Positions 1-64,000 of a stretch of DNA of 64,000 bases are shown here, piece after piece. The stretch's first letter is position 1. The number at the start of each line of letters is the position of its first letter. A program made the position numbers and the translations under genes. The DNA comes from Chondrosia reniformis (Eukaryota; Porifera; Demospongiae; Chondrillida; Chondrillidae), in assembly GCA_947172415.1 (NCBI GenBank), contig OX359192.1, forward strand, positions 994,501 to 1,058,500, written 5' to 3'. Below the pieces are notes generated by a model. That model did not search any database and was not told the origin of the DNA. It saw nothing but the letters and a program-made list of their open reading frames with translations.

Positions 1-35
1 TGAAGGCCTATAAAAAATTTGAATATTACAATCTG

Positions 36-246
36 CTGGACACACCCACTACAATCTGTTGGACACACCCACTACACCCTCTGGACACACCCACTACACC
101 CTCTGGACACACCCACTACAATCTGTTGAACACTCCCACTACACCCTCTGGACACACCCACTACACCCTCTGGACACACCCACTACACCCTCTGGACACA
201 CCCACTACACCCTCTGGACACACCCACTACAATCTGCTGGGCACTT
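36..246. repeat. 22-bp minisatellite
   Basis: About nine tandem copies of a 22-bp unit built on CTGGACACACCCACTACA, with copy-to-copy variation (CCCTCT or ATCTGT/ATCTGC in the variable part). The unit length is read from the spacing of successive CTGGACAC words (81 and 103). Several frames stay open through the array, but the resulting peptides are simple Thr/His/Pro repeats, so this is not a gene. Confidence 0.9.
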
Positions 247-1166
247 TGCACATGTTAAACTTACTGTACTCTGACTCCACGAGGCCGACATCAAAAGCTT
301 GTTTATCGTTGGAAGAGGATTTTGGCAGGCACCCCAGAGTCTACCACAGTAGGAGAAGACACAATAAAACACAACACTACCTCGTCACCTGTCTAAAATA
401 ACTTGAATTACATCTTCACAGCATTGATGAATATCAGATATACATGTACGTACATGGAAGTTTTCTGCACCAAATACCATCTGTAATAGACTACATGTGA
501 TTAATGAAAAGTTCTAACAATTAAATTCTTATGAGGTACAATTTCTTGATTATGCTATCAAAGACCCGCCGCCCCCTTCTTACCAAGTCACTTGATAGAT
601 GCTTTAATTGCACTACTTGTCCATAAATCAGAACATTTCTAGATTGACGCTGCAAAGAATATTAACAATAACCTTTAGTAATCCAACTACTGTATTATTC
701 TATTCTACTATTCAGAAGTTCACTTTTAACTCTAGTTTGCATCAATGAAAAACATATTACACAATAATGTCACTGAAACCACAATTTCCAGTCATTGAAG
801 TATGTTAAGAATACATGTTGTGAGCTAAAAGATGTAGCCACACTTCTGAGTCCAAACCAGGTTAATAAATAATTTACTTGATCAAATTCTCAATTCTAAA
901 CAGCTCCAAAACTGCAATATGCCATATCATATTAAAAACCATAACCAGCTTGAGCTATGAATATCATTAATATAAATATAAGCTTCTTGGAATCTCCCAC
1001 ATTCCTAACAAAAAACCCTTCGCCACTGAATCCTCACGAGTGCACCTAATTAACAAGTATATTACACCTCAGATATCCCTCAGCTGCCCGACAATTATTT
1101 TATGTACACTTAACGACATTCACTTATCACAGGCGATTCGGTACCATTGGTCCTTGCACGACATAC
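247..1166. other. Noncoding; probably intron 3 of the RyR-like gene
   Basis: AT-rich sequence following the third exon of the minus-strand ryanodine-receptor-like gene. I found no convincing further exon. One short open stretch on the minus strand near 303-388 starts after an acceptor-like TTTTAG and begins TGDEVVLCF, faintly like the start of the family's second exon, but it soon hits a stop and does not resemble the expected next segment. Confidence 0.4.
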
Positions 1167-1887
1167 CTTCTCCAGCGCTCCTCTTCTTAGCTCGTGTACG
1201 GAGCAGCACTGAGCAATTCTGAAGGCACACTTCCACAACTCATTAGGTAAATCTTTATCCTACAAAATGGTGCGAGAAACGCGACAGGTATGGAGCAGAC
1301 TGTCCTAAGGTTTCCCTCCCATTTCTGAAGAAGCTTATTAGAACAAGCCATACAGATACGTACAAAGGTTATTACGTTACCATGATGAGATTAAGTCAAT
1401 CTCACAGTTTCAAGAAAAACAGAAATTAATCACTTTCCTTATTCGTCTGTAGCATGTTCAAACAACCATGAATAACACATAATCGGCCTAGAGTTGAACA
1501 AATTAACTTTATCTACACTCATAAAAGCTTGATTATATAGAGCACCTGTTAGTTGACTTTTAAGATGGTCAGGGTATACAAGTAGAGAAGTGTTTTATTA
1601 ACAACACACGAATCATACTCGGTCGATTAATGCAAATACACTCACAGCTCCTTCGGTTGTATCTTTATCCGGCTCCAAGTGACACTTTCTAGAACCGTAG
1701 CCTTGAGCGGCCAGGTACCCTTTCCCTAGAAGATCTTCTTCGATCGAGGAATACAGACAAATAATGTCGTCCTGAATTAAAGTGAAAGTAGAAAAGCCGA
1801 CATTAACGACGTTGTGCAACTTCTTACACTAACACCTACAGTTCGAATCAAGGCGTAAGACACCTCGGATTCGACCACCTCGGACAT
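1167..1887 (-). CDS. Ryanodine/IP3 receptor family N-terminus, RyR-like (first three exons; gene continues off the left edge)
   Basis: Three minus-strand exons, all in phase 0. Exon 1 is 1840-1887 (MSEVVESEVSYALIRT), exon 2 is 1646-1771 (DDIICLYSS, then GYLAAQGYGSRKCHLEPD) and exon 3 is 1167-1259 (DLPNELWKCAFRIAQ, then CSVHELRRGALEK). All have GT donors and AG acceptors. Established family knowledge: animal RyRs begin with an acidic stretch, then FLRTDDEVVL, LAAEGFGNR.CFLEP, and C.FV.EQ.LSVRALQ; the same landmarks appear here in order and spacing. The N-terminal suppressor/MIR-type domain of these tetrameric ER Ca2+-release channels starts this way. IP3 receptors share the fold but lack LAAxGxGxRxCxLEP, so RyR is the better match. 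The start ATG at 1887 lies where the family's start is expected. About 90 residues of a protein usually near 5000 aa are seen; the pore and everything downstream lie outside the window. Confidence 0.6.
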
Positions 1888-2483
1888 CTCGAAATTTAGA
1901 AAAGCAGCATGATTTATCGGTAGTGTTAAATTAAACTTATGCGTGTGTACGCGTTAAAAACGCATGTTGCTGGATACACATGTACAACAACTCGTAATGA
2001 AAATGACAAGCGAAATATTTCTTAATACAGTAAATAGCAATTTATGTGCAAACTGTAACTGTATGGACATATAAGCCCTTATTCATGATGAATGTGTATA
2101 TATGTGCGTGTGTGACCTACATATAATAGCCTCCGGCCTAATCGTCAACATTTTTGGTCTTACCTTATATATCATGATCACTTTTGCATGTATATGATTG
2201 CATTGATTTCACTTTTGAACACCATTATAAGTGATATTAAAAGTGAAATCCACTGAGTAGGAAATACCACAATAAACAACATATGGTGCATGTGAAATGA
2301 TGCTAGTCATTCAGCTTGCTCAGCACTCGTCTTAGTTACATGATCATGAACATCTTATAAAGGTGTAATGGAAATTGTTGGTAGGGAAACTCCATATTTT
2401 ACATGTATTAAGCAGCCCCTATCTGGCAGTGAAAACAATTTAGTACATTTTCAAAAAAGGAGTAAAAATGTCACAATAAAAGT
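1888..2483. promoter_or_regulatory. Spacer between the POLG stop and the RyR-like start
   Basis: About 600 bp of AT-rich sequence between two same-strand genes. It must hold the POLG 3' UTR and the promoter/5' UTR of the RyR-like gene. I see no diagnostic motif that fixes a transcription start. Confidence 0.4.
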
Positions 2484-2844
2484 TTAAAACTTTTTCTCTG
2501 AGTTGATGCGATGTAGTACTTCATAAATACTGAGTGCTTCACCTAAATAATGTGATAAGAAGAATATATATACAAAACCATTTCAAAAATATTAATAGGG
2601 TTGCCGGTAAGTAGTGTAATAAACATTCCTTCCATACATACATACAAGCTAAGGATGTACATGGCTAGAAGTGCATTGTAGCTTGGAAATATTGGCGGAT
2701 TGCTCTCAAAATCGCCAATCCATCAAAATAAATTTCCTGCCAAGATTTCCGGCTATACACTATGCACACACACCCACACACCCACACACCCACCCACCCA
2801 CCCACACACACACACACACCCACACACACACCCACACCCACACA

Positions 2845-2885
<41 letters not shown>

Positions 2886-5800
2886 CCACATGCAATCTAA
2901 CCACATACCATGAGGGACATTGTGTCCAAGTTTGAGACCCAAAGGATTAGAAGGAGTCTTACAATCCATGTTAACCTCCTTCCTAAGTACAGAATCAATG
3001 TCCACAGCACTGAAGAAAGCCACCGACTACATTGAAAGTAATATTCAGCAGCTATTGTACATAATATGAACACCAAACTGATGTACATGGGATATACAGG
3101 ATTGAGTATAGTTCTGGCACAGTTACTACGTATATGTACTTGGGTGGTGGGGGCTGGTGTAGCTGTTACATGTAGCAAGTCATAAATGAGTGCACTACAC
3201 TCACCTGAGGTAAGTCATTGATACCCAGTCTGTAAGAAAACATGGCTCGTGTGAGCAAATTTGAAATCTGCAAGGCCAAAGCTGCTTTGTATCGATCCTT
3301 GCTTTTCACTAAATATCTAACCTACATACGTATATACGTACGAACGTACACAGTAGAGAAGATATATGTAAGCAGTTAAAGTATGTAAATCTTTATTCTT
3401 GTAACCAAAACTATAATTCAAGGGATAGGATAGGTGACAAACATATATATGTGTACATATCAATAATCTAAACCTATAGTGAGAGCTTTGGATGAGGATA
3501 CAAAAGTTCTTCTCTTTTTCTCTATCTTCTTCTGCTCTGCCGGGCCAGACAGCTGTTCCTTGAAATACCACCCTTCATTAATATGCGCACATATACTGTA
3601 TAATGTATTATAGCAAATCAGACTAATCAGTAGAAGCACATTCTCACGTACCTCATCATGGATGCTGATACAAAACCGACCATTAATACTGTACTCCTCA
3701 AACAGCCACTGCATGCTCACTAAGAGCAAATGGAGGTAGTCTACAGCCGAGGACTGGACTACCCAATTAATTCGACTTGTCATAAACTGCAACAATCACA
3801 AATAACTCTAATGTCTGCAAATATACTGGTAAGCATTAAGGAATTATCTTAATAAAAGTATGTACCAATTTAATGGAGGATCACGTCAAAACAAGGTAAA
3901 AGTAATCGACACCTTAGTACTGTAAGATGATCTCATGTACACTGTAGTAATAGGATTGTATTACCTTTTGTCCCACGTGCTCCGGTTCCAACGCTGAGGT
4001 GATTCTGCACCCAAGAACAGGGGTAGACGGTCTTGGATTTGTTGCAATTTCTTCCAACTTGTTGAAAGTATGGGACTCACTGAACCACAAAGAAAACACC
4101 ATATTTGGGCATGTCATTCATATTACGTCATAGACACACTTGTAAGATTATAAATCATCAAAGTTACATGTAAATAATCTTTAGCTATAGTCTCCTCTAT
4201 AATGACAAAGGAATAGTTAAACTGATAAGATATCAATAGGCTCCCCTAAGTATTAAGTCTGGAAATATTTAATTCCGTTTCTACCTGCAGGCTGGACTGG
4301 AGTGACCATTCACTTACCTCCCTCCCACCCAGTAGCGTCCTTGGGATAGCATGTAAGGTGTGATCCTCTTGCCCGAGAGTTGGTTCCTTCCCCTCTCTGC
4401 TAACCTCTTCAAGTCCTTGTAAGACACAAACTTGTCATCAACTAGAGTGACATCACTGCCATCTGCCAGCACCTGCCCTAGATCATTCAACAAATGTCTA
4501 TAGGAGAAGGAGAAGGAGACAGCAAGATTTAACACTCATACTATCACTAATAACTCTTTACCAAGTCATCTGAAGGGTTGATCCTGTAAATAATATTCTC
4601 TACCAAGCAGTACATCACATATTGAGATGCATGACTGACTTGTACTTGTGGTATATACATTTACTTCTCCTACATTTCTGGACTGCTGTTAATTGTATAA
4701 ACTTACAATTTAGTTCCCTTTGTAGTTTCAAAGAGAACATTTGCTTTTCTTTCGGCTTCTTCCTCGGTGAGCTCTGGATTAAACTGACGAAGCAGCAGCA
4801 CAGCAAATGGCCTTCCTGCTCCGTACATCCTCCCATAGTTGAACACCTAATTCATAAACAACACATGAAAAATCTAAGATACCATTTTCCTACATGCTAC
4901 GTATATGCCTATTCTGTAAAAGAGCCTATAGGGGAACTAAACCTGAAGAGAGCTTTTGAATGAGGATACAGGAGTCTTTTCTTCCTTCTTTTCCCTTCTT
5001 TCACCTTCTTCTCCACTGGGTCAGACAGCCGTTTCCACTTCCCTTCACATGCATAGCTGACACTTTGTACTGCTAACACCAGTAGTACCAGTGTATTGGG
5101 GAGTTACACATATAAGCTTATACTTGATGGATCGGTGACTAACTTTTGCATGATCTCTACTTATTCCAATTGTCTTGGCTGTTACCGAGTGCAAGTCTGT
5201 GGCATCAGACTTGCTGCCCTGCAGGTTCATCCATCCAAAAGCAGTGCAACCATGCATTCCACCAAAATGGGCATCTCCCAGTATTGAGGCAATCCAGAGC
5301 TCCTGGCTGTCCACGTCTGCACCAACAAGGTGGTATCCAGGGGGAGCCTCTATAATTGATTTGAGCTCCGAGCCAAGACGATTTTCCTGGCAAATCAGAA
5401 TAGAAGAAATAGTGCAAACATCTACTCTAACTGCATGGTTACTAGAATTGCACATCTCTCACAAAGCTGACTTTAAAACTATTAACTTTAAAGAAGTCCC
5501 ACTTACTCCATACCTTTGCGTTGCTTGCTGTTAGCCAAGTTGCCTCTACTGCTCTTCTAGTAACTGTGCCGGCCGTCACCAACTGAGGAAGGATTGCCCC
5601 ATGTCTTCTCTCCTCATCAAACCACACAGCAAACTGGTTACTGCAAGGGAACGTACAGGGATGCCTAATATATAACTGTAACTACAACCTCACAATCTCA
5701 TATCAGCAGAGAAGTTGTCTTTAAACAGATTTCACTTGTATATGTACTATATTTATACAAATTTTTAGAAACAACCACAGATTCATTCTAGCATGTTTTT

Positions 5801-8800
5801 GTGACCTTTGAACCCCAAAAATTGACAATTCCTATTAACTGATAATAATAAATTTAAGCACAGCTCTGAAAGCTCTGTTGTTATGATAATAACTTGACAT
5901 GATAATTTGGTCGGTAAGACTTACTGAATTCTTTCTTGCGATGATCTCCAAAAAGACATTATAGAATTTAGAGCTAAGACATTCTGCCCAATCTTGCCAG
6001 CATGCGATACTAAAGTACCACTGTCCATCTTGGACTTGAAGTCCTTTGCAAGAGGGTTGCCAACATTAAACTTGGGCCCATTCTACATATAAGAGACTCA
6101 GTAGAGGTCCATTCTACATATAAGAGACACAGTAGAGGTCCATTCTACATATAAGAGACACAGTAGAGGCCCATTCTACATATAAGAGACACAGTAGAGG
6201 TCCATTCTACATAAAAGAGATACAGTAGAGGTCCAGTCTACATAAGAGGCAATTATCTGATAAACTTGCAAATACGTAAGTGCTCTAGGTTATGATTAAT
6301 TTTGTGTGCATTGAAAAATGATCAGATCAAACACTATATATAGCATCATTAATCATCACATAGTAGTAATATAGCCACCATATATATCCTTCTGTTAATT
6401 GTTGATATACGTACGTAGGTACTACTCCTCAATATGTAGCATCACAAGCATACATAACACCATGCAAGTATAAATATACACTATCATTCAGGAAATTTAT
6501 TCAACTTTAACAATTGCCTCCTATTAATAGCAGGTAGAGAAAGGAAATATGTAGTGGTTTTCATAAAACATAAAATCTTTACTATCTGCATCTTCTTCAC
6601 TCCAGCTACATGATCATTCCATACCTTGTGAGGTAGCTTGTAAAATTGGTACTCCTTTCCCCCCAACACGAGTGTGTCCAGAGGTGACCCAATCTCCTCC
6701 TCCGGAGGCAGCCACACAGACTCGGGAGTGTCCTCCATCAGAGAGAGAAGACTCACGTCATCCATGAGCTCCAGATCAGGATCCAACTGGACTTCATCTA
6801 AAAACCTACGTAAGTACACACTTGCTTATCAAAAGCTGAATCATATAACGACTGTAGACAGCTGTTCAGTGAGGCACTCTTGTAGCCACTTATACATGTG
6901 TGTGTTAGCTACGAAGGTGCAGGTTGCTGTGCTCATATACGTAGTAGATCTTTGAGAATTCAGCAATACCAAATGGTTGAACGCAATGAATGGTTCTGTC
7001 TCCCTCATTCATTGCTAATGAAGACCTGTGGGTCGATATATTTAATTTCTGTATCCAAGCAGTGTTACTAAATGCTCAAAGATAATCAATTTCCGAGAAG
7101 GTATTCCTAATAAAAGGTTATTTCTTACTCTTCATCATCATTTTCCTCAAGTTCGTCTAATAAATTTTCCTCTTCGCTCTCTTTGTCTTCTCTAACAGCT
7201 GTGTCCTCAGGATCCACTAGGTAGCCCCACCCAAGAGACTTGTGGCGATAGAGTGGCCTGCCATTCCAAGCCATCCGAAGGATATAGGGGGTCACTTGTG
7301 TCTGGGCAGACAGCTGGACTGGACCCGGCTCACTATCTGATTTACAGAGCTTCCTATACCACCTATACATGTAAACGTACCAGAGGAAGGGATATACCTG
7401 TCTGTATGAGGTTACATGATGCAACTTGCTTACTAAATGAGGCAAGACTACTATTTCAGCCAAGTACATACATGTAACTTTGATATAATACAAGTTACTG
7501 TCCATAAATACCAACTCATCCATTTTTATGTCTGCTACATTTTATATGTATTTTATATATATAGTAACAATATTGCAAATCCTTTTATGCAGTTTCAATG
7601 GATTTGCTCAACAACTCAAAGACTGCTACACATACATACGTACGTACATACATACATACTAGGATAGTTCAATTGGATATACCATATCCAAATATTATAT
7701 AGACCACTATGTACGTACATTGTAATATGTACATGTATACAAGTAGTATATTTATCAAAATGGTTAATATTTCAAACTCTTACTCTGGTATTCCAGGCAT
7801 ATGGACTGCTTTGCGTTTCTGCTCCACTGTCAACTCCCCTTTGCTCGTCAGTGGGAGAAGGAGAAACTTCATCTCTTCATTCTCCCCTGTCCACTCAGTA
7901 ATCCAAGGCTTGTTCAGCCGACCTTGACTGCTAGTCTCAATCTCTGACAGTATCCTCTTCATTTCAGATGGCTTACTGCGTCTTCCTCGATAACTTTTAG
8001 CTGACCAATCCAAACAATACATCCAAGGTTTGAATGTCTCACTACATATAATTAACACTTTAATGCAAAATAAGTGGAAAAACTGATTCTGACTGAAATG
8101 AAATGTGTGCAATGAAATGAATGATTTTATGCATGGTAGCTCAACTGAAGATAAATATCCGAGATACATTGAAATTATTAAAAGTGAGATGTTAAACTTA
8201 TAAATTACTATAACGCATTATACTGTATATGGTCTCCACATGGACATATATTAACAGTATCTTGGATAAGTGGAAGATAAGATGTTAAACCTTATGTGAG
8301 TTGCTGTAACACATTGTATATGGCCTTCTAGACATCCTTCCTTTAAAAGATTGTGATACACTGGACAACCATTTCAGTAGTGCCATCTCACCTCTCACTT
8401 TGATGGAGTCTACAGGCCTCATCCGCAAGGTTAGTTAACTTTGTCTTTAGCTCATGTTCCATGTCCGAATACGTGTCTCTGGTGTCTCTTAGGAAGGTCC
8501 TCCATCGCTGGTTGATGGGAAGGTAGGACGAGCCCATCACCAACATTCCAGCTAGAGTAACCGGATGAGGACACCTCATCAGAAACTGCGGATAGAGTGC
8601 TTGGAAGAGCTCACAAGTGGCCAGGGAGTCCTTGGCACAATATGTCATGAGATTCTGTCAGGATGGTAAGAGATAACATCTAAAGATACAGAAAAGCTAA
8701 GAATATTGTCAAATAAACTTTCTAGCAACTTTTGAATTTGTCACAAATGGTCACAGATTGAAAAAGACACATTATCACTTGACTACACGAACCAATTAGT

Positions 8801-9987
8801 GCAATGTATTAGAAATGATACCTGAAAGTCATTAGCAACATCCAGAATGGTCCCCTTGACAAAGATGTCCCTCGGTTCCTTGCTGAGCTGTTTACCGCAG
8901 TGCAACTTGTACACATAGGCTAAGCTGTTGAGCGACCCTTTGGAAATCCAGGCATGCTCCCCAGAATGGGAAATCCCCTTTTTCTTCATCCAAATCTGTC
9001 TCTGCTGGGTGGTCAGGCCAGCAATACACATGTGCAAACTCATCGTGTCCAAGAAACAGGTCCGGGTATTCTGCAGTTGAAATGATTGAGCTCGGGATTC
9101 AACATACAATGAGACTATATACTGATACACTGTAAAATATAAAAAATGGTTTAATTTCAAAAAAATATAAATCTCAGAAAATTAAACTGATAAATTCCTC
9201 AATTAAGAAATATACTAACTTCTATAAAGTACTCCTCTTTGATGCGTGCTCTGTCATAGCTAACATTATGACCAACAATTAGCCTCTTTCTAGTATTCTC
9301 TCTGACCGGCTCTCCGTCAGGCTCCAAAGAAATCAGTTCTCCAAGTGCTCCAAAGGGTTTACTACTCTGATCAACAAGGTGAAGCTCGTTTCTTCCCGCT
9401 GATACGAGACGCTCACTCGTCCATGAGTACCAGTAGTTGGGCGAGAGAGCTGTAGCGAGCACTGGCTGGTGCCCCTCCTCCACACACACCTCCACATCCA
9501 GCACCACTGCCTCCTCATCCAAACAGTGCACGCGCTCCGCTGTGCTGCCATCGTACCGCACCCATCCGGGAGTACACACCCAATACTTTGGTGCCTCTGG
9601 CGGTCGACTGTTTATGAGCTGTTCCGCGAGTTTCGTGTAAGGCTTTGCCATCTCCGTTGCTATTATCCTAAAGTGTTCGTCGATATTGTTCCCAAACAAG
9701 TACGGTAGCTCTAAATCCACCTCTGGAAGAACTCTCGCATCTTCCTTGTCTTTTAGAAGTTCGTACTGATGAAGATGCTCTTCAGCTAATTTAACCTTTT
9801 CCTCTCTAATTTGACAGCTTTGCTTGAATATCTGTTCACGGAGACTTTCCGATATCATTTGAATGCCAAAATGACCTGTTCTCCCTCCATGGTGATGATC
9901 AGAATACCACTTGTGCTTGGATTGTACACTGTATTTCACCAATTTGTATATTTGAAATCTACCTCGAGTTGGCACAATGGCGGCCAT
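2484..9987 (-). CDS. POLG: Mitochondrial DNA polymerase gamma catalytic subunit (complete, 16 exons)
   Basis: Family-A polymerase with 3'-5' exonuclease that replicates mitochondrial DNA in the matrix. Exons (minus): 9220-9987, 8822-9070, 8392-8654, 7784-8041, 7129-7353, 6625-6797, 5935-6082, 5514-5640, 5144-5386, 4707-4846, 4318-4497, 3965-4079, 3652-3786, 3205-3321, 2909-3026, 2484-2542. They sum to 3318 nt (1105 aa plus stop) with every junction in phase; human POLG is 1239 aa. The start is fixed by an in-frame TAA directly before the ATG; the N-terminus is basic and suits a mitochondrial presequence. Exonuclease motif I is VVLDVEV and motif [18 protein letters not shown] (both exon 1). 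Polymerase motif A is [13 protein letters not shown] (exon 9), motif [15 protein letters not shown] (exons 9-10), motif [10 protein letters not shown] (exons 13-14). The C-terminus [19 protein letters not shown] matches the human tail. Exon 5 ends in an acidic run ([16 protein letters not shown]) in the spacer region. All catalytic residues I can check are present, so it should be functional. Confidence 0.97.
2762..2881. repeat. (CA)n microsatellite in the last POLG intron
   Basis: About 120 bp of CA dinucleotides interrupted by CCCA units, between POLG exons 15 (ends 2909) and 16 (starts 2542). Both strands stay open through it, giving spurious His/Thr and Val/Cys reading frames. Confidence 0.97.
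3478..3580 (-). repeat. Dispersed repeat family 1, copy in POLG intron 13
   Basis: Partial copy of a repeat also found at 4867-5045, 14228-14310, 20340-20552 and 39296-39402. On the minus strand it reads [17 protein letters not shown], comparable with [16 protein letters not shown] in the 20.4-kb copy. It sits just downstream of POLG exon 13 (ends 3652) and is intronic because the true next exon ([11 protein letters not shown]) begins at 3321. Confidence 0.7.
4867..5045 (-). repeat. Dispersed repeat family 1, copy in POLG intron 9
   Basis: Nearly full copy between POLG exons 9 and 10. It shares with the copies near 20.4 and 39.3 kb the segment around CCTATAGGGGAACTAAACCT and the word CTAAGATACCATTTTCCTAC, followed by a TTCTTCC-rich stretch and TGGGTCAGACAGCCGTTTCC. 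The orientation is defined by the strand reading [18 protein letters not shown]. Confidence 0.8.
6083..6247. repeat. 31-bp minisatellite at the POLG intron 6 acceptor
   Basis: About five copies of a roughly 31-bp unit (plus strand: CATTCTACATATAAGAGACA then CAGTAGAGGTC). The unit nearest POLG exon 7 (starts 6082) supplies its 3' splice acceptor: on the minus strand each copy reads TCTTATATGTAG followed by AATGG. The array has therefore multiplied the polypyrimidine/AG signal of this intron. Confidence 0.9.
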
Positions 9988-10462
9988 TTAACTGCAGGAC
10001 CCTAGTTCGATCACCCATGCAAGGAGTGGAATTTATCATATATTCTTTAGAAATATAAAATGCAATTCCTTTTATATAATTGCATACTCCTATATGCATA
10101 TTGCATGTTATTTGCACATATAATTTACTTTCCCCATGATCTATATCCTGAGGTGCTATTATGCAGTAGTCAATATATTTGCTAACATGTACACTTATAA
10201 TTGTAAAATTCTGGTCCGATCCCTGATAATTTAAAGTCTGTGATATATAGGCAAAATGCATATATATATACTAATATTACAGTCCATGCAGTGACCACAT
10301 GCCCTGCATGTGATATATATAAGCTCATATGATCATGCAATAAATGACTGCATAAAATGAAAATGTATATTAAACTCATTCAATTATGTTCATAAGTATA
10401 TAACTACTGGAAGTTCATAACTATATATATAATATCATAAGTTGATGTTCACATATATATAG
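9988..10462. promoter_or_regulatory. Spacer upstream of POLG
   Basis: 475 bp, AT-rich, between the stop of the membrane-kinase gene (10463) and the POLG start (9987), both on the minus strand. It must contain the kinase gene's 3' UTR and the POLG promoter. No individual element is recognisable. Confidence 0.4.
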
Positions 10463-13456
10463 CTACATGTCTGTTGCTTGCATTTTTTGGGTAATGAACT
10501 CTTGCACTTGACTGACACTGGGTCTCTGATCAGGGCTGTCATACAGACATTCCAGGATGATTGGTCTAAGAGGATGACCATTCTGGAGTGCTGCTATGTC
10601 CTTCTTGCGCCTCTCAACTTCTGGTTCGTCTTTTATAACCCTGCGTGTTACACTTGGCTTAGCTTGAGTTGCAACTTGCAACATGGTAACTCCCAAGCAG
10701 AAAATGTCACTCTTGCGAGAATACAGCTTATCTTCCTCAAACACTTCAGGAGGCATATACTGGAAATTTCCAGGGGCATCCTCTGTAATGTATGCTTCTG
10801 GGCTAGCTCTAAATTTAGATTGTCCAAAGTCACTAACTTTGAAAATTGTACCCTCTTCATTCACTAGAACATTAGAAGGTGTAAGATCTCGATGTAGGAT
10901 GGGAGTTGGCAGTTCATGGAGATACCTCAGACCACAAGTTATTTGAAAGCAGATATCCAGTTGTTTTAAAGTAGAAAGATTATCTTTGTTTGATTTCAGG
11001 TAACTTCCTAAATCTTCTGACATCAACTCCATAACAAGCAGTACCTTTTCATCATTATCATTTATCTCCTCAAAGAATTCCACAATATTTGGATGCTTAG
11101 CTAATTTGAGCATTTCTGCTTCTTTTTGAAAGGCATGGATAGTTTTATCAACACTATCAGGGTCATAACTTTTGCGATTAAATCTTGAAACACTAATTTT
11201 CTTGATAGCTACCGGCTTTTCTCTGAGTGTTCCTCTACTGACAGTACCAAAAGATCCTGAACCAATTTCTTCTTTAATAATTGGGAATCTGGCTTCCTAA
11301 ACCAACATTAAGGATAGGAATAAAATAACATGCATACACTGTAATTGATAATATTTAAAAGTCTTGTGTAAATGATAGGCATATGCATGGATAGGGATAT
11401 ATGGAGAGTATAGCATTGGGAACTGTAATATCAGAGTTTACTAGCCAAATCAATGATATGTACAAAGCTGATCATAAGGTGTGGCCTGCATGCTACTAAA
11501 TTGAAAGTAAACAGTAATAAACTATACCTTAATTTTATCTTGAATATCTTTTAAATTAACTTGTTCTTTATGAAGCTTATCCAACAGTTCGTACACAAAA
11601 GTTATAGAAGGTCTTACATTTGGATCATTTTCTATGCAATCTACAATAATTGGCTTCAGTACAATATCATCAGAAAGTCTTGCTAAATCATTTTTATGTA
11701 TTTCCCTCACTTGTTGACCACTATGATGCATAACATCACGGCTACCAGTTGGTTTGCGACCAGTGGCTACTTCTGACATAATCACTCCTAACGAAAACAC
11801 ATCACTGTTATCATGCAAGAATATTTCCCTTTTGTCTCTCAGATGCAGTAAGATTTCTGGGGCACTGTACAATTCATCACAAGGAATAGTGTTTCTCAGG
11901 TATATTGCTTGCCCAAAGTCGCTTATTTTAAAGGTTTTACCTCCGCTGCCAACCAACACATTACCAGGTGTAAGTCTGCCATGTATAATTTTTGGAACCA
12001 GTGTATTGAGGTACTTTAAACCTGACGCTATTTGGAAGACTATGCCAACTCGTCTGACTGGAGGAAGGCCTCTATTAACAAGGAGGTAGTCCCATAAATT
12101 CTGATTCAACAATTCTGCAGCAACCTGAATAATATCTGCATAAATACTTTCTTGAAATGCCCCAAAGATCAGAACAATGTTAGCATGCTTAGCTGCTTGT
12201 AACCTCTCAACACTGGCATCTATGTTTCTAATATCCTTTAGCACATATTTAGGTAACCTTTTAATAGCAACAGATCTCAAACGATACTTTCCATCATACA
12301 CAATCCCTGTTGGCCCACAGCCAATAAAACATGAACTTTGAGGAATGCCAGCAGCAAAACATGAACTTTGAGGAATGACAGCAGCAAATAGGTACAACAT
12401 TCTAGGAATTGAGATTAAAAAAAACTCAATTAAAATTGCTAAAATGGAGGCCTTGATCATTGAATATGAAACATCATAAAAATTCTTTGGTACGGAAACT
12501 ATAAAACACACTAAAATTAGCCACAATAGTTCAATTATAATAAAGCGGCAAGACCAAGTGCCTGAAAACCTAACTGCCATATTGAAAATCCTATTCAGCA
12601 AATCTCTATCAGATGATAACAACTCCTTACACCATGATGGAATAAACCACATATATACTGCTTTAGTTCCTTGTATAACCTCATCAAATAGAAATGTAAA
12701 TGCTATGACTCTTAAATACCAGTCCATAAAAGGTGGTGCAGTATCACCGTATGGTCTAGTGAATGCTGTCTGGAGACCAAAGGCCATCACTATGATGTAT
12801 AAGATGTTGACACGCGATGCCATCAAAAGAACAGATCCAATCTTGGACAAAACCATCCATAACATCTCTTTTAAACATATGGCTTTGTAGAAGACTATGA
12901 ATCCTTCAATAAGGTGTTTGGGACCATGTTCACCCAAAATATTGCACAAATACTCGCAAATAATTGCTAGAAAGGAGAGTGATGGAATACCTGAACTTTC
13001 TTCAAAATGACACCAAAATGTCTCACAATAGTCTTTTGTTTTGGAATACTGAAATGTAAAATAATCTAGAACTGAAATAAGTGTTAGGCAAAAAAATATT
13101 TTGAGTGTCCATTGTCTGGACAGCATGGACAGAGCCTCCTTTGTTAGCATAAACTTTGATACTATGTAAACACAAAGCAGTATTGATACGACTACTATCT
13201 CTGAAAAAGGATAGTATTCACGTAAGTATATATTAACTATTGCATTATTAAAACTGCTGGTGAGGTACATTTTCATGAGGTATATCGTGTAGGAGGAGTA
13301 GATAGCAAAAGCAAGCAACACTATGAAGGCTCCATAGAAAAGCGAGATGAGTGTTAGCAGCACCTCCATAATGACATGAAAGATCAAAATTGCAAATTTT
13401 GCCATCATTGGTATTGCCAATTGCAACCACGACAATGAAATCCTCATTTGATGCAT
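10463..13456 (-). CDS. Multi-pass membrane protein with pseudokinase and kinase domains in tandem
   Basis: Two coding exons: 11528-13456 (the open exon reaches an acceptor near 13535) and 10463-11296. The exon-1 end AAG/GTATAG and the acceptor TTTAG/GAAGCC join in phase 0 to give QDKIK-EARFPIIKEEIG, about 920 aa in all. The start chosen is MHQMRISLSW at 13456; an upstream noncoding exon probably ends at the donor near 13599. Residues ~1-370 hold about eight hydrophobic segments. Kinase 1 (~residues 385-640) has GCGPTG, SVAIKRL, SDFGQA and SAPEILL, but the catalytic loop reads IIHGRLTPGNVL, so the HRD aspartate is lost: a predicted pseudokinase. Kinase 2 has GSGSFGTV, PVAIKKI, HRDLTPSNVLV, SDFGQS and MPPEV, all intact. 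The style is TKL-like (HRDLTxxN). The order pseudokinase then kinase recalls JAKs, but the catalytic loop and membrane part do not. A 30-bp tandem duplication gives PQSSCFAAGIPQSSCF just before kinase 1. The membrane portion is not one I recognise; substrate and ligand are unknown. Confidence 0.8.
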
Positions 13457-13535
13457 GCGGCTACGAGGGCTGAAGTGAAGGGCCGTTTGGCTTTCGTTAA
13501 CCTTATCTTGGGACGAAACTGAATTTTTACCTATA

Positions 13536-13735
13536 ATACAAAATAATCGAATGTACGTATACAAATCATAGTCAAATATAAGGAGCTATTACACTTTACC
13601 TCGAAAACGAAGGATTTTCTTTAAAGCACGTGCACGCAGAGGAAGTTACACGCACAGTAGAACAAAGCGATTCCGGTGAGGAATATTTAAATAGCGGAAA
13701 CCATTTAATTAGAAATGTCCATATCGTGGTCTCGC
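13536..13735 (-). promoter_or_regulatory. Probable 5' noncoding exon and promoter of the membrane-kinase gene
   Basis: On the minus strand a donor (TTTTCGAG/GTAAAGTG, near 13599) is followed by an acceptor near 13535 (TATTATAG/GTAAAAATTC), suggesting a short 5' UTR exon around 13600-13640 with no ATG. Part of this segment (about 13617-13735) reappears in the truncated copy at 14.6-14.74 kb, which supports its belonging to the duplicated gene. Confidence 0.45.
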
Positions 13736-13759
13736 TTAGTCCTTACTATTTTCGTCGCA

Positions 13760-13817
13760 GTAATGCATTGCATGAATTGCTTGCAATTGCTTATATATAT
13801 ATATATATTAACTTGCA

Positions 13818-13872
<55 letters not shown>

Positions 13873-14060
13873 ACAGAGTGCACGTGATATAAAAATCAAA
13901 TCACCACACATTTAATTACTAACAGGTGTTACACATAAAGTTTGAAAGTCTGTATTATAGTACAATCACCAAATATTGGGCAAGATGTAGACTTGTTCAG
14001 CTGACGAGCTATGGAATATTACAAGGCGAGGTCTACAGTGGAAAGTAGCAGAATATTACA
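13760..14060. repeat. Duplicated segment, partner at 19540-19800, including a (TA)n tract
   Basis: The flank from TGCATTGCATGAATTGCTT through GTTTGAAAGTCTGTATTATA to GGTCTACAGTGGAAAGTAGC recurs at 19540-19800 with few differences. The copy here contains a long (TA)n microsatellite (about 13793-13868) that the other copy lacks. Neither copy has coding potential. Confidence 0.85.
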
Positions 14061-14227
14061 TGTATTACACACATATATATACTACGTGGGGTCCCAGGAC
14101 ATATTACACGTGGGGTCCCGGGTATAGAAGACAAGAAGACAAGAAGGATCCGGACATGTGACAGGCAGAGTTGTATAGGAAACTACAATCAGAGTGTAAA
14201 TAATATTGTGCACGCAGTATATATGAA

Positions 14228-14310
14228 AAATCTTATATACTATTTTCCTACATGCTATGCCTACTCTGTAAAAAAACTAAACCTGCAGAGAGCTTTGGAT
14301 GAAGATAAAA
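14228..14310 (-). repeat. Dispersed repeat family 1, short copy
   Basis: It contains TATTTTCCTACATGCTATGC, TCTGTAAAAAAACTAAACCT and AGAGAGCTTTGGATGA, a shortened version of the repeat at 4867-5045. It ends where the truncated kinase-gene copy begins. Confidence 0.65.
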
Positions 14311-14319
14311 TGTGTCAAC

Positions 14320-14740
14320 ATAAGTGATATGTACAAAGCTGATCATATAAGGTGTGGGGCCTGCATGCTACTAAATTGAAAGTAAACAGTTATAAACTAT
14401 ACCTTAATTTTATCTTTTATCTTGAATATCTTTTGAACTAACTTGTCCTTTATGAAGCTAATACAACAGTTCGTACACAAAATATGGAAGATCTTGAATT
14501 TGGATCATTTTCTATGCAATCTGCAATAATTGGCTTCAATGCAATATCATCAGAAAGTCTTGCTAAGTCATTTCTACATATCTCCCTCACTCTTGACCAC
14601 TATAATGCATACTTTCTTTAAAAGCATGCAGAGGAAGTTACACACCTTTAAAATTTATAATGATTTCGGTCAAGGATAATTTTAATACGGAAATAGCGGA
14701 AACCATTTAGAACTGTCCATCTCGGATCATGATCTCACTC
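14320..14740 (-). pseudogene. Truncated, internally deleted copy of the membrane-kinase gene
   Basis: 14320-14610 matches 11440-11740 of the neighbouring kinase gene (intron donor region plus the 3' end of its large exon). From about 14615 the match jumps to 13617-13735, the 5' noncoding region. About 1.9 kb, covering the membrane part and most of kinase 1, is missing. The remaining codons carry frame-breaking differences, for example in the part matching the C-terminal end of kinase 1. This is a relic of a tandem duplication followed by internal deletion. Confidence 0.8.
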
Positions 14741-17110
14741 CTAGGTGCCTATATATTCGTATATACAGTACTACACAGTGCAAGTTACAAAATGTTCTCA
14801 CTATAGGATAACCACAATCAAGTCAGCTTAAAATTAAATATTACAAATTATAGTTACTGCACTGCATTGATGGATAACATAAAATGCACTCTTTTACCAG
14901 CAAACCTGACATTGGGACATTGAGATCATCACATACAAAACAGGTCTGATGGCCAATTGGCCAATAAATGGTGTGGTTCAATGGCAATTACTTTGTTTCT
15001 ATTATGAAAAGTTCTTATTGAACTGTGGCTATTGTAACAATATCATTCCCTGTCATAGGACAGTTACTGAGTTGCTTTGCACTAGACCTGCCATTGTTCT
15101 TTGTTATTCAACATAACTGTTCATAACAATAATCTGGACTAGAACATTCTAACAAAGTAATAGTCAATCACAAATATTCTGAAATGAATACAAACTGACA
15201 TGCCCTACTTTAAACTAAAAGGTATCAGGCTCCAGGGCTTTATTTTAAACTAAAATTGGAAGGAACAAGGATCACTGTGAAACCCAAGCAGCTAACTACA
15301 CTTCAACAGGAACAGCCAGATATACCTGGCTCCAGGGTATAGAGACACTTTAAACTAATTGCTGACCTATTAAATGGCTTGTACATGGCCAAGGAGCTCT
15401 CCAGCTGAATGCCACATTTCTGGTTTGGCTGGAGAACATTAGCTGAGAGCTATGGACTTAAGCCAAACTGTATGAAAAATAAGTTTGGGATTCCTTTGAT
15501 TAACCTAATTATAATATTACCTTCCTTCATCACTTTAAATTTAAAAACTATAGCTAGTATTATGGAAACAAAAAATGAAACTCACAGTATATGAACCTGG
15601 GAATAAACATGCTGAAAATGTACTACCTGGACTGATATAGACAACTATAAGAACAATTCTTATCATTCTAGTCAGACTTGAGGAAAACATGCCTGACATT
15701 TAAGAACAAAAAGTTCATACAACCAACCAAGTACAAATTACCATGGTTACATCTATATAAATAACAAGATTGCCATAGCAACAGCTGCAATCCAATACAG
15801 GCTGCAACTAAACAATTAGGACATTAACCTAACTGGTGTACAATGTCTTAATTCAAACTTTATAAAGTACAAACAAACTCCATTAAGAGCATGAATGATT
15901 CCCATGTAACTATGAAGTTGTCTATTGTACATATTAACTTTATTTATGATTCCTATATAAGTACCAAAACATCACAGAGCTATAGCTGTGCATGTAGTAT
16001 CTCCCATTATCTTGTCCATTTATTTGTCACTTTCTTAGTCAAACTTGTCATCCGAGATAATGTCCAGTGCATTCCGATAAGTCCTATGAGTTCATAAAGG
16101 AGTAACAACACAGTTGTAAATAATAAGACAAGACAAACAAGCACATACAAAGCTGCTAGAATGTACGTACGTACCTGAGAGTAAACAACAAGGGAACCAA
16201 ATACCATTAATTTTAAAGAAAACATTTTAATAAATTTTCCTCATTGATAACAAACAACTTCACTCAACTGCCATTTTCAAGATCTATAGATTTCAATAGT
16301 TTGTACATATAGACTTTGCTAAGATGTACATGTAACAGATATCTTGCCAGATGTCAATATCACACTGAGGTCTGACTAAAAGCTCAAGCAATAATAGTCT
16401 TGCTCAAAGGGATTGTAGTTTCATTGCCAAATAGCAAGACAAATTGATCTATATGATACAGAGAACCCGTTAAACATGTACTACACACCTTCCCTAACTG
16501 AATTACAGTAGCTGGCCATGGGAGTTAATAGTTACCAGGGACTGGTAGACAAGCTAAATCTGGTGGTCCCATTGAACAGATGTAATCCAGGACCTTTACA
16601 GCTGTTATACTCACTGTAAATTCCTTGCAAATTTTCCCTTGATCCAACAATTTTTCACTATCTTTTCCCACCTAAATGGACTAAGCCAATAATTGCACTC
16701 AGTCCTTCTTGTTTCTTAATTGGACATGTTGCTAGGTAACTGATATTAACTTCCATGACAATTCTATAAAGAGATGAATGTACAGCAAATCAATTATAGG
16801 CTGCACAATAAGATGTATACTTGTCTAATAAAAATTTAATGTTATTTTGTATAAACTTAAGTACAAATACATTTTGAACAGTCACAAGTATAAAAAGTAT
16901 TTTACAAGAGGTAAAGATGCGGATTACTACGGATGCTAATCATAACATTATATAACTTAAAAGAAAAAGAAACATATTATAGACTTCATTTAATGTAGCT
17001 ATATAGTTTGTCTGATTCTCTAACAAGATGACTTACCAATGAGTGTAGTTTAGGCTTGTCAACGCCAAAGTTTCTCAAACCATAGGCAATAATTTAGAGC
17101 AACGGCCATT
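14741..17110 (-). other. Noncoding region resembling 57.2-59.2 kb; possible minus-strand transcript
   Basis: No supported coding exon. Parts align by eye with 57.3-59.2 kb: for example TTTGGGATTCCTTTG within a similar context at 15485 and 58730, and GAACATTCTAACAAAG at 15140 and 58160. At the right end the minus strand has ATGGCCGTTGCTC (near 17110) and a donor TTG/GTAAGTC near 17035, so a short first exon of a minus-strand transcript is possible; its frame closes after about 16 codons. I read it as the intron-like body of a duplicated noncoding or fast-evolving gene. Confidence 0.4.
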
Positions 17111-17329
17111 TTGGATTCACAAAATTTTATGCTCACAACAGCATAAAAGATAAGCGATTCTTGTTAAATAGATATCCTTGTGACGTTGTCCTGTGTTGTG
17201 CATGAAACATGCCGATTCATGCGCTTGCAAAAGCAATAGGTTCATTAAGCTACTGATATCTTGTTTATTAATTAAGCACTTCTATTCATGGGGTCACTGT
17301 ACATTTTATGATTTGCTTCGCTGAATGAT

Positions 17330-18402
17330 TTCTAGTCGAAAATCAATAACAATAACAACTTGCTGAATAGGCCGGTCATGTTCTGCATGTTGTCTATTGT
17401 TCTCGAACATGACATCGAAAACAATAACAACTTGCTGAATAGGCCGGGTTATGTTCTGCATGTTGTCTATTGTTCTCGAACATGCATGACATCGAAAACA
17501 ATAAGCAAAATTTTGGTTCCACGATTTTCCGCCAAGTTTACGATGTTTCCCGCCGACAATTTCTAATAAATAGTCGAGAAAATTTTCAGTCTTTGGCCTC
17601 CGGGCTATCAACTCTGGAGGTCTACTTTGGTGTGGATCGATGCGCCAACCGTGGTAGGAGCACGACCATGGTACCATGCGACAAAGGGTCATCGGTGTTC
17701 GTATAGTGGGGTGGTCTCTCTATCTATGGGTTAGTGCCTGGAGATGTATCTCACTATTAATCAACTTTGTTGGTTCTTGCTATACGACCCGTACCTGGAG
17801 GAGCGTGGGTCCAGTGCCACTACGTAGTCGGTCAGGAACCCCTGTTGTAGGCTGCAGCTTCAGGTTGGTTTGATAGGAATTTGCATTTGTATTTGTATCC
17901 AGTATGCATCAATGTAGTATTTCATTGTATATCATGTATTTTCAATTCTTTTCTTATAGTTCATTGAACTGATGGGTCCCTACTCTAAAGCGCCTGGCCG
18001 ATCCCAATGAGCTAAAGTCTGTGTGCAGTGTTCCCAAGCTACGTTGTGTGCACATGATGATTCTCATTGGTGGGAGTTTGTGGTCCGCCAGGGTCGGGCT
18101 TGTTCTGTTCGTAGCGTGGCAGGGCAAGACTAGTAACTGGTCATAGGTCGGTCAGGTACGCCGGATCGCTCCCGTGCAACTTCTCTTACGACGCAAGTAG
18201 TGGAAGTGTCAAACAGAGTTGAGAAACCGGAGGCCTTTTGGGGCACGAAAAGTACTTCTACCTCCTCGTGGTGTGCCCTGGGGTCACCTTTACACCAGTA
18301 AAGTGATGCGAAACGAAGTACTGCAGCACCGTTCCAGTAACACTCAAAGGGAGAGGAAACAGCATGGAGAACTTGTTTAAGAACTACATTGTTTTTGAAC
18401 AT
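17330..18402 (+). ncRNA. Putative plus-strand noncoding transcript, locus copy 1
   Basis: A GC-richer island in AT-rich surroundings. A first exon seems to end near 17868 (CAGCTTCAG/GTTGGT) and an acceptor lies near 17960 (TTCTTATAG/TTCATTGAAC). The same exon end recurs at 60.2 kb: CCCTGTTGTAGGCTGC here, CCCTGTTTTAGGCTGC there, each followed by a donor and TTGCATTTG. Upstream, TTTGGCCTCCGGGC and a GCGACAA/ACCATGG cluster also have counterparts near 59.93-60.0 kb. Two tandem copies (about 70 bp each) of a segment with AACAACTTGCTGAATAGGCC lie at 17350-17490. No long conserved frame is shared between the loci, so a noncoding RNA is favoured; a short coding exon is not excluded. Confidence 0.4.
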
Positions 18403-18715
18403 TTTTTAATTTAACATCATGTACATGTATATTTTAAAATTGTCAAACAAAAATGATCATAGTGCAGTGGTTATATATACAATCCCAATTGTCGACATAA
18501 TGAGATTGGTATAATATGATATACTGTACATTAAAATATTACCCAGTTCATCGCAAATGCATACATGTATGTAAGTCTAAGCATTCAGTATACTCTTGTA
18601 AATTATTGCATAACAAGTATTATAAAAATCCAAAGACCGGCCCATGTCGGCAACGCTACAGGACACAGACGTCTAGACATGCATAAATGTCATTCGTGTT
18701 GTAAGTAAATATAAG
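18403..18715. other. Nothing recognisable
   Basis: AT-rich, no coding potential, no repeat shared with the rest of the window that I can see. Confidence 0.4.
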
Positions 18716-18840
18716 CAATGAAAGTAAAACAAAAAAGGAAAAAAAGGAAAAAAGGAAAGTAGGAGGAAAGTAAAACGAAAGAGGAAAAAAGGAAAAAAGA
18801 AAGAAAGTAAACGAAAAAGAAAAAAAGGAAAAAAGAAACG
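18716..18840. repeat. Purine-rich simple tract
   Basis: About 120 bp of GGAAAAAA/GGAAAG/GAAAGTAAA units on the plus strand (TTTCC on the minus). It lies directly upstream of the Penelope-like fragment. The long Phe/Ser-rich frames on the minus strand are a composition artefact. Confidence 0.9.
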
Positions 18841-18867
18841 TATTCTGCATCAGAGACTAAGAAGAGA

Positions 18868-19240
18868 GGGGTAATCCCTTGCAAGGACTGTATATATAGG
18901 TGAGATGAAGAGGACGCTTAAGGTGAGACTTGGGGAACACAAACAGGCAATGAGGAGAGGTGATATATTACTAACTACTTACTATATATCTATATTATAT
19001 AAATATTATTGTATTTATGTACATATGAAGAGAGGTGATACTAACAATGGCAATGAAACCCATACATCATGAGGTTGACTGGGAAGGTGCCAGAGTTAAG
19101 AGTACTATATACACCTAGTTACTGGCAGAGAAGAATCATGGAAGCCATACAGATTAAGACCAATGGTGGGGTGATGAACTTTGACAGTAGTATGCAGCTA
19201 CCTACAGTGTGCAACCTTGCACTTATTCCACCCTAAACTC
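18868..19240 (+). mobile_element. Penelope-like element fragment (GIY-YIG endonuclease), decayed
   Basis: The plus strand shows, in pieces, the C-terminal landmarks of the Penelope-like GIY-YIG nuclease: PCKDCIYIGE, then KRTLKVRLGEHKQAM, then a histidine/WEGARV-like stretch, then YWQRRIMEAIQIKTNGG and the family's usual ending with MNFDSSMQLPTV. About 60 bp of AT-rich sequence interrupts it, with a short duplication of the surrounding words. No reverse transcriptase part is seen in the window. It is an old, broken 3' fragment. Confidence 0.7.
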
Positions 19241-19539
19241 AGCATGAATCTGTTATTTCTTATTATAACCAACCATCCATTTATCATATTTTGATGGCAT
19301 CTTGATCACCTTCTTTACTATAAATTTTATCTGATATACCTTATATATACTCATTCTATTGTAACTGATGAAGACCGACGTCTTAGAAATCAATCATTTT
19401 TAATTTTGTTTAGAATTAAATTGTTTGACTGCTAAGTGATTGCTCAAGAACTATACAATCTATACATTTAGTATAAGGCTGCATGTTCCATGTCCATGGC
19501 CTCACTAAGCCCCTATATTATAGCTATTTTCATCACAGG

Positions 19540-19800
19540 AATACATTGCATGAATTGCTTACACTTGTTTTGGGTATTACACTTAAAGGAACGTTATTAT
19601 AAACTCAAACAAAATGGTATAAAAATCAAATCACATATTTACTATGAAAATACGTATGGTTACACATAAAGTTTGAAAGTCTGTATTATAGTACAATCAC
19701 CAAATGTTGGGCAAGATGTAGACTTGTTCAGCTGATGAGCTATGGAATATTACAAGGCGAGGTCTACAGTGGAAAGTAGCAGAATATTACACATATTATA
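19540..19800. repeat. Duplicated segment, partner at 13760-14060
   Basis: From TACATTGCATGAATTGCTTA to GGTCTACAGTGGAAAGTAGC it matches the segment right of the membrane-kinase gene, without the (TA)n expansion. It lies in the same orientation, so this part of the window has been copied about 5.8 kb away. Confidence 0.85.
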
Positions 19801-19811
19801 CAGTACTTTTG

Positions 19812-19961
19812 GGTCGGCTGTCCAGACCGGACATTGCAATTGGTAATCGGTTGGCACTCGCAACTACCATTTGAACAAACTTTCCCACTAGAATGATGTC
19901 ACCATGCAGTGATAACCTTTTACCGATTACCGATTGCAATGTCCGGTCTGAACAACCAACC
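19812..19961. mobile_element. MITE-like element with ~38-bp terminal inverted repeats
   Basis: The left arm contains CAGACCGGACATTGCAAT followed by TGGTAATCGG. The right arm ends with CCGATTACCGATTGCAAT then GTCCGGTCTG, the reverse complement with few mismatches; the outer ends GGTCGGCTGT and ACAACCAACC also pair imperfectly. The spacer is about 70 bp with no coding capacity. It lies about 75 bp downstream of the GCN2 stop (20037). No clear target-site duplication is visible, so the superfamily is left open. Confidence 0.75.
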
Positions 19962-20036
19962 AACAAAAAACTGTATATATTACATATATATACACTACTA
20001 TCTTATGATTAACAGGTCACAGAATAAGGTGTTTAC

Positions 20037-36050
<16,014 letters not shown>

Positions 36051-37505
36051 TTCAGCTACTAGTAGAACCTAGCGCATACGGACCTATATACATGGAGAGG
36101 TCAAGTATTCAAGGATCTTATGAAGACCTTTAGCCAATAGCTACTACTCTAGGCACCTAGTGAGAAAAAATAATAGTGTAAAAATAACAACTGGTCAGTA
36201 CAACAACATGTAACACTTGTAAATAAATATTGACAATTTAGAAGGCTAGAAGACCATCTTACCCTACAGCCTAAAGACCCACCGGGAGACATCAAACGAC
36301 GGTTGACATTTCAATGTAGACAACAAATTTATATTTTTCATCATCTTGGAAGAAGACCCCCAGGTTAGAAAATCAGACAATGACTACAGATTTACCAAAA
36401 TGTGTCTCAAAATGTTCAAATATCTAAGATGAACCATCTATAAAAGATGAATCAAATGTGGAACCAAAATTCTGCTGAAACATTACAATATCGAGGCAGA
36501 AAAAATGGCTGATTAAAGTTAACATCTCCAGGTTTAGATAACATCAATTACTATTTTTTTATTCTTAAATATACAATGCTAGACTTTTTCATTTGTGAAA
36601 GTTTTTTTTAAAATATAGTTTAAGCAGACCACCCCAGGACTGTTTATCACCATAAAAGACTTCCACAAACAGCCATGCTCCAATGGGCACAGACATACCT
36701 GAAGTGTTTGAATAATAAGTATGACCTACTGTAAAGGTTTTGTAAGTAAAGTATTTAGGAAATATTATGTCACAGTTAACTCAAACTACAAAAAATGCAA
36801 TTTCATAACAGACACTGTCTCCCCTTCACCTGAATACTTTTATGTTCACTATCGCCTTACCCACTAAAATGGTTATTTACTTTCTATCTGTCATTTAGTT
36901 ATTCACTTTTCTGTATTATTTCATAACTATACTATAGTGATTGTATAGAGGAAACACTCGATGACAGAACTTATTATACTGTATACAAATATATCAATTT
37001 CTCTCGTACATTTTCCAAAAAACGTTTTTTAATGCGAGTACACTTTAAAATATTACAAATATCCCTCCAGATCTACACTCCCATGTACCACTATAGCTTA
37101 CTTCTAATCCGTATTAGATTGTTATTTTTATGACAAGCTTGTCTATACACGCGTACACGGCATGTGTGTATGTGCCATACTTAATAGTAACTTGAGAATC
37201 GGCTTCACTTACTGTAGAGGAGAGGTCAGGAGGGTCTTAAAATCACTTTTACGAGTAGCAGATGTAGTCTTACATTGATCACAAAAACTTGCTTCTAAAG
37301 GGAAAAAAGGCGTCACCATTACCCTATATAGCTACTCTGTAACTTACTGCGTCTTTAGTGCGAATAAGTGCAGAAGCGATAAGTATACATACACTAACCT
37401 CAGACTGTGCTATTTACGAAACCGATTTCTTTACTGCGTATACATGACATGGGACTTACCCTAATTGTCACTAGCGTGTAAAACGCAAACACAGAGTGCA
37501 TTAAA
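36051..37505. promoter_or_regulatory. Head-to-head intergenic region between GCN2 and USE1
   Basis: 1455 bp between the GCN2 start codon (minus) and the USE1 start codon (plus). It probably carries both promoters and any 5' UTR exons. The part near USE1 is less AT-rich. I see no TATA box at a convincing place and no further coding exon. Confidence 0.5.
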
Positions 37506-39684
37506 ATGGCCGTCGCTGACTATGTTTTAATGGAGAAGAATGCACGTAGACTTATATCTAGATGTCAAGACTACACGGATCCTAAAAGTTCAAAAGGAGT
37601 AAAATTGCCGCTTTGGAAACTGGAAGAGGTAGTTTTAGACATACTGAGCTCTGCCTATACCATCTCGTGATTAATTATATAAGGAAATGTTTTGACAATA
37701 GTATATTGTTATTTCGCTTGTAGTATGTCTTCACTTTGGATAATTGCCTCTCAGAATTACAAAATTTAATAGACAATGGATCAACTGTGTTAGTGATGCA
37801 TACACTGTCATTGCATGCGCATGTACGTATGGGTACATTGCGACCTTCCTAGTCTGGTCACGTATGGGACCTAATTTATATAAATTCTTTAGATAAGTGA
37901 TTGGATGATCTTTCATTTTGAAATCATGATCTCAGATAGTGTCTGGATCATCAATTAGATTGCTTTTTAAACTCCTCTTCAGCGTTGACAAGGATCTCTT
38001 GAAGACTCTTTTTCCAAGGAGAGACATCCTCAAGCAACTCCTTGATACCAGGAAAAAGGTAATCCTCATTGGCTCAACCTGTATCGTATTATGAGACTTA
38101 CGTAAAGTAAACATAAGGATGTTTCAAAAGTTTAAATTGCGGATCATAATTATGTCCACATATACTATTATATTGATAATTTAATCCAAGATATACCTCA
38201 ATTGTATGTACATATAAAATTTGAATTTCATATATATGGACAATTCTAGCAGTCACTTTTCCAATGAAGGTAAAAGTGAGGTCTGTAGACTGTAGATTGA
38301 TAACATATGGATCTACTCACTAATACCTACTTTATGTACAGGACATACAATATCCCTTAATATGCTATATATACTCCATTGCTGGGGCATCCAAGACACA
38401 GTGCCTCTTATTCTAGTTATACAATGTGATATCCAGCCGATAATTCAGTAAATGCCAAAAAGCCTAAGGACGGAGTGTATAACTAATACTACTGTATGCA
38501 GCTTGTGTAATGTGTTGCTGATGTATATACGCATGTGCACTATAGGAGATGGAACAGAAGAGACAGGTGGATCTAGAAGGTCCTAGCTATGATAGACAAC
38601 AATCAATTGGAAGCACCACTGGTGATTATCATCAGTTAATGGAACCCAAATATTCAGCGAGAGATGAATTACTGGGAAAGGTCTGTGTAATTAACTAAGT
38701 ATACATACATGTACATATGTATGTATATACTCCAGTATATTGTGTGTGAAAATGTTATTTTAACTTTATTTTTGAAACACAGAATGAAGAAAGTGGTTTG
38801 AAACATAGATCACACCCTAAAAGGTGAGTGATTTTTTTTGAGAATGGAGTCTTTGGATGATTCATCCTTTGACTCTTTGAGCATTTAGAGACGTAGTTTT
38901 AGTATGAATATGAAATGTATGTCAGACCAAATTTCAAAAAATATTCATACTATACGTATGCATAGATATTCTTTTTAATTTCACCATACAACTTACAGCT
39001 GTTACATATTGAACATTCTGTACCTATTAATTAGAGTGCAATGTGTATATTTCTGTGACTTCAGAGACTTCAAAGATGACATAGAACAAGTTATGCAGAA
39101 ACATAAGCAATTACAAGAGCAAATAGCCAAGGATATGTTAAACAGCATCTCCGCCCTTAAACACAGTTCCCTAACTGCTAAACAGACTATAGAGAATGAC
39201 ATACATGTAAGTAGTATACGAATGTATATGTAATTAAGTATGTATGTACATATATATATATAGTAAAGTGCTTATACATATAAGTAAGTCATATGTATCT
39301 TCATCTAAAGCTCTCTTTAGGTTTAGTTCCCCTATAGGCTCTTTTTACAGAATAGGCATATAGCATGTAGGAAAATGGTATCTTAGATTTTTCATATGAA
39401 TGGTCCCTTTTGGATGGTTATTTGTTTAGATCTGTCACTTTAATTCCTCTAGTGTCATAATTTATTCACGTTTATGCGAGATTCTGTTTCCATTCAGTTT
39501 ATTTTTCTGTTAGGTAATTGACCATGCGTCTGTTAAAGCTGACAAGAACATTGATAATTTGGAACATGAGACTGAGAGGATCCAGGAACAAAGGAAAAGA
39601 AGCTGTTCATGGACAATTTTGATTTTTTTACTGCTTGTCTTTGCAACATTTCTAGGCATGGTGATGTTTATTAAAATAACATAA
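37506..39684 (+). CDS. USE1: USE1 vesicle-transport SNARE (complete, seven exons)
   Basis: Q-SNARE of the ER that acts with syntaxin 18 and SEC20 in Golgi-to-ER retrograde fusion. Exons: 37506-37628, 37724-37786, 37936-38058, 38546-38680, 38783-38823, 39065-39206, 39514-39684. They total 798 nt, 265 aa plus stop, all in phase; human USE1 is 259 aa. The N-terminus has NARRLISRCQDY and LWKLEEYVFTLDNCLSELQ like the human LLSRCE and WRLEKYVGALE. Middle landmarks are YSARDELLGK (human YTSEMRSELLG). The SNARE motif spans exons 6-7 (IEQVMQKHKQLQEQIAKDML through ADKNIDNLEHETERIQEQ), followed by the C-terminal anchor WTILIFLLLVFATFLGMVMF and FIKIT. Exon 3 (SVDKDLLKTLFPRRDILKQL) is the least conserved; it is supported by phase and splice sites rather than strong similarity. 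Confidence 0.92.
39296..39402 (+). repeat. Dispersed repeat family 1, copy in the last USE1 intron
   Basis: Contains GGTTTAGTTCCCCTATAGGC, ACAGAATAGGCATATAGCAT and GGTATCTTAGATTTTTCAT, matching the 3' half of the copy at 20340-20552. It is flanked by unrelated intron sequence. Confidence 0.8.
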
Positions 39685-42600
39685 TGTATATGTTTTGGCA
39701 TTTAGAAAAGCGTGTATTAATGGCTGCAAATATATTGGAACTAGCCATTAAAAGAGGAATACTCCAGGAAGTTCATTGCACAATCATTTCCCACAAACTA
39801 TATATATATGAAGCTAAATCTTTGTGTCAGCACTCACAGACATCTATACAGAATGTCCAATTGGTTTTTGAAATTTTGATGAAACTTAAAATTTGCCCTA
39901 TCTCTCACCATACATTAACTTTGTATACCAGAATTTAATGTCCATTGAGGGCTGTCACTCTATCAAATGAAGAGATATGAAGCTAAATCTTTGTGTCAGC
40001 ACTCACAGACATCTATGAGTTTTTGAAATTTTGATGAAACTTAAAATTTGCCCTATCTCTCACCATACATTAACTCTGTATACCAGAATTTAATGTACAT
40101 TGAGGGCTGTCACTCTATCAAATGAAGAGATATGAAGCTAAATCTTTGTGTCAGCACTCACAGACATCTATACAGAATGTCCAATTGGTTTTTGAAATTT
40201 TAATGAAACTTAAAATTTGCCCTATCTCTCACCATACATTAACTTTGTATACCAGAATTTAATGTCCATTGAGGGCTGTCACTCTATCAAATGGAGAGAT
40301 ATGAAGCTAAATCTTTGTGTCAGCACTCACAGACATCTATACAGAATGTCCAATGAGTTTTTGAAATTTTGATGAAACTTAAAATTTGCCCTATCTCTCA
40401 CCATACATTAACTCTGTATACTAGAATTTAATGTACATTGAGGGCTGTCACTCTATCAAATGAAGAGATATGAAGCTAAATCTTTGTGTCAGCACTCACA
40501 GACATCTATACAGAATGTCCAATTGGTTTTTGAAATTTTAATGAAACTTAAAATTTGCCCTATCTCTCACCATACATTAACTTTGTATACTAGAATTTAA
40601 TGTCCATTGAGGGCTGTCACTCTATCAAATGGAGAGATATCGATATGAAGCTAAATCTTTGTGTCAGCACTCACAGACATCTATACAGAATGTCCAATGA
40701 GTTTTTGAAATTTTGATGAAACTTAAAATTTGCCCTATCTCTCACCATACATTAACTTTGTATAGCAGAAGTTAATGTACATTGAGGGTTTATAACCCTA
40801 TCAAACAGAAATATATGAAGCTAAATCTTTGTGTCAGCACTCACAGACATCTATACAGAATGTCCAATGAGTTTTTGAAATTTTGATGAAACTTAAAATT
40901 TGCCCTATCTCTCACCATACATTAACTCTGTATACCAGAATTTAATGTACATTGAGGGCTGTCACTCTATCAAATGAAGAGATATGAAGCTAAATCTTTG
41001 TGTCAGCACTCACAGACATCTATACAGAATGTCCAATTGGTTTTTGAAATTTTAATGAAACTTAAAATTTGCCCTATCTCTCACCATACATTAACTTTGT
41101 ATACCAGAATTTAATGTCCATTGAGGGCTGTCACTCTATCAAATGAAGAGATATGAAGCTAAATCTTTGTGTCAGCACTCACAGACATCTATACAGAATG
41201 TCCAATGAGTTTTTGAAATTTTGATGAAACTTAAAATTTGCCCTATCTCTCACCATACATTAACTCTGTATACCAGAATTTAATGTACATTGAGGGCTGT
41301 CACTCTATCAAATGAAGAGATATGAAGCTAAATCTTTGTGTCAGCACTCACAGACATCTATACAGAATGTCCAATTGGTTTTTGAAATTTCAATGAAACT
41401 TAAAATTTGCACTATCTCTCACCATACATTAACTTTGTATACCAGAATTTAATGTCCATTGAGGGCTGTCACTCTATCAAATGGAGAGATATGAAGCTAA
41501 ATCTTTGTGTCAGCACTCACAGACATCTATACAGAATGTCCAATGAGTTTTTGAAATTTTGATGAAACTTAAAATTTGCCCTATCTCTCACCATACATTA
41601 ACTTTGTATAGCAGAAGTTAATGTACATTGAGGGTTTATAACCCTATCAAACAGAAATATATGAAGCTAAATCTTTGTGTCAGCACTCACAGACATCTAT
41701 ACAGAATGTCCAATGAGTTTTTGAAATTTTAATCAAACTTAAAATTTGCCCTATCTCTCACCATACATTAACTTTGTATACCAGAATTTAATGTCCATTG
41801 AGGGCTGTCACTCTATCAAATGGAGAGATATGAAGCTAAATCTTTGTGTCAGCACTCACAGACATCTATACAGAATGTCCAATTGGTTTTTGAAATTTTA
41901 ATGAAACTTAAAATTTGCACTATCTCTCACCATACATTAACTTTGTATACTGGAATTTAATGTCCATTGAGGGCTGTCACTCTATCAAATGGAGAGATAT
42001 GAAGCTAAATCTTTGTGTCAGCACTCACAGACATCTATACAGAATGTCCAATGAGTTTTTGAAATTTTGATGAAACTTAAAATTTGCCCTATCTCTCACC
42101 ATACATTAACTCTGTATACCAGAATTTAATGTACATTGAGGGCTGTCACTCTATCAAATGAAGAGATATGAAGCTAAATCTTTGTGTCAGCACTCACAGA
42201 CATCTATACAGAATGTCCAATGAGTTTTTGAAATTTTAATGAAACTTAAAATTAGCACTATCTCTCACCATACATTAACTTTGTATACTGGAATTTAATG
42301 TCCATTGAGGGCTGTCACTCTATCAAATGGAGAGATATGAAGCTAAATCTTTGTGTCAGCACTCACAGACATCTATACAGAATGTCCAATGAGTTTTTGA
42401 AATTTTGATGAAACTTAAAATTTGCCCTATCTCTCACCATACATTAACTCTGTATACCAGAATTTAATGTACATTGAGGGCTGTCACTCTATCAAATGAA
42501 GAGATATGAAGCTAAATCTTTGTGTCAGCACTCACAGACATCTATACAGAATGTCCAATGAGTTTTTGAAATTTTGATGAAACTTAAAATTTGCCCTATC

Positions 42601-42713
42601 TCTCAGCATACATTAACTTTGTATAGCAGAAGTTAATGTACATTGAGGGTTTATAACCCTATCAAACAGAAATATATGAAGCTAAATCTTTGTGTCAGCA
42701 TTCACAGACATCT

Positions 42714-43803
42714 AATAAACCCGGTCTAGTTGAAATATCGATCATAGACATTAATATCATACAGGCGATAAATATCGGAGCTCTCACTATTTCTAGTTTT
42801 CTGTATCATGAAAAGTCGCTCTCCTCCCTCCACCAAGACACATACATGCTTTTATCCATTTGCCACAGTTTTGAGATGTATTGGAAATACTGTGTATGTG
42901 TGTAAAATTGCTTGGAACGATTCACTGGTCTGGAATTAAAGTGGAATAAATTGACGATTTCTCGAAAATAATTGGGATCAGAAAAGTCGTTCTCCTCGGC
43001 CCATCAAGACACTTACAGGATTTTATTCGCTTTTCCCAGTTTTCAGGTGAACCACTAAAACTGCCTATGTCTTTAAACCTGCTTGAAACAGTTCACTGAT
43101 CTGGAAATAACGAGAAATATGTTAAAAAAGGTCCCAACCACAACCGTTTTCTTTGGACAAAACTTCATATAAATAGAAGCGAAAAACCTTATAAAGTAGG
43201 CCTACCTGGACACATCTCTATGGTGGTTGCGGTTCCCATAGAGGTTGGTAGCGCTTAGACTCTGAAGCTGTCTCCTAATCGGTTGGTGCCATAGAGACGT
43301 GCTCACCAATAATCCGGATTTCGGGGGGGTTCCACGTAATGTGGGATTGGCATCTGATATCTTAGGATTCATATGAGTCGGCCATATCGAGAAGAACTGG
43401 TTCTTCTCACGCAAGTGACACCCAAAGCTCAACTCGGCAGAGCGTTACCACCGATCCCGGCCTCTGAGCGTCGTGGATGGTAGCGTTCGGTATGGTCCAA
43501 TTTTTTTCCTTTGGAGTTTCTTTAGCAGTCGATTGGCGATTTTTCACTTTAGCGACATCCATATATTATAATATGGACAGATACTACTTCAAAACAATCA
43601 AGTATTACAGAGTGAATATCCACGTGCATTAAAATCTTTAAAAGCGTTCTCGTCATTCAAATATACATATAACAGTAACGTATTTTCAAAATTCCCTTCT
43701 CTAGGTCGGCCATTTATATTATTACGAAACTCCCGTACATTAAATTTCTATACAAGAATCTAATGTACATTTAGTGCTGTCACTCTGTCAATTAGAAAGA
43801 TGT
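42714..43803. repeat. Composite satellite insert, copy 1
   Basis: A roughly 1.09-kb segment that replaces the middle of a monomer: the left junction follows CATTCACAGACATCTA and the right end is a diverged half-monomer (GTACATTAAATTTCTATACA). Internally, about 42800-42965 and 42972-43110 are two diverged tandem copies with a 171-bp period (AAAAGTCGCTCTCCTC and AAAAGTCGTTCTCCTC). A GC-richer part (43200-43510) has an A-box-like AGCTCAACTCGGCAGAGCG and ends in a run of seven T. No convincing protein. Confidence 0.9.
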
Positions 43804-44176
43804 GAAGCTAAATCTTTGTGTCAGCACTCACAGACATCTATACAGAATGTCCAATTGGTTTTTGAAATTTTAATGAAACTTAAAATTTGCCCTATCTATC
43901 ACCATACATTCTTTGCATACTGGAATTTAATGTACATTGAGGGCTGTCACTCTATCAAATGAAGAGATATGAAGCTAAATCTTTGTGTCAGCACTCACAG
44001 ACATCTATACAGAATGTCCAATGAGTTTTTGAAATTTTGATGAAACTTAAAATTTGCCCTATCTCTCACCATACATTAACTTTGTATAGCAGAAGTTAAT
44101 GTACATTGAGGGTTTATAACCCTATCAAACAGAAATATATGAAGCTAAATCTTTGTGTCAGCATTCACAGACATCT

Positions 44177-45266
44177 AATAAACCCGGTCTAGTTGAAATA
44201 TCGATCATAGACATTAATATCATACAGGCGATAAATATCGGAGCTCTCACTATTTCTAGTTTTCTGTATCATGAAAAGTCGCTCTCCTCCCTCCACCAAG
44301 ACACATACATGCTTTTATCCATTTGCCACAGTTTTGAGATGTATTGGAAATACTGTGTATGTGTGTAAAATTGCTTGGAACGATTCACTGGTCTGGAATT
44401 AAAGTGGAATAAATTGACGATTTCTCGAAAATAATTGGGATCAGAAAAGTCGTTCTCCTCGGCCCATCAAGACACTTACAGGATTTTATTCGCTTTTCCC
44501 AGTTTTCAGGTGAACCACTAAAACTGCCTATGTCTTTAAACCTGCTTGAAACAGTTCACTGATCTGGAAATAACGAGAAATATGTTAAAAAAGGTCCCAA
44601 CCACAACCGTTTTCTTTGGACAAAACTTCATATAAATAGAAGCGAAAAACCTTATAAAGTAGGCCTACCTGGACACATCTCTATGGTGGTTGCGGTTCCC
44701 ATAGAGGTTGGTAGCGCTTAGACTCTGAAGCTGTCTCCTAATCGGTTGGTGCCATAGAGACGTGCTCACCAATAATCCGGATTTCGGGGGGGTTCCACGT
44801 AATGTGGGATTGGCATCTGATATCTTAGGATTCATATGAGTCGGCCATATCGAGAAGAACTGGTTCTTCTCACGCAAGTGACACCCAAAGCTCAACTCGG
44901 CAGAGCGTTACCACCGATCCCGGCCTCTGAGCGTCGTGGATGGTAGCGTTCGGTATGGTCCAATTTTTTTCCTTTGGAGTTTCTTTAGCAGTCGATTGGC
45001 GATTTTTCACTTTAGCGACATCCATATATTATAATATGGACAGATACTACTTCAAAACAATCAAGTATTACAGAGTGAATATCCACGTGCATTAAAATCT
45101 TTAAAAGCGTTCTCGTCATTCAAATATACATATAACAGTAACGTATTTTCAAAATTCCTTTCTCTAGGTCGGCCATTTATATTATTACGAAACTCCCGTA
45201 CATTAAATTTCTATACAAGAATCTAATGTACATTTAGTGCTGTCACTCTGTCAATTAGAAAGATGT
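44177..45266. repeat. Composite satellite insert, copy 2
   Basis: Same segment 1463 bp after copy 1, nearly identical (one visible change is CCTTTCTC for CCCTTCTC near the right end). Only about two ordinary monomers separate it from copy 1. Confidence 0.9.
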
Positions 45267-46655
45267 GAAGCTAAATCTTTGTGTCAGCACTCACAGACAT
45301 CTATACAGAATGTCCAATTGGTTTTTGAAATTTTAATGAAACTTAAAATTTGCCCTATCTATCACCATACATTCTTTGCATACTGGAATTTAATGTACAT
45401 TGAGGGCTGTCACTCTATCAAATGGAGAGATATGAAGCTAAATCTTTGTGTCAGCACTCACAGACATCTATACAGAATGTCCAATTGGTTTTTGAAATTT
45501 CAATGAAACTTAAAATTTGCCCTATCTCTCACCATACATTAACTCTGTATACCAGAATTTAATGTACATTGAGGGCTGTCACTCTATCAAATGAAGAGAT
45601 ATGAAGCTAAATCTTTGTGTCAGCACTCACAGACATCTATACAGAATGTCCAATGAGTTTTTGAAATTTTGATGAAACTTAAAATTTGCCCTATCTCTCA
45701 CCATACATTAACTTTGTATAGCAGAAGTTAATGTACATTGAGGGTTTATAACCCTATCAAACAGAAATATATGAAGCTAAATCTTTGTGTCAGCACTCAC
45801 AGACATCTATACAGAATGTCCAATGAGTTTTTGAAATTTTGATGAAACTTAAAATTTGCCCTATCTCTCACCATACATTAACTCTGTATACCAGAATTTA
45901 ATGTACATTGAGGGCTGTCACTCTATCAAATGAAGAGATATGAAGCTAAATCTTTGTGTCAGCACTCACAGACATCTATACAGAATGTCCAATTGGTTTT
46001 TGAAATTTTGATGAAACTTAAAATTTGCACTATCTCTCACCATACATTAACTCTGTATACCAGAATTTAATGTACATTGAGGGCTGTCACTCTATCAAAT
46101 GAAGAGATATGAAGCTAAATCTTTGTGTCAGCACTCACAGACATCTATACAGAATGTCCAATGAGTTTTTGAAATTTTGATGAAACTTAAAATTTGCCCT
46201 ATCTCTCACCATACATTAACTTTGTATAGCAGAAGTTAATGTACATTGAGGGTTTATAACCCTATCAAACAGAAATATATGAAGCTAAATCTTTGTGTCA
46301 GCACTCACAGACATCTATACAGAATGTCCAATGAGTTTTTGAAATTTTGATGAAACTTAAAATTTGCCCTATCTCTCACCATACATTAACTCTGTATACC
46401 AGAATTTAATGTACATTGAGGGCTGTCACTCTATCAAATGAAGAGATATGAAGCTAAATCTTTGTGTCAGCACTCACAGACATCTATACAGAATGTCCAA
46501 TGAGTTTTTGAAATTTTGATGAAACTTAAAATTTGCCCTATCTCTCACCATACATTAACTTTGTATAGCAGAAGTTAATGTACATTGAGGGTTTATAACC
46601 CTATCAAACAGAAATATATGAAGCTAAATCTTTGTGTCAGCATTCACAGACATCT

Positions 46656-47745
46656 AATAAAACCGGTCTAGTTGAAATATCGATCATAGACATTAATATC
46701 ATACAGGCGATAAATATCGGAGCTCTCACTATTTCTAGTTTTCTGTATCATGAAAAGTCGCTCTCCTCCCTCCACCAAGACACATACATGCTTTTATCCA
46801 TTTGCCACAGTTTTGAGATGTATTGGAAATACTGTGTATGTGTGTAAAATTGCTTGGAACGATTCACTGGTCTGGAATTAAAGTGGAATAAATTGACGAT
46901 TTCTCGAAAATAATTGGGATCAGAAAAGTCGTTCTCCTCGGCCCATCAAGACACTTACAGGATTTTATTCGCTTTTCCCAGTTTTCAGGTGAACCACTAA
47001 AACTGCCTATGTCTTTAAACCTGCTTGAAACAGTTCACTGATCTGGAAATAACGAGAAATATGTTAAAAAAGGTCCCAACCACAACCGTTTTCTTTGGAC
47101 AAAACTTCATATAAATAGAAGCGAAAAACCTTATAAAGTAGGCCTACCTGGACACATCTCTATGGTGGTTGCGGTTCCCATAGAGGTTGGTAGCGCTTAG
47201 ACTCTGAAGCTGTCTCCTAATCGGTTGGTGCCATAGAGACGTGCTCACCAATAATCCGGATTTCGGGGGGGTTCCACGTAATGTGGGATTGGCATCTGAT
47301 ATCTTAGGATTCATATGAGTCGGCCATATCGAGAAGAACTGGTTCTTCTCACGCAAGTGACACCCAAAGCTCAACTCGGCAGAGCGTTACCACCGATCCC
47401 GGCCTCTGAGCGTCGTGGATGGTAGCGTTCGGTATGGTCCAATTTTTTTCCTTTGGAGTTTCTTTAGCAGTCGATTGGCGATTTTTCACTTTAGCGACAT
47501 CCATATATTATAATATGGACAGATACTACTTCAAAACAATCAAGTATTACAGAGTGAATATCCACGTGCATTAAAATCTTTAAAAGCGTTCTCGTCATTC
47601 AAATATACATATAACAGTAACGTATTTTCAAAATTCCTTTCTCTAGGTCGGCCATTTATATTATTACGAAACTCCCGTACATTAAATTTCTATACAAGAA
47701 TCTAATGTACATTTAGTGCTGTCACTCTGTCAATTAGAAAGATGT
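46656..47745. repeat. Composite satellite insert, copy 3
   Basis: Same segment; it shares AATAAAACCGG at the left junction with copy 4 (copies 1 and 2 have AATAAACCCGG) and CCTTTCTC with copy 2. Confidence 0.9.
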
Positions 47746-50700
47746 GAAGCTAAATCTTTGTGTCAGCACTCACAGACATCTATACAGAATGTCCAATTGG
47801 TTTTTGAAATTTTAATGAAACTTAAAATTTGCCCTATCTATCACCATACATTCTTTGCATACTGGAATTTAATGTACATTGAGGGCTGTCACTCTATCAA
47901 ATGGAGAGATATGAAGCTAAATCTTTGTGTCAGCACTCACAGACATCTATACAGAATGTCCAATTGGTTTTTGAAATTTTAATGAAACTTAAAATTTGCC
48001 CTATCTCTCACCATACATTAACTTTGTATACCAGAATTTAATGTCCATTGAGGGCTGTCACTCTATCAAATGAAGAGATATGAAGCTAAATCTTTGTGTC
48101 AGCACTCACAGACATCTATACAGAATGTCCAATGAGTTTTTGAAATTTTGATGAAACTTAAAATTTGCCCTATCTCTCACCATACATTAACTTTGTATAG
48201 CAGAATTTAATGTCCATTGAGGGCTGTCACTCTATCAAATGGAGAGATATGAAGCTAAATCTTTGTGTCAGCACTCACAGACATCTATACAGAATGTCCA
48301 ATGAGTTTTTGAAATTTTGATGAAACTTAAAATTTGCCCTACGTATCTCTCACCATACATTAACTTTGTATACCAGAATTTAATGTCCATTGAGGGCTGT
48401 CACTCTATCAAATGGAGAGATATGAAGCTAAATCTTTGTGTCAGCACTCACAGACATCTATACAGAATGTCCAATGAGTTTTTGAAATTTTGATGAAACT
48501 TAAAATTTGCACTATCTCTCACCATACATTAACTCTGTATACTAGAATTTAATGTACATTGAAGGCTGTCACTCTATCAAATGAAGAGATATGAAGCTAA
48601 ATCTTTGTGTCAGCACTCACAGACATCTATACAGAATGTCCAATTGGTTTTTGAAATTTCAGTGAAACTTAAAATTTGCACTATCTCTCACCATACATTA
48701 ACTTTGTATACCAGAATTTAATGTCCATTGAGGGCTGTCACTCTATCAAATGGAGAGATATGAAGCTAAATCTTTGTGTCAGCACTCACAGACATCTATA
48801 CAGAATGTCCAATTGGTTTTTGAAATTTCAATGAAACTTAAAATTTGCCCTATCTCTCACCATACATTAACTTTGTATAGCAGAAGTTAATGTACATTGA
48901 GGGTTTATAACCCTATCAAACAGAAATATATGAAGCTAAATCTTTGTGTCAGCACTCACAGACATCTATACAGAATGTCCAATGAGTTTTTGAAATTTTG
49001 ATGAAACTTAAAATTTGCCCTATCTCTCACCATACATTAACTCTGTATACCAGAATTTAATGTCCATTGAGGGCTGTCACTCTATCAAATGGAGAGATAT
49101 GAAGCTAAATCTTTGTGTCAGCACTCACAGACATCTATACAGAATGTCCAATGAGTTTTTGAAATTTTAATGAAACTTAAAATTTGCCCTATCTCTCACC
49201 ATACATTAACTTTGTATACCAGAATTTAATGTCCATTGAGGGCTGTCACTCTATCAAATGGAGAGATATGAAGCTAAATCTTTGTGTCAGCACTCACAGA
49301 CATCTATACAGAATGTCCAATGAGTTTTTGAAATTTTAATGAAACTTAAAATTTGCCCTATCTCTCACCATACATTAACTCTGTATACCAGAATTTAATG
49401 TACATTGAGGGCTGTCACTCTATCAAATGAAGAGATATGAAGCTAAATCTTTGTGTCAGCACTCACAGACATCTATACAGAATGTCCAATTGGTTTTTGA
49501 AATTTTAATGAAACTTAAAATTTCCCCTATCTCTCACCATACATTAACTCTGTATACCAGAATTTAATGTCCATTGAGGGCTGTCACTCTATCAAATGAA
49601 GAGATATGAAGCTAAATCTTTGTGTCAGCACTCACAGACATCTATACAGAATGTCCAATGAGTTTTTGAAATTTTGATGAAACTTAAAATTTGCCCTATC
49701 TCTCACCATACATTAACTCTGTATACCAGAATTTAATGTACATTGAGGGCTGTCACTCTATCAAATGAAGAGATATGAAGCTAAATCTTTGTGTCAGCAC
49801 TCACAGACATCTATACAGAATGTCCAATTGGTTTTTGAAATTTTAATGAAACTTAAAATTTGCCCTATCTCTCACCATACATTAACTTTGTATACTGGAA
49901 TTTAATGTCCATTGAGGGCTGTCACTCTATCAAATGGAGAGATATGAAGCTAAATCTTTGTGTCAGCACTCACAGACATCTATACAGAATGTCCAATGAG
50001 TTTTTGAAATTTTGATGAAACTTAAAATCTGCCCTATCTCTCACCATACATTAACTCTGTATACCAGAATTTAATGTACATTGAGGGCTGTCACTCTATC
50101 AAATGAAGAGATATGAAGCTAAATCTTTGTGTCAGCACTCACAGACATCTATACAGAATGTCCAATTGGTTTTTGAAATTTTGATGAAACTTAAAATTTG
50201 CCCTATCTCTCACCATACATTAACTCTGTATACCAGAATTTAATGTACATTGAGGGCTGTCACTCTATCAAATGAAGAGATATGAAGCTAAATCTTTGTG
50301 TCAGCACTCACAGACATCTATACAGAATGTCCAATGAGTTTTTGAAATTTTGATGAAACTTAAAATTTGCCCTATCTCTCACCATACATTAACTTTGTAT
50401 AGCAGAAGTTAATGAACATTGAGGGTTTATAACCCTATCAAACAGAAATATATGAAGCTAAATCTTTGTGTCAGCACTCACAGACATCTATACAGAATGT
50501 CCAATGAGTTTTTGAAATTTTGATGAAACTTAAAATTTGCCCTATCTCTCACCATACATTAACTCTGTATACCAGAATTTAATGTACATTGAGGGCTGTC
50601 ACTCTATCAAATGAAGAGATATGAAGCTAAATCTTTGTGTCAGCACTCACAGACATCTATACAGAATGTCCAATTGGTTTTTGAAATTACAGTGAAACTT

Positions 50701-53700
50701 AAAATTTGCACTATCTCTCACCATACCTTAACTTTGTATACCAGAATTTAATGTCCATTGAGGGCTGTCACTCTATCAAATGGAGAGATATGAAGCTAAA
50801 TCTTTGTGTCAGCACTCACAGACATCTATACAGAATGTCCAATTGGTTTTTGAAATTTCAATGAAACTTAAAATTTGCCCTATCTCTCACCATACATTAA
50901 CTTTGTATAGCAGAAGTTAATGTACATTGAGGGTTTATAACCCTATCAAACAGAAATATATGAAGCTAAATCTTTGTGTCAGCACTCATAGACATCTATA
51001 CAGAATGTCCAATGAGTTTTTGAAATTTTGATGAAACTTAAAATTTGCCCTATCTCTCACCATACATTAACTCTGTATACCAGAATTTAATGTACATTGA
51101 GGGCTGTCACTCTATCAAATGAAGAGATATGAAGCTAAATCTTTGTGTCAGCACTCACAGACATCTATACAGAATGTCCAATGAGTTTTTGAAATTTTGA
51201 TGAAACTTAAAATTTGCCCTATCTCTCACCATACATTAACTCTGTATACCAGAATTTAATGTACATTGAGGGCTGTCACTCTATCAAATGAAGAGATATG
51301 AAGCTAAATCTTTGTGTCAGCACTCACAGACATCTATACAGAATGTCCAATGAGTTTTTGAAATTTTGATGAAACTTAAAATTTGCACTATCTCTCACCA
51401 TACATTAACTCTGTATACTAGAATTTAATGTACATTGAAGGCTGTCACTCTATCAAATGAAGAGATATGAAGCTAAATCTTTGTGTCAGCACTCACAGAC
51501 ATCTATACAGAATGTCCAATTGGTTTTTGAAATTTCAGTGAAACTTAAAATTTGCACTATCTCTCACCATACATTAACTTTGTATACCAGAATTTAATGT
51601 CCATTGAGGGCTGTCACTCTATCAAATGAAGAGATGTGAAGCTAAATCTTTGTGTCAGCACTCACAGACATCTATACAGAATGTCCAATTGGTTTTTGAA
51701 ATTTCAATGAAACTTAAAATTTGCCCTATCTCTCACCATACATTAACTTTGTATAGCAGAAGTTAATGTACATTGAGGGTTTATAACCCTATCAAACAGA
51801 AATATATGAAGCTAAATCTTTGTGTCAGCACTCACAGACATCTATACAGAATGACCAATGAGTTTTTGAAATTTTGATGAAACTTAAAATTTGCCCTATC
51901 TCTCACCATACATTAACTCTGTATACCAGAATTTAATGTCCATTGAGGGCTGTCACTCTATCAAATGGAGAGATATGAAGCTAAATCTTTGTGTCAGCAC
52001 TCACAGACATCTATACAGAATGTCCAATGAGTTTTTGAAATTTTGATGAAACTTAAAATTTGCCCTATCTCTCACCATACATTAACTCTGTATACCAGAA
52101 TTTAATGTACATTGAGGGCTGTCACTCTATCAAATGAAGAGATATGAAGCTAAATCTTTGTGTCAGCACTCACAGACATCTATACAGAATGTCCAATGAG
52201 TTTTTGAAATTTTGATGAAACTTAAAATTTGCACTATCTCTCACCATACATTAACTCTGTATACTAGAATTTAATGTACATTGAAGGCTGTCACTCTATC
52301 AAATGAAGAGATATGAAGCTAAATCTTTGTGTCAGCACTCACAGACATCTATACAGAATGTCCAATTGGTTTTTGAAATTTTAATGAAACTTAAAATTTG
52401 CCCTATCTCTCACCATACATTAACTCTGTATACCAGAATTTAATGTCCATTGAGGGCTGTCACTCTATCAAATGAAGAGATATGAAGCTAAATCTTTGTG
52501 TCAGCACTCACAGACATCTATACAGAATGTCCAATTGGTTTTTGAAATTTTGATGAAACTTAAAATTTGCCCTATCTCTCACCATACATTAACTCTGTAT
52601 ACCAGAATTTAATGTACATTGAGGGCTGTCACTCTATCAAATGAAGAGATATGAAGCTAAATCTTTGTGTCAGCACTCACAGACATCTATACAGAATGTC
52701 CAATTGGTTTTTGAAATTTTAATGAAACTTAAAATCTGCCCTATCTCTCACCATACATTAACTTTGTATACTGGAATTTAATGTCCATTGAGGGCTGTCA
52801 CTCTATCAAATGGAGAGATATGAAGCTAAATCTTTGTGTCAGCACTCACAGACATCTATACAGAATGTCCAATGAGTTTTTGAAATTTTAATGAAACTTA
52901 AAATCTGCCCTATCTCTCACCATACATTAACTCTGTATACCAGAATTTAATGTACATTGAGGGCTGTCACTCTATCAAATGAAGAGATATGAAGCTAAAT
53001 CTTTGTGTCAGCACTCACAGACATCTATACAGAATGTCCAATTGGTTTTTGAAATTTCAATGAAACTTAAAATTTGCCCTATCTCTCACCATACATTAAC
53101 TTTGTATACCAGAATTTAATGTCCATTGAGGGCTGTCACTCTATCAAATGAAGAGATATGAAGCTAAATCTTTGTGTCAGCACTCACAGACATCTATACA
53201 GAATGTCCAATTGGTTTTTGAAATTTCAATGAAACTTAAAATTTGCCCTATCTCTCACCATACATTAACTCTGTATACCAGAATTTAATGTACATTGAGG
53301 GCTGTCACTCTATCAAATGAAGAGATATGAAGCTAAATCTTTGTGTCAGCACTCACAGACATCTATACAGAATGTCCAATGAGTTTTTGAAATTTTGATG
53401 AAACTTAAAATTTGCCCTATCTCTCACCATACATTAACTTTGTATAGCAGAAGTTAATGTACATTGAGGGTTTATAACCCTATCAAACAGAAATATATGA
53501 AGCTAAATCTTTGTGTCAGCACTCACAGACATCTATACAGAATGTCCAATGAGTTTTTGAAATTTTGATGAAACTTAAAATTTGCCCTATCTCTCACCAT
53601 ACATTAACTCTGTATACCAGAATTTAATGTACATTGAGGGCTGTCACTCTATCAAATGAAGAGATATGAAGCTAAATCTTTGTGTCAGCACTCACAGACA

Positions 53701-54381
53701 TCTATACAGAATGTCCAATTGGTTTTTGAAATTTTGATGAAACTTAAAATTTGCACTATCTCTCACCATACATTAACTCTGTATACCAGAATTTAATGTA
53801 CATTGAGGGCTGTCACTCTATCAAATGAAGAGATATGAAGCTAAATCTTTGTGTCAGCACTCACAGACATCTATACAGAATGTCCAATGAGTTTTTGAAA
53901 TTTTGATGAAACTTAAAATTTGCCCTATCTCTCACCATACATTAACTTTGTATAGCAGAAGTTAATGTACATTGAGGGTTTATAACCCTATCAAACAGAA
54001 ATATATGAAGCTAAATCTTTGTGTCAGCACTCACAGACATCTATACAGAATGTCCAATGAGTTTTTGAAATTTTGATGAAACTTAAAATTTGCCCTATCT
54101 CTCACCATACATTAACTCTGTATACCAGAATTTAATGTACATTGAGGGCTGTCACTCTATCAAATGAAGAGATATGAAGCTAAATCTTTGTGTCAGCACT
54201 CACAGACATCTATACAGAATGTCCAATGAGTTTTTGAAATTTTGATGAAACTTAAAATTTGCCCTATCTCTCACCATACATTAACTTTGTATAGCAGAAG
54301 TTAATGTACATTGAGGGTTTATAACCCTATCAAACAGAAATATATGAAGCTAAATCTTTGTGTCAGCATTCACAGACATCT

Positions 54382-55471
54382 AATAAAACCGGTCTAGTTG
54401 AAATATCGATCATAGACATTAATATCATACAGGCGATAAATATCGGAGCTCTCACTATTTCTAGTTTTCTGTATCATGAAAAGTCGCTCTCCTCCCTCCA
54501 CCAAGACACATACATGCTTTTATCCATTTGCCACAGTTTTGAGATGTATTGGAAATACTGTGTATGTGTGTAAAATTGCTTGGAACGATTCACTGGTCTG
54601 GAATTAAAGTGGAATAAATTGACGATTTCTCGAAAATAATTGGGATCAGAAAAGTCGTTCTCCTCGGCCCATCAAGACACTTACAGGATTTTATTCGCTT
54701 TTCCCAGTTTTCAGGTGAACCACTAAAACTGCCTATGTCTTTAAACCTGCTTGAAACAGTTCACTGATCTGGAAATAACGAGAAATATGTTAAAAAAGGT
54801 CCCAACCACAACCGTTTTCTTTGGACAAAACTTCATATAAATAGAAGCGAAAAACCTTATAAAGTAGGCCTACCTGGACACATCTCTATGGTGGTTGCGG
54901 TTCCCATAGAGGTTGGTAGCGCTTAGACTCTGAAGCTGTCTCCTAATCGGTTGGTGCCATAGAGACGTGCTCACCAATAATCCGGATTTCGGGGGGGTTC
55001 CACGTAATGTGGGATTGGCATCTGATATCTTAGGATTCATATGAGTCGGCCATATCGAGAAGAACTGGTTCTTCTCACGCAAGTGACACCCAAAGCTCAA
55101 CTCGGCAGAGCGTTACCACCGATCCCGGCCTCTGAGCGTCGTGGATGGTAGCGTTCGGTATGGTCCAATTTTTTTCCTTTGGAGTTTCTTTAGCAGTCGA
55201 TTGGCGATTTTTCACTTTAGCGACATCCATATATTATAATATGGACAGATACTACTTCAAAACAATCAAGTATTACAGAGTGAATATCCACGTGCATTAA
55301 AATCTTTAAAAGCGTTCTCGTCATTCAAATATACATATAACAGTAACGTATTTTCAAAATTCCCTTCTCTAGGTCGGCCATTTATATTATTACGAAACTC
55401 CCGTACATTAAATTTCTATACAAGAATCTAATGTACATTTAGTGCTGTCACTCTGTCAATTAGAAAGATGT
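54382..55471. repeat. Composite satellite insert, copy 4
   Basis: Same segment; left junction as copy 3, right part CCCTTCTC as copy 1. The mixed sharing of variants among the four copies points to exchange between them rather than a simple series of duplications. Confidence 0.9.
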
Positions 55472-56145
55472 GAAGCTAAATCTTTGTGTCAGCACTCACA
55501 GACATCTATACAGAATGTCCAATTGGTTTTTGAAATTTTAATGAAACTTAAAATTTGCCCTATCTATCACCATACATTCTTTGCATACTGGAATTTAATG
55601 TACATTGAGGGCTGTCACTCTATCAAATGGAGAGATATGAAGCTAAATCTTTGTGTCAGCACTCACAGACACATATGTAGTATGTCCAATGAGTTTTTGA
55701 AATTTTGATGAAACTTAAAATTTGCCCTATCTCTCACCATACATTAACTTTGTATACCTGCCAAGAATTTAATGTCCATTGAGGGCTGTCACTCTATCAA
55801 ATGGAGAGATATGAAGCTAAATCTTTGTGTCAGCACTCACAGACATCTATACAGAATGTCCAATTGGTTTTTGAAAACTTAAAATTTGCCCTATCTCTCA
55901 CCATACATTAACTTTGTATACCAGAATTTAATGTCCATTGAGGGCTGTCACTCTATCAAATGGAGAGATATGAAGCTAAATCTTTGTGTCAGCACTCACA
56001 GACATCTATACAGAATGTCCAATTGGTTTTTGAAATTTTGATGAAACTTAAAATTTGCCCTATCTCTCACCATACATTAACTTTGTATACCAGAATTTAA
56101 TGTCCATTGAGGGCTGTCACTCTATCAAATGGAGAGATATATAAA

Positions 56146-56445
56146 TTGTGCAACATCACAATTAGATAAATATGGCTGTACAGCACTATATATCACTATC
56201 AGCAGTATAGTAGCATGTATATACGTAGTATTGGTAGTATATATAGCAGTAGTATAGCAGTTGTATATATATAGTAGCTGAAAGTGACTGTAGCAATTTT
56301 TAATAAATCTATAGAAACTTGTTTAGTAATTATTATGAAGCAAATTTTCGAAAATGTTAATGTTTAATATTTAATAAAATATTCATGCACAGTGTTTCCT
56401 TCCTCCGCTTTTGATCTTTTTCAAGTTCTTCTTTGTCTTACCCTT
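56146..56445. other. AT-rich border right of the satellite
   Basis: Short TAGTATATATAGCAGTAG-type repeats (56200-56275), then AT-rich sequence with no gene. It probably includes the 3' UTR of the following minus-strand gene. Confidence 0.4.
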
Positions 56446-57073
56446 TCACTTTGACACTATGAATTTAACAAAATTAGCATACACAATGTGCCATAAATAC
56501 AAATAATTCATACCATCATTTATAGTGTGATCATCATGTACATCATATATATTTAGTTCTAACAATGAACAGCATGAATGTAGTTTGTAGTTCATGATCA
56601 CTGTTCTATATACATCATCATCCAAAATATTCCCTGTAGGGCATAAAGTTACTCTAAACCCTGGTACTGTAGTGTTGCTTCTTGTTGGCCTTTTTGATGA
56701 TATTACAGCATCATCAGGCAATCTAGATCTGATCTTCCTCTTTTTGGATTCTGAAATGTATATAGATGTTGTCCATAACTATTAACATAATATGAGAGTG
56801 TATAAGCTCACTTCTTTTCAGCAATGTAAGACTGTGCCTGTTCTTCTCTTCTTCTTCCTTCCTCTCCTCCTTTTCCTTCATTTTTCTCTTCTCTTGTTTC
56901 TTCCCTTTACTCTCCTCTTCTTCCTTCATCTTCCTTTCCTCTTCTTCCTTCTTTTTCCTCTCCTCTTCTTCCCATTTCCTCAGAGAGTCTCCTCTTCTTT
57001 CTTCATTTTCCTCTCTTCTTCCTTCTCTTTCCTCTCCTGTTTTTCTTTTATTTTCCTCTCTTCTTCCTTCCTT
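56446..57073 (-). CDS. Unknown lysine/glutamate-rich coiled-coil protein (two exons seen, 5' end not found)
   Basis: Two minus-strand exons join in phase: 56812-57073 (acceptor TTAAAG/AAGG, donor AGAA/GTGAGC) and 56446-56750 (acceptor TTTCAG/AATCC). The first encodes about 85 residues almost wholly of E, K and R (EERKEREGRREENEERR-like), a long charged helix or coiled coil. The second continues LKRKSKKRKIRSRLPDDAV, a possible nuclear localisation signal, then SNTTVPGFRVTLCPTGNILD and DDDVYRTVIMNYKLHS before a less convincing tail to the stop at 56446. I do not recognise the family. A possible first exon is MIRWQPSSE near 59240 (donor GAAG/GTACGG), with a 2.1-kb intron between. The low-complexity part is also a pure purine tract, so coding status is uncertain. 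Confidence 0.4.
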
Positions 57074-59240
57074 CTTTAATGGAGAAAACAAAGGAGACAA
57101 GTGATGAACAAATGCTTTGGATGGTACATACACAATTAAAGACAGTGTCAGAAATTTTTACTTTAAACAGTCAACTCCTTTACACCATCAACTCCTTTAG
57201 CATCAAATGCTTCCCTGCAGCACCAACCCAGGTTCCATTCAGCTAGAAAATGTAGTACAACAACAAGAAAGGCACTGGAAAAACCTAATTGTTTTCACAG
57301 CAAATGCTTGCATGACTGCTATTCCAATTCTAATGGTGCCGCTTGGCTGTTATTCTGAAAATGAACTGCTAAATATGGCATGACTTGTACTGAGCTTGTC
57401 CTAAAACAATGCCAACTGGAACATTCTATCTCTATCTAACAGTACTCTGTTAAAAATAGTGAGATATTCCCAACTAGATTAACTTATTGTGGCAATATTC
57501 ATCACTTTTACCATACATAGTGTGAATATTTCACTTTCTTTTTAACAGGGTAGGCAATCATAAACAAAAAAAACAAGTAAACATTAAAAACTTAAATCTA
57601 GAAGTATAGGGATGGCAGTGCTGCAAGATAGACTGGTACAAAACACTTAACAAAACAGGACATTGATCCTGTGGTAAGTCTAACAATACAGAAGTGCATG
57701 ATTATAAGGAATGCATACACACCGTATAATAGTTGTCCCATATATGTACCTTCCTTTTCCTTTTAGGTAAGGATAATATAATAGAGGTTCCACTGTACTT
57801 CCCTTTATCCTTCTGTATGTACCATAATGTTAGGTAATTATACGTATATACATGCAAAAACAATCCTTTTATTAAAACCATGCAGCAAGCACACAGTTGG
57901 TAAATAGGTAGTATAGACTTCTTACAATTTACATATATTCTCATAAAGTCTTGTATAAATATATAAGCCTAATATAATTAGCCAAGAATTAATTTTGAAA
58001 TTTCCTAATTATTGTTTTCACAGCATGGCTGTTATTCCAATTTTACTGGTGCCGCTTGGCTGTCATTCTGAAAATGAACTGCTAAATATGGCATGACTTG
58101 TGTTGAGCTTGACCCTTTAGTCTGCTTTGTTATGTCCCATAACATATAATAACCAGAACATTCTAACAAAGTTCTCTAATCAGTACACTCTTAAAATTAA
58201 AGACTTTCTCAACTAGTTCTACTTATTATGACAATATTCATCACTTTTTTCCATAACAAGTCATACTTTAGTGTGAATATCTCACTTTCTATATTTAACA
58301 TAACAATAAAAACAAGTAAAACAAAACATTTTAAAACTGAATCTAGAAGTAAAGTTTAAGTGATATACATCACTTCTACACCATGAATGATAGTTGAAGT
58401 AGGGATGGTACATGTAGGTTTGGCAGGAGTTTGTTCAAACTTATAGGGTATAGCCTATTCTCTAGGACATAAAAATTAAAGACAATTATCAAAAACGGAC
58501 CTATTACTGCAGCTGGTTAACCATTTTGCAAAGGTTCAAAATCGATGATCAAAGCATTCTTTAAAAGCATACATAAATAACTGCAAATAATCAAATGTAA
58601 CCAAAGTTGCTTTTTTGCTGATTAATCAAGTGCTAATTGAAATACATCGAATTGGGCGGTCATGTTTAAGTATATTTCATACAGTTTGACAGTGGCTATA
58701 ACTACTGGCAAATTGTATGAAACGTTTTGGGATTCCTTTGGTTAATACCATAAATATAATTCCTTTAAAACAAAACTTATAGTAGCTAGATAATAATAAC
58801 GAACATGTACTTTCATTGGCCTGGACTGAGATAGATAACTCTAAAAACAATTCAAATGATTCCAGTCTGACTTGAAGGAAATTATCAAACTATTTAAGTA
58901 TACAAGTACAAATTACCATGACAACACCAATATTAGTTGTCAAATAAGCCTGAAAGTGTACATATTTGATCAAGTGTTATAACTAGCTGGTCTGGACTTG
59001 TCTTATATACACATACAATGTAGCTACATACCGCATAGTTTTAATAAAATACTACTCACTTCATTTCGTACACTATCAATTTCTCAGTCAAAATCTTTCA
59101 AACGACTTAAGAAGTGCTTAATTAACGCCATTGACAGTATAATGAAAGCTGGGACTGCGGTTTCTAAACAACTGTAATCGCAAAAGTAAAAATTTAATAA
59201 AGCCGTACCTTCACTTGACGGCTGCCATCTTATCATCACG
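57074..59240 (-). other. Intron-like noncoding region with an internal tandem duplication
   Basis: No coding exon found. 57290-57640 and 58010-58350 are diverged copies: both contain TGGTGCCGCTTGGCTGT, ATTCTGAAAATGAACTGCTA, AATATGGCATGACTTGT and ATATTCATCACTTTT in order. The region also resembles 14.9-17.1 kb. At the right end, a minus-strand ATG near 59240 followed by a donor at about 59212 could be the first exon of the K/E-rich gene. Confidence 0.5.
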
Positions 59241-59779
59241 TTGCCAGTAGACGTATCTCAAATGCATCATTCTAGATCTTCCCGTAATACGTAGATTGCG
59301 GGTGTTATTGTACACATTAGATTTCGAATTTTGCAATGCTCAATATAAAATGTAGCAATTAAATTGGTAAATTGAAAGAGTTACAATGTCAAATTATATT
59401 TGTACATACATGTATGTGCATTATACGAAAGCTACAAAGATGCGAACAAAATACATTTTGTAACTTGCTTATACGATCGAGCTTATAAGCGATCTGTACA
59501 CTGCTCCATCTTAAGAGTACGTAGACCTATAGAGTAAACGGTGCATATATCAAACTGTACATGTCTTAATGTTTGAATTTCTGCGATGTATATGGACTTA
59601 TAGAATATTAATGTTCTATATAACTTGCTCTAGATGTGTGTGTGTATAGAGTGTTCGATTGCAATTGATTACATGTTGTTGTACTGGGTACAATAGATGT
59701 ATACTACGGAAGAATGAGTCTATAGAGAAGTTCGTGGCTGAGCTGTTGTGACTTTCGCCTGCTGATGTTCTTTCTATGG

Positions 59780-60246
59780 AGGAAGGTTTTGCTGAGCTGT
59801 TTTGACTATTCTTTGCTGAATAGCTGAATGGATGTACTACACGTACTCATTGTTCTCGAACTTGCCACCAGAAGATCGTTCGCAAAAAAGACGTTTATTA
59901 TAAATAGACCATAGCAAATTTCATTCTTTGGCCTTCGGGCCCCACTCCGTTCCAGCGCCGGAGTATACGGTTCGCCAGCCTCCGGGAATTTGGTGCGACA
60001 ACCATGGCTTGGAGTACGGTCATGGGACCATGTGCTGCTGAAGGACCTGAGGTTTCTCTGAGGGGGATGGTCTTCTCCAATATGGCCTAGGATCCGGGGT
60101 TGTTCCTCCCTACAAACTCGCCTTTGTGCGTTTGTTCTCCCGAAGATCGAGGCTGATGGTCTGGAAGCAGTGCGTGGGACCAGTACCCACCGACTCGGCG
60201 AAGAGAAGCTCTGTCCGGAGTCCCTGTTTTAGGCTGCCCGTTTTAA
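59780..60246 (+). ncRNA. Putative plus-strand noncoding transcript first exon, locus copy 2
   Basis: GC-rich island paralogous to 17.58-17.87 kb. It shares CTTTGGCCT(T/C)CGGGC, GCGACAACCATGG-like words, a GCGTGGGACCAGT / GCGTGGGTCCAGT block, and CCCTGTTTTAGGCTGC before a donor at about 60246 (TTTTAAG/GTAATTGC). Neither strand has a frame conserved between the two copies: the 60-codon minus frame here has no counterpart at 17.6 kb. The transcript appears to continue into the repeated-intron region at 61-63.5 kb. Confidence 0.45.
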
Positions 60247-60596
60247 GGTAATTGCATTTGCATACACTTGGAATTTGGTTATCATTTGGGCATTTTACGT
60301 TTGCATTGGTTTGCACAGGAAATTTGTTGGATGTGTATTTGTTAGCTTTTAAAATATAATATTGACAGTAGGATTTTGTGTACGTGATTTAAGGGTAGTA
60401 TATATGCGGAGTTAAGGTAAGTTTGACATTTTCAAGATTGGCATTTTTTTCAAGATTGGCATTTTTGGCATTTTTTCAAGATTGGCATTTTTTATAAGAT
60501 TTTGTGTATGTATTTTAAGGGTAGTATATATGTGGTAAGTTTGGCATTTTTTAGGTTTGCATTTTTTCAAGATTCAAGATTGGGCATTTTTGCATT
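60247..60596. other. AT-rich flank with TTTTTTCAAGATTGGCATT words
   Basis: Probably the first intron of the putative noncoding transcript. It contains a diffuse duplication (AAGGGTAGTATATATG at about 60393 and 60518) and irregular precursors of the minisatellite that follows. Confidence 0.5.
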
Positions 60597-60730
60597 TTTT
60601 CAAGATTTGCATTTTTTTCAAGATTTGCATTTTTTTCAAGATTTGCATTTTTTTCAAGATTTGCATTTTTTTCAAGATTTGCATTTTTTTCAAGATTTGC
60701 ATTTTTTTCAAGATTTGCAAGATTGGCATT
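60597..60730. repeat. 18-bp minisatellite
   Basis: Seven copies of TTTTTTTCAAGATTTGCA, open in all forward frames because the unit is a multiple of three. It grades at both sides into variants with AAGATTGGCATT. Confidence 0.9.
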
Positions 60731-61518
60731 TTGCGCTGTAAGAAAATATAGCCAACTTTGAATGGTCACTTATTTTATTTTTTGAATTTAAAAAATACTG
60801 AAATCAATGTAATATCAGCAGCAAGTGTAAAAATTGCAACGTAAATGGAAAAAATAACTTACAACTCTTAACTGCAAAGATTGGATGCCAGTGTTCAAAT
60901 AGAGTAAAGAAAATTAAAAAAAAATCAACTGAACTTCATGCAATTCATGACTTCAGAACCATAAAATCAACTGAACTTCAATTCATGACTTCAGAACCAA
61001 AAAATCAACTGAACTTCAATTCATGACTTCAAAACAGTAATTTATCACCAAGGCAGCCAGATCTTCGCCTTTTGAAGGTTTGTCATATTTATATATATAT
61101 ACATACATTCGGTTGTATTATATTATTTTTCTACATTCTACAGGTTCTGCAATCTTTGAAATGCAATCTTTCGGGACTCATTTTCTAAGACATAATTTGA
61201 ATTGGATGTCCAAGTTTCTGTGGAGTTGCAACTTTGAATTTTCTGCCCTGTTCCATTTTTGACTGCCACTGAGCTGGCAGTCCATGGTCTGTTTTTTGAC
61301 TTGTTACTTTAAAATAGCTCTTAATATCCTGTTTTTCAACTTGCCACTTTGAGCTGGCTGTTGTTTAAAAGACTTGCCACTTTGAGCTGGCTATATATTG
61401 ATCGATTAGTAAACCCAAGGCATGTATACGAGATTAATTTGGCCTTGTGCATTGCAACGGTTTGCTCAGACATTGGCTTTTGGCTTAAATACTCAGTAAA
61501 TTGCATTTATAAATACAG

Positions 61519-61745
61519 CAAGATTGGCATTTTTGCATTTTATTTCTAACAATTCAGCAAGAAGGCATTTTGCATTTTAATTCTAACAATTCAGCAAGAA
61601 GGCATTTTTGCATTTTAATTCTAACAATTCAGCAAGATTGGCATTTTTGCATTTTAATTCTAACAATTCAGCAAGATTGGCATTTTTGCATTTTAATTCT
61701 AACAATTCATTAAGATTGACATTTTGGCATTTTAATTTTAAACAA
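61519..61745. repeat. 39-bp minisatellite
   Basis: About five copies of ATTCTAACAATTCAGCAAGA followed by TTGGCATTTTTGCATTTTA. It shares AAGATTGGCATTTTTGCATT with the array at 60.6 kb, so the two arrays have a common origin. Confidence 0.9.
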
Positions 61746-62174
61746 TTCATGCATTTTGTTTCAAGAAGAAAACAGAGCCTGGATGACTTAAGAATGGTCA
61801 CTTAATTTCATCCTTTAAATTAACATAACTTCTTTAATATCAAATTTACTTCAACAGAAATTTCAACTCAACTGAAATTTTTGAAATTTTAACTGAATAA
61901 TTTTTCCAACAATTTTTCAACTTGAACAGAAATTCAACTCAACGAACAGAAATTTAATTACCTTCAAGAACAGAAAGATGCACCAAGCAATCTTTTAAAG
62001 GTTTGACATGTTTATATATATGCACACTGTTCAACTCTATTTATTATATTTTATACATTCTTCAGGTTCTGCACATGCAAGTTTTCCATTTGATATGACA
62101 ATTTTGGACTTTTTCTTCTACTTTGACTTAATTGTGCTGGATGTCCGCAACTTTGAACTGGCTGCCCCAATTTC

Positions 62175-62405
62175 ATTTTTGACTTGCCACTGAGCTGGCA
62201 ATCCCTGGTCTGTTTTTTAAGTTAACATTTTGAGCTGGCTGTCGTTCTGTTCTTTTGAATTGCCGCTTTGAGCTGGCTGTCTGTTCTGTTATTTTAAATT
62301 GCCGCTTTGAGCTGGCTGTCTGTTCTGTTTTTTGAATTGCCGCTTTGGGCTGGCTGTCGTTCTGTTTTTTTGAATTGCCGCTTTGGGCTGGCTGTCGATT
62401 GTTCA
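62175..62405. repeat. ~47-bp minisatellite (TTGAGCTGGCTGTC)
   Basis: Four to five copies of a unit with GAATTGCCGCTTTGAGCTGG then CTGTCTGTTCTGTTTTTT. Related single units occur at 61255-61390 and 63515-63540, next to each repeated intron. Confidence 0.85.
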
Positions 62406-62804
62406 CTTAAGACATGCAAGATTGGACTTTTGCGCACGCATTGCAACAGTTTGCTGGATTTACCTTTTACATTGCAACAGTTTGTTCAAGACATTGAAGA
62501 GATTGGCATTTGGCATCATACACTAGCAAGATTGGTATTTGGCAGTTTTGCGTTAATGTCTTTTAAGACATTTGGTATATATATATATTCAGCAAGATTG
62601 GCAATTTGCTTTATAGGAAGAATACATGGAGGACTTTGAATAGTCACTTAATTTCATCTTTGGAGTTTAAAATAACATCCTTTAACTTAGTGCCAGTAGC
62701 AAGAAATACAAATCACGAAACTTACAAGTAAACTGTATAAAGATATATAGTTTGCCACTGTTAAAATGGAGTAATGTAATTTCTGAACCAAAAAATCAAA
62801 TTTA

Positions 62805-63066
62805 ACTTCAGAACAGAAAGATGACATCAGAACGGAAAGATACATCAATTCAATTTAACTTCAGAACATCAGAACACAACAGTCAATTTAACTTCAGAAC
62901 AGAAAAGATTCATCAGTCAATTTAACTTCAGAACAGAAAGATGACATCAGAACGTTAACGGAAAGATACATCAATTCAATTTAACTTCAGAACATCAGAA
63001 CACAACAGTCAATTTAACTTCAGAACAGAAAAGATTCATCAGTCAATTTAACTTCAGAACAGAAAA
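62805..63066. repeat. ~122-bp tandem duplication
   Basis: Two copies containing AACAGAAAGATGACATCAGA, ACGGAAAGATACATCAATTC and AACATCAGAACACAACAGTC, separated by about 125 bp; the second has a small insertion (ACGTTAACGG). Simpler AATTTAACTTCAGAACA words make up most of the unit. Confidence 0.85.
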
Positions 63067-63566
63067 GATCTTTGTCATGAAGGTTTGACATATATATTTA
63101 TGTACATTATTCAGTTTCATGCATTATAGTATTTTTACATTCTACATGTACAGGTTCTGCAAGGTTTATAGATGACTTGGCAAATTTTCTACTATTTTCT
63201 TCTACTTTGAGCTGGATAGCCTATTTATCATAGATTTTGCAAATTTCAGCTGGCAGTTCCAAATTTCATCTTTGAATGTAAAATTACATTCTTCGTACAT
63301 TGATTTAATGCCAGGAGCAAGAGTAAAAATAACAAAATTACAAAACAATTCAACTGAAGAAATAGATATGCCAGCACTTGATCTTGTCTTTCAAAGGTTT
63401 GCCATATTTACATGTACAATATTCAGTTGTATTTATTTTATTTCCTACATTCTACAGGTTCTACTACTTTAATTCCTGACTATACTTCATCTACTTTCAT
63501 CAATTTGAACTTGTCATTTTGAGCTGGTGGTTCCTATTCCTGGTCTGTTTTTGGATTTTACACCTA

Positions 63567-63770
63567 TGAGCTTGCTTGTGGCAGTCCCTAATCACTTTGT
63601 GCGAGTTGTCTCTGGTCTATTTGGTCATGTTTATAGTCATTTGAGCTGGTTGTCATGTCCTAAAAATCCAACTATGAGCTTGCTTGTGGCAGTCCCTAAT
63701 CACTTTGTGCGAGTTGTCTCTGGTCTATTTGGTCATGTTTATAGTCAATTGAGCTGGTTGTCATGTCCTA
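63567..63770. repeat. 107-bp tandem duplication
   Basis: Two nearly identical copies of a roughly 97-bp segment (ATGAGCTTGCTTGTGGCAGT through TTGAGCTGGTTGTCATGTCC) start at 63567 and 63674. The near identity implies a recent event. The plus-strand frame through both (MSLLVAVPNHFVRVV repeated) is probably incidental. Confidence 0.9.
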
Positions 63771-64000
63771 TTAATTTTCTCCTACCATGCATAATGTGTT
63801 AGACTGTGTACATTCTACCTGACAATGTGTTTAGCCATATTTTACTCGTAGGTAATGTACATGCTTAAGTTTACCATGTTTAGTATGATATCCTTTCCAT
63901 TCCTTTAGTCCAACCCTTTCCATTCCTTTTAGTGGTCCCTATCTCATACGAAGGCAGGTCTGATTTGAGGTAAAGTGACGCACTGTTCTCTGGTGCTACG

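Follow-up and report, generated by a model that had tools for sequence, protein, structure and literature searches.

The window, a 64,000-nucleotide stretch of the genome of the sponge Chondrosia reniformis, carries what appears from its sequence to be a real protein-coding gene for a multi-pass membrane kinase of the TKL type. The gene lies on the minus strand; its start codon is at 13456 and its stop at 10463, and its two exons have a predicted product of 920 residues (Table 1). The first exon, whose stop-free run of 643 codons (11528-13456) has a chance probability of ~8e-21 at the local base composition, encodes both a hydrophobic N-terminal region (residues 1-362) and, from residue 373 to 643, a kinase-like domain. 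The assembly, odChoReni1.1, was described in excerpts of its genome note as 117.37 Mb in 14 chromosomes plus the mitochondrion, with an N50 of 8,459,200 and an N90 of 6,903,244 (PMC12181767). The genome as searched here comprised 117,379,552 bases in 15 contigs, and the gene was taken as lying on chromosome 4.

Table 1. Positions in the window of the tandem kinase gene, its motifs and its broken copy (a slash marks an exon-intron boundary)
Feature	Positions	Strand	Basis or remark
First coding exon	11528..13456	-	One uninterrupted frame, 643 codons from ATG at 13456
Second coding exon	10463..11296	-	277 residues and stop; kinase domain
Intron between the two kinase domains	11297..11527	-	231 bp, phase 0; same junction in the C6 paralogue
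Candidate 69-bp intron 5' of the start codon	13531..13599	-	Sequence: GAG/GTAAAG ... TTATAG/G
Membrane region, residues 1-362	12371..13456	-	Hydropathy; roughly eight hydrophobic segments
In-frame 30-bp direct repeat, 10-residue unit twice, at the membrane/pseudokinase border	12326..12385	-	Sequence
Pseudokinase domain and linker, residues 373-643	11528..12340	-	Pfam, alignment, AlphaFold2, Foldseek
Beta-3 (VAIK) Lys, retained	12260..12262	-	Alignment
Ser replacing alpha-C Glu	12212..12214	-	Alignment
HGR replacing HRD	11975..11983	-	Alignment
DFG, retained, then 16-residue activation segment	11912..11920	-	Alignment
Kinase HRD	10886..10894	-	Second coding exon
Kinase DFG	10823..10831	-	Second coding exon
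Duplicate remnant, no intact frame	14325..14724	-	DNA match

Gene structure and surroundings

The splice sites of the 231-bp intron read AAG/GTATAG after 11528 and TTTAG/GAA before 11296. Together with a paralogue on contig C6 (locus L025, described below), these sites indicate that a single protein would span the 11528/11296 junction. The order of membrane region, pseudokinase and kinase had been proposed in a first-pass annotation of this DNA that named no strand, and it is the order found here. The same annotation named, as evidence that would overturn it, a membrane part belonging to a separate gene; this is not what is seen, because the membrane part shares one uninterrupted exon with the pseudokinase and the order recurs in the C6 paralogue. 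The locus could still be divided at the intron, into a gene for a membrane-pseudokinase protein and another for a separate kinase. The first exon does run one further codon in frame to a stop at 11522-11524 within the intron, so that a membrane pseudokinase would be encoded even if the transcript were not spliced. However, the second exon begins mid-frame and has no ATG of its own before the Gly loop, the splice signals are good, and the C6 paralogue is likewise cut in phase 0 at the aligned position, its two parts lying just 62 bp apart; a pair of genes is regarded as highly improbable. Upstream of the start codon, the exon that would precede the candidate 69-bp intron is probably 5' untranslated.

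Behind the gene, on the same strand, the next gene downstream is represented by an exon of the mitochondrial DNA polymerase gamma (9202-9987; Pfam DNApol_Exo 1.6e-50). On the other side lies a broken duplicate in two parts: 14325-14611 is an 88% DNA match (290 columns) to the last part of the pseudokinase exon together with the intron, and 14613-14724 is a 69% match (122 columns) to the stretch upstream of the gene. An RWD exon matching GCN2 is present on the minus strand at 33138-33479 (Pfam 1.2e-6; PDB GCN2 1.6e-8), and a GCN2 gene probably lies in that region. Short tandem repeats, open in several reading frames, occupy 23713-24099 and 29727-30563, and from 39788 onward there is a satellite array with 73 copies of a 300-nt reference, the spacing among 30 positions listed being mostly 169 bp with jumps of 1127 bp.

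The two kinase domains

The first kinase-like domain is recognized by Pfam as Pkinase (5.1e-24). It retains the Gly loop, the beta-3 Lys, the catalytic-loop Asn, DFG and PE, and the Asp of HRD is replaced by Arg, as the first-pass annotation had read from the motif HGR with DFG kept. If a pseudokinase is defined by the loss of at least one of the beta-3 Lys, the HRD Asp and the DFG Asp, the domain is a pseudokinase by the missing HRD Asp. Its best solved relatives in the PDB are CTR1, TAK1 and ASK1. AlphaFold2 predicted a kinase fold for it, with pLDDT values of 58-98 over 10-residue blocks, and the matches listed by Foldseek in the PDB (50 of at least 2000) included kinases, among them the pseudokinase MLKL; these matches concern the kinase fold.

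The second domain is recognized as PK_Tyr_Ser-Thr (Pfam 8.9e-44). The Gly loop, VAIK Lys, alpha-C Glu, HRD Asp, Asn, DFG and PE are all there in the alignment, in agreement with the earlier reading of a kinase with every core motif, and its catalytic loop reads HRDLTPSN. From these residues the domain is expected to be an active protein kinase. In the PDB search with this domain the top match was an EGFR tandem construct, its score covering two stretches, followed by TNNI3K and CTR1, with JAK and WNK1 lower. Solved relatives of both domains are mostly TKL/MAP3K kinases (CTR1, TAK1, ASK1, TNNI3K), with EGFR, WNK1 and ephrin receptors among the rest. A TKL-like type, rather than a tyrosine kinase-like one, is therefore the natural reading, as the first-pass annotation had it, the assignment being by nearest solved relatives rather than by a reference kinome tree. 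Kinase domains are the only ones that Pfam shows at plausible scores in the two exons.

The C6 paralogue and the membrane region

The genome was searched with the kinase domain of the window gene, which gave 140 scored places out of 308 candidates. The best match after the domain itself is a kinase on contig C6 (L025), 58% identical. L025 has one open frame encoding a hydrophobic region and an HGR kinase-like domain, then a 62-bp intron, then an intact kinase, and its gene model has 733 residues. The phase-0 junction of L025 (IK/E) coincides in the alignment with that of the window gene. The occurrence of the same plan in the paralogue argues for one inherited gene plan and against a mis-joined model; the plan is coherent and occurs in two genes of one genome. 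At the DNA level, a pattern for H-G-R-L-[S/T/P/A]-P-x-N matched twice genome-wide, in the window gene and in L025, and the reversed control gave no match. Behind the C6 tandem gene lies a relic-like partial third kinase copy with HRE for HRD (L025 871-1356, minus strand), and a tRNA-Thr (CGT) is found nearby at 702-776 on the same strand.

An alignment of 25 domains was made from 23 full kinases (20 fetched regions and the window) and the two pseudokinases; the partial third kinase of L025, the second kinase of L037, a kinase fragment of L041 and the loci L017, L022 and L024 were left out. Three departures are common to the window and C6 pseudokinases alone among the 25: HGR, the loss of the alpha-C Glu (missing in 2 of 25) and an activation segment of 16 residues, the other domains having 23 residues (22 of 25) or 22 residues (1 of 25). 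The HRD Asp is missing in four domains, the additional two being a C11 domain with HLG and a C7 domain with HGN. In the C6 pseudokinase the beta-3 Lys is replaced by Arg, and an ATP-dependent role would therefore not be common to both pseudokinases. The two are only 32% identical to each other (74 of 228 positions), which is no nearer than either stands to the active domains (34-37%).

In a tree of the 25 domains the active domains of the window gene and L025 are sisters (87/82, below the strong-support mark of the tool). Both pseudokinases form long branches, of 2.0 and 2.8 changes per column, and stand apart in the unconstrained tree. None of the constrained arrangements was rejected by AU tests: p was 0.264 for the pseudokinases as one clade, 0.085 for the two domains of the window gene and 0.158 for all four domains. 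The order of tandem and gene duplication thus rests on the shared oddities rather than on the tree. The tandems of the window gene and L025 are likely to go back to a common origin, given the departures and the junction that they have in common.

Long branches are also what might be seen if the first domain were a recent tandem duplicate losing its function, or if the entire gene were a degenerating copy; the broken remnant alongside the gene (14325-14724) and the partial third kinase after the C6 gene fit such decay. However, there is no stop in 643 codons, both HGR pseudokinases retain the catalytic-loop Asn, DFG, PE and the conserved Asp and Arg, and three identical departures occur in two genes on different contigs. 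Decay is considered very unlikely.

L036 and L040 are further single-domain pseudokinase candidates in the family (HLG on C11; HGN with DIG on C7). Other hydrophobic N-terminal segments in open frame with a related kinase occur in L029 (two), L041 (one) and L033 (one). As judged by eye, L043 has Kelch-like repeats after the kinase, L037 has Kelch-like sequence in a nearby frame, and L044 has cysteine-rich RING/IBR-like stretches before the kinase.

The membrane region of the window gene has eight hydrophobic segments by Kyte-Doolittle windows at a threshold of 1.6 and ten at 1.5. A topology model and hydrophobicity scale, both home-made, gave eight segments at its most permissive setting and six, four, two or none when stricter. 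The "about eight" of the first-pass annotation is thus a fair description; exact number and topology are predictions, and seven segments would be compatible with them. For L025 the hydrophobic region was assigned three segments (Kyte-Doolittle, threshold 1.6) or four (topology model). Over residues 1-370, AlphaFold2 gave 10-residue blocks of 38-80 pLDDT, most below 55, from an alignment of 25 rows; because these values are low, no fold can be named for the membrane part and a fold search with it is not meaningful. Relatives of the membrane part were sought in its own genome (E up to 10, two candidates scored), where it found itself alone, and in Pfam (E up to 5) and PDB chains (E up to 10), where none was found. 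Scans of prokaryote and viral contigs, which see close relatives only, returned 17 pattern stretches and one pattern stretch, respectively, with none confirmed; on these two scans, and within that range of close relatives, the idea that the membrane part came from bacteria or viruses was dropped. The window and C6 membrane parts do not align beyond local shuffles (score 52, against a shuffle mean of 50.2 with sd 8.1, and reached by 194 of 500 shuffles), and a genome search with the C6 membrane part returned that part alone. The membrane part is either very fast-evolving or has been exchanged.

Two other accounts of the membrane part bear on these results. The region may be a mere anchor, for example in an internal membrane, with the pseudokinase as a scaffold and with no sensing through the membrane. 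The unrelated hydrophobic N-termini of related kinases in the genome (L029, L041, L033) speak for this, as does the failure of the window-gene and C6 membrane regions to align, which is expected if hydrophobicity alone matters. On the other hand, about eight segments over 362 residues far exceed the needs of an anchor, and the account is held to be rather unlikely. Alternatively, the region could be a 7TM (GPCR-like) receptor module, akin to the 7TM-kinase fusions of choanoflagellates and sponges, in which ligand binding would directly drive the kinase pair. Excerpts of PMC12716839 report 7TM-tyrosine kinase fusions in sponges and 7TM-TKL/kinase fusions in acanthoecid choanoflagellates, and their 7TM parts are not one family, so the missing similarity would be expected. 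Against a 7TM module, the segment counts favour eight or ten over seven and are three to four in the C6 paralogue; no Pfam family (E up to 5) or PDB chain (E up to 10) was matched, and the model of the membrane part is of low confidence. The same excerpts describe C-terminal kinase domains and mention no tandem pseudokinase-kinase. A 7TM module is considered unlikely.

Comparison with known systems and proposed mode of action

The first-pass annotation knew of no family that pairs tandem kinase units with a polytopic membrane part and a TKL-like loop. As a claim that there is none, this was too strong, as excerpts of three papers indicate (PMC3019232, PMC12716839, PMC11006675). The components are known, namely multi-pass TKL kinases (in oomycetes and choanoflagellates), sponge 7TM-tyrosine kinases and the tandem pseudokinase-kinases of JAKs and plants; in the literature searched, the full combination is apparently unreported. 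That literature, which covered few subscription papers, yielded no animal example of a polytopic pseudokinase-kinase.

The nearest multi-pass relatives in layout are the GPCR-TKL/Ks and GPCR-TKs. Among 176 acanthoecid GPCRs, 92 were reported to have a kinase domain, and GPCR-TKs were reported from choanoflagellates and sponges. In both groups 7TM parts are joined to kinases, and the authors state that they are aware of no member whose function has been tested (PMC12716839). As in the window protein, a multi-pass part is followed by a C-terminal kinase, the membrane parts are unrelated among members, and sponges are included in the case of GPCR-TKs. In contrast, and as far as excerpted descriptions allow comparison, the window protein probably does not have seven segments and has two kinase domains, the first of them dead; its kinase is also TKL-like, whereas that of GPCR-TKs is a tyrosine kinase. 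For Phytophthora infestans, excerpts list 99 TKL kinases predicted to cross the membrane one to nine times, as well as three proteins that carry two kinase domains in tandem; many of the kinases are predicted to be inactive (PMC3019232). This oomycete belongs to a different lineage, and the comparison is with the legend of Figure 3 of that paper, which lists multi-TM and dual-kinase forms. The wheat protein WTK7-TM (Pm36) also has tandem kinase-fold domains on a membrane protein, and both are needed for its function (PMC11006675, excerpts). It differs in its single transmembrane segment, which is C-terminal, in its plant-specific kinase subfamily and in that both of its domains are suspected pseudokinases.

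Two established tandems serve as references for the kinase pair. GCN2 (EIF2AK4) is a pseudokinase-kinase tandem with RWD and HisRS-like domains. It has no membrane part, and the window gene has no RWD or HisRS-like domain (Pfam shows kinase domains only). Identification of the window gene as GCN2 was dropped, the GCN2-type RWD exon being ~20 kb away and not part of the gene. JAKs have a FERM-SH2 N-terminus and a tyrosine-kinase catalytic loop. The window gene has the pseudokinase-kinase order of JAKs, and neither FERM-SH2 nor a tyrosine-kinase loop is present, its N-terminus being hydrophobic and without a Pfam family. JAKs are soluble tyrosine kinases on separate receptors, whereas the window protein has a built-in membrane part and the HRDLTPSN loop. 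In excerpts of PMC4718504, JAK JH2 is described as keeping the Lys, released from the alpha-C Glu, and the Asn, with the catalytic Asp replaced and an abnormally short activation loop. The likeness to the window protein is that a pseudokinase stands N-terminal to an active kinase, lacks the catalytic Asp, keeps the beta-3 Lys and the Asn, and has a short activation loop.

The best explanation as a whole is a multi-pass TKL-type kinase in which a pseudokinase regulates the neighbouring kinase in the fashion of JAKs and is coupled to the membrane domain, and its chances of holding in all parts are put at about even. On this model the N-terminal third would sit in the membrane and both kinase-fold domains would face the cytosol. 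The C-terminal domain would phosphorylate proteins, and the adjoining pseudokinase would act as its allosteric regulator, like JH2 on JH1. By analogy with JAK JH2, the pseudokinase of the window protein may bind nucleotide without phosphotransfer, and through it the kinase would respond to the state or position of the membrane domain. The kinase pair would be held at a membrane by that domain, which may sense something; the first-pass annotation had likewise supposed that the first kinase domain regulates the second and that the membrane part senses or conducts something. A bolder form takes the gene as an independent sponge analogue of the receptor-JAK pair, a polytopic sensor fused to a pseudokinase-kinase in which the kinase is held off until the sensor changes state, in a family with exchangeable sensors; as a whole, this is thought distinctly unlikely.

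In vertebrate cytokine signalling the sensor and kinase parts are divided between the receptor and JAK. If the model is true, early-branching animals came to combine a sensor, a regulatory pseudokinase and an effector kinase in one chain. The gene would also be a further case for the published picture of eukaryotes repeatedly joining kinase domains to multi-pass membrane parts. The two paralogues, with shared pseudokinase oddities and unrelated membrane parts, would be a natural experiment for separating the contribution of the kinase pair from that of the sensor.
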